Assembly (NCBI GenBank): GCA_001801215.1
Contig: MGXA01000079.1
Span: 1 to 41,952 of the forward strand
Length of the DNA stretch: 41,952 bases
Direction of reading: 5' to 3'
From: Gallionellales bacterium RIFCSPLOWO2_02_FULL_59_110
GTDB taxonomy: Bacteria > Pseudomonadota > Gammaproteobacteria > Burkholderiales > Gallionellaceae
Shown in pieces: positions 1 through 41,952 of this stretch. The position numbers and the translations under genes were made by a program. The stretch's first letter is position 1. Every line of letters starts with the position of its first letter. The notes beneath the pieces were generated by a model. The model did not search any database. It was not told where the DNA came from and was given only the letters and a program-made list of their open reading frames with translations.

Positions 1-1
1 G

Positions 2-1558
2 GACGGCGATACGCCAGTATTGAGTTTTGCCGCTGCGGGCGGCGGCGGCACGGTCTATGTGCATGCGGATGCGCGCATGATGACGCTGATCGTCAACGGG
101 GAGATCGGCAACATGGAAGGCGATATGGGAGCATTTTATCTGGCCGGGGTAGGCAAGACCTTCGACTACTATATCGTCAACAAGGACAACGTGATGGTCA
201 CCGAATCACGCCGCTATCCAGGTTCGATTCTCAAGCAAAAGGGTAGCGAATTCCCGTGGAAGGCGACGCAACAGGACAAGTCGCTCAATCAGATGTGTTC
301 CGCCGAAGGCAAGTATGTCACCAATGCCAAGTGTACGACCGGCTGCCGCGAGGCGATGGGTTTTTATGCCGGGCCGGACGGCAAGGAAATGCTCGGCGCT
401 TCCATGCCGTTTTACGATTCCGGCTGGACGATCGTGGTGGAGCAGGAATCCGACGAACTGCTGGGGCCGCTGTTTAATCTGGGTTATCTCATCGCGGGAC
501 TATGCTCCATCCTTCTGGTAGTCGCCTTCTTTGTGTTTAATTTTGCAATAAGCCGATTCGTCGCGTCGCCGCTGGCGAAATTGACTTCGGCAATCGGTGA
601 AATGGCTGGCAGCGAAGGCCAATTTGATTTGTCCAAGCGCTATGACACGAAGACGAAAGAAGAACTGGGTGCGATTTCGCGCGCCTTCGACGGATTGCTC
701 GACTCATTCGGGAAAATGGTGCGCGACATCCACCAGACCTCCGATGGATTGATCGGCACGATTGCCGATGTAGAAAAAAATAGCGTTCAGGTTGGCAAAG
801 GATCGCAGGCGCAGTCCGATGCGGCAGCTTCGGTCGCCGCCGCCGTGGAGCAGGTCTCGGTAAGCACCACCCATATTGCTGATCTGGCGGGGGAAACGAA
901 TGTACTTGCCGAGCGCGACCTGGAATTGTCGGAAAATGGCCGTGGCATTGCCGAAAAGACCGCGCAGGATATGGCGCGTGTCGCCGAACTGGTGGCGCAA
1001 TCCGCGAGCGCTGTCACCAGCCTGAACCAGCAATCGGAACATATCGGCGGTATCGTAAAAGTGATCAAGGAAATAGCCGACCAGACCAACTTGCTGGCGC
1101 TGAATGCCGCCATCGAGGCGGCGCGCGCCGGCGAGCAGGGGCGCGGTTTTGCGGTGGTGGCCGATGAAGTGCGCAAGCTGGCGGAACGCACCGGCGGTGC
1201 GACTACCGAGATACAGAAGCTGATTGATTCCATGCGCACCGAAGTGGAGCGCACGGCAAAATCGATGGATGCGACGCGTGAAGAAACGACGCACAGCCTA
1301 GAACTGGTTTCACGTGTCCGCGATGCGCTGGAGGAAATCGGGCGCGGCGCCCGGGAAACGGCAGCCAAGGTAAGCGATATCGCTTCGGCCACGCGCGAAC
1401 AGGATGCGGCGATCCAGAATATCGCGCAGAACGTGGAAAAAATTTCTGGCATGGCGGAAAAAAACAATGCTGCCGCGCAGCAATCTGCGGAACTTTCGTA
1501 TGGGTTGCGTGCTTTGGGCGGGCAACTGCAAAGCGGCATTGCACACTTCAAGATGTAG
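2..1558 (+). CDS. Methyl-accepting chemotaxis protein, 5' end outside window
   Basis: This is a chemoreceptor that passes ligand or redox state to CheA/CheW at the inner membrane. The reading frame is open to the window edge. A TTG at 20 is only an internal codon, so the true start and the first membrane segment are missing. What remains is the end of a periplasmic Cache-like sensor with three cysteines close together (MC, KC, GC near residues 93-108), a membrane segment around residues 155-180, a HAMP domain to about 235, and a long helical signalling domain. The signalling domain ends in the conserved hairpin tip ([20 protein letters not shown], then [16 protein letters not shown]). There is no C-terminal NWETF-type pentapeptide, so no CheR/CheB tether is visible. 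The ligand is unknown. The family call is very secure. Confidence 0.95.
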
Positions 1559-1567
1559 CTCGTAGCT

Positions 1568-1645
1568 GGTGGCGGGCAGCCACCATGCCGGGCAAGCTTT
1601 GCCCGGACATGCGACTGGACTGCCGTAATACGGCAGTCCAGTCGC
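1568..1645. repeat. Three successive hairpins after the chemoreceptor, the last a REP-like element
   Basis: Three inverted repeats follow the chemoreceptor stop. They are GGTGGC/GCCACC (1568-1584), CCGGGCAA/TTGCCCGG (1588-1606), and a perfect 16-bp stem with a 3-base loop (1611-1645) beginning GCGACTGGACTGCCG. The third ends in GTCGCTGGTTA, the tail shared with similar hairpins at 2449, 2508, 3361, 20827 and (reverse strand) 22364. It may also block read-through into purN, but there is no T-tract, so I call it a repeat rather than a terminator. Confidence 0.8.
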
Positions 1646-1692
1646 TGGTTAAGCCCGTCCTCGCCTAATGGAAAAGCCGAACAAACCATCAA

Positions 1693-2331
1693 ATGAAAAA
1701 AATCGTCATCCTCATCTCCGGGCGCGGCAGCAACCTGCAGGCGCTGCTGGAAGCGAAACTGCCATGCCGCATCGCGGCGGCCATCAGCAATCGCGCGGAT
1801 GCCGGCGGATTGAAAATCGCGCAGGCGCATGACATTCCTACCGCCATCATCGAGCATCGCAACTACACAGATCGCGACAGCTTCGATGCCGCGCTGGCCG
1901 GGCTCATCGATACTTTCCATCCCGATTTTGTGGTGCTGGCCGGTTTCATGCGCATCCTAACCGCAGGTTTCGTGGCGCGCTATCGCGGCAGGCTGGTCAA
2001 CATCCACCCTTCGCTGCTGCCCGCCTACGGCGGCCTCCACACCCATGCACGCGCATTGCAGGGCGGCGTGAAAATCCACGGCTGCACGGTGCATTTCGTC
2101 ACCCCCGATCTCGATCACGGCCCGATCATCATCCAGGCTGCGGTGCCGGTGCTGTGCGGCGACACCGAGCAAACACTCGCGGCACGGGTATTGCACGAGG
2201 AGCACCGCATCTACCCGCAGGCCATCCGCTGGCTGTGCGCGGGCCAGATTGAACTGGGCGACGATGGGCGGGTCAGATTGCTGCATCGCAGACAATCCGG
2301 TTTCGCGTTGATCTCACCCGGGCTGGAATGA
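1693..2331 (+). CDS. purN: Phosphoribosylglycinamide formyltransferase (GAR transformylase, PurN)
   Basis: The enzyme transfers a formyl group from 10-formyl-tetrahydrofolate to GAR, the third step of purine synthesis, in the cytosol. The 212-residue product has the usual PurN length. The N-terminal GAR-binding motif (ILISGRGSNLQALL) is at residues 6-19. The catalytic block NIHPSLLPAY carries Asn103 and His105, and the late Asp is Asp141 in TPDLDHGP. These match Asn106, His108 and Asp144 of the E. coli enzyme. The folate-loop region is intact. Its stop lies 4 bp before the ATG of the DUF3108 gene, so the two are probably co-transcribed. Confidence 0.96.
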   Translation: MKKIVILISGRGSNLQALLEAKLPCRIAAAISNRADAGGLKIAQAHDIPTAIIEHRNYTDRDSFDAALAGLIDTFHPDFVVLAGFMRILTAGFVARYRGRLVNIHPSLLPAYGGLHTHARALQGGVKIHGCTVHFVTPDLDHGPIIIQAAVPVLCGDTEQTLAARVLHEEHRIYPQAIRWLCAGQIELGDDGRVRLLHRRQSGFALISPGLE

Positions 2332-2335
2332 ACAG

Positions 2336-3229
2336 ATGACAGATGACAGAAGACAGAGGGCAGAAGTTTTGTCGCGGCTGCGCCGCGCTTTTCGTATGAT
2401 GCCCCGCCTGGCGGCACACATCATTCTGTCTTCTGATAAAACTACTGGTGAAACTACTAGCCATCTGACTAGACTGCCCAAGAACGACAGCCTAGTCATT
2501 GGTTATAGCCATTCGACTAGGCTGATAAAAAACATCAGCCAAATCGCTGGTTATGTCCTCTGTCTTCTGTCCTCTGTCTCTGCCTTCGCCGCCCCGCCGG
2601 ACAGCGTACGAGCCACTTACGATATTTACAAGAACGGCTTGAAGGTCGAAGTCAAGGAGTCTTATACGCGCGACAAGGATCGCTACGCGCTGTCCAGCGT
2701 CTGGGTGCCGGTCGGCCTGCTGGCGCTGGCTAAACCGGAAAAAATATTCATCGACAGCAGCGGCCTGATCGGCAAACAGGGCTTGCGGCCGCTGCGTTTC
2801 GACCATCGGCGCGAACTCGACAAGAACAGGAGCAGTCATGCCGAATTCGATTGGGCCGGCAAGCAACTTATCCTGACCCATCATGCGCAACGCACCGTAG
2901 TTGCGCTGCCCGACGGCACGCAAGACCGCTTGAGCGCAATGTATCAATTCATGTTCCTGCCATTGCAGAAGGCCGTCACGCTGGATTTTCCAATGACCAA
3001 CGGCAGCAAGCTGGACACCTATCGCTACACCGTTAAGCACAATCAACCGCTCAAGGTTCCGGCGGGGGAATTCAAGACTATCTATCTCTACAGCCAGGCC
3101 AAACCGGGCGAAAGGCGCACCGAAATCTGGCTGGCCACGCAGCACCACAACCTGCCGTGCAAAATGACCGTCACCGAGGCCAACGGCGATCAACTTACCC
3201 AGGTATTGAGCAAACTCGAGGTGAGATAA
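2336..3229 (+). CDS. DUF3108 family exported protein; N-terminus made of repeat DNA
   Basis: The conserved part runs from about residue 85 (PPDSVRATYDIYKNGLKVEV) to the end and matches the DUF3108 family, uncharacterised beta-rich envelope proteins often coded after purN in betaproteobacteria. The function is unknown. The start is the problem. ATG 2336 is 4 bp after the purN stop, but residues 1 to about 83 are encoded by the repeat block at 2336-2585. The only hydrophobic export signal, VLCLLSSVSAFA followed by A-P-P, is itself encoded by the CCTCTGTC repeat arm. No downstream ATG offers a normal signal peptide; a CTG at 2522 is a remote option. Either the repeat displaced the original start and the gene adapted to it, or the gene is poorly translated. 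The family call is good; the start is uncertain. Confidence 0.75.
   Translation: MTDDRRQRAEVLSRLRRAFRMMPRLAAHIILSSDKTTGETTSHLTRLPKNDSLVIGYSHSTRLIKNISQIAGYVLCLLSSVSAFAAPPDSVRATYDIYKNGLKVEVKESYTRDKDRYALSSVWVPVGLLALAKPEKIFIDSSGLIGKQGLRPLRFDHRRELDKNRSSHAEFDWAGKQLILTHHAQRTVVALPDGTQDRLSAMYQFMFLPLQKAVTLDFPMTNGSKLDTYRYTVKHNQPLKVPAGEFKTIYLYSQAKPGERRTEIWLATQHHNLPCKMTVTEANGDQLTQVLSKLEVR
2449..2506 (+). repeat. REP-like hairpin, copy B1
   Basis: This copy begins TGAAACTACTAGCCA and ends GTCATTGGTTAT. The stem is GACTAGACTG with CAGCCTAGTC (one mismatch). It shares its head and tail with the copies at 3361 and 20827. Confidence 0.8.
2508..2554 (+). repeat. REP-like hairpin, copy B2
   Basis: It follows copy B1 directly. 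The stem is CGACTAGGCTGAT with ATCAGCCAAATCG (two mismatches), and the tail CGCTGGTTAT is the family signature. The tail leads straight into the CCTCTGTC arm that encodes the DUF3108 signal peptide. Confidence 0.8.
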
Positions 3230-3573
3230 GCAGTGCGAAATGGGGTAAATGAAGGCCGTGCTTTGCCCCGGCCATCGCCCTGCGCTTTAACTTGCTGCGC
3301 GAATCAGCCTGCGCCGACAACACGCCTCGCAGAGGTTTTTTTCTTGTTCCCACGGTCTGATGAAACAACTAGCCATTTGACTAAGTGAGCAAAGAACGCT
3401 CACTTAGTCGCTGGTTATCCGTGGGAATGCATCAGGGGACGCTCCACGTCCCGTACCGCAGAGCGGCTCGGTCAGCGTTCTCACCCGGAGCATGGGAACG
3501 ATGCAATGTCGCCAAAATTACTGACTGCTGTTTAACTTGCTGCGCAAGTTAGCCTACACCGAAACCCGGCCAA
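3230..3573. other. Intergenic region between convergent genes: two direct repeats and a hairpin
   Basis: No gene is seen in these 344 bp. They contain a 35-bp direct repeat pair (3286-3320 and 3531-3565, both starting TTTAACTTGCTGCGC and continuing with diverged AGCCT..GCCGA/CACCGA text) and the REP-like hairpin at 3361-3418. The second direct-repeat copy also forms the hairpin TAACTTGC-TGC-GCAAGTTA. No rho-independent terminator with a T-tract is visible for either DUF3108 or acs. Confidence 0.7.
3361..3418 (+). repeat. REP-like hairpin, copy C (perfect stem)
   Basis: Head TGAAACAACTAGCCATT and tail GTCGCTGGTTAT enclose a perfect 12-bp stem, GACTAAGTGAGC with GCTCACTTAGTC, and the 7-base loop AAAGAAC. 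This is the cleanest copy of the family in the window. Confidence 0.85.
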
Positions 3574-5541
<1,968 letters not shown>

Positions 5542-5601
5542 AACGGTCTCCTGATGCGAGTTGATATACGTCCGCGAGGACGCAATTGGTATATTGGGAC
5601 T

Positions 5602-5631
5602 AATGTAATTTTTTTCCGCTTGATCTGTCAA
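5602..5631 (-). promoter_or_regulatory. Candidate sigma-70 promoter of acs
   Basis: Read on the minus strand, a perfect -35 TTGACA (5631-5626) is followed after 18 bp by TACATT (5607-5602, four of six to consensus). This would start transcription near 5595, giving a leader of about 55 nt to the ATG at 5541. The leader contains a small hairpin CGTCC-GCGA-GGACG. An alternative -35 (TTGACT, about 5676-5671) lies just downstream of the operator. Confidence 0.5.
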
Positions 5632-5676
5632 CGATTAATGAAATCATTTGCTCAAAATAGTCAAAAATCACTTTGA

Positions 5677-5695
5677 CTGTAAGTTTCATGTAAGG
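5677..5695. promoter_or_regulatory. Operator-like direct repeat in acs/DUF294 promoter (GTAAG, 11-bp spacing)
   Basis: The 19-bp word CTGTAAGTTTCATGTAAGG holds two GTAAG half-sites starting at 5679 and 5690. It is identical at 17 of 19 positions to 11703-11721 in the six-site array before the response-regulator gene. Two direct half-sites one helical turn apart are the typical binding geometry of OmpR-family regulators. It also overlaps the AAGGA that would serve as ribosome site of the ATG at 5706. Confidence 0.65.
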
Positions 5696-5705
5696 AAACT
5701 CCCAG

Positions 5706-7724
5706 ATGCACTGGCCACAAAGATGGGCGACAATAACGACCGGGACGTTCAACAAGACGCGGAAGCAATTGTTTCGGCCCGTTGGGGCCGAGCACGGCTT
5801 GGCGTTATTGATTTTCGATTGGTGCAATACATTGACCACAATTCATTCTTCGCAATTGAGTTTCTTTGCCAGGCATGCGCCATTCGACCGCATGGAGCGC
5901 GAGCATCTGCTCTGGATGCTGGAACGGATGCAGCTTGCCTATTACGCCAAGGGCGAAGTGATTGCCTCTCCACAGCAAGGCGAGGCGACACGTTTCTTCG
6001 TGATCAAGCAAGGCTTGGTGCGCGGCGCGCGCATTGCCAACACGCCGCAGGATGCTGTGCTGGAGCTCCATGAAGGCGAGTGTTTTCCCGTGGGCGCTTT
6101 GCTGGGGCGGCGCGCGGTGACATCGGAATACCGCGCCGAAGAAGATGCTTTCTGTTTTGAATTGCCGGCATTGCAATTTCGCGAACTGATCGAATTGTCG
6201 GTGGTGTTCAAAGATTTTTGCACGCGCCGCATCGCCGCACTGTTCGAGCAATCCACCCAGGCCATGCAGGCGCAACTGTCGCATGCGTCCACCGAGCAGC
6301 AATCGCTTTCCAGTACGCTGGAAAGCATCATTCGCCGCGCGCCGGTCGCGTGCTGCCCCGACACCACAATACGTTCGGCGTTACAGCAGATGCGCGACGC
6401 GCACCTGGGCTCGATGATTGTGACGGATGCCGCGCAACGGCCACTGGGTATTTTCACGCTGCGCGATTTGCTGGAACGCGTCGTGCTTGCGGACTTGCCC
6501 ATCGACCAGCCGATCGGCAATGCGATGAGCAGCCAGCCCGTCACGTTGCCACCCGGCGCATTGGCCTATGAAGCCGCGATGGTGATGGCCAGGAAAGGCT
6601 TCCGCCATGTACTGGTGACGGAGCAGGACGGCACGCTGCGCGGTATCGTTTCCGAACGCGATCTATTTTCCCTGCAACGCGTCGGGCTGCGACAGCTCAG
6701 CACCTCGCTCAGGCAGGCGGACAGCTCCGCCACCCTGATCTCGCTCGGCAAGGACATACGCGAACTGACCCACAACATGATGGCACAAGGCGTGGCAGCC
6801 GAACAGATCACCCTGCTGATCTCCACGCTGAACGATTTGTTGACATCGCGAATCATCGAGCTGGAATGCATCGCTGCGGGGTTGCAGCATGAAAACGCGG
6901 ACCAGCCCGAGCTGTGCTGGCTGGCACTGGGCTCGGAAGGCAGGTTGGAGCAAACTTTTTATACCGATCAGGACAACGGGATTATTTTCAACGTGCCCGA
7001 AGGCGGGACGGCTGACGCCGTACGCCAGCGCCTGCTGCCGGTAGCAAAGCGCATCAACGAAGCGCTGGCAGAATGCGGTTTTCCGTTATGCGGCGGCGGC
7101 ATCATGGCGAGCAACTCGAAGTGGTGCCTGTCCAGGGAAGAATGGCAGAAAACTTTCGCCGAATGGATCGATCACGGCAGCCCGGAAGACCTGCTCAATG
7201 CCTCGATCTTTTTCGATTTTCGCAGCCTGTACGGCAATGCATCGTTTGCCGCTGCACTGCGCGGCTGGCTGAACAAAAAAATTTCCGGCACACCGCGCTT
7301 CCTGCACCAGATGGCCGCCAACGCATTGCGCAACCGCCCGCCATTGGGCGTAATACGCGATTTCGTCGTCGGGCAGCAACAAACGCTGGACATCAAGCTG
7401 AACGGCACGACCCCCTTTGTCGATGCGGCGCGCATCCTCGGCCTGGCCTGCGGCAGCAGCGCCACCAATACCGTGCAGCGCTTGCGCGAGATCGCCGGCC
7501 CGTTGCACATCGGCACTGCGGAAATCGAGGGCTGGATAGAGGCATTCTATTTTCTCCAGACAATGCGCTTGCTGCATCAGTACGAATGCAGCGCACGGGG
7601 CGCGGCAATGAACAACCACGTCAACCCGGAACAGCTTAACGACCTGGATCGGCGCATCCTCAAGGAGGCCTTCCGGCAGTCGCGCAAGATGCAAAGCCGC
7701 CTGACCATGGAATACCGCCTGTGA
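5706..7724 (+). CDS. cNMP-binding/CBS/DUF294 putative nucleotidyltransferase
   Basis: This is a multidomain regulatory protein of the kind often found beside acs and acetate permeases. Domain order from reading: a cyclic-nucleotide-binding-like domain (about residues 50-165, FFARHAPF...), two CBS motifs (about 205-330), a DUF294 nucleotidyltransferase-like domain containing ALGSEGRLEQTFYTDQDNG (about 415-435; the GS and DxD-type residues resemble GlnD/PII uridylyltransferases), and a helical C-terminal DUF294 domain. The substrate is unknown. ATG 5706 has AAGGA 9 bp upstream, but the first roughly 45 residues look non-coding in composition and that ribosome site lies inside an operator, so the real start may be further in. 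The gene overlaps the exonuclease gene by 4 bp (GTGA), which suggests coupled translation. Confidence 0.88.
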   Translation: MHWPQRWATITTGTFNKTRKQLFRPVGAEHGLALLIFDWCNTLTTIHSSQLSFFARHAPFDRMEREHLLWMLERMQLAYYAKGEVIASPQQGEATRFFVIKQGLVRGARIANTPQDAVLELHEGECFPVGALLGRRAVTSEYRAEEDAFCFELPALQFRELIELSVVFKDFCTRRIAALFEQSTQAMQAQLSHASTEQQSLSSTLESIIRRAPVACCPDTTIRSALQQMRDAHLGSMIVTDAAQRPLGIFTLRDLLERVVLADLPIDQPIGNAMSSQPVTLPPGALAYEAAMVMARKGFRHVLVTEQDGTLRGIVSERDLFSLQRVGLRQLSTSLRQADSSATLISLGKDIRELTHNMMAQGVAAEQITLLISTLNDLLTSRIIELECIAAGLQHENADQPELCWLALGSEGRLEQTFYTDQDNGIIFNVPEGGTADAVRQRLLPVAKRINEALAECGFPLCGGGIMASNSKWCLSREEWQKTFAEWIDHGSPEDLLNASIFFDFRSLYGNASFAAALRGWLNKKISGTPRFLHQMAANALRNRPPLGVIRDFVVGQQQTLDIKLNGTTPFVDAARILGLACGSSATNTVQRLREIAGPLHIGTAEIEGWIEAFYFLQTMRLLHQYECSARGAAMNNHVNPEQLNDLDRRILKEAFRQSRKMQSRLTMEYRL

Positions 7725-8431
7725 TCCGGAAACTGCTCGCGCATTTCGGGCAGCCTGCCGTCACGCTCTCTGCGGAACAACATCTGCGGCTCGATGCGCT
7801 CAAAACGAAATTGTCCATCGACCGCAAAGCCGGTCTGGGCGGCAGCAGGATCGTAGTAGTGGATGTGGAAACCACCGGCCTCAATCTCGCCAGCGATCAT
7901 CTGATCGCCATCGGCGCGGTAGCAATACACAACGGGCATATTGCACTGGCCGACAGCTTCGAAGAAGTGCTGCGCCAGAAAACCGAGAGCGGCAAGGCGA
8001 ACATCCTGGTGCACGGCATAGGCGGCAGCGCGCAACGCGCCGGGCTGCCGCCCGAAGAAGCGTTGCTGGCGTTTCTGGAGTATCTGGACGGCGCGCCGTT
8101 TTTCGCATTTCATGTGGCCTTCGATGAAACCATGCTGCGCAAAGCTTGCAAGAAATTTCTCGGCATCAATTTCAGGCATGCTTGGGTAGACTTGGCCTAT
8201 CTGCTGCCGGAACTCTTCCCGGATTATGCAAAAAAATATCACGCGCTGGATGACTGGCTGGCGCATTTTTCCATCGGCAACGATGCGCGGCATAACGCCC
8301 TGGCCGACGCGCTGGCCACGGCGCAGCTCGGCTTGATCGCCTTGCGTGCCGCGCGCGCGCGCAGGGCACCGGACTTCAAATCGCTGCAAAACATGGAAAA
8401 GGCGCAACGCTGGCTGAACGCGTCGCATTGA
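7721..8431 (+). CDS. DnaQ-like 3'-5' exonuclease (DEDDh)
   Basis: This protein is related to the DNA polymerase III epsilon proofreading domain but probably works outside the replicase. The DEDDh residues are all visible: Asp48 and Glu50 in VVDVETTGL, Asp135 in HVAFDETML, and His191 and Asp196 in RHNALADALAT. It starts with GTG at 7721, overlapping the stop of the DUF294 gene by 4 bp. The two genes form a tight operon, as they do next to acs in many proteobacteria. The physiological substrate in this setting is unknown. The 236-residue length suits a single exonuclease domain with an approximately 40-residue N-terminal helix region. There is no obvious link to proofreading here. Confidence 0.9.
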   Translation: MIRKLLAHFGQPAVTLSAEQHLRLDALKTKLSIDRKAGLGGSRIVVVDVETTGLNLASDHLIAIGAVAIHNGHIALADSFEEVLRQKTESGKANILVHGIGGSAQRAGLPPEEALLAFLEYLDGAPFFAFHVAFDETMLRKACKKFLGINFRHAWVDLAYLLPELFPDYAKKYHALDDWLAHFSIGNDARHNALADALATAQLGLIALRAARARRAPDFKSLQNMEKAQRWLNASH

Positions 8432-8452
8432 TGCCAAAAATCTCATCCACGC

Positions 8453-9358
8453 ATGGATAATATTTTTCTGCTCATCATTTGCTTCATCGCCGGCATGTTG
8501 TTGCGCCGCACGCGGCGGATGCCGGACAACGCGCCTGCCGCGCTCAACAGCTTCATCATCCATGTCTCGCTGCCCGCGCTAACGTTGCTGTATGTGCACG
8601 ACCTGAAAATCGGCGGCGACGTCGTGCTGATGGCGTTGATGGCGTGGATCAGTTTTCTGCTGGCGGCTGGGTTTTTCTGGCTTATCGGACGTTGGCTTAA
8701 TTTGCCACGCGCCACGATAGGCGCACTGATGCTGACCGGCGGATTGGGCAACACCTCGTTCTTCGGGTTACCGATGATCGAGGCGTACTACGGCCATCAG
8801 GGTATCGCCAGCGGCATCGTGGCGGATCAGCTGGGATCGTTCCTTGTGCTATCCACGCTGGGCGTTACCGTTGCGGGCATCTACTCGTCAGGGCGGCCTA
8901 CTGCTGCGGAGATCGGCAAGCGCATCGTGTTATTCCCGCCGTTCATTGCACTGACTGTCGCATTGCTGTCTATTCCGCTGGAATATGCGCCGTGGTTTAC
9001 CGCGCTGCTCAAACGGCTGGGCGACACGCTGGCCCCGCTGGCATTGCTGTCGGTAGGCTTGCAACTGCGTCTAGGGCATATCGCGGGGCATAGGCGCAAC
9101 CTCGCCATTGGCCTCGGTTTCAAGCTGCTGCTGGCACCGCTGCTGATTTATCTGCTCTATGTGCCACTGCTCGGTGCGCATGGGCAGGCCACACAAGTGA
9201 CGCTGTTCGAAGCCGCGATGCCGCCGATGATCACCGCCGCGATCATCGCCTCCGAGCACGATCTCGACCCCGAACTTTCGACGCTAATGGTGTCAGTGGG
9301 ATTGCTGATTTCTTTTGCTACCCTGAACGGGTGGTGGTGGGTATTGCAAGGGGTGTAA
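8453..9358 (+). CDS. AEC (auxin efflux carrier) family permease
   Basis: This inner-membrane transporter of the AEC family has about ten hydrophobic segments over 301 residues. The N-terminal motif PALTLLYVHDL, the glycine-rich GGLGNTSFFGLPM segment and the C-terminal AAMPPMITAAIIASEHDLD followed by a final helix are typical. Family members carry carboxylates or other small anions; the substrate here cannot be read from sequence. It begins 21 bp after the exonuclease stop on the same strand, so it could belong to the same transcript and take part in organic acid traffic. The start ATG at 8453 has no strong ribosome site. Confidence 0.88.
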   Translation: MDNIFLLIICFIAGMLLRRTRRMPDNAPAALNSFIIHVSLPALTLLYVHDLKIGGDVVLMALMAWISFLLAAGFFWLIGRWLNLPRATIGALMLTGGLGNTSFFGLPMIEAYYGHQGIASGIVADQLGSFLVLSTLGVTVAGIYSSGRPTAAEIGKRIVLFPPFIALTVALLSIPLEYAPWFTALLKRLGDTLAPLALLSVGLQLRLGHIAGHRRNLAIGLGFKLLLAPLLIYLLYVPLLGAHGQATQVTLFEAAMPPMITAAIIASEHDLDPELSTLMVSVGLLISFATLNGWWWVLQGV

Positions 9359-9510
9359 TTTCTGCAGGCATAGGGAACTTACCCGTTTTTCTCCGCGATC
9401 CATTTATTTCTGTACAGTCGATCTTTTTTCTCGGTGATTCATTGGCCATGCTTCGAAAATAACCGCACAACGATCATTGAAGTCATGCGAAAGCTGCACT
9501 TCAAGTTGAA

Positions 9511-10896
9511 TCAGGCATATTTTGGAAAACGGATGCTGAACAGCGTCCCGGCCCCGCCATGTCCATGGGCTAATGTGATTGTTGCGCCATGCCGTTTCGC
9601 CACCTCGGCGACAATAGCCAAGCCAAGCCCGCTGCCGCTCTGCCCGCTGCCGAGAATGCGGTAAAAGCGCTCGAATACCCGCTCGCGATGGCGCGGATCG
9701 ATTCCCAAGCCGTTATCCTCCACATGCACTATCGCTTCATCCTGCACATAATCTATCCTGACCGTGACACGCCCTCCCGCCCGCGTATAGCGGATCGCGT
9801 TGTCGATCAGGTTGCCGAGCATTTCGGTCAGGCTGGTATAGTCTCCGCGTATCTTTACACGCTGCTGAATTCCCTCGAATCCCAGATCGATATTTTTTTC
9901 CAGCGCAGCAGGCACCCAAAACGAGGTGCATTCCTGCGCCAGCTGGTTGAGATCGATCGGTGCAAATGTATAGCCGACCTGACCATCCGGTTCGTTGCGC
10001 GCCAGCGACAGAAGCTGGTTTACCAGGTGGGTGCTGCGCTTGGCGCTGGTATACAGGTATTCCAGAGTATGCCGTTTGAGCTCCATGTCATCTTCGCGCA
10101 GCGCCAGTTCAGCCTGGGTCTTCAGGCCGGCAAGCGGGGTGCGCAATTGGTGTGCTGCATCGGCAATAAAACGCTTCTGTGCCAGCATGGATTGTGTCAG
10201 CCTCTCCAGCAGATCATTCACGGCATTTATCAGTGGGTGCACTTCAATCGGCGCCTTGGTTTCATCCAGTCTGCTCAAATCATCTCGCTGGCGCATTGCC
10301 ACTTCGCGGCGCAGGCGCTCCAGCGGCATCAACCCCTGTTGCACCCCGTACCAGACTACTATCACCGCGATCAGGATCAGCAGCAACTGGGGTATCACGA
10401 TATAGGCGAAAATGCCGCGAATTAATGCCTGGCGCTGATGGATGGTTTCCGACAGATGCAACTGGAGCGGCTTTGCACCGGACGGGTCAGGATAAACCAG
10501 GCTTACCATGCGGGTTTTTTCTCCTTCGCGCTCGCCATTGCTGAACAGCGGCCCGGTCTTGCCCCTGCGATAAGAAAGCGGGCGGGACAGATTTGCATTG
10601 CCGGCGATTTTCTCCCCGTTGCTATCGCCAACGGTAAAGAGCACTCGATCAGATATGCCGGGGTCGTTACCGTCCGGCAAATTTGGTATGAAATCGAACC
10701 GCTCCTGCCCTGTTCCCAGCCTCATCTGTTCGCCCACCATACGTGCCCGTTCCAGCAATACCACGTCATAAGGCTGGTTCGCGTAATTGAGCGTGGCAAA
10801 ATAACCCACAACGGAGCTGGCCAGCCACAGCATGAACAGCGCCGTCAGCAACCGCTCCATGAGATGGCTGCGCAGGGAAAGAACGTTGGCTCTCAT
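9511..10896 (-). CDS. Sensor histidine kinase, TctE/QseC type
   Basis: This is the membrane sensor kinase of a two-component system. Two membrane segments (about residues 14-34 and 162-184) bracket a periplasmic 2CSK_N-like domain of about 125 residues. Then come a HAMP-like linker, the HisKA box FIADAAHQLRTPL with His249 as phosphoacceptor, and the ATPase motifs N (NLIDNAIRYT), G1 (VEDNGLGI), F (FERFYR) and G2 (GSGLGLAIV). It lies 131 bp downstream of its regulator gene on the same strand. Placed between acs-DUF294-DnaQ-AEC and the acetate-type symporter operon, it probably senses a carboxylate such as acetate or a metabolic cue tied to it. The ligand assignment is inference. Confidence 0.93.
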   Translation of the reverse strand: MRANVLSLRSHLMERLLTALFMLWLASSVVGYFATLNYANQPYDVVLLERARMVGEQMRLGTGQERFDFIPNLPDGNDPGISDRVLFTVGDSNGEKIAGNANLSRPLSYRRGKTGPLFSNGEREGEKTRMVSLVYPDPSGAKPLQLHLSETIHQRQALIRGIFAYIVIPQLLLILIAVIVVWYGVQQGLMPLERLRREVAMRQRDDLSRLDETKAPIEVHPLINAVNDLLERLTQSMLAQKRFIADAAHQLRTPLAGLKTQAELALREDDMELKRHTLEYLYTSAKRSTHLVNQLLSLARNEPDGQVGYTFAPIDLNQLAQECTSFWVPAALEKNIDLGFEGIQQRVKIRGDYTSLTEMLGNLIDNAIRYTRAGGRVTVRIDYVQDEAIVHVEDNGLGIDPRHRERVFERFYRILGSGQSGSGLGLAIVAEVAKRHGATITLAHGHGGAGTLFSIRFPKYA

Positions 10897-11027
10897 AATA
10901 TCCGTCCACGGTTATGCCCGGATGGGGCGGTTGATGTCATCGCATTTCGCCACCTGAAAAGATGTGGCGGGCAAATACGTGCAAGATGGGCATTTGCCGC
11001 GCCTTGCGTTGTATCCGGCAGCGCGGT

Positions 11028-11696
11028 TCAGACTTTATCAATGATGTAGCCGAGGCCGCGGATGGTGCGGATGGTCACGCCGGCAGCTTCGACCTTTTTG
11101 CGCAGGCGGTGAATGTAGACCTCGATGGCGTTGCTGCTGGCTTCTTCGGAATAGCTGTACAGCCTCTCCAGAAGCTGGTCCTTGCTGACCACCCAGCCGA
11201 TGCGCGACATCAGCGCCTCCAGCACGCTCAATTCGCGCGTGGTCAGTTCCAGCGGTTCGCCGTTGATGGACGCGCGCCGCCCGACGCTGTCGAAAGCCAG
11301 CGTGCCGCATGAATATACCGGGTTGATGCCGCACTGGCCGCGCCTCAACAGCGCGCGCGCGCGCGCTTCCAGTTCCGGCAGCTTGAACGGTTTGGCCAGG
11401 TAATCGTCGGCGCCGAAATCGAGCCCCTTGACCCGGTCCTCCACGCCGTCGCGCGCGGTCAAAATAATCACCGGAACCTGGCGGTTGCGCTCGCGCAGGT
11501 TGCGCAGCACGACGAGGCCATCCAGCCGCGGCAGCCCGAGATCGAGAATGACCAGGTCGAAAGGCTGGTCTCCCTTGAGGATCGTGTCCGCATCCAGCCC
11601 GTCGTTGACGCAATCCACCGCGTAGCCGGACTGGCGCATCGAGTTGCCGATACCGTCGGCCAGCACTTCATCGTCTTCGGCAATCAGGATGCGCAT
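11028..11696 (-). CDS. OmpR-family response regulator, TctD/QseB type
   Basis: This 222-residue DNA-binding regulator is the partner of the kinase at 9511-10896. The receiver domain starts MRILIAEDDE, with phosphoacceptor Asp52 in LVILDLGLP and the Lys of YLAKPF. The winged-helix domain begins near residue 125 and carries ELTTRELSVLEAL and IEVYIHRLRKKVE. I chose ATG 11696: the frame stays open to 11900, but that extension simply translates three 21-bp repeats (a seven-residue repeat) and non-coding DNA. There is no clear ribosome site before the ATG. The half-site array at 11703-11763 sits directly upstream, which suggests autoregulation. QseB/PmrA-type regulators bind CTTAA-like direct repeats with the same one-turn spacing, which fits CTTAC here. 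Confidence 0.94.
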   Translation of the reverse strand: MRILIAEDDEVLADGIGNSMRQSGYAVDCVNDGLDADTILKGDQPFDLVILDLGLPRLDGLVVLRNLRERNRQVPVIILTARDGVEDRVKGLDFGADDYLAKPFKLPELEARARALLRRGQCGINPVYSCGTLAFDSVGRRASINGEPLELTTRELSVLEALMSRIGWVVSKDQLLERLYSYSEEASSNAIEVYIHRLRKKVEAAGVTIRTIRGLGYIIDKV

Positions 11697-11702
11697 GGGG
11701 GT

Positions 11703-11763
11703 CTGTAAGTTTCGCGTAAGGTTGAGTAAGTTTCGCGTAAGGTTGAGTAAGTTTCGCGTAAGG
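11703..11763. promoter_or_regulatory. Array of six GTAAG half-sites, alternating 11 and 10 bp apart
   Basis: GTAAG (CTTAC on the other strand) starts at 11705, 11716, 11726, 11737, 11747 and 11758, that is, one copy per helical turn for six turns. It arises from three tandem 21-bp units of which the core is GTAAGTTTCGCGTAAGG. The array lies in the 323-bp divergent region between the response regulator and the DUF4212-symporter operon, only 7 bp from the regulator start codon. The same word recurs in the acs promoter. It most likely binds several dimers of the adjacent OmpR-type regulator on one face of the DNA. Nothing else is seen in 11764-12008 except a single CTTAC near 12004. Confidence 0.75.
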
Positions 11764-12019
11764 TTGAGGCAGTAATGTTGCAAGAAGGATGGTCGGGATA
11801 TTACAACCAACCGCCTTTTGGAGAGCCATTTTAATTGGGTGGCGAAGAATGTCAAAACCGCAATCTGGCTCGGCGGCAATTGATACGGCATCACTCGCAA
11901 TCAAGTTTAACGGTTAGCTGGATGCGCTGCATGGCATCCGAATGTTGGTGTTGGGCGTTTACAGGATTTTCCATAAATATTTATCCGGCGCGATTCAGAC
12001 AAACTTACAAGGGGGGAAT

Positions 12020-12286
12020 ATGCAGCTTACGCAAAAGCATCACGAATACTGGAACCGTAACCTGAAAGTCACCGGCATATTGCTGGCGCTTTGGTTTCTG
12101 GTGACTTTCGTCATGGGCTATTTTGCCCGTGAACTCAACGGTATCACCGTTTTCGGTTTCCCGCTCGGCTTCTACATGAGCGCCCAGGGATCGTTGGCCA
12201 TTTATGTAGCCATTATCTGGTTCTACGCTCATTACATGAATAACCTGGACAAGGAATACGGCGTCCATGAAGGGAAGGAAGAATAA
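12020..12286 (+). CDS. DUF4212 small subunit of sodium:solute symporter
   Basis: This is an 88-residue membrane protein with two hydrophobic segments (about residues 18-38 and 50-74) that accompanies VC_2705-type symporters as a probable small subunit. Typical features are the N-terminal HHEYWNRNL and the ARELNG..VFGFPLGFYMSAQGS loop. ATG 12020 has the strong ribosome site AAGGGGGG 3 bp upstream; the frame continues back to 11942 but without a ribosome site. Its stop overlaps the start of the symporter gene (TAATG), so translation is coupled. DUF4212 plus this symporter is a standard pair linked to acetate or short-chain carboxylate uptake. Confidence 0.93.
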   Translation: MQLTQKHHEYWNRNLKVTGILLALWFLVTFVMGYFARELNGITVFGFPLGFYMSAQGSLAIYVAIIWFYAHYMNNLDKEYGVHEGKEE

Positions 12287-14367
12287 TGTCCAGCCAATCT
12301 ACCGCAGCTTTTACTAAACAGCTCACGAAATACTACGGTTTCTACACCGGCGGCTTTGTCGGTTTTGTCATTCTGGTCGCCATTCTCGAACAGATGGGCG
12401 TGCCCGCAAAAATTCTGGGCTACATGTTTCTGGGCGCGACCATCCTGCTCTACGCCGGTATCGGCATCATGTCGAAAACCGCAGAGGTATCGGAATATTA
12501 CGTAGCGGGTCGGCGCGTGCCGGCATTTTTCAACGGCATGGCGACCGGCGCGGACTGGATGTCTGCCGCCAGTTTCATCGGTATGGCAGGAACCTTGTAT
12601 CTGGCCGGTTTTGACGGGCTGGCCTTTGTGCTTGGCTGGACCGGCGGCTACTGTCTGGTGGCGCTGTTCCTTGCGCCCTACCTGCGCAAGTTTGGCCAGT
12701 TCACCATTCCCGACTTTCTCGGCGCCCGTTTCGGTGGCCACGGCCCGCGCATGATCGGCGTGTTTGCCGCGATCATCTGCTCCTTCACCTATGTGATCGC
12801 GCAAATCTATGGCGTCGGACTTATCACCAGCCGTTTCACTGGCCTGGAGTTCCAGGTCGGCGTATTCGTCGGTCTCGCCGGCATTCTGGTGTGCTCGTTC
12901 CTCGGCGGCATGAAGGCGGTGACCTGGACCCAGGTGGCGCAGTACATCATTCTGATCGTCGCTTACATGATTCCTGTGGTGTGGCTCTCCATACATCACG
13001 GCTTCGGCCCGGTGCCGCAGGTGGCCTACGGTTATGCCCTACAAAAAGTAACCGACCGCGAGAAGGTGCTGAACGACAAGAGCACACCGGATGGCGCCCG
13101 TGAAGAAACGGTGCGGCAGATATTTCGCGACCGTGCCGCAGCAGCCGATGCCAAGCTGAAAGGCCTGGAAACGGGCGGCTCCGTTTTCCTGGCCGAGGAG
13201 AAAAAGAAGCTGGAAGACAATGTGGCTGCGCTGAAGACCGCTACGCCGCAAGACCCGAAGGCGATTGAGGCGGCTGAAAAGGCTGTCGCGGGTTTCCCGG
13301 CTGATGCGGCCAAGGCCAAGGAACAATGGACCAAGGACAAGGGCATCAGTGCCAGAGCGGCGCCGATCAAGGCGCATGCCCAGCCATTTGCAGGCAAGGA
13401 TGAAAAAGCGAGCGACATCGCCCGGAAGAATTTCCTCGCCCTGATTCTCTGCCTGATGGTCGGCACGGCCGCGCTACCGCACATCCTGATGCGCTACTAC
13501 ACCACACCTTCGGTGAAGGATGCGCGCAAGTCGGTATTCTGGTCGCTGTTCTTTATTTTCCTGCTCTACTTCACCGCACCGGCGCTGGCGGTGCTAGCGA
13601 AATTCGACGTGTACACCATCCTTGTCGGCAGCAAGTTTTCCGAACTGCCGGCCTGGGTAAGCGCATGGGCAACGGTGGACAAGACGTTGATGAATATCTC
13701 CGACATCAACGGCGACGGCATCGTGCAATTGGCCGAGATCGTCATCGGTGGCGACCTGATCGTGCTGGCGACACCGGAAATCGCGGGTTTGCCTTACGTC
13801 ATCTCCGGCCTGGTAGCGGCGGGCGGTCTGGCTGCCGCGCTGTCCACCGCCGACGGCTTGCTGCTCACCATCGCCAACGCCATGTCGCATGACATCTACT
13901 ACAAGATGATCGACCCGAACGCCCCGACGACCCGCCGTCTGGCTGTATCCAAGGGACTGCTCCTGGTGGTGGCGGTTATTGCCGCCTACGTGACCTCGCT
14001 CAAACCGGGCGACATCCTGTTCCTGGTCGGCGCGGCATTTTCGCTGGCGGCATCGGGCTTCTTCCCGGCATTGGTGTGCGGCGTGTTCTGGCGGCGCGCC
14101 AACAAGCTGGGCGCGATTCTCGGCATGTTGAGCGGCCTCGGCATCTGTATGTATTACATGTACATGACCTATCCGTTCTTCGGCGTCAAGGCGCCGTTGT
14201 GGTGGGATATCAACCCGATCTCTGCCGGTATCTTCGGCATCCCGGCCGGCTTCATCGGCGTGATCGTCGGCTCGCTGATTTCCGCTCCGCCAAGCAAGGA
14301 GGTTCAGGATCTGGTGGATCATGTCCGCTACCCGAGTCTTGAAACCGACTACAAGGCAGCAGCTTAA
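12286..14367 (+). CDS. Sodium:solute symporter, VC_2705/ActP-like (probable acetate uptake)
   Basis: This 693-residue permease of the SSS family imports a small carboxylate, most likely acetate, with a cation. About thirteen membrane helices are visible. Family signs are the early VSEYYVAGRRVPAFFNGMATGADWMSAASF block and the late GLPYVISGLVAAGGLAAALSTADG. Between helices, residues about 245-375 form a long charged, helix-prone insert rich in K, E and A. As far as I recall, similar inserts occur in betaproteobacterial relatives. Residues 473-484 (DINGDGIVQLAE) match an EF-hand calcium loop at every key position. It is translationally coupled to DUF4212, ends at a terminator, and probably feeds acs. 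Confidence 0.93.
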   Translation: MSSQSTAAFTKQLTKYYGFYTGGFVGFVILVAILEQMGVPAKILGYMFLGATILLYAGIGIMSKTAEVSEYYVAGRRVPAFFNGMATGADWMSAASFIGMAGTLYLAGFDGLAFVLGWTGGYCLVALFLAPYLRKFGQFTIPDFLGARFGGHGPRMIGVFAAIICSFTYVIAQIYGVGLITSRFTGLEFQVGVFVGLAGILVCSFLGGMKAVTWTQVAQYIILIVAYMIPVVWLSIHHGFGPVPQVAYGYALQKVTDREKVLNDKSTPDGAREETVRQIFRDRAAAADAKLKGLETGGSVFLAEEKKKLEDNVAALKTATPQDPKAIEAAEKAVAGFPADAAKAKEQWTKDKGISARAAPIKAHAQPFAGKDEKASDIARKNFLALILCLMVGTAALPHILMRYYTTPSVKDARKSVFWSLFFIFLLYFTAPALAVLAKFDVYTILVGSKFSELPAWVSAWATVDKTLMNISDINGDGIVQLAEIVIGGDLIVLATPEIAGLPYVISGLVAAGGLAAALSTADGLLLTIANAMSHDIYYKMIDPNAPTTRRLAVSKGLLLVVAVIAAYVTSLKPGDILFLVGAAFSLAASGFFPALVCGVFWRRANKLGAILGMLSGLGICMYYMYMTYPFFGVKAPLWWDINPISAGIFGIPAGFIGVIVGSLISAPPSKEVQDLVDHVRYPSLETDYKAAA

Positions 14368-14400
14368 CCTACCGGGGAATCCCCTTCCTTGGTATTTCAA

Positions 14401-14427
14401 GGCCCGCCGCAAGGTGGGTCTTTTTTT
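14401..14427 (+). terminator. Rho-independent terminator of the symporter operon
   Basis: The stem GGCCCGCC pairs with GGTGGGTC (two G-U pairs) around a GCAA loop and is followed by TTTTTTT. It lies 34 bp after the symporter stop. The rest of 14428-14557 shows no gene. Confidence 0.8.
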
Positions 14428-14557
14428 CTTCAGAGGGAGAATTATTGAGGGTTACATAATTGAAGACATGATCTCCGTACCTCGTCGGGCTTTGCACGAC
14501 CTACGATAAATCACGTAATCGTCATGAAATATGTAAAGCTCAATAATTAGAGAATAG

Positions 14558-15148
14558 CTACCAGGGCATTTCCGGCAACAGGTGGGCCAGGTCGTTGCGG
14601 CCAGCATCCTTGATCAACTGGCGGGTGATTTTGGGGTCGAACTCGAGAAGCTTATTGACCACTTGGTCGACTTTTTCCGGTTCGCCGTTGTGATGGTAGG
14701 CCATACCGAGCTGGTACCATGCATGGCCGTTCATCGGCTGCAGACGAGCAGCTTCGCGCAGCGCGGCTGCGGCTGCGGCATGCTCGCCGAGCGCGGCATG
14801 GGCCAGACCCATGCCAAACCAGGCGCGGTCGAGGCCGGGTTTGAGCCGCACGGCCTCCTTGAATGATTCGATGGCAAGGCGCGGCGCTTTCATCTGTTCG
14901 CGCACGAAACCGAGGTTGTAGTGACTGTCGGCGTCCTCCGGGACGATGCGCAACACTTCGAGGAACCACTGTCCGGCGAGCGGGTAATTATGGCGCTGCG
15001 CGGCAATGGCCGCGAGATGGCGGGCGGACTGAACATCCTGCGGGTCAAGACGAAAAGCAATGACATAAGCCTCGTAGGCCAGATCGGTCTTGCCGATGAA
15101 ATGAAACACCCAGCCGCGCGCATAATGGCGCCAATGTTCGTAACTCAT
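14558..15148 (-). CDS. Tetratricopeptide repeat protein
   Basis: This is a cytoplasmic 196-residue protein made almost wholly of TPR helices, with consensus pieces such as AFRLDPQDVQSARHLAAIA, DADSHYNLGFVREQM, AFGMGLAHAALGEH-like text, and HAWYQLGMAYHHNGEP. TPRs mediate protein contacts; the partner is unknown. I chose ATG 15148 (MSYEHWRHYARGW) rather than the TTG at 15181, which would add eleven untypical residues. It stands alone, divergent from the small membrane protein at 15190. No signal peptide is present. The fold call is secure and the function open. Confidence 0.85.
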   Translation of the reverse strand: MSYEHWRHYARGWVFHFIGKTDLAYEAYVIAFRLDPQDVQSARHLAAIAAQRHNYPLAGQWFLEVLRIVPEDADSHYNLGFVREQMKAPRLAIESFKEAVRLKPGLDRAWFGMGLAHAALGEHAAAAAALREAARLQPMNGHAWYQLGMAYHHNGEPEKVDQVVNKLLEFDPKITRQLIKDAGRNDLAHLLPEMPW

Positions 15149-15189
15149 GAGTACAATTCCGCAATCAACGTAAAGGTGCAAACAATAAC

Positions 15190-15495
15190 ATGGCTAATCC
15201 GGAAATTCTCATTATCAGCATCCTGCGCGCCCTGACCGAAGTAGCCATGCTGAGCCTGCTCGGACAAGGGTTGGTCGCCTTCCTGGCGGGCAGCAGACGC
15301 GCGACAAACCCTGTATATCTATTGTTCCAGGTCATTACCAGGCCGGTGCTGCGGATAGTGCGAATCATCACGCCGCAGATCATCATCGACAAGCACGTGC
15401 CGTTCGTTGCCGTCTTTCTGCTGTTCTGGCTGTGGATACTGCTGGCTTATATAAAGCGCACCCTTTGCGGCATCGATGGGCTCGCCTGCGGCTGA
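15190..15495 (+). CDS. Small two-helix membrane protein (YggT-like layout, unassigned)
   Basis: The product has 101 residues with an N-terminal hydrophobic helix (about 5-30), a basic loop, a motif NPVYLLFQVITRPVLRIVR, and a second helix (about 68-90). The NP-Y...TRPVLR...P pattern recalls YggT-family proteins, which have a similar helix-loop-helix repeat, but only half of that architecture is present. I do not assign a function. ATG 15190 follows an A-rich stretch without a clear ribosome site. The gene lies divergently next to the TPR gene, with about 40 bp between starts, so they may share a regulatory region. Confidence 0.7.
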   Translation: MANPEILIISILRALTEVAMLSLLGQGLVAFLAGSRRATNPVYLLFQVITRPVLRIVRIITPQIIIDKHVPFVAVFLLFWLWILLAYIKRTLCGIDGLACG

Positions 15496-15588
15496 CATTC
15501 AATACCATGCCGCGATGAATGCGCGCCTGTTGACCTGAAACAAACCCGAACTTAAAGTACCTGCTGCATCCAGCCTGCGGAGAACATC

Positions 15589-16026
15589 TTGAAAGACACA
15601 CTGAAACCCGGGATCGAACACCAGTTCAGCTTCCGCCTCCCCGATACGAAAACAGTTCCGGCGCTCTACCCGGAATCACCCGAATTCCAGGAAATGCCCG
15701 AAGTGTTTGCGACGGGCTTCATGGTCGGGTTTCTGGAATGGGCCTGCATCGATGCCATCAAGCCGCATCTGGACTGGCCTGGCGAACAATCGCTGGGAAC
15801 GCACATCAATGTCAGCCACACCGCCGCCACGCCGCCCGGACTGAAGGTTACCGCAAGGGTAAAACTGGTCGAGATCAGCGGTCGGCGGCTGAAGTTCGAA
15901 GTGGAGGCGGACGATGGCGTGGACATCATCGCATCGGGAACCCACGAGAGGTTCGTGATCGACAAGGAGCGCTTCGACCGGAAAATTCGCGACAAGGCCG
16001 CAGCAGCCGGCGCCGTCAAAGCATAA
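15589..16026 (+). CDS. FlK-like hotdog-fold thioesterase
   Basis: This is a 145-residue single hotdog-domain protein like fluoroacetyl-CoA thioesterase FlK and its wider family, which hydrolyse small acyl-CoA esters. Typical parts are VPALYPESPEFQEMPEVFATGFMVGFLEWAC, then SLGTHINVSHTAATPPGLKV and the strand pair ARVKLVEISGRRLKFEVEA. The start is a TTG at 15589 supported by GGAG 6 bp upstream; no ATG lies near. The FlK family call is good. The substrate is not readable, and specificity for fluoroacetyl-CoA is not implied. It is a monocistronic gene between a membrane protein and the receiver-CheC operon. Confidence 0.8.
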   Translation: MKDTLKPGIEHQFSFRLPDTKTVPALYPESPEFQEMPEVFATGFMVGFLEWACIDAIKPHLDWPGEQSLGTHINVSHTAATPPGLKVTARVKLVEISGRRLKFEVEADDGVDIIASGTHERFVIDKERFDRKIRDKAAAAGAVKA

Positions 16027-16129
16027 ATTCTTTCGAGGCCCGTATGACACGAGGCCCGTATGCCTGTCCGGGATGCCGAAATAATGTAAAATCCGCAGGA
16101 CGAAAATCAATCCAGCATCGGGAGAAACC

Positions 16130-16513
16130 TTGCCGCACCGCAACAGCATCAAAACGCTGCTCATCGTGGATGACAGCCGCGTGTCGCGCATGATGATACG
16201 CACCTTCGTACTCGCCAAGCACCCGCATTGGATCCTCATCGAAGCCGCCAGCGGCGACGAGGCGCTGGAGATTGTGGATCGCGACACGCCGAACTACTGC
16301 ACGATGGACATCAACATGCCCGGCATCATCGGCACCGAGGCGGCCGCGCAAATCCTCGCCAAGTATCCGGGCATCAGCGTCGCCATCTTTTCGTCCAACA
16401 TCCAGCAAAGCCACCAGACCCGCGCCGCCGCGCTCGGTGCAAAATTCGTCGCAAAACCGGTCACGGAAAAAAGCGTGGCGCAGGCACTCGATTTCTTCGA
16501 ATGCAAAACATGA
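16130..16513 (+). CDS. Single-domain response regulator (CheY-like receiver)
   Basis: This 127-residue receiver domain has no output domain. The acidic pocket is Asp14-Asp15 (LLIVDDSRVSR), the phosphoacceptor is Asp60 in CTMDINMPG, and the conserved Lys is in FVAKPV. The TTG start at 16130 is backed by GGGAG 5 bp upstream. It overlaps the next gene by 4 bp (ATGA), placing it in one operon with a CheC-like phosphatase and a diguanylate cyclase. It likely carries a phosphoryl signal from an unlinked kinase to this module, with the CheC protein as a candidate phosphatase for it. Confidence 0.92.
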   Translation: MPHRNSIKTLLIVDDSRVSRMMIRTFVLAKHPHWILIEAASGDEALEIVDRDTPNYCTMDINMPGIIGTEAAAQILAKYPGISVAIFSSNIQQSHQTRAAALGAKFVAKPVTEKSVAQALDFFECKT

Positions 16514-17118
16514 ATCCGCTGTCCGAGTTGCAGCTTGACGCGCTGACCGAAATTTTCAACATCGGCGCGGGCCGGGCCGCATCCAGCCTGAGCGAGATCG
16601 TCGGCGACGAAGTCAAGCTGTCCGTACCATGCGTTCAGCTTTACCAATCGACCGAAATCAACGCTGACATCCTGTCGCTCAACAGCTCGCGCCTGGGCGC
16701 AGTCAAGCAGAGCTTCAACGGCCCGTTCCATGCAGACGCCATGCTGCTGTTCACCGAAGACCGCGCGCTGGAAATCGTGCATGACATAATGAACTCGCAA
16801 GTGGGCGTAGAGGATGTCGCCGAATTCGAGCAGGAAGCCATGTGCGAACTGGGCAACATCATATTGAATGCCTGCCTTTCCTCCATGGCGGATATGCTCG
16901 ACGTCACGCTGAACAGTTCCCTGCCGGTTTATTCCGTTGGCACGGCGGAAGTGGTTTTGCGGCAAATCGTTTCGGAGTCGCCGTCTCTCATGCTGGTGTT
17001 GCATATCGACCTGAACATCGAAAAACGCCATTTGCAAGGCTATCTGGTGTTTCTGCTAAGCTCGTCATCCCTGCAGAAACTTCTCGCTCACATCGACCGT
17101 TTCATCGCCGGCATTTGA
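16510..17118 (+). CDS. CheC-family phosphatase-like protein
   Basis: The product is a 202-residue CheC/CheX-superfamily protein, a family that removes phosphate from CheY-type receivers. Two copies of the active-site pattern are visible: D10-x3-E14-x2-N17 (DALTEIFNIG) near the N-terminus and E109-x3-E113-x2-N116 (EAMCELGNIIL) in the middle. This is the two-site layout of CheC. ATG 16510 overlaps the receiver gene's stop by 4 bp; an in-frame ATG at 16501 is possible. The ORF extends further back only through the receiver gene in another frame. The gene is followed 13 bp later by a GGDEF gene. The best reading is a dedicated phosphatase for the adjacent receiver. Confidence 0.88.
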   Translation: MNPLSELQLDALTEIFNIGAGRAASSLSEIVGDEVKLSVPCVQLYQSTEINADILSLNSSRLGAVKQSFNGPFHADAMLLFTEDRALEIVHDIMNSQVGVEDVAEFEQEAMCELGNIILNACLSSMADMLDVTLNSSLPVYSVGTAEVVLRQIVSESPSLMLVLHIDLNIEKRHLQGYLVFLLSSSSLQKLLAHIDRFIAGI

Positions 17119-17131
17119 AAACAGGTCAAGC

Positions 17132-18142
17132 ATGAACTCGATAACGGCAAAGAACGGATTTATCCCGGAGAGAATTGCGGACAGAATCTGGGACAGCATC
17201 AAATCCGGCCTGATTCTGGTCGACGGAGAGGGCAAAATTATGTTGTGGAACGACTGGATTGCCCAGCACAGCGGCATTCCGGCCGAATTTGCGTTGAACC
17301 ACTTTCTCGGATCGTTATTCCCCGAAGGGCTGACCGCCTCCTTCAAGGTTGCCCTGAAGAACGTGCTGCAATACAAGCTGCCGATTGTCCTTTCCAACGC
17401 GCTGCATCGTTCGCCATTGCCGCTTTACCCTTTGCCGGTCACGCAGCATATGCAGGAGCGCTTGCAACAATCCATCGTCATCACACCCATCGTCACCGGC
17501 GAAGAAAAGCATCTCTGCCTGATTCAGATTACCGATGCCACCTTGTCCATCAATCGTGAACGGGTCCTGAAATCGCACTCCGAACGGCTCAGCCAGGAGG
17601 CCATCACCGATGCATTGACCGGCGCATACAACCGGCGTTTTTTTGGCGAACGCTTCACTGCCGAGTTTGGCCGCGCACAGCGGCAGAATATTCCGCTTTC
17701 CCTGATCATGCTGGACGTGGACTACTTCAAGTACTACAACGACAGCTATGGGCACCCGGCCGGCGACAAGGTGCTGATTTCCGTTGCCAGGGCGCTCAAA
17801 TCGCAATTGAACCGCCCGACTGACGTGGTGGTGCGTTATGGCGGCGAAGAATTCGCCGTCATTCTGCCCGATTCCGGGTCGGAGGGAAGCCAGATCGTTG
17901 CGGAAAGATTGCGTGCCGCCGTTTCCAACCTGAATATCCCGCATCGCGAATCGAAGATTGCCGACCGCGTTACGGCCAGCGTCGGGATCGCCACCTGTCA
18001 GCCTGATACCGACTGCAACATGGCCTGTTTCCTGGAAACAGCGGATACTGCTCTTTACAGCGCCAAGCACGGTGGGCGGAATTGCGTGCGCCACCTTCTC
18101 ACCTCCGATTGTGGCAGGCCCTGCCCGCCCGGCACACCGTAA
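17132..18142 (+). CDS. PAS-GGDEF diguanylate cyclase
   Basis: This enzyme makes cyclic di-GMP from two GTP. The N-terminal part (about residues 15-140) looks like a PAS domain (SGLILVDGEGKIMLWNDWI). A short helix leads to the GGDEF domain from about residue 158 (DALTGAYNRRFF). The active-site signature is GGEEF at 237-241, and the allosteric I-site RxxD is present as RPTD at 228-231, five residues before it, so product inhibition is expected. There is no membrane segment. It is the third gene of the receiver-CheC-cyclase operon, which links receiver phosphorylation to c-di-GMP output by context. Confidence 0.93.
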   Translation: MNSITAKNGFIPERIADRIWDSIKSGLILVDGEGKIMLWNDWIAQHSGIPAEFALNHFLGSLFPEGLTASFKVALKNVLQYKLPIVLSNALHRSPLPLYPLPVTQHMQERLQQSIVITPIVTGEEKHLCLIQITDATLSINRERVLKSHSERLSQEAITDALTGAYNRRFFGERFTAEFGRAQRQNIPLSLIMLDVDYFKYYNDSYGHPAGDKVLISVARALKSQLNRPTDVVVRYGGEEFAVILPDSGSEGSQIVAERLRAAVSNLNIPHRESKIADRVTASVGIATCQPDTDCNMACFLETADTALYSAKHGGRNCVRHLLTSDCGRPCPPGTP

Positions 18143-18266
18143 GCGAGTCCATCGGAGGATAACGGATTGGCCCGATGCTTGCCTTTGCCGCATTTTTTGA
18201 CAAAAATGGCACGGCGCGCTCAAAAAGCGCCGGATTTCCATCGAACCCTTAAACTGAAGGAACTTC

Positions 18267-19694
18267 ATGTCTCTCCCCACAGGAAAAAAACCATCCAGAA
18301 CGGCAAGAAAAACCAATACCAAGCTGTTCGTGCTGGACACCAACGTATTGCTGCATGACCCGACCAGCCTGTTCCGCTTCGAGGAACATGACATCTGCCT
18401 GCCGATGTTCGTATTGGAAGAACTGGACAACAAGAAAAAGGGCATGACCGAAGTGGCGCGCAACGCGCGCCAGGCGAGCCGCTTCCTCGACGAGATCGTC
18501 AGCGACGCGCCGCACAAAATAGAGGAAGGCATCGCGCTCGAATCCGCCGCGCACAAGAACTGCACCGGACGATTGTTCCTGCAGACCAGCTTCATCAAAC
18601 ACGAACTCCCGCAGCACCTGGAATTGGGCAAGGCGGACAACGCGATCCTCGGCGTGGTCATCGGCCTGCTGAAACTGCACCCGCAACGCGTGGTGATCCT
18701 GGTCTCCAAGGACATCAACATGCGCATCAAGGCGCGCGCGCTGGGCCTGGAGGCGCAGGATTATTTCAACGACAAGGTGCTGGAAGACACCGACCTGCTC
18801 TACACCGGCGTGCTGCAATTGCCTGAGGACTTCTGGGACAGGCATGGCAAGGACATGAAGTCGTGGCAGAAGGAAGGCCACACCTATTACCAGATACGCG
18901 GCCCGCTGTGCGCGGCGTTTTTCGTCAACCAGTTCGTCTATCAGGAAAGCGGCACGCCGTTCTATGCCGTGGTGCTGGAACAGGACGAGAAAACCGCCTT
19001 GCTGCGCACGCTGACCGATTACACGCACAGTAAGAACAACGTGTGGGGCATCACCGCGCGCAACCGCGAGCAGAATTTCGTGCTCAACCTGCTGATGGAT
19101 CCGGAGATCGATTTCGTCACGCTGCTCGGCCAGGCGGGCACTGGCAAGACCCTGCTGACCCTGGCGGCAGGATTGCTGCAAACCCTGGAAACCAAGCTGT
19201 ATTCTGAAATCATCATCACCCGCGTAACGGTTCCGGTGGGCGAAGACATCGGTTTCCTGCCCGGCACCGAAGAAGAAAAAATGACGCCGTGGATGGGCGC
19301 GCTGGAGGACAACATGGACGTGCTGAACAAGTCCGAGGAGGACGGCGGCGACTGGGGCCGCGCCGCCACGCGCGACCTGATCCGCTCGCGCGTCAAGGTC
19401 AAGTCGCTCAACTTCATGCGCGGGCGCACTTTTCTCAACAAATACGTCATCATCGACGAGGCGCAGAACCTCACTCCGAAGCAGATGAAGACGCTGGTGA
19501 CGCGCGCCGGCCCCGGCACCAAGGTGGTGTGCATGGGCAACATCGCGCAGATCGACACGCCCTACCTCACCGAGGGCAGCTCCGGCCTGACCTATGTGGT
19601 GGATCGCTTCAAGGGCTGGGCGCACGGCGGCCACGTCACGCTGATGCGCGGCGAGCGCTCGCGGCTGGCGGATTATGCGGGCGAGGTTCTTTAA
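18267..19694 (+). CDS. PhoH-family ATPase with N-terminal PIN domain
   Basis: This is a fused PIN ribonuclease-like domain (about residues 18-160, first acidic residue in FVLDTNVLL) and PhoH ATPase domain (about 265-475), the PhoH2/YlaK architecture, thought to unwind and cut RNA. The Walker A motif is GQAGTGKTLL near residues 288-297, and Walker B is YVIIDEAQNL near 392-401. ATG 18267 has AAGGA 6 bp upstream. The 475-residue length is normal. A large opposite-strand frame covers the gene but is only a shadow. Downstream lies the CACAGAG inverted repeat and then msrB. Confidence 0.93.
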   Translation: MSLPTGKKPSRTARKTNTKLFVLDTNVLLHDPTSLFRFEEHDICLPMFVLEELDNKKKGMTEVARNARQASRFLDEIVSDAPHKIEEGIALESAAHKNCTGRLFLQTSFIKHELPQHLELGKADNAILGVVIGLLKLHPQRVVILVSKDINMRIKARALGLEAQDYFNDKVLEDTDLLYTGVLQLPEDFWDRHGKDMKSWQKEGHTYYQIRGPLCAAFFVNQFVYQESGTPFYAVVLEQDEKTALLRTLTDYTHSKNNVWGITARNREQNFVLNLLMDPEIDFVTLLGQAGTGKTLLTLAAGLLQTLETKLYSEIIITRVTVPVGEDIGFLPGTEEEKMTPWMGALEDNMDVLNKSEEDGGDWGRAATRDLIRSRVKVKSLNFMRGRTFLNKYVIIDEAQNLTPKQMKTLVTRAGPGTKVVCMGNIAQIDTPYLTEGSSGLTYVVDRFKGWAHGGHVTLMRGERSRLADYAGEVL

Positions 19695-19706
19695 AACCGC
19701 AATCTT

Positions 19707-19794
19707 AGCCACAGAGATCACAGAGCGCACAGAGAAAGGCAAATCATGTTAAATCGTTATGTTTTTCTCTGTAATCTCTGTGTGCTCTGTGGCC
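19707..19794. repeat. CACAGAG-unit inverted repeat, copy 1
   Basis: The left arm (19707-19737) has three CACAGAG units at 8-10 bp spacing (GCCACAGAGATCACAGAG...). The right arm (19763-19794) is its near-complement, ending CTCTGTGTGCTCTGTGGC. The arms are 25 bp apart and fill the phoH-msrB gap. Copies lie at 22579-22709 and 37510-37622. Confidence 0.85.
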
Positions 19795-19816
19795 AATTGT
19801 TTTTCAAAGTCACTTA

Positions 19817-20212
19817 ATGACCACACCAATTACAAAATCCGATGCCGAATGGCGCGAGGGACTTACGCAGGAGCAATACGATGTGTGCCGCCAGTGCGGC
19901 ACCGAACCGGCTTTCAGCGGCGCGTACTGGGATTGCCATGATGCCGGAATCTATCGCTGCGTATGCTGCGGTGCCGCATTGTTCGATTCGGAAACCAAGT
20001 TCGATTCCGGCTCGGGGTGGCCGAGTTTTTCGCAACCATATAAACCTGAAAATGTCATGTCGCGAGCCGACGCCAGCCACGGTGCGCAACGCGTGGAAGT
20101 GCTCTGCAAGCAATGCGGCGCGCACCTCGGGCATATCTTCCCGGACGGCCCACCGCCCACCGGCCTGCGCTTTTGCATCAACTCCACCGCGCTCGCGCTT
20201 GACCGGAGTTGA
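19817..20212 (+). CDS. msrB: Peptide methionine-(R)-S-oxide reductase
   Basis: The enzyme reduces the R-epimer of methionine sulfoxide in proteins, part of oxidative damage repair in the cytosol. The product has 131 residues. The structural zinc pairs are C48-x2-C51 and C97-x2-C100. The catalytic Cys is C120 in RFCINS, and the substrate-pocket motif GWPSF is present. The common recycling Cys position (GCGWPSF) is Ser here (GSGWPSF). Instead there are two extra cysteines, C24 and C27, in VCRQCGTEPAF, a region known to hold the resolving Cys in some MsrB enzymes. There is no signal peptide, and the start has no strong ribosome site. Confidence 0.93.
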   Translation: MTTPITKSDAEWREGLTQEQYDVCRQCGTEPAFSGAYWDCHDAGIYRCVCCGAALFDSETKFDSGSGWPSFSQPYKPENVMSRADASHGAQRVEVLCKQCGAHLGHIFPDGPPPTGLRFCINSTALALDRS

Positions 20213-20243
20213 TGGGTATCGCTACGCTCAACCCATCCTACGA
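20211..20243 (+). repeat. Short palindromic repeat after msrB
   Basis: GATGGGT (20211-20217) pairs with ACCCATC (20231-20237) around ATCGCTACGCTCA and is followed by CTACGA. It starts at the msrB stop codon and looks like a dispersed intergenic repeat rather than a terminator, since no T-tract follows. Confidence 0.5.
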
Positions 20244-20256
20244 CTGAATATTTACC

Positions 20257-20799
20257 ATGAAGTTATTGTTCGACCTGTTCCCCGTCATCCTGTTTTTCAT
20301 TGCTTTCAAGGCGTTCGACATCTACATCGCCACAACAGTCGCCATTACCGCGACCGTCGCGCAGATCGTCTGGACGAAATGGCGGCACGGCAAGATCGAC
20401 GTGATGCTGTGGGTGAGTTTTGCCATCATCGCCGTGTTCGGCGGCGCGACGTTGCTGCTGCATGACGAGACCTTCATCAAGTGGAAGCCGACCGTGCTGT
20501 ATTGGCTGTTCTCCGCCATTCTGCTGGTTTCGAACCTGCTGTTCAAAAAGAATCTGATGCGCTCGCTGCTGCAGGAAAAAATCGCCCTGCCGCTACATGC
20601 CTGGCACCGTCTCAACCTGAGCTGGAGCCTTTTTTTTGCGGCGCTGGGGTTTGTCAACCTGTATGTGGCGTTCAACTATTCCACCGATGCCTGGGTGAAC
20701 TTCAAGCTGTTCGGTTTCACCGGCTTGATGGTGTTGTTCATCCTGCTGCAGAGCATGTGGCTGGCAAAATATGTGGACGATAAGAAGGAAAACAACTGA
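20257..20799 (+). CDS. yciB: YciB/IspZ inner membrane protein (septation protein A)
   Basis: This is an inner-membrane protein of the YciB (formerly IspZ) family, linked to cell envelope synthesis and septation. It has 180 residues with five hydrophobic segments, the usual length. Typical pieces are the N-terminus [14 protein letters not shown], then [26 protein letters not shown] and [14 protein letters not shown]. In many betaproteobacteria it sits near msrB and a YciI or BolA gene, as here with YciI downstream. The 157-bp gap to yciI is filled by two repeat elements. Confidence 0.94.
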
Positions 20800-20826
20800 T
20801 GTTTACCCCCTCCTCAATCCGCTGGA

Positions 20827-20886
20827 TGAAACAACTAGCCATTATTCGATTAGGCTGCAAACAACCGCAGCCAAGTCGCTGGTTAT
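20827..20886 (+). repeat. REP-like hairpin, copy D
   Basis: Head TGAAACAACTAGCCATT is the same as copy C, and the tail is GTCGCTGGTTAT. The stem CGATTAGGCTGC pairs with GCAGCCAAGTCG (one mismatch and one G-U). It lies just after the yciB stop. Confidence 0.85.
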
Positions 20887-20895
20887 TCCGCAGAG

Positions 20896-20935
20896 AGCCC
20901 CTCTCTCTAACTCTCTCCCGCCAGCGGGAGAAAGG
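20896..20935 (+). repeat. CTCTCCC palindromic repeat between yciB and yciI
   Basis: CCCCTCTCTCTAACTCTC then CCGCCAGCGGGAGAAAGG forms a hairpin (CTCCCGC/GCGGGAG). It is the same family as the element embedded in uvrD (33625-33726), where the minus strand reads CCCTCTCCCCAACCCTCTCC. Confidence 0.65.
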
Positions 20936-20957
20936 ACAAACGAGAAAGGCAATTTGA

Positions 20958-21260
20958 ATGTTGTATGCAATCATCGGGAAGGATGTTCCCGACAGCCTGG
21001 AAAAACGCATCGCGGTGCGCCCCGCGCATTTGCTGCGCCTGCAAACGCTCCAGAACGAAGGTCGCCTGCTGCTGGCCGGCCCCTTTCCTGCGATCGATGC
21101 GCTTGATCCGGGTGCGGCAGGCTTCACCGGCAGCCTGATCGTTGCCGAATTTTCATCGTGGCGGGCAGCGCAGGAATGGGCCGAGGCCGACCCTTATGTT
21201 GCCACCGGCGTGTTCGGGAAAATTTCCGTGCAACCGTTCAGAAAGGTATTGCCGACATAA
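20958..21260 (+). CDS. YciI-like protein
   Basis: This is a 100-residue ferredoxin-like-fold protein of the YciI/YCII family. Family features are the opening [13 protein letters not shown], the His of RPAHLLRL, the [11 protein letters not shown] segment and the C-terminal [14 protein letters not shown]. YciI proteins are small possible enzymes with a conserved His-Asp pair; the reaction is unknown. ATG 20958 is preceded by an A/G-rich stretch (GAAAGG about 9 bp away). It probably belongs with yciB in order, although the repeats in between make co-transcription uncertain. Confidence 0.9.
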
Positions 21261-21454
21261 ATGCGCGCTCCGGCAGCAGCCATTTCCGGTCGCATATTGT
21301 CCCCGCCCAGCCCGCCGGAAAATCACGATGGTGCGACCGTATGATATATTATGCACCGCGAGATTTGCCGGGGCTTGAAATACGCGCCGCAAACCTACAG
21401 GTGTGTACACAGGACGAAATCCGATTAACCTAATCTACTTGAAGAGGATTGAAC

Positions 21455-22240
21455 ATGATGAAATATGAAAAATTTGCGGTACTGGCCATCCTGGGCGCGC
21501 TGGCGATCAATCCCGCCTTTGCCGAAGACAAGTCTGCAGCTCTGGTGAACGGCGTTTCCATCCCGCAATCGCGCGTCGACATGCGCGTCAAGGCCGCCAC
21601 CGCACAAGGCCAGCCGGACAGTCCGGATATGCGCAAGGCGATCCGCGAAGACCTGATCAATATTGAATTATTGGCCCAGGAAGCTGCAAAACTCGGGTTG
21701 AACAAAGATACCGACGTGATCCAGCAAATCGAACTGGCCAAGCAACAGGTGCTGGCTGGCGCGTACGTGCAGGACTACACCAAGAAACACCCGATCGGCG
21801 AAGATCAGCTCAAACAGGAATACGACAAGCTGAAAACCAAGATGGGCGACAAGGAATACAACGCCCGCCACATCCTGGTGGAAACCGAAGCCGAAGCCAA
21901 AGACATCATTGCGCAACTGGGCAAGAAGGCCAAATTCGAGAAGCTTGCCGAGAAATCCAAGGACACCGGCTCCGCCCAACGTGGCGGCGAATTGGGCTGG
22001 GCAGTGCCGAGCACTTACGTTCCGGAATTTTCCAATGCGATGCTCAACCTGAAAAAGGGCGAATACACCAAGCAGCCGGTGCAGTCGCAATTCGGCTGGC
22101 ATGTTATCAGGCTGGACGATATGCGCGACATGAAGGCACCGCCGTTTGAAAACGTCAAACCGCAACTGCAACAACGCATGCAGCAGCAATCCATCCAAAA
22201 GGCAATTGGCGACCTACGCGCCAAGGCCAAGATCGAATAG
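21455..22240 (+). CDS. Periplasmic parvulin-type peptidyl-prolyl isomerase
   Basis: This PpiC/SurA-like foldase should act on unfolded outer-membrane or periplasmic proteins. The start is ATG 21455, with GAGG 7 bp upstream (TTG 21449 is less likely). A signal peptide of about 24 residues ends NPAFAEDKS. An N-terminal SurA-like helical chaperone part (residues 25-130) precedes one parvulin domain (about 131-225) marked by NARHILVETEAEA, GGELGWAVPS and QFGWHVIRLDD. The 261-residue length matches other one-domain members. A strong terminator follows 17 bp after the stop, so it is probably a single-gene unit with the promoter in 21261-21440. Confidence 0.93.
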   Translation: MMKYEKFAVLAILGALAINPAFAEDKSAALVNGVSIPQSRVDMRVKAATAQGQPDSPDMRKAIREDLINIELLAQEAAKLGLNKDTDVIQQIELAKQQVLAGAYVQDYTKKHPIGEDQLKQEYDKLKTKMGDKEYNARHILVETEAEAKDIIAQLGKKAKFEKLAEKSKDTGSAQRGGELGWAVPSTYVPEFSNAMLNLKKGEYTKQPVQSQFGWHVIRLDDMRDMKAPPFENVKPQLQQRMQQQSIQKAIGDLRAKAKIE

Positions 22241-22255
22241 ATCTGACCCGACCTC

Positions 22256-22286
22256 GCAAAAAGGCGGCCCAATGGCCGCCTTTTTT
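22256..22286 (+). terminator. Rho-independent terminator of the parvulin gene
   Basis: A perfect stem GGCGGCC/GGCCGCC with loop CAAT is flanked by AAAAA upstream and TTTTTT downstream. This is a textbook intrinsic terminator and may act in both directions. Confidence 0.92.
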
Positions 22287-22363
22287 GTTGCCAGATATTC
22301 CTGCCCCTCGCCCCAACGGACCAACCTAAGCCGGACGAGCCGGAACCAAAATGTAGGTCGGGC

Positions 22364-22413
22364 TTAACCGGCGACTTGGCTACCATATTTTTGCGGCCTA
22401 GTCGTATGGCTAT
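22364..22413 (-). repeat. REP-like hairpin, copy E (reverse strand)
   Basis: Read on the minus strand it is AGCCATACGACTAGGCCGC ... AGCCAAGTCGCCGGTTAA, matching the family head AGCCATTCGACTAGG and tail GTCGCTGGTTA. It is the only reverse-oriented copy seen. Confidence 0.75.
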
Positions 22414-22451
22414 GCAAAGCCTGCCCGACATGGTGGGCGGCACCCGCAAGG

Positions 22452-22509
22452 GGTAGGCCGTGGGTTGTAAGGGGCTGAAGCCCCAACAACACACACAGCC
22501 CACCCTACG
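22452..22509. repeat. GTAGG/CCTAC palindrome with inner GGGGCT hairpin
   Basis: GGTAGGCCGTGGG (22452-22464) pairs imperfectly with CCCACCCTAC (about 22499-22508). Inside is a tight hairpin GGGGCTGAAGCCCC (22471-22484). The nested stems suggest another dispersed element. Confidence 0.6.
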
Positions 22510-22578
22510 CTTTCGTTGCAAAATTCTTGTCATGTTTTGACATCATTTGACCGGTAAGAGACTAAAAACCTCAATTCA

Positions 22579-22709
22579 AGCCACAGAGAACACAGAGCAC
22601 ACAGAGAAATCGGCAGTGTTGCACATTTCCACGGCACACCAAAGAGGTGAATCAATTTCCGGGTTCAAGCACTTGCTTTTACTCTGTGATCTCTGTGTTC
22701 TCTGTGGCT
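22579..22709. repeat. CACAGAG-unit inverted repeat, copy 2
   Basis: The left arm AGCCACAGAGAACACAGAG... (22579-22608) pairs with a right arm that ends CTCTGTGTTCTCTGTGGCT (22681-22709). They are separated by 72 bp of unrelated sequence. The arms match copy 1 closely, but the spacer differs in length and content. Confidence 0.85.
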
Positions 22710-22801
22710 AACAGAATTTTTGAGGATTAAAAATTCCCTGAAGGGTGCCGATAATCAATTCAAGGGTTGAAGAAACCGACGAAACTAAAGCGAGGTGTGC
22801 C

Positions 22802-22978
22802 ATGATTGCTTTTACTGTATTGGGATTTGTGATCGAAAGCGGGAAATATCTCGATTTGCATCTTGATATCTTCGCCGAATCGCCGATAGACGCCATGGAA
22901 AAAGCACGAAGGCAGCATTCCAATCTGGTGGTGTCGAATATAAGCAGGGCATCCACGGGAAGCCTCATTGATTACTGA
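22802..22978 (+). CDS. Small hypothetical protein, 58 residues
   Basis: I do not recognise this protein. ATG 22802 has GAGG about 8 bp upstream, which decides this start over the longer open frame to 22745. The product is soluble and mixed alpha/beta in character (MIAFTVLGFVIESGKYLDL... then ESPIDAMEKARRQHS), with no signal peptide. The pattern strand, D-h-E/A-pair, then AMEKARRQ helix resembles small domains of unknown function that occur singly in proteobacteria. It stands between a repeat-filled gap and the YqaA gene on the other strand. The coding call rests on the ribosome site and composition. Confidence 0.55.
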   Translation: MIAFTVLGFVIESGKYLDLHLDIFAESPIDAMEKARRQHSNLVVSNISRASTGSLIDY

Positions 22979-23143
22979 TGATTCGGGAAAGGCGCACATG
23001 ATTTCCCGGAGGCTCGGGAAAGCCGTGCGGTACCCAACCGGTAAGCTATTCGCCTCCATCGGTGCTATCGCCGCGCTGCTTCTGTCCACGCGGCTTCGTG
23101 GCCGCAAGCTTGCAAAGCCTCGTTCCCGGAGCCGTTAACAGCG

Positions 23144-23575
23144 TTAAACAACGGCGAACGCAACCGCCCAATAGCGCGCGAACTTCCCCAGCGCCATGAA
23201 CAGCGCAGCCTGCCACCAGTTGAGGCGCAGCCAACCAGCAGCGACGCACAGCGCATCGCCAAGCAACGGAACCCAGGCCAGCAGCAACACGGGCGCGCCA
23301 AACTTCCGCAGCTTATCGACGTGCTTGGGCTGCATAGTTTGCGGCAACAGCCAGCCCATGCCGAAACTCACCATGCCGCCCAGGGTGTTGCCGATTGTTG
23401 CAACCGCGAGTGCGCTCCACTGCGTTTCAGGATAAGCCCTGAGCACGCCGAACAGCACAGCTTCCGAGCCACCGGGCAGCAAGGTGGCGGCGAAGAAGCT
23501 GGAAATGAACAGGCCCCACAGACTGAGTTCGCTGGTGAAATATTGGGTGAGAGTATTCAATGCTTTGCCCGACAA
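23144..23575 (-). CDS. YqaA-type DedA/SNARE-associated membrane protein
   Basis: This is a 143-residue inner-membrane protein of the YqaA branch of the DedA (VTT/SNARE-associated) superfamily, probably a lipid or small-solute membrane protein. Family signs are FISSFFAATLLPGGSEAVL, ATIGNTLGGMVSFGMGWLL and the late WVPLLGDALCVAAGWLRLNWW. The start appears to be TTG 23575, with an AGGGG about 9 bp upstream, 14 bp after the lpdA stop. It therefore forms a two-gene operon with lpdA. A functional tie between the two is not obvious. Confidence 0.87.
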   Translation of the reverse strand: MSGKALNTLTQYFTSELSLWGLFISSFFAATLLPGGSEAVLFGVLRAYPETQWSALAVATIGNTLGGMVSFGMGWLLPQTMQPKHVDKLRKFGAPVLLLAWVPLLGDALCVAAGWLRLNWWQAALFMALGKFARYWAVAFAVV

Positions 23576-23589
23576 GCGCCCGCCCCTGC

Positions 23590-25023
23590 CTACCGAGGTT
23601 TTTTCTTCGGCGGCAGCAGATCGGTGATCGTCCCTTCTGCCAGTTCCGCAGCGAATCCTAGCGTTTCCGACAATGTGGGGTGCGGGTGGATGGTCAGGCC
23701 GATGTCTTCCATGTCCGCACCCATTTCCAGCGCGAGCACCGCCTCGGCGATCAGTTCGCCGGCGTTAACGCCGGCGATGCCCGCGCCGAGGATGCGGCGG
23801 GTCTGCGGGTCGAGCAACAGCTTGGTCGCCCCTTCCTCGCGCCCGATGGACAGCGCGCGCCCCGAAGCCGCCCAGGGAAAATTGGCTTTCTCGTATTCGA
23901 TACCCTGTACCTTGGCCTGCGCCTCGGTCAACCCCATCCACGCGATTTCGGGGTCGGTGTAGGCCACCGACGGAATCGCCAGCGGCTCGAAGAACGCCTT
24001 GTGTCCGGCGATGGCTTCCGCCGCCACCTTGCCTTCGTGCACGGCCTTGTGCGCCAGCATCGGTTCGCCGACGATGTCGCCGATGGCAAAGATGTGCGGC
24101 ACGTTGGTGCGCATCTGTTTGTCGACCTGAATAAAACCGCGCTCATTGACTGCGACACCGGCGGTCTCCGCCCCGACATCGCGACCGTTGGGGCGGCGGC
24201 CCACGGCCAACAGCACGCGGTCGTAAAGTTGCGCCTCGGGCGCCTGTTCGCCTTCGAAAAATACTTTCAGCCCGTTTTTTTGCGCTTCGATCTTGCCGAC
24301 CCTGGTCTTCAGATAGATCGCTTCGTAGCATTTCTCGATGCGCTTGTGCAGCGGGCGCACCAGATCGCGATCCGCGCCGGGGATCAGGCCGTCGGCCAGT
24401 TCCACCACGCTGATCTTCGAGCCGAGCGCGTCATACACCGTGGCCATTTCCAGCCCGATAATGCCGCCGCCGACGATCAACATGCGCTGCGGCACATCCT
24501 GAAGTCGTAATGCGCCGGTGGAGTCGATGAGGCGCGGATCGTCATAGGGAAAGCCGGGGATGCTTACCGCGCTGGAACCAGCGGCGATGATCGCGTGATC
24601 GAAACTGATGGTCTTGCTGCCTTCGGCGGTTACAACGACCAAACTGCTGGGGGTGGCGAATTTCGCCTCGCCCTGCACCACCTGCACCTTGCGTTGCCGG
24701 GCCAGCCCTGCCAGCCCTTCGGCAAGCCTGGCGACGACGCTTTCTTTCCAGGCGCGAACCTTGTCGATGTCGATCTTCGGCTTGCCGAAGGCCACGCCGT
24801 GTTGCGCGACCTCTTCCGCTTCGTTGATGACCTTGGCGACATGCAGCAGCGCCTTGGACGGAATGCAACCGACGTTCAGGCACACGCCGCCCAGGCCGGC
24901 GTGGCGTTCCACCAGCACTACCTGCTTGCCAAGATCGGCGGCGCGGAACGCGGCAGTATAGCCGCCGGGGCCGGCGCCCAGCACCAGCACTTCGGCATGT
25001 AAATTTGCCGTGGTTGAATTCAT
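23590..25023 (-). CDS. lpdA: Dihydrolipoyl dehydrogenase (E3)
   Basis: This flavoprotein reoxidises dihydrolipoyl groups of 2-oxo acid dehydrogenases or the glycine cleavage system with NAD+. ATG 25023 is chosen because AGAGGAAAGGG lies just upstream; an earlier start at 25044 lacks one. The FAD motif VLGAGPGGYTAAFRA is near residues 14-28. The redox pair is C48/C53 in GGVCLNVGCIPS. The NAD motif is VGGGIIGLEMA, and the catalytic His-Glu is in HPHPTLSE near the C-terminus. At 477 residues it lacks the N-terminal lipoyl domain found on many betaproteobacterial PDH-linked E3 proteins. No E1 or E2 gene is nearby, so its complex must be coded elsewhere. Confidence 0.95.
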   Translation of the reverse strand: MNSTTANLHAEVLVLGAGPGGYTAAFRAADLGKQVVLVERHAGLGGVCLNVGCIPSKALLHVAKVINEAEEVAQHGVAFGKPKIDIDKVRAWKESVVARLAEGLAGLARQRKVQVVQGEAKFATPSSLVVVTAEGSKTISFDHAIIAAGSSAVSIPGFPYDDPRLIDSTGALRLQDVPQRMLIVGGGIIGLEMATVYDALGSKISVVELADGLIPGADRDLVRPLHKRIEKCYEAIYLKTRVGKIEAQKNGLKVFFEGEQAPEAQLYDRVLLAVGRRPNGRDVGAETAGVAVNERGFIQVDKQMRTNVPHIFAIGDIVGEPMLAHKAVHEGKVAAEAIAGHKAFFEPLAIPSVAYTDPEIAWMGLTEAQAKVQGIEYEKANFPWAASGRALSIGREEGATKLLLDPQTRRILGAGIAGVNAGELIAEAVLALEMGADMEDIGLTIHPHPTLSETLGFAAELAEGTITDLLPPKKKPR

Positions 25024-25218
25024 GTTTTCCCTTTCCTCTGGCAAGATGCTGGAACCCGGTGTAGATACTCTGTTCGGAGCAAGTTTTTTCGCCTTATTTT
25101 TTCATTTGTTAGCGCCGATTGAATATTGACATAGGATGGGTAGCTGGTTCTTGAATCATCAACTATGGATAAGTGTACCAAATATGTGCGGGGAAATACG
25201 CAAGGATGGGGGCGGGCG
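25024..25218. other. Upstream region of lpdA, no gene seen
   Basis: These 195 bp separate lpdA from the transposase remnant. They are AT-richer than the surroundings. No convincing promoter hexamers or coding frame could be fixed by eye; the short opposite frames here are not protein-like. Confidence 0.5.
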
Positions 25219-25843
25219 CAGAGCAATCGCATCAAATCTCCCCCAAGCCAAGCAACGCTTCGCGGTATGAATCTGAAGATGCCGCGAGGATGCGCTTTGT
25301 TGGGATGCCCACTTTTCGCTTTGACTTATCGGTACGAAACAGATTGAGCGCCAAGCGATGAATGATGGCGAGATTGGCACCGGCATTCTTCATGCGGGCA
25401 CGCACCTGGTCATCGTTCAAGGCAACGTCAAGACACCAATGAACGCGGTATCCTATTTCCCAGTGCGCACGCACCGCATCAGCCAAAACGGCCGCATCCG
25501 GCACGAAGTTGCCAATATAGAGCCGCCGTTCAAAACCGGTCATCCCGTCGATTGTGCGTTCTGTCTCAATCACACCAAACGTTCTTAAATCAGCCCATGC
25601 CCTGGTTCGGACAGGCAGTTCAGTTGGCCGAATGCCCGGCAGCGCCTGACATCAAGCCTGCCATGATCTTTCTCCTCGGACTCCGTATAAGTGTGGGGCG
25701 TATCTTTCCAATTCTCGGCAGCGCCTATCTCGAAGAATACTGCAATCGATTCCGCCAGTTTGGGCTGGTTGTCTTTGACCGCCAACACGTAATCCGCTTC
25801 TTTTTCGCGGATGGCTCGGGCAATGTTGCCGTGGGTGCCCTGA
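25219..25843 (-). pseudogene. ISAs1-like transposase remnant, 5'-truncated and frameshifted
   Basis: Read on the minus strand, the text GTHGNIARAIREKEADYVL then AVKDNQPKLAES is typical of ISAs1-family (COG5433) DDE transposases. It begins abruptly about 12 bp after the hrpA stop. The frame breaks near 25605 (after LNCLSEP) and resumes one frame over as AWADLRTFGVIETERTIDG, continuing to RYLYIG-like, AVRAHWEI, HWCLDVAL and RLALNLFR. So it is dead: the N-terminal half and one inverted repeat are missing. The final 195 bp match 34602-34797, and similarity ends in both copies after ATTGC(T/C)CTG, which probably marks the IS terminus. The element is not mobile by itself. Confidence 0.88.
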
Positions 25844-25855
25844 GGGAAACCAATA

Positions 25856-28800
25856 TCAAAGCGATTCGAGTATTTTCTGCAACCGCTTTACCGATACTAT
25901 CACCGGTGTCTTGAGTTCCTGCGCGAACAGCGACACGCGCAGCTCCTGCAACATCCAGGCAAACTCGTCCATGCGCGGGTCGTGCCTGCCCTGTTGAGCC
26001 TGGCGCAGCTTCTGCCATGCCTGCGACAACGGCTGCATCTGCGCCATGCACTGCGCGTCGCGCACCGGATTGGCGCGCAGTTTCTCGATGCGCAGGCCGA
26101 TTGCTTTGAGGTAACGCGGCACATGCTGGAGGCGCTCGTAGGGCGTCTCGGCGATGAAGCGCTTGTGCAGCAGCCATTCCAGTTGCGCGCGCACATCCTG
26201 AGCTGCCTGGGGGTGGGCCTTGAGTTGCGGCAGGTTCTTCTGCACCGTCTGGTATTCGCTGAGCACATTGCCAACCAGCCGCGCGATTTCCTGCGCGACC
26301 AGAAGCAGGCGATTTTTTGCCTCCTTGCCGCGAGCGGCGAATTCCGCCTCGTTTTCCGGCAGCGGATCGTTCAGGCAGCAGCGCTCGAAGGTCATCTCCA
26401 GTATCTGCCGCTGCAACTCCTGCTGGGTTCCGAACGGCAAGAACAGCATGCCCAAGCGTTGCGCGTCGGGCAGGTTTTTCTCGAGATATTTGACCTGCTC
26501 TTTCAGCAACAGCATGAACAGGCGGCGCAGCCCGCCGCGGTGCGCGGCTTGCGCGGCATCGCGCGTATCGAAGGCGCGCACCGCCACCGCGTCGCCATCG
26601 TCCACCAGCGCGTTGAACAGCGTGACATCCTGTCCGGCGCGTTTCACCAGGCTTGTCTCGGCGAACGCGCCGAAACCCCATGAGGTATAACGCTGCGCCG
26701 CCGCGGCTTCTTGTTTCTCTCCAGCCGCGCCCCCCGTCGCCGCAGCCTTGGCAGACATAGCGCGCGGCGCAAACTCGCCATGCAACTGCGCGAAGTTGCG
26801 CGACATGCCCAATTGCCGCCCGTGCTCGTCGAGCAAGCGGAAATTCATCAGCAGGTGCGGCGGCAGTTGTTCGAGGCGGAACGCATCGAGCGGCACATCG
26901 AGCTGCTTCTGCTCGCGAATGTAGCGCGCCAGCGCCTGCAACAGCGGCGTGTTCGACGGTTGTACCTCGCGGCAGAACGCCGCCGCGAATTCAGGCACCG
27001 GCACCAGGTGGCGGCGCAGCCGCTGCGGCAGCGTCTTGACGAGCTGCGCCGTCTTTTCCGCGAGCAGACCGGGCACCAGCCACTCGCAGCGTGCCGCACT
27101 CACCTGATTGATCAGCGCCAGCGGCACGGCAAGCGTAACGCCATCGTCGTTCTTGCCGGGGGAAAAGTGGTAGCCCAGCGCGAAGCCGACGTTGTCGATG
27201 CGCAACTGCGGCGGGAACTGGTCGGTGGTGATGCCCGCCGCCTCGTGGCGCATCAGGTCATCCTTCTTCAGGTACAGCAGCTGCGCATTGCCGCGCTCCG
27301 CCTCCTTGCGCCAGTGCTCGAAAGCCGCGCCGTTGTGGATGCCCGCAGGGATGCGGCTGTCATAAAAGGCGAAAATCAGCTCGTCGTCTACCAGCACGTC
27401 TGGGCGGCGCGCCTTGTGCTCCAGCGCCTCGATGTCGGCGATCAGTTTCCGGTTGTGCGCGAAGAACGGCGCTTGCGTATTGAATTCGCCGCCGACCAGC
27501 GCCTGGCGGATGAATACTTCGCGCGACTCGGAGGGGTTCATCGGGCCGAAATGCACGCGCTTTTTCGGGTTGAGGACAAGCCCGAAAAGCGTGCTGCGCT
27601 CAAAGGCTGAGACTTGCGCCGCTTTTTTCTCCCAGTGCGGGTCGTAATAATGCCGCTTGATAAGATGTGCGCCCGTTTCTTCCAGCCATTCCGGCTCGAT
27701 GCGCGCCACGCAGCGCGCATACAGGCGGTGTGTCTCGACGAGTTCGCCAGCCATCACCCACTTCGCGCCCTTCTTCGCCAGCACCGAATTGGGCGCGATA
27801 AAAAACTTGATGCCGCGCGCACCGAGGTATTCGTTGCCCTCCACGCTCCTCATGCCGATATTGCCGAGCAGACCGCACAGCAGCGCCTTATGCATCTGTT
27901 CGTAGGTCGCGGGCTGCCCAGAAGAAATTTTTTCGTTCTCGCGCATCCCCATCTCCGCGACCTGCGCGTGCAACTGCTGGTGCAGCTCGCGCCATTCGCG
28001 CAGGCGTAACGGGGACAGGAAATTTTTCCGGCATTCCTCGGCCAGCAGGCGGTTGGATTTTTTGTGCGCCACCGCCTGCTCGAACCATGCCCACAGCTTC
28101 AGGTAAGCCAGGAAGTCGGAGCGCTCGTCGGCAAAGCATTTGTGCGCGGCATCCGCGGCCTCCTGCCGGTCAAGCGGGCGTTCGCGCGGGTCCTGCACCG
28201 ATAGCGCGCTGGCGATAACGAGGATTTCCGTCAGGCAGTGGTACTGCCTTCCGGCCAGGAGCAGGCGCGCAATCTTCGGGTCGAGCGGCAGCTTGGCGAG
28301 TTCATGCCCGAGACCGGTGAGGCGCTGCGCCTCATCAATTGCGCCGAGTTCGGCGAGCAACTGGTAGCCATCGGCGATCATGCGCGGAGTGGGCGGCTCC
28401 AGAAAAGGGAATTCGGCGATTTCGCCAAGCTCCAGCGCGCTCATGCGCAGGATCACGGTCGCCAGCGACACGCGGAAAATCTCCGGGTCGGTATATTCGG
28501 CGCGCTGCAAGAAATCCGCCTCGTCGTACAGCCGGATGCACACGCCGCTCATCACCCGACCGCAACGCCCGGCGCGCTGGCTGGCGGCGGCGCGCGAAAT
28601 TTTCTCGATATGCAACTGCTCGACCTTCTGGCGGATGCTGTAGCGGTTCACCCGCGCCAGCCCGCAGTCGATCACGTAGCCGATGTTCGGCACGGTCAGC
28701 GAGGTCTCCGCGACATTGGTCGCCAGCACCACGCGACGCTGCCCGCCGGTCTTGAACACCCGATCCTGCTCCGCCGCCGACAGCCGCGCAAACAGCGGCA

Positions 28801-29632
28801 GCACTTCAATGCCTCTTGGATGGTGCTTGCGCAACGCCTCCGCCGTATCGCGTATTTCGCGCTCGCCGGGCAGGAACACCAGCACATCACCCCTTAAACC
28901 GCCTGCCGCCAGTTCGTCCAGCGCGCTACTCACCGCCTGCGGCACGTCCTGCGCCTCACCTTCATCGCTGACCTGCAACGGGCGATAGCGCACTTCGATA
29001 GGGTAGCTACGTCCCGACACTTCAATTACCTGCGCATCGAAATGCTTGGCGAAGCGATCCGCATCGAGCGTGGCCGAGGTGATGATGAGCTTGAGGTCGG
29101 GGCGGCGCGGCAATAACTGCTTCAGGTAGCCGAGCAGGAAGTCGATATTGAGCGAACGCTCGTGTGCCTCGTCGACGATCAGCGTGTCGTAATTCTTCAG
29201 CAGCGGGTCACCGTGAATTTCCGCGAGCAGAATGCCGTCGGTCATCAGTTTGATGCTGGTATCGGGCGACACCTTGTCGTGGAAGCGCACCTTGTAGCCG
29301 ACCGCGCCGCCGAGTTCGGTCTTCAGCTCGAACGCGACGCGTGACGCCACCGAGCGCGCCGCCACGCGGCGCGGCTGAGTGTGGCCGATGCAACCCCGGA
29401 TGCCGCGCCCCAACGCCAGGCAGATTTTCGGCAACTGGGTGGTCTTGCCCGAGCCGGTCTCGCCGCAAACGATGACTACCTGATTGCCTTCGATCGCGCG
29501 CGCCACATCTTCGCGCTTGCCAGTTACCGGCAAATCTGCGGGAAATTCGAGCGCGGCAAGCGAATCGAGCCGCGCCTTGCGACGCAAGGCGCTTTTGGAC
29601 AAGGCGATGTGGGCGGTCAAGTGATACTCCAT
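25856..29632 (-). CDS. hrpA: ATP-dependent RNA helicase HrpA (DEAH box)
   Basis: This is a large DEAH-box helicase acting on RNA in translation and mRNA handling. Motifs in order: GETGSGKTTQLPK (I, about residue 60), TQPRRVAARSVASR (Ia), VDEAHERS (II), ITSATLDADRF (III), VFLPGEREIRDT (IV), TNVAETSLTVPNI (V) and QRAGRCGR (VI). HA2/OB domains and a DUF3418-type C-terminus follow. With ATG 29632 it has 1258 residues, near family length. A TTG at 29641 is the other option, and neither has a clear ribosome site. The start directly abuts a palindrome plus T-rich run at 29632-29664. The stop lies 12 bp before the IS remnant, so the C-terminus may be almost but not quite original. Confidence 0.93.
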   Translation of the reverse strand: MEYHLTAHIALSKSALRRKARLDSLAALEFPADLPVTGKREDVARAIEGNQVVIVCGETGSGKTTQLPKICLALGRGIRGCIGHTQPRRVAARSVASRVAFELKTELGGAVGYKVRFHDKVSPDTSIKLMTDGILLAEIHGDPLLKNYDTLIVDEAHERSLNIDFLLGYLKQLLPRRPDLKLIITSATLDADRFAKHFDAQVIEVSGRSYPIEVRYRPLQVSDEGEAQDVPQAVSSALDELAAGGLRGDVLVFLPGEREIRDTAEALRKHHPRGIEVLPLFARLSAAEQDRVFKTGGQRRVVLATNVAETSLTVPNIGYVIDCGLARVNRYSIRQKVEQLHIEKISRAAASQRAGRCGRVMSGVCIRLYDEADFLQRAEYTDPEIFRVSLATVILRMSALELGEIAEFPFLEPPTPRMIADGYQLLAELGAIDEAQRLTGLGHELAKLPLDPKIARLLLAGRQYHCLTEILVIASALSVQDPRERPLDRQEAADAAHKCFADERSDFLAYLKLWAWFEQAVAHKKSNRLLAEECRKNFLSPLRLREWRELHQQLHAQVAEMGMRENEKISSGQPATYEQMHKALLCGLLGNIGMRSVEGNEYLGARGIKFFIAPNSVLAKKGAKWVMAGELVETHRLYARCVARIEPEWLEETGAHLIKRHYYDPHWEKKAAQVSAFERSTLFGLVLNPKKRVHFGPMNPSESREVFIRQALVGGEFNTQAPFFAHNRKLIADIEALEHKARRPDVLVDDELIFAFYDSRIPAGIHNGAAFEHWRKEAERGNAQLLYLKKDDLMRHEAAGITTDQFPPQLRIDNVGFALGYHFSPGKNDDGVTLAVPLALINQVSAARCEWLVPGLLAEKTAQLVKTLPQRLRRHLVPVPEFAAAFCREVQPSNTPLLQALARYIREQKQLDVPLDAFRLEQLPPHLLMNFRLLDEHGRQLGMSRNFAQLHGEFAPRAMSAKAAATGGAAGEKQEAAAAQRYTSWGFGAFAETSLVKRAGQDVTLFNALVDDGDAVAVRAFDTRDAAQAAHRGGLRRLFMLLLKEQVKYLEKNLPDAQRLGMLFLPFGTQQELQRQILEMTFERCCLNDPLPENEAEFAARGKEAKNRLLLVAQEIARLVGNVLSEYQTVQKNLPQLKAHPQAAQDVRAQLEWLLHKRFIAETPYERLQHVPRYLKAIGLRIEKLRANPVRDAQCMAQMQPLSQAWQKLRQAQQGRHDPRMDEFAWMLQELRVSLFAQELKTPVIVSVKRLQKILESL

Positions 29633-29664
29633 AAAAGACAAGGGACTCGATCGATCGAGTCCCT
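29632..29664 (-). terminator. 24-bp perfect palindrome with T-rich tail, before hrpA
   Basis: AGGGACTCGATC and its exact complement form a perfect palindrome (29641-29664). On the minus strand it is followed by TGTCTTTT. It fits an intrinsic terminator for the small gene at 29727-29798. It also abuts the hrpA start codon, so it could act as an attenuator or block translation initiation of hrpA. Confidence 0.6.
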
Positions 29665-29726
29665 CATCCGAACTCCGCCCCCCGTACCGGAGATCGGAGC
29701 TGTCATTCGCTATGCTATACCTGCGC

Positions 29727-29798
29727 TTACTTCACAAACATGATAACGAGCGCGACAAGGACAACTACGACAGCGATAGGCAGCATTGTTTCAGCCAT
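29727..29798 (-). CDS. 23-residue hydrophobic membrane peptide
   Basis: This tiny gene is too short for usual gene calling. It encodes MAETMLPIAVVVVLVALV then IMFVK and a TAA stop: a short acidic head, one membrane-spanning helix of about 17 residues and a terminal Lys. Support comes from signals on both sides. GAAGG lies 8 bp before the ATG, a near-consensus promoter (TTGACA, 17 bp, TATTGT) is about 37 bp upstream of it, and a palindrome with T-rich tail lies 63 bp downstream. The predicted transcript is about 195 nt. I do not recognise a family. It could be a small bioenergetic or stress membrane peptide, a type I toxin-like peptide, or an sRNA with an incidental frame. It lies between hrpA (same strand) and hrcA (divergent). 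Confidence 0.6.
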   Translation of the reverse strand: MAETMLPIAVVVVLVALVIMFVK

Positions 29799-29834
29799 GA
29801 TATGAACCTTCGGGTGATTGATAACGGGACGCGC

Positions 29835-29863
29835 ACAATATCAACTGTATATGTTGGTGTCAA
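29835..29863 (-). promoter_or_regulatory. Near-consensus sigma-70 promoter of the 23-residue gene
   Basis: On the minus strand TTGACA (29863-29858) is followed by exactly 17 bp and then TATTGT (29840-29835, four of six). Predicted start is near 29828, giving a 30-nt leader. This is the best promoter by eye in the window. Confidence 0.72.
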
Positions 29864-29971
29864 CGAGCAGCGCGTCAGGTTAAAGAACCGGCAAACCCGG
29901 CATATCGGCCGAGCGACAAGACGGGTTCTGCCGGGCGACTATCCCGGTATTTGCAGTGGTAGAATTCCGCC

Positions 29972-30991
29972 ATGCTCAACGAACGCGCACAAACCCTGCT
30001 CAAGACTCTGGTGGAACGCTACATCAGCGACGGCCAGCCGGTCGGTTCGCGCGCGCTGCAACAATACTCCGGGCTGGAAATCAGTTCGGCGACCATCCGC
30101 AACGTGATGGTCGATCTGGAAGAGATCGGCCTGGTCAGCAGCCCGCACACCTCGGCGGGGCGCATCCCGACCGGCTTGGCTTACCGGCTGTTCATCGACA
30201 CCATGCTGGTGGCCAAACCTCTGGACAACTCGTATGTGCAGCGCATGGAAAGCAAGTTGCAGCCGGACAACCCGTCGCGCCTGATCGCGCAAGCCTCCAG
30301 CATCCTTTCCGAACTGACGCAGTTCGCCGGTGTGGTCGCCACGGCCAAACGCAGCGCAGCCGCCGTGCGCCAGATCGAGTTCCTGCGGCTCGGAGAAAAA
30401 CGCGTGTTGCTGATCATCGTGATGCCGGACGGCGAGGTGGAAAACCGCGTGCTGCTGATGGAAAAGGACTACCCGCAGTCGCAGCTCACCGAGGCGGGCA
30501 ACTTCCTCACGCGGAATTACGGCGGTTGCAGCTTCTCGCAGATCCGCGAGAAACTGCGCGGCGAACTGCGCGAATTGCATCAGGATATGAGCGCGCTAAT
30601 GGCGGCGGCGCTCGCCGCTGGCGACGAGGCGATGGCGAAAAAAGCCGAGGACTACGTCATCAGCGGCGAACGCAACCTGCTGCATGTGCAGGATCTGTCC
30701 GCGGACATGAACCGCCTGCGCGGCCTGTTCGGCCTGTTCGAGCAGAAAACCGAATTGCTGCAACTGATGGAAGCGGGGCGCAGGGGACAGGGCATTCACA
30801 TTTTCGTCGGCGGCGAATCCGGCCTCGCTTCCCTGGACGAGTGCAGCGTCATCGCCGCGCCCTATTCCGTCGGCAGCCAGGTGGTCGGCACGCTCGCCGT
30901 GGTCGGCCCGAAACGCATGGATTACCAGCGCGTTATCCCCATCGTGGACATCACCGCCAAGCTGCTGGGCAACGCGCTGTCGCAGACATGA
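29972..30991 (+). CDS. hrcA: Heat-inducible transcription repressor HrcA
   Basis: This repressor of chaperone genes binds CIRCE elements and is tuned by GroEL. The 339-residue product has the expected layout. The N-terminal winged helix ([21 protein letters not shown] and [18 protein letters not shown]) is followed by [11 protein letters not shown], then the GAF-like and dimerisation region, ending in [21 protein letters not shown]. No CIRCE palindrome (TTAGCACTC with its complement) was found upstream or elsewhere in the window, so its targets lie outside. It is followed 97 bp later by hemH, with a GATTAC-unit inverted repeat in between. No strong ribosome site precedes ATG 29972. Confidence 0.95.
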
Positions 30992-31005
30992 AAGCGAAGA
31001 TCAAC

Positions 31006-31068
31006 CCGCAAATTACACGGATTACGCCGATTACAAACCTCATCTGCGTTAATCTGTGTAATCTGCGG
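31006..31068. repeat. GATTAC-unit inverted repeat between hrcA and hemH
   Basis: The left arm CCGCAAATTACACGGATTAC (31006-31027 with GC) pairs with the right arm GCGTTAATCTGTGTAATCTG (31046-31068 with CGG). Each arm is built from about 9-bp units with ATTAC/GTAAT cores. The layout is like that of the CACAGAG elements, but the sequence is different. Confidence 0.8.
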
Positions 31069-31088
31069 ATAAACATGTTTTTATAACT

Positions 31089-32177
31089 ATGGCCTACCAA
31101 ATCGAACCCGCTTACACCCACGGCACCCCGGAAAAAACCGGTATCCTGCTAATCAACCTCGGCACGCCGGATGCGCCCACCGCACCGGCGGTGCGCGCCT
31201 ACCTGAAGGAATTCCTCGGCGACCCGCGCGTGGTGGAAATACCGCGCGCCCTCTGGTGGCTGATCCTCAACGGCATCATCCTCAACACGCGCCCGAAGAA
31301 ATCCGCCGCGAAATACGCCAGTATCTGGCTGCCGGAAGGCTCGCCGCTGCGCGTCTATACCGAGAAGCAGACCACATTGCTGCAAGGCTATCTGGGCCAG
31401 CGCAGCAGAACGCCGTTCGTGGTGGATTACGCGATGCGCTACGGCAACCCCTCGATACCTGCCGTGCTGCGCAAGCTCAGGCAGCAGAACTGCCAGCGCA
31501 TCCTGGTCGTGCCAATGTACCCGCAATATGCCGCCAGCACCACCGCCACGGTGTGCGATATCGTGTTCGGCGAGTTGCAGCGGAGGCGCAACATGCCGGC
31601 GCTACGCACCATCCGGAATTTCCACGACCACCCCGGCTACATCAAGTCGCTGGCGAACAACATCAGCGACTACTGGATGAAAAACGGCAGGCCGGAAAAA
31701 CTGTTGATGAGCTTCCACGGCCTGCCGCGCTATACGCTGGACAAGGGCGACCCTTACCACTGCGAATGCCACAAGACCGGCCGCCTGCTGGCGCGGGAAC
31801 TCGGCCTGAAAGACGGGCAATATGCCGTCAGCTTCCAGTCGCGCTTCGGCAGGGCGGAATGGCTCCAGCCTTACACCGCCGCCACGCTCAAGGAACTGGG
31901 CGCGCAGAAACTCAAACGCCTCGACGTGGTCTGCCCCGGTTTCGTCGCCGACTGCCTGGAGACGCTGGAAGAAATCGCGCAGGAAGGCAAGGAGGAATTC
32001 CAGCACGCGGGAGGCGGCGAATACCACTACATTCCCTGCCTCAACGACCGCAACGACTGGATGCACGCGCTGACTGACCTGGTGCTGGACAACCTGCATG
32101 GCTGGCTTGACGTGCCGGATGCGGCCGAACTGGAACAAGGGCGGCTGCGCGCGCTGGCGCTGGGAGCAAAGCAGTAG
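31089..32177 (+). CDS. hemH: Ferrochelatase
   Basis: This enzyme inserts Fe2+ into protoporphyrin IX, the last step of heme synthesis, at the membrane surface. The 362-residue length is typical of proteobacterial HemH. The N-terminus [14 protein letters not shown] is the family signature. The metal-binding His is His210 in [11 protein letters not shown], and the paired acid is Glu291 in DCLETLEEI. Cysteine-rich YHCECHKT follows the His and is common in beta- and gammaproteobacterial forms. It lies downstream of hrcA and converges with uvrD (16 bp between stops). With hemA at 39.6-40.9 kb, the window codes two heme enzymes in separate units. Confidence 0.96.
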
Positions 32178-32193
32178 CAGGTTCAAAGCGGGA

Positions 32194-34440
32194 TCAAAGC
32201 GGCTCCAGTTTGGCGTATTCCAGCGCCAGCCACTTGCTGCCCGCACGCTTGAAATTCACCTGCACGCGCCCGTCCGCGCCGCTACCTTCCACGCCGGTAA
32301 TGACTCCCTCGCCGAATTTCTGGTGGAACACGCGCTGGCCGATGCGCCAGGGCGAGCTGCGCGCGGGCGGCGCTCCGCCACCGAAGGAGGGTGCGGCGGC
32401 GGAAGGCGCAGCAGGCAAGTACGAATCGAAACTCTTGCGCACCGCAAACCTCGGCGTTAGCCAGTGCAACAAGCCCTCGGGCAGCTCGCGCAGGAAGCTC
32501 GATGCCATGCCGTAGTGCGTCTGCCCATGCAACATGCGGCTCTGCGCGAAAGTGAGATACAGTCGGCGTCGCGCGCGCGTGATCGCCACGTACATCAGGC
32601 GGCGCTCTTCGTCCAGTTCGCCGCCGTCGATGCTGTTCTGGTGCGGGAACAGCCCTTCTTCCAGGCCGGTGATAAACACCGTGTGGAATTCCAACCCCTT
32701 GGCGGAATGCACGGTCATCAGGTGCAATGCGTCGTCCTGGTCGCCCGCCTGGTGCTCGCCCGCCTCCAGCGACGCGTGCGCGAGAAACGCGGTCAGGCTG
32801 TCGTCCTCTGCCTCGTGCACGAACAGCGTCGCCGCGTTGAACAGCTCGTTGAGATTCTCCAGCCGTTCCTCGGCTTCGCGTTTTTTCGCGCCGGTCTCGT
32901 TCCGGTAGTGCGCGACCAGGCCGCTGTGCTCCAGCACATGGTCGATGATTTCGGGTAGCGGCAGTTCGCGCGTCGCGCTGCGCAGCGATTCGATCAGCGC
33001 AACGAAAGCCGTGATTTTGCCGCCCATTCGCGCCGCCGCGTCGAATAACGTGGTCGAATTCATCTTTGCCGCTTCCTGCAACTGCTCAATGCTGCGCGCG
33101 CCGATGCCGCGCGTCGGGAAATTGATGATGCGCAAGAGCGCGTTGTCGTCGTCGGTGTTCTGCATCAGGCGCAAATAGGCCAGCGCATGTTTGATCTCCT
33201 GCCGCTCATAGAAGCGCAGCCCGCCATAAACGCGATACGACAGCCCGGCGGAAACCAGCGCGTGTTCCAGCACGCGCGATTGCGCGTTGGAGCGGTACAG
33301 CAGCGCGATTTCCCTGAGATTGATGCCTTCGGAATGCAACTGTCTGACTTCGTCGACGATGAACGCCGCCTCGTCCACATCGGTTCCCGCCTCGTATACG
33401 CGCAACTGCTCGCCGCCGCTCTCCGCCGTCCACAGGTTCTTGCCGAGGCGGCTGCGGTTATGCTGGATCAGCGCATTCGCCGCGTCGAGGATGTTGCCGT
33501 GCGAGCGGTAGTTCTGCTCCAGCTTGATGACGTTTTCGATGTGGAAGTCGCGCAGCAATTCCTGCATGTTGCCGACGGTCGCGCCGCGAAACGCATAGAT
33601 CGACTGGTCGTCGTCCCCAACAGCAAAAAGCGCCGCAGGCGCGGCGTTTGCCCCCTCTCCCCCAGCCCCTCCCCCGCGAAGGGGGGAGGGGTGCAGCGGG
33701 AGAGGGTTGGGGAGAGGGCGCTTTTCGCCTACCCCCGCCAACAGCTTCAACCAACGGTATTGCAGCGGATTGGTGTCCTGAAACTCGTCCACCAAAATGT
33801 GCCTGAAGCGCTCCTGGTAGTGTTCGCGCAGTTGTGCGTTGCGTTGCAGCAGCTCGTAGCAGCGCAGCAGCAGCTCGGAAAAATCCACCACGCCCTCGCG
33901 CTGGCATTGCGCGTCGTACTCGGCGAAGACTTCCACCTTGCGCCGCGTGTATGGGTCGTAGGCATCCACCTCGCTGGCGCGCAGCCCCTGCTCCTTGCTG
34001 GAGCTGATGAAGTTCTGCATCTCGCGCGGCGGATACTTTTCGTCGTCCACGTTCATCGCCTTCATCAGGCGCTTGATCGCGGACAACTGGTCGCCGGAAT
34101 CGAGGATTTGGAAGGCCTGCGGCAGATTCGCCTCGCGGTGATGCGCGCGCAACATGCGGTTGCACAGCCCGTGGAAGGTGCCGATCCACATACCGCGCGT
34201 GTTGATCGGCAGCATCGCCGACAGGCGCGTCACCATCTCCTTCGCCGCCTTGTTGGTGAACGTCACCGCGAGGATACCGTGCGGGCTGACTGCACCGCTG
34301 CTGACGAGATACGCGATGCGCGTGGTCAGCACGCGCGTCTTGCCGCTGCCCGCCCCGGCGAGGATCAGCGCGGACTGGTGCGGCAGGGTGACGGCCTGGC
34401 GTTGTTCTGGATTGAGGCCGGCAAGCAGGGAAGAATTCAT
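32194..34440 (-). CDS. uvrD: DNA helicase UvrD/PcrA (Rep family) with in-frame repeat insert
   Basis: This 3'-5' SF1 helicase works in nucleotide excision and mismatch repair. ATG 34440 (MNSSLLAGLNPEQRQAV) gives 748 residues; the longer frame to 34725 runs into IS sequence. Motifs: ILAGAGSGKTRVLTTRIAYL (I), TFTNKAAKEM (Ia), VDEFQDTNPLQYRW (II), VGDDDQSIYAFRGA (III), YRSHGNI (IV), HSAKGLEF (V) and VAITRARRRLYL (VI). A C-terminal Tudor-like segment ends EYAKLEPL. Between motifs II and III about 28 residues, Pro- and Gly-rich (RPLPNPLPLHPSPLRGGGAG...), are encoded by a palindromic repeat (33625-33726). Relatives have only a few residues there. The insert keeps frame and the motor motifs are intact, so the enzyme is probably functional. 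Confidence 0.95.
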   Translation of the reverse strand: MNSSLLAGLNPEQRQAVTLPHQSALILAGAGSGKTRVLTTRIAYLVSSGAVSPHGILAVTFTNKAAKEMVTRLSAMLPINTRGMWIGTFHGLCNRMLRAHHREANLPQAFQILDSGDQLSAIKRLMKAMNVDDEKYPPREMQNFISSSKEQGLRASEVDAYDPYTRRKVEVFAEYDAQCQREGVVDFSELLLRCYELLQRNAQLREHYQERFRHILVDEFQDTNPLQYRWLKLLAGVGEKRPLPNPLPLHPSPLRGGGAGGEGANAAPAALFAVGDDDQSIYAFRGATVGNMQELLRDFHIENVIKLEQNYRSHGNILDAANALIQHNRSRLGKNLWTAESGGEQLRVYEAGTDVDEAAFIVDEVRQLHSEGINLREIALLYRSNAQSRVLEHALVSAGLSYRVYGGLRFYERQEIKHALAYLRLMQNTDDDNALLRIINFPTRGIGARSIEQLQEAAKMNSTTLFDAAARMGGKITAFVALIESLRSATRELPLPEIIDHVLEHSGLVAHYRNETGAKKREAEERLENLNELFNAATLFVHEAEDDSLTAFLAHASLEAGEHQAGDQDDALHLMTVHSAKGLEFHTVFITGLEEGLFPHQNSIDGGELDEERRLMYVAITRARRRLYLTFAQSRMLHGQTHYGMASSFLRELPEGLLHWLTPRFAVRKSFDSYLPAAPSAAAPSFGGGAPPARSSPWRIGQRVFHQKFGEGVITGVEGSGADGRVQVNFKRAGSKWLALEYAKLEPL
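33625..33726. repeat. Palindromic repeat embedded in uvrD coding sequence
   Basis: Nested inverted repeats surround the centre CCCCTCCCCC-GCGAA-GGGGGGAGGGG (33666-33691). Outside it CCCTCTCCC pairs with GGGAGAGGG, and the outer AAAAAGCGCC (33625-33634) faces GGGCGCTTTT (33716-33725). The element is about 100 bp. It shares the CCCTCTCCCnAACCCTCTCCCGC text with 20896-20935 and is read through in frame. Confidence 0.8.
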
Positions 34441-34601
34441 CGGCGGATTATCCCACAGGAGGCGCACCCGCACTTTGGGTTTGCCGGGAAGCGACGGCGC
34501 TTTTTTTCGAAGGCTTGCCGGGGCAGCGGACGGCTGAGCTGGCTTCGGATGAGTAGGGATGAAGCAATGCGACAGCCTTGTTGCAAAAAACTTATAAATT
34601 A

Positions 34602-34797
34602 ATGACCAGGTGCGTGCCCGCATGAAGAATGCCGGTGCCAATCTCGCCATCATCCGTCGCTTGGCGCTCAATCTGTTTCGTACCGATAAGTCAAAGCGAA
34701 AAGTGGGCATCCCAACAAAGCGCATCCTCGCGGCATCTTCAGATTCATACCGCGAAGCGTTGCTTTGGCTTGGAGGAGATTTGATGCGATTGCCCTG
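34602..34797 (+). pseudogene. ISAs1-like transposase 3'-end fragment, second copy
   Basis: This 196-bp fragment codes for the transposase tail (DQVRARMKNAGANLAIIRRL then ALNLFRTDKSKRKVGIPTKR) and is almost identical to 25219-25413 on the opposite strand. A few substitutions and a one-base indel near the end change the last residues (REALLWLGGD versus REALLGLGEI). Nothing of the rest of the IS remains. The interval 34441-34834 holds only this fragment, plus a CCCTTT/GGCCCC low-complexity stretch (34803-34829). Confidence 0.85.
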
Positions 34798-34873
34798 ACA
34801 TTGGCCCTTTGGGCCCCTTTGGCCCCTTTAATCCGTGATAAAATTCTACGAATTAACCAACCCCCACGAAATC

Positions 34874-35749
34874 ATGTCGCCGCAACAACGCTACCTCGAA
34901 TTGTTGAAAAATGCGGTACTCGATGAGCTGTACCTCGAAAACGAGGTACGGTTTATGTACATTTTTGCCACGCTTGCTGTTGGCAAGCCAATCGATCAGG
35001 ATGTGCTTCGCAACATCGCCTTCCGCATACCGGATTTGGTAAATCGCGTTCGCGTGGCCCGCCAGGAAGGAAGGCCTTGGTGGAATGTTGACCTGGTCGA
35101 TGGCCAAGGGAACCGGAAGGTTCTGGATTTACGCAATTTCTGCGAGTTTTCCCACACCATGATCGGCCGTAAGCGACTGAATAATATTGAATATTGTCTA
35201 GATTGTGTCCGGGAAGACGCCATTCATGGCGATATTGCCGAGACTGGGGTCTGGCGGGGTGGAGCCTCCATTTTCATGAAGGGCTACCTGGAGATATGGG
35301 ATATGACCGACCGGCAACTCTGGGTCGCCGACAGTTTCGAAGGCCTTCCCGTCCCCACGCTACCGCAGGATCAGGGTTGGGATTTCAGCGCGGGCAAGGT
35401 ACCGATTTTGGCGATCAGTTTAGAAGAGGTTCAGGACAATTTCCGTCGCTATGGCTTGCTTGATGAACGGGTGCGTTTCCTGAAGGGGTGGTTCCGAGAT
35501 ACCCTGCCGACCGCTCCGATCGAAAAGCTGGCGGTTTTGCGGCTTGACGGCGACTTGTACGAGTCGACCATGGATGCCCTGAATGCCCTTTACCACAAGG
35601 TAGTGCCAGGAGGGTTCATCATCGTCGACGATTATGGCGACTTTGAGCCGTGTCGGCGGGCGATACACGAATTTCGCGATCAGCATGGCATCGCTGACCA
35701 AATCGAAACAATCGACTGGGCGGGATCTTTCTGGCGAAAGACCCGCTGA
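34874..35749 (+). CDS. TylF/MycF-type (macrocin O-methyltransferase family) methyltransferase
   Basis: This is a SAM-dependent, probably metal-dependent methyltransferase of the TylF family, whose members methylate sugars on antibiotics, glycans or similar compounds. I prefer ATG 34874 (MSPQQRYLELLKNAVL, 291 residues), where family similarity seems to begin; a GTG at 34835 would add 13 residues. Visible motifs are the SAM site GDIAETGVWRGGASIFM, WVADSFEGLPVP, and the metal-binding acids in LRLDGDLYESTMDAL and GGFIIVDDYGD. The gene follows an IS remnant, has lower GC than its neighbours and no operon partner of glycan synthesis, so recent acquisition is plausible. The acceptor is unknown. Confidence 0.85.
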   Translation: MSPQQRYLELLKNAVLDELYLENEVRFMYIFATLAVGKPIDQDVLRNIAFRIPDLVNRVRVARQEGRPWWNVDLVDGQGNRKVLDLRNFCEFSHTMIGRKRLNNIEYCLDCVREDAIHGDIAETGVWRGGASIFMKGYLEIWDMTDRQLWVADSFEGLPVPTLPQDQGWDFSAGKVPILAISLEEVQDNFRRYGLLDERVRFLKGWFRDTLPTAPIEKLAVLRLDGDLYESTMDALNALYHKVVPGGFIIVDDYGDFEPCRRAIHEFRDQHGIADQIETIDWAGSFWRKTR

Positions 35750-35795
35750 TTTCTATTGATCCGGCCAGTTGAAGCTTGAAGTGTTGGAAAACGCC

Positions 35796-36116
35796 ATGAA
35801 ATTCAGCATCACGCTCCAGCCGGACAATCACACCTTGACCGCCGAAGTCGGTGAAACCATCCTCGAAGCTGCGACGAAGCATGGCCTCCAGTTGCCGCGT
35901 GGTTGCGGCGATGGGGCATGCGGTTTGTGCAAGGGCAATGTGCTGCAAGGCACGGTCGATCACGGCAAGTCGACGGAGATCGCATTGAGTGCGGAGGAAA
36001 GGGCGGCGGGCAAGGTTTTGTTCTGTTGCGCCAAACCCACATCCGATCTGGTCATCGAACGCCGCGAAATGAGCAGCAGTTGGGATATGTCTGATTGGGA
36101 TGCTCAGGCGTACTGA
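35796..36116 (+). CDS. Stand-alone 2Fe-2S ferredoxin domain, reductase front part
   Basis: The product is a 106-residue plant-type ferredoxin domain. The cluster Cys motif is RGCGDGACGLCKGNV with a fourth Cys in FCCAKPTSD. The sequence MKFSITLQPDNHTLTAEVGE and the tail LVIERREM closely resemble the first 100 residues of CDP-6-deoxy-glucoseen-reductase-like proteins, which normally continue with FAD and NAD domains to about 340 residues. Here a stop follows at once, and no frame downstream looks like the missing part. Either a truncated gene or a true small electron carrier is possible. ATG 35796 has GGA 8-9 bp upstream; an earlier in-frame start at 35769 is less likely. Confidence 0.82.
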   Translation: MKFSITLQPDNHTLTAEVGETILEAATKHGLQLPRGCGDGACGLCKGNVLQGTVDHGKSTEIALSAEERAAGKVLFCCAKPTSDLVIERREMSSSWDMSDWDAQAY

Positions 36117-36233
36117 ACCTGGTTGAGAGACTCCGGCTGGACTGGGGTCACTGAGCTTCGGCAACGCGGTGGTCTGATTGGATGAGTCCCTCAAAGAGTA
36201 AAACTGCGAACCGCCTGATGGGCAATCTTGCCT

Positions 36234-36252
36234 CCCCCTTTGGAAAAGGGGG
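36234..36252. repeat. CCCCCTTT/AAAGGGGG hairpin
   Basis: An 8-bp stem with a GGA loop lies within the 258-bp gap between the ferredoxin and lipoprotein genes. It is short and has the look of a dispersed repeat. Nothing else was identified in 36117-36374. Confidence 0.5.
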
Positions 36253-36374
36253 GAACCCACCACTTTCAAATGTACTGCGAAAAGGCCTTTTTCTTGAACA
36301 AGCCGCGCAATTCCACGATAATGCGCGGCCTTTACCGAACAGGTAATTCCACGTTTGATTTCCGGGTGTTCCGA

Positions 36375-37070
36375 ATGAAAAAACCGATCGACAACGGTGC
36401 GGATGTAAAGCATTCCGCCCATTTTTGCCGCCGCATGGCGCTGCTGTTGCTATGCCCCCTGGCCATTGCGGGCTGCGACATCCAGGCGCTCAAGCCGCCT
36501 GTCTTCGATATGACGCCCCTCAACCGGGACGGCAGTGTAAACGATGGCAAGGACTATGCCGGAAACCCCTGGTCATGCGTGCAGGACAACATATCCGGAC
36601 TGGTCTGGGAAGTGAAGAAAACCGGGCCGGGCCTGCACGACATCAAAAATACCTACAGCTGGTACGACCCGAACCCGGAAAGCAACGGCGGCTTCGCCGG
36701 CAAGGCCAATGGCGGAACCTGCGCCGGCAGCGATTGCGACACCCAGTCCTACGTCAAGGCGGTCAATGCCGAGAAACTCTGCGGCTTCGACGACTGGTAT
36801 CTGCCCAGCCGTTTCGAACTGGGCACCATCATCGATTCAGGGGTTTTCTTCCCCGGCCCCACCATCCCCAAGGCATATTTCCCCGAGCCGCATTCGGGAA
36901 TGTACTGGAGCGATACGACATTCAGGACGCGGCGCGCCGCCGCCTGGGCGTGGCGGCTGGACTACGGCAGCGAATATGTCGATGAAAAAAGTCTGGGGCT
37001 CAATGTCAGGCTGATTCACGCCACCCCGCAGAAACCCGGCGTGCCGGCAAAGCGACCGGCGGACAAGTAG
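36375..37070 (+). CDS. DUF1566 domain lipoprotein
   Basis: This is an exported lipoprotein of 231 residues. The signal region runs from ATG 36375 to the lipobox LAIAGC, with Cys34 as the lipid-bearing residue (a second ATG at 36435 would give a shorter signal peptide). The DUF1566 domain follows, with the signs SGLVWEVKKTGPGLHD, TYSWYDPNPESNGG, CGFDDWYLPSRFELGTIID and GMYWSDTTF. DUF1566 proteins belong to the sulfatase-modifying/C-type lectin-like fold group; the role is unknown. The gene converges with a cytochrome c gene. The frame extends back to 36228, but without a signal-like N-terminus. Confidence 0.87.
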   Translation: MKKPIDNGADVKHSAHFCRRMALLLLCPLAIAGCDIQALKPPVFDMTPLNRDGSVNDGKDYAGNPWSCVQDNISGLVWEVKKTGPGLHDIKNTYSWYDPNPESNGGFAGKANGGTCAGSDCDTQSYVKAVNAEKLCGFDDWYLPSRFELGTIIDSGVFFPGPTIPKAYFPEPHSGMYWSDTTFRTRRAAAWAWRLDYGSEYVDEKSLGLNVRLIHATPQKPGVPAKRPADK

Positions 37071-37076
37071 ATCCGG

Positions 37077-37092
37077 CGCTGCCATGGCAGCG
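37077..37092. other. 16-bp perfect palindrome between convergent genes
   Basis: CGCTGCCATGGCAGCG lies between the stops of the lipoprotein and cytochrome genes. It could help end transcription from both sides, but no T-tract follows, so the role is open. Confidence 0.4.
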
Positions 37093-37109
37093 CGGAATGA
37101 CCGCCGCGC

Positions 37110-37463
37110 TTATCTGAGCGACAGGATGAATTGCACCAGCGTTTTGATGTCTTCGCCGTCCAGCTTCGCGTAGGCCGGCATGGCGACCTTGCCCCACACG
37201 CCGCCTTTGCTGCCGTTCCTGATGATACCGGCCAGCCTTTCCGGCGCGCCTGCCTGGCCGCCGTATTTCCTGCCGATGTCCCGCAGCGACGGCCCCGGTT
37301 TCGGTTTGCCCGGAACCGGCTTGTCCATCGCATGACAATTGAAGCAGCCCCTCTTGATGGCCAATGCCCGGAACGCCGCCTCATCCACCGCCGCACCGGC
37401 CTGCCCGGCGAGCGCCGACGTGGTTGCAAGTGCGGCAATGATCGGCCACTTTGCTTTCACCAT
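37110..37463 (-). CDS. Small periplasmic cytochrome c
   Basis: This is a monoheme class I cytochrome c of 117 residues before cleavage. ATG 37463 is chosen for GGGAGA 4 bp upstream (the frame goes on to 37493). A signal peptide of about 25 residues ends AGQAGAA. The heme motif is C40-x2-C43-H44 (GCFNCHAMD), and the distal ligand is probably Met95 in GKVAMPAY. Its size and PSLRDIGRKYGG and LVQFILSL text fit the c8/c551 type that shuttles electrons to or between terminal oxidases or reductases. It is a monocistronic gene, convergent with the DUF1566 gene. The partner enzyme is not in the window. Confidence 0.92.
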   Translation of the reverse strand: MVKAKWPIIAALATTSALAGQAGAAVDEAAFRALAIKRGCFNCHAMDKPVPGKPKPGPSLRDIGRKYGGQAGAPERLAGIIRNGSKGGVWGKVAMPAYAKLDGEDIKTLVQFILSLR

Positions 37464-37509
37464 ATTTCTCCCGAAGATGATTTCCCCGCGCATTATCCTA
37501 GAAAAAGTC

Positions 37510-37622
37510 AGCCACAGAGAACACCGAGTTCACAGAGTAATAACAAACGGTAATAGCGGGAACACTTTCACATTTTTGGGGAGGGCATAAAATGCGGGCA
37601 AGCCATTTCGTTCTCTGTGGCC
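37510..37622. repeat. CACAGAG-unit inverted repeat, copy 3 (degenerate)
   Basis: The left arm GCCACAGAGAACACCGAG... (37510-37538) faces a shorter right arm CGTTCTCTGTGGCC (37608-37622). It fills the cytochrome-mtfA gap, including the likely upstream region of both divergent genes. Confidence 0.75.
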
Positions 37623-37658
37623 TGAACCAAGGTTTATCTTCGGCGTTTGGATAGAAAT

Positions 37659-38444
37659 ATGGACTGGAGTTTGAAAAACTGGCGCAGGCGGCATGTCCTG
37701 CGCCGCTCTCAATTGCCGGATGAGGCGTGGCGTGCAGCCGTTACCGGGCTCGCCGTGCTGCGCGGGCTGCCGGAAGACGAACTGGAACGCCTGCGCGAGC
37801 TCGCCACGCTGTTCCTCGACGAAAAACAGGTTGTCGCTGCCGGCGGGTTCGTGCTGGACGACGACACGCGGATCAAGATTGCCGCCCAGGCCTGCCTGCC
37901 GATACTCAATCTCGGGCTGGATTATTACGCGGGCTGGACTTCGGTGATCGTCTACGCTGGCGAATTCGTGCCGGAACACGAATTCATGGACGAGGACGGC
38001 GTGGTGCATGTGGTGCACGACGCCATGCTGGGCGAATCCTGGGAACGCGGGCCGGTGGTGCTGTCCGGCACCGATGCCGTGCACTGCGGCGAGCACGACG
38101 GCGTCAACGTGGTGATTCACGAATTCGCGCACAAGCTGGACATGCTGAACGGCGCGATGAACGGCTTTCCGCCGTTGCATCCCGGAATGTCTGCCGAGCG
38201 GTGGGCGCATGACTTTACTGCGGCCTTTGCCGATTTCTGCGACAAGGAGAGAGCGGGCGAAGAAATGGCAATCGACCCCTACGGCGCGGAAAGTCCCGCC
38301 GAGTTTTTCGCCGTGGCCAGCGAGGCGTTTTTCGAAACGCCGCATGTTCTGCGGCAGGAATATCCCGAGGTGTACCGGCAACTGGCGGATTTTTACCGCC
38401 AGGATCCGGCGGCGCGCAAAAATGCGGAGGATGGTTGGATGTAA
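37659..38444 (+). CDS. mtfA: MtfA-type zinc peptidase
   Basis: This is a cytosolic zinc aminopeptidase-like protein of the MtfA family, which in E. coli binds the glucose-PTS repressor Mlc. It has 261 residues. The metal site is HEFAH at about 153-157 (NVVIHEFAHKLDML), and the third ligand is the Glu of SPAEFFAVASEAFF. ATG 37659 has GGA 7-8 bp upstream; the in-frame TTG at 37647 is weaker. Without a visible PTS system here, the regulatory role known from E. coli should not be assumed. It converges with prfA and is followed by a likely terminator. Confidence 0.93.
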   Translation: MDWSLKNWRRRHVLRRSQLPDEAWRAAVTGLAVLRGLPEDELERLRELATLFLDEKQVVAAGGFVLDDDTRIKIAAQACLPILNLGLDYYAGWTSVIVYAGEFVPEHEFMDEDGVVHVVHDAMLGESWERGPVVLSGTDAVHCGEHDGVNVVIHEFAHKLDMLNGAMNGFPPLHPGMSAERWAHDFTAAFADFCDKERAGEEMAIDPYGAESPAEFFAVASEAFFETPHVLRQEYPEVYRQLADFYRQDPAARKNAEDGWM

Positions 38445-38449
38445 CGCTT

Positions 38450-38480
38450 GTGCCGGTGGTCGGAGCGGCACCGTATTTTT
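38450..38480 (+). terminator. Probable terminator after mtfA
   Basis: The stem GTGCCG (38450-38455) pairs with CGGCAC (38466-38471) around a 10-base loop, with TTTTT at 38476-38480 shortly after. The loop is wide and the stem short, so this is moderate evidence only. Confidence 0.45.
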
Positions 38481-38508
38481 AAGCGCGCGGCGGCGCTTCG
38501 CAGCCGGT

Positions 38509-39597
38509 TCAGCAGGTGATTTCTTCCGCCAGCGCAGCGAGCTGTTCGGCTTGATGCTCGGCCATCAGTGCGCCGGTCAGCTCGCCGATGTCGCCGTCCA
38601 TGATCGCGTCCATTTTGTATAGCGTGAGGTTGATGCGGTGGTCGGTAACGCGCCCCTGCGGGAAGTTGTAGGTGCGGATGCGTTCGGAGCGGTCGCCGCT
38701 GCCGACCAGGCTCTTGCGCGTCGCGGCGATTTTGGCGTTCTGTTCGCGCACCTGCGCGTCCATGATGCGCGCCGCCAGCACGAGCATCGCCTGCGCCTTG
38801 TTCTGGTGTTGCGAGCGCCCATCCTGGCACTCGACCACCACGCCGGTCGGCAGATGGGTGATGCGCACCGCCGAATCGGTCTTATTGATGTGCTGGCCGC
38901 CCGCACCGCTGGCGCGAAACGTGTCGATGCGCAGGTCGGCGGGGTTCAGCACCACGTCGTTTACCTCGTCCGCTTCCGGCATCACCGCGACGGTGCATGC
39001 CGAGGTATGCACGCGGCCCTGCGTTTCGGTGGTGGGTACGCGCTGCACGCGGTGCGCGCCGGACTCGAACTTGAGCACCGAATACGCGCCCCGCCCGGCG
39101 ATGCGCGCGATGATTTCCTTGTAGCCGCCCATTTCGCCGGGGCTTTCCGAGATGACCTCCACCTGCCAGCGCTTGCGCTCGGCGAAGCGCGCATACATGC
39201 GGAACAGTTCGCCTGCGAACAGCGCCGCCTCGTCGCCGCCGGTGCCGGCGCGCACTTCGAGGAACACGTTGCGCTCGTCGTTGGGATCCTTGGGCAGCAG
39301 TTGCACCTCAAGATCGCGGTCGAGCTGCGCGAGGCGCTCCTCGCCCTGCTCGATCTCGGCCTGCGCGAACTCCTTCATCTCGGGATCGGCGGCCATCTCT
39401 TGCGCGGTCGCGATGTCGGCCTGGCAGGTTCTGTAGGCATGGTACAGCGATACCACCGGCTCCAGCTCGGCGCGCTCGCGGCTGAGCTTGCGGAACGTAT
39501 CCATGTCCTTGGTGGCTTCTTCGGTGCTCAGCAGCTGATCGACTTCATGCAGGCGCTCGCTCAGTTGAGCGAGCCTTGCGGCGATGTTGGGTTTCAT
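38509..39597 (-). CDS. prfA: Peptide chain release factor 1
   Basis: This class I release factor reads UAA and UAG and frees the finished peptide from the ribosome. It has 362 residues. The stop-codon recognition P-x-T motif is PTT at 188-190 ([11 protein letters not shown]. coli has PAT). The catalytic GGQ is at 233-235 in [12 protein letters not shown]. The PxT form, not SPF, identifies RF1 over RF2. The gene follows hemA by 45 bp on the same strand, the conserved hemA-prfA order. The usual third member prmC, which methylates the GGQ glutamine, is not next to it. Confidence 0.97.
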
Positions 39598-39642
39598 GCG
39601 GGATCCGTTAAGGGTAATGCCGACCTGACAAACTGATTGGAA

Positions 39643-40896
39643 TCATTCGTCGGGATGCAGGTGATACAGGCGATGGATAATATCGAGGAACGCCTCGCGG
39701 TCATCGCCATGCACCTGGTTCAGTGCGTGGGTCGGTGCGTGCAGGAATTTGTTGGTCAGGCCGCTGCTCATCACTTCCAGCACCTTTTCCGGGCTCTCGC
39801 CCTTGGCCAGCAGGCGCAGGGCCTTTTCCATCTCGTGGCGGCGGTTGCGCTCGGCGTGGTCGCGCAAGGCGCGGATGGTCGGCACCACTTCGCGCGATTC
39901 CATCCAGTGGATGAAATCGTTCACGCCAGAATCGATGATGACCTCCGCCTCCTTGACCGCATTCTGGCGCGCGTCGAGGCCGTCCTTCACCACTTCGGCG
40001 AGGTCGTCCACGGTGTAGAGGAACACGTCGTCCAGCTCCGCGACTTCCGCCTCCACGTCGCGCGGCACGGCCAGATCGACGATGAACAGCGGGCGGTGCT
40101 TGCGCGCCTTGAGCGCGCGCTCCACCATGCCCTTGCCGAGGATGGGCAGCGGGCTGGCGGTGCAACTGATGATGATGTCGTGATGCGCGAGCTGCTCCGG
40201 CAATTCGTTCAGCGTGATCGCGTGGCCGTTGATGCGCCGCGCCAGCACGTGGGCGCGCTCCAGCGTGCGGTTGGCGACGGTGATGCGCTTGGGCGAACGC
40301 GCCGCGAAATGCACCGCGTTGAGTTCGATCATTTCGCCCGCGCCGATGAACAGCACGTTCTGCTCGGCGATGCTCGGGAAGATGCGCTCGGACAGCCGCA
40401 CCGCCGCTGCGGCCATCGACACCAGATTCGCGCCGATCTCGGTCTGGGTGCGCACGTCCTTGGCGACCGAGAAGGTGCGCTGGAACAGCTTGTGCAGCAG
40501 GAAGCCCAGCGTGCCGGCCTCTTCGGCCTGGCGAACCGCCTGCTTCATCTGCCCGAGGATCTGCGGCTCGCCCAGCACCATCGAGTCCAGCCCGCTGGCG
40601 ACGCGGAACGAATGCTTCACCGCCTGTTCGCGCGGCAACATGTAGAGGTAGGGATCGATGTCCTTGCGCGGCAGATGATGGTATCGCGCCAGCCAGTCGA
40701 TGGCCTGGTCGGGTTGCGCGGCATTGCAATACAGCTCGGTGCGGTTGCAGGTGGACAGGATCGCGGCCTCCTTGGCCGCGCCGTTCTGCACCAGGTCGTG
40801 CAGCGCGCCCTCCATCCCGTCGGCGTTGAACGCGACCTGTTCGCGCACGTCGAGCGGCGCGGTCTGATGGTTAATGCCAAAGGCGAACAACTGCAT
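39643..40896 (-). CDS. hemA: Glutamyl-tRNA reductase
   Basis: This enzyme reduces glutamyl-tRNA to glutamate-1-semialdehyde, the first committed step of C5-pathway heme synthesis. It has 417 residues. The nucleophile is Cys50 in STCNRTELY, followed by [18 protein letters not shown], the NADPH domain motif [13 protein letters not shown], and the C-terminal dimerisation helices. ATG 40896 begins [19 protein letters not shown], the conserved N-terminus that in enterobacteria mediates heme-regulated turnover. It is the first gene of the hemA-prfA unit. The 99-bp space to the ParA-like gene upstream should carry the promoter. Confidence 0.97.
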
Positions 40897-40995
40897 GGTA
40901 TATAACGGGTAACCGGGCTAAATGAAGTGGCGGATTATAGTCGCAACAGCGGGACAATACCAAACGCTGCGGCGCGACCGCAAGGCCGGTGCGCG

Positions 40996-41637
40996 CTACC
41001 GGCTTGCGGGGGGCGGCGCGGATGAGTCCTCTTCGGGCAGGTTCAGGCGCCCCAGCACCTGCCAGGCCAGCCCGCGGCAGATGTTGTTCAGCACCGACGG
41101 CAGGTCGGGCGGCACCTGGTCTTCCAGCAGCAGCTTGCTGGCGCTCACCGCATACACCGGGTCGAGCAGGCGCGGGCGGTAGTCCTGCATCATTTCGTCC
41201 AGCGTGCGTTCCGCCGCCATCTGCTGCCACGGGTTGGTCGGCCATTGCGACGGGATGCCGAGCGCCCTCGGGAAGGCGTCGAGGTCGTTGCGCACCGTGC
41301 GGATATCCTCGTGTGACTCGCGGAAGGGCAGCAGCACCAGGCCCGACATCTCATAGAATTTCTTGTCCATTGCCGGACGGTTGCCGCCGCCGTCGATCAC
41401 CCCCATCCAGTTCGGCCTGGATTCCAGTCTGGCGACGATTTCCTTCAGCTTTTCCGGCGACCGCCCGTCGAGAGGGGTGTAGCGCCGTATGCCGCGCGAC
41501 AGCGGCTCGCGCGCGGTATCGGTGAGCACGGCGATCGAGCGCCTGCCGAGCAACCCAAGGCCGTGGCACAGCATGTGCGTAATGCTGGTCTTGCCGGTGC
41601 CGCCCTTGTTGCCGATCACGCAAATCAGCCTTTCCAT
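40996..41637 (-). CDS. ParA/MinD-like ATPase, orphan
   Basis: This is a 213-residue P-loop ATPase with the deviant Walker A KGGTGKTS at 11-18, including the signature Lys11 typical of ParA/MinD proteins that partition or position cargo. A Walker B-like VIDGGG segment is present, but the usual Asp-rich end of ParA is replaced by GGGNRP. ATG 41637 has GGAG 8 bp upstream. No ParB gene or parS-like palindrome is visible in the window, so a cargo-positioning or copy of a mobile-element partition gene are both possible. It overlaps by 13 bp the end of the partial gene upstream. Confidence 0.82.
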   Translation of the reverse strand: MERLICVIGNKGGTGKTSITHMLCHGLGLLGRRSIAVLTDTAREPLSRGIRRYTPLDGRSPEKLKEIVARLESRPNWMGVIDGGGNRPAMDKKFYEMSGLVLLPFRESHEDIRTVRNDLDAFPRALGIPSQWPTNPWQQMAAERTLDEMMQDYRPRLLDPVYAVSASKLLLEDQVPPDLPSVLNNICRGLAWQVLGRLNLPEEDSSAPPPASR

Positions 41638-41951
41638 GTCTTTAACTCCGTCAACTCAGAACAGGGCAAATTGTGCCCTGGGCATAGGGTAGCGAAATTC
41701 GCCATGCCTGTCAGCATTTCCTGTCGCCGCCGAACAGCGGTAATGTTGTGGGTGCCCGAAACCTGAGGCACACTGAAAGTGACCGTTGCCTTGCCGTCCA
41801 GTTGGGTAGTGAAGACGGTCGTTTCCACTTCGCTGCCGGATCGGCAATCGAGCAACTTGCCCTTCGGCCGCAAAGCATCATGATGATCGTGCCCGCCCGT
41901 TCCGGCTATCACATCGACGCTGAATTTCACCTGCACGCCAATTTGGGGGAG
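41625..41951 (-). CDS. C-terminal part of an unidentified protein, start outside window
   Basis: The frame is open to the window edge, and the GTG at 41936 is only internal. The visible 109 residues include a His-rich patch (GTGGHDHHDALRPKG) and a beta-rich stretch (FTTQLDGKATVTFSVPQVSG then THNITA) that looks like an Ig-like or carboxypeptidase-regulatory-type fold of a surface or exported protein. The last approximately 35 residues (from VRRRQEM) look unlike the rest, so a frameshift or late extension is possible. The stop at 41625 overlaps the ParA-like start by 13 bp. No function is assigned. Confidence 0.5.
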   Translation of the reverse strand, partial: LPQIGVQVKFSVDVIAGTGGHDHHDALRPKGKLLDCRSGSEVETTVFTTQLDGKATVTFSVPQVSGTHNITAVRRRQEMLTGMANFATLCPGHNLPCSELTELKTWKG

Positions 41952-41952
41952 C

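Follow-up and report, generated by a model that had tools for sequence, protein, structure and literature searches.

A gene of 23 codons on the minus strand of the window, the 41,952-nucleotide stretch of DNA that we analyzed, is very probably real and conserved in some iron-oxidising Gallionellaceae, as judged by sequence comparison. Of 158 genomes in this one family, many of them incomplete, 11 carry the unit, with 12 copies altogether in three genera (8 of 76 genomes in g1, 1 of 34 in g26 and 2 of 4 in g36). We hold it an even prospect that this single gene forms an autonomous transcription unit and encodes a small protein of the inner membrane, probably one that serves a larger membrane complex as a helper helix. 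Such genes would add a family of micropeptide genes to neutrophilic iron oxidisers, in which a 23-codon gene becomes recognisable through the conservation of its whole transcription unit.

Layout of the putative transcription unit

Every element claimed by the initial annotation is present on the minus strand: a TTGACA/TATTGT promoter, GAAGG ahead of an ATG, a 23-residue frame, and a perfect palindrome with a T-rich tail (Table 1). The promoter matches the consensus at 10 of 12 positions and has a TGn extended -10. In the window, the terminator stem has a folding energy of -18.7 kcal/mol; this hairpin (29664-29641) is absent from the list of a separate terminator scan that used a rule of its own. 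Support for a further hairpin between the stop codon and the terminator is weak. The downstream hrpA gene probably starts with TTG at 29620, after GGAG.

Table 1. Positions of the unit and its neighbors in the window
Feature	Position	Strand	Basis or remark
-35 hexamer TTGACA	29858..29863	-	sequence and alignment
-10 TATTGT	29835..29840	-	17-nt spacer from TTGACA
Extended -10 TTGATATTGT	29835..29844	-	TTGATA 13 nt downstream of TTGACA
GC-rich discriminator GCGCG	29830..29834	-	directly 3' of -10; alignment
5' leader block TTATCAATCA, consensus TTATCAATTA	29815..29824	-	alignment; conserved
Shine-Dalgarno GAAGG	29807..29811	-	8 nt upstream of ATG
sORF, 23 aa, MAETMLPIAVVVVLVALVIMFVK	29727..29798	-	ATG 29798, TAA end 29727
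Predicted hairpin, stop codon to terminator interval	29671..29701	-	single-sequence fold
Perfect 24-nt palindrome AGGGACTCGATCGATCGAGTCCCT, terminator stem GGGACTCG/CGAGTCCC	29641..29664	-	sequence
T-rich terminator tail TGTCTTTT	29633..29640	-	sequence
hrpA-type helicase, downstream neighbor	25856..29620	-	Pfam DEAD, Helicase_C, HA2, OB_NTP_bind, DUF3418
hrcA repressor gene, divergent neighbor	29972..30991	+	Pfam

A composite scan that required a promoter with at least 9 of 12 matches, a Shine-Dalgarno sequence, a frame of 15 to 45 aa, a stem of at least 8 and a T-rich tail within 150 nt returned one case on both strands of the window and none in 60 dinucleotide shuffles. This rule was written after the case had been seen, and conservation is therefore the better proof. 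In the collected loci, a non-random sample, a composite scan returned nine of the units and no other matches.

Three features of the unit bear mention. TTGATA of the -10 region and TATCAA of the leader form an inverted repeat (29815-29844 in the window) that recurs with varying spacing in several units and could be an operator. GC-rich discriminators are associated with stringent control. The terminator stem CGAGTCCC (within 29641-29664) is nearly invariant between units and resembles the 3' half of a tRNA T-arm.

Copies in other genomes and their neighborhoods

A search with a single peptide returned two weak matches, both in genome G018 (E 0.09 and 0.3); in both copies the unit lies immediately upstream of hrpA, and its promoter and terminator match those of the window. 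As this search was weak and reached G018 only, a profile was needed. Across 299 genomes, a profile of three peptides added G026, G067, G064 and G173, the last in another genus, at E ≤3.7e-8, and G081 at E 0.004. At E 0.05, an eight-row profile matched 8 of the 158 family genomes, seven of them profile members (E ≤9.6e-10) and one, G072, a nonmember (E 6.7e-5). Flanking DNA led to three more units. The palindrome, sought in 16 genomes, was found in nine, of which eight have the unit, including G017, whose unit encodes MSNVISMVVVSIPLLIIAFIIFFGK; in the ninth, G007, the palindrome occurs by itself. R1, a sequence-only model built on promoter and leader, recovered 10 units at E ≤3.1e-14, all training members, and G117 at 0.013, where reading revealed MDMYLSMVPIVVAFVVMLIAALIF with leader and terminator. 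A model of the full unit (R2) gave G130, outside its training set, at E 1.6e-9; this unit encodes MDMYLSMVPFVVAFVVILIAALTF. G117 and G130 belong to the same genus and differ at 3 of 24 residues, so they are not independent.

A number of weak matches were read individually. An order-wide profile search of 399 genomes returned the window's own match and four weak ones (E 0.005-0.04), none of them a unit. Eight loci with weak profile matches (L083, L084, L086, L087 and L101-L104) held no unit; the weak matches L071 and L073 proved to be units. Among the 21 of 29 weak R1 matches that were read (L144-L164), only L147 (G117) is a unit, as is only L175 (G130) among the R2 matches read outside the training set (L175-L178, L180 and L182). 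R2 also matched G031 (E 1.5e-8) and G007 (2.7e-5) in the terminator region alone, with the frame absent. At these loci (L176 in G031; L124 and L131 in G007) the GGGACTCG..CGAGTCCC palindrome adjoins a putative Mg-chelatase-like gene. Plasmid and viral searches for the unit found none.

We also scanned 84,980 species genomes with a DNA pattern that combined the promoter with MLPIA. Eight stretches matched, and all eight contain the unit. The carriers are Candidatus Ferrigenium straubiae KS03, Ca. F. bremense BP06, three Gallionella sp., Gallionellaceae bacterium UBA6222 and one Nitrosomonadales MAG, matched twice. When the unit's initial 150 nt are compared, KS03 equals G026, BP06 equals G081, the three Gallionella sp. 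equal G072, G064 and G067, UBA6222 equals G173, and the Nitrosomonadales MAG equals the two copies of G018. The pattern demands the MLPIA type and the promoter and is thus blind to the G017 and g36 types, whose confinement to the family is consequently established only within the 399 genomes. The isolation of one carrier, Ca. F. straubiae of culture KS, is reported in PMC12622760, which makes transcription, translation and partner directly testable.

Promoter, leader and terminator are conserved to the same degree as the frame. TTGACA and TTGATA are identical in 10 aligned units and degenerate in the two g36 units (TTGCAT in place of TTGACA), and the GC-rich discriminator is kept in the alignment except in G017. 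In the leader, CAAT and an A two bases further are invariant in 11 aligned rows; G130, outside this alignment, has TTTAATTTAATTA in place of the leader block. The aligned units have a Shine-Dalgarno core, AAGG or GAGG, and so does G130. Promoter and frame persist across differing gene neighborhoods, as does, in 11 of 12 copies, the terminator core GGACTC/GAGTCC, which was not found within 220 nt past the stop in G173. This joint conservation of frame, promoter, Shine-Dalgarno sequence and terminator supports the initial annotation, which proposed either a small membrane protein not yet described or an sRNA that contains a frame.

The order in the window is hrcA, unit, hrpA. The unit follows rpoD and tRNA-Met and precedes hrpA in G026 and in one G018 copy (G018b), with a HicB-family gene added ahead of the unit in the other (G018a) and in G067. 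In G072 and G081 it sits in the opposite orientation between tRNA-Met/rpoD and hrpA, and in G064 it lies between nth and hrpA. The G017 unit has an Alginate_exp-family gene on one side and tRNA-Tyr/Gly/Thr-tuf on the other, and a divergent hrpA is 2.9 kb away; the G173 unit is beside a pyrC-like gene, and G117 and G130 have other neighbor genes. Pfam backs the labels sigma-70 (rpoD), endonuclease III (nth), EF-Tu (tuf), amidohydrolase (pyrC-like) and HicB; the finer gene names are our assumption. Of the two neighbors suggested for relatives, hrpA adjoins 8 of 12 units, and hrcA only that of the window among the hrcA loci compared. The hrcA neighborhood is not conserved in the genus and is therefore useless as a synteny anchor. 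Of 61 genomes searched for hrcA, 16 gave no match (12 of 45 good assemblies), and the gene upstream of it differs widely within the genus.

The unit occurs once per genome except in G018, where its two copies lie beside two hrpA matches (assembly completeness 79%, contamination 3%). The second of these matches (G018:C52:13315-13982) is split across two frames and is either a broken gene or an assembly error. At L098 (~4918-5496) and L096 (~5900-6540), the inversion of the unit between rpoD/tRNA-Met and hrpA, relative to G026, G018 and G067, is an apparent in-place flip. The HicB-family gene that separates tRNA-Met from the unit in G018a and G067 lies at L095:4756-5094(-) and L100:1193-1531(+). 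Upstream of the promoter in these two copies, a stretch ending in GACGACCCACCA (reverse strand of L034) resembles a tRNA 3' end; ARAGORN found no tRNA there, and the stretch may be a scar left by an integration long ago.

On an hrpA tree of 36 rows (27 of the genus), the eight labeled rows require two label changes versus 7.3 when shuffled, and 14% of bootstraps require one. G017 is unlabeled, and G173, G117 and G130 are off the tree, so it does not distinguish vertical inheritance with losses from transfer.

Coding signature and the predicted peptide

The frame is open in all 12 copies; the broken frames in close relatives that would have spoken against a gene were not seen, and the majority of relatives lack a copy altogether as opposed to having a broken frame. 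Nine of the copies were found mainly via the frame, which biases them toward intact frames, yet G017, G117 and G130, found through flanking DNA, each have an open hydrophobic frame with the motif described below.

Coding tests drew on nine of the 12 frames, with 20 codons from each and near-copies included, with synonymous sites near saturation (pS 0.52, pN 0.26). The pN/pS of the real frame was 0.49, the lowest of six (next 0.64); with five less alike sequences it was 0.42, again the lowest (next 0.57). The synonymous-biased conservation suggested as a check is hence present, by a modest margin. No stops occur in the real frame, and none either in one antisense frame of the five-sequence set. 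Summed residue variety was 49 versus a column-shuffled mean of 62, with none of 2000 shuffles as low. Over 11 rows, 9 of 14 invariant in-frame columns are T at the second codon position, as in hydrophobic codons. Together, these data describe a conserved short frame under coding constraint, open in 12 units, with the constraint shown by a modest margin on nine.

The peptides are 22 to 25 aa long, and all 12 combine [T/S]-M-[L/V] with an uncharged hydrophobic stretch. MLPIA occurs in 9 of 12; downstream of the motif, the peptide is a generic hydrophobic stretch. The acidic head and Lys end noted initially apply to the window peptide but do not extend to the family: 4 of 12 peptides have an acidic residue and 8 of 12 a C-terminal Lys, so neither is family-defining. 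By hydropathy only, each of nine units examined has one hydrophobic stretch of membrane-spanning length (best 14-residue Kyte-Doolittle mean 3.21-3.89), and the peptide probably spans the membrane.

For the nine peptides searched, Pfam, NCBIfam and PDB gave no significant match; the best E value in PHROGs was 0.15. We considered FixS/CcoS (PF03597), to which seven of nine members show a weak similarity below the cut-off (best E 0.083), and rejected this identity: the window peptide scored 13.1 bits versus a cut-off of 23.1, and true FixS proteins above the cut-off are encoded elsewhere in 9 of 11 genomes searched, including that of the window.

Candidate roles

In the reading that we favor, the sigma-70-like extended -10 promoter, Shine-Dalgarno leader, frame of 22 to 25 codons and hairpin terminator, which are kept together in part of the Gallionellaceae, would yield an mRNA of ~195 nt. 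Its peptide may insert into the cytoplasmic membrane as a single helix, perhaps oriented N-out/C-in when it is Lys-terminated, and the conserved N-terminal [T/S]-M-[L/V] would pack against, tune or stabilise a larger membrane protein. This putative role is modeled on the small single-helix subunits of oxidases and transporters. CydX, KdpF and AcrZ are such single-helix accessory proteins of membrane complexes; the unit in the window, by contrast, has no genes of a known complex next to it. Subunit IIa of B-type oxidases (PMC3128077) is likewise small with one hydrophobic helix, but the A. aeolicus IIa is longer, at 41 aa. Counting against an accessory protein are the low number of carriers (11 of 158), the generic stretch past the motif, the modest coding margin and the equal conservation of promoter, leader and terminator, which would suit an RNA function too.

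Alternatively, the peptide might be a type I toxin-like membrane peptide, kept in check by an antisense or trans-acting RNA and able, once released, to depolarise the membrane. We consider this unlikely. The peptides are well below the 60 aa that bound hydrophobic type I toxins, and in length, hydrophobic helix and C-terminal cation (8 of 12) they resemble the membrane-associated toxins IbsC (19 aa) and ShoB (26 aa), as given in PMC8309996. Patchy distribution and changing neighborhoods suit such modules, and G018a and G067 have a HicB-family gene just upstream. However, none of the antisense promoter-like sites reading over the frame is common to the nine loci scanned, a difference from IbsC/ShoB-type toxins to which the conserved N-terminal motif adds; four of the nine have a weak (8-9/12) antisense site in the leader, reading away from the frame. 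The start signals are strong, and genomes other than G018 hold a single copy.

We regard as equally improbable a dual-function or mainly regulatory RNA, in which the leader, 3' hairpins and terminator would pair with targets and the peptide would be secondary. Leader and terminator stem are conserved as much as the frame, and G007 and G031 have the palindrome but no frame. With the terminator included, the window RNA has a more stable fold than its shuffled versions (z -2.5; one in 200 equally good), and the stop-to-terminator stretch reaches z -2.3 to -4.0 against mononucleotide shuffles in 4 of 10 units (G173, G072, G017 and G081). In the other six, including the window (z -0.5), the same stretch gives z 0 to -1.4. 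A consensus fold of eight sequences has a slightly unfavorable covariation term (+0.41), with two-sided changes in 2 of 24 pairs. Rfam has no match in the window and no family at gathering score (one chance-level match, E 3.8), and the coding signature of the frame also argues against a mainly regulatory RNA.

Quite unlikely, in our estimate, is a micropeptide cassette specific to the lineage of iron-oxidising Gallionellaceae that relocates or flips whole, keeps its promoter, motif and near-invariant terminator, and combines a membrane peptide with RNA action.

Leader-peptide attenuators place a short frame and then a terminator ahead of a gene, as the unit does in the window, where the terminator extends to the start region of hrpA. 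A leader peptide with attenuator of hrpA is nevertheless very unlikely because only six of 12 units point co-directionally into hrpA, two (G072 and G081) are divergent from it, and the remaining four do not have it as a neighbor: the G017 unit is distant and divergent, and no hrpA lies within the 8.0 (G173), 3.0 (G117) and 3.2 kb (G130) examined. Moreover, among 30 hrpA loci scanned, three of which (L037, L052 and L053) offered <450 bases upstream, a TMLPIA frame precedes the gene only in the window and G018a. Finally, a chance assembly or decaying intergenic relic, which the very short frame and its absence from 147 of 158 family genomes might suggest, is extremely unlikely given 12 conserved copies in three genera and the empty composite scans of shuffled sequence.
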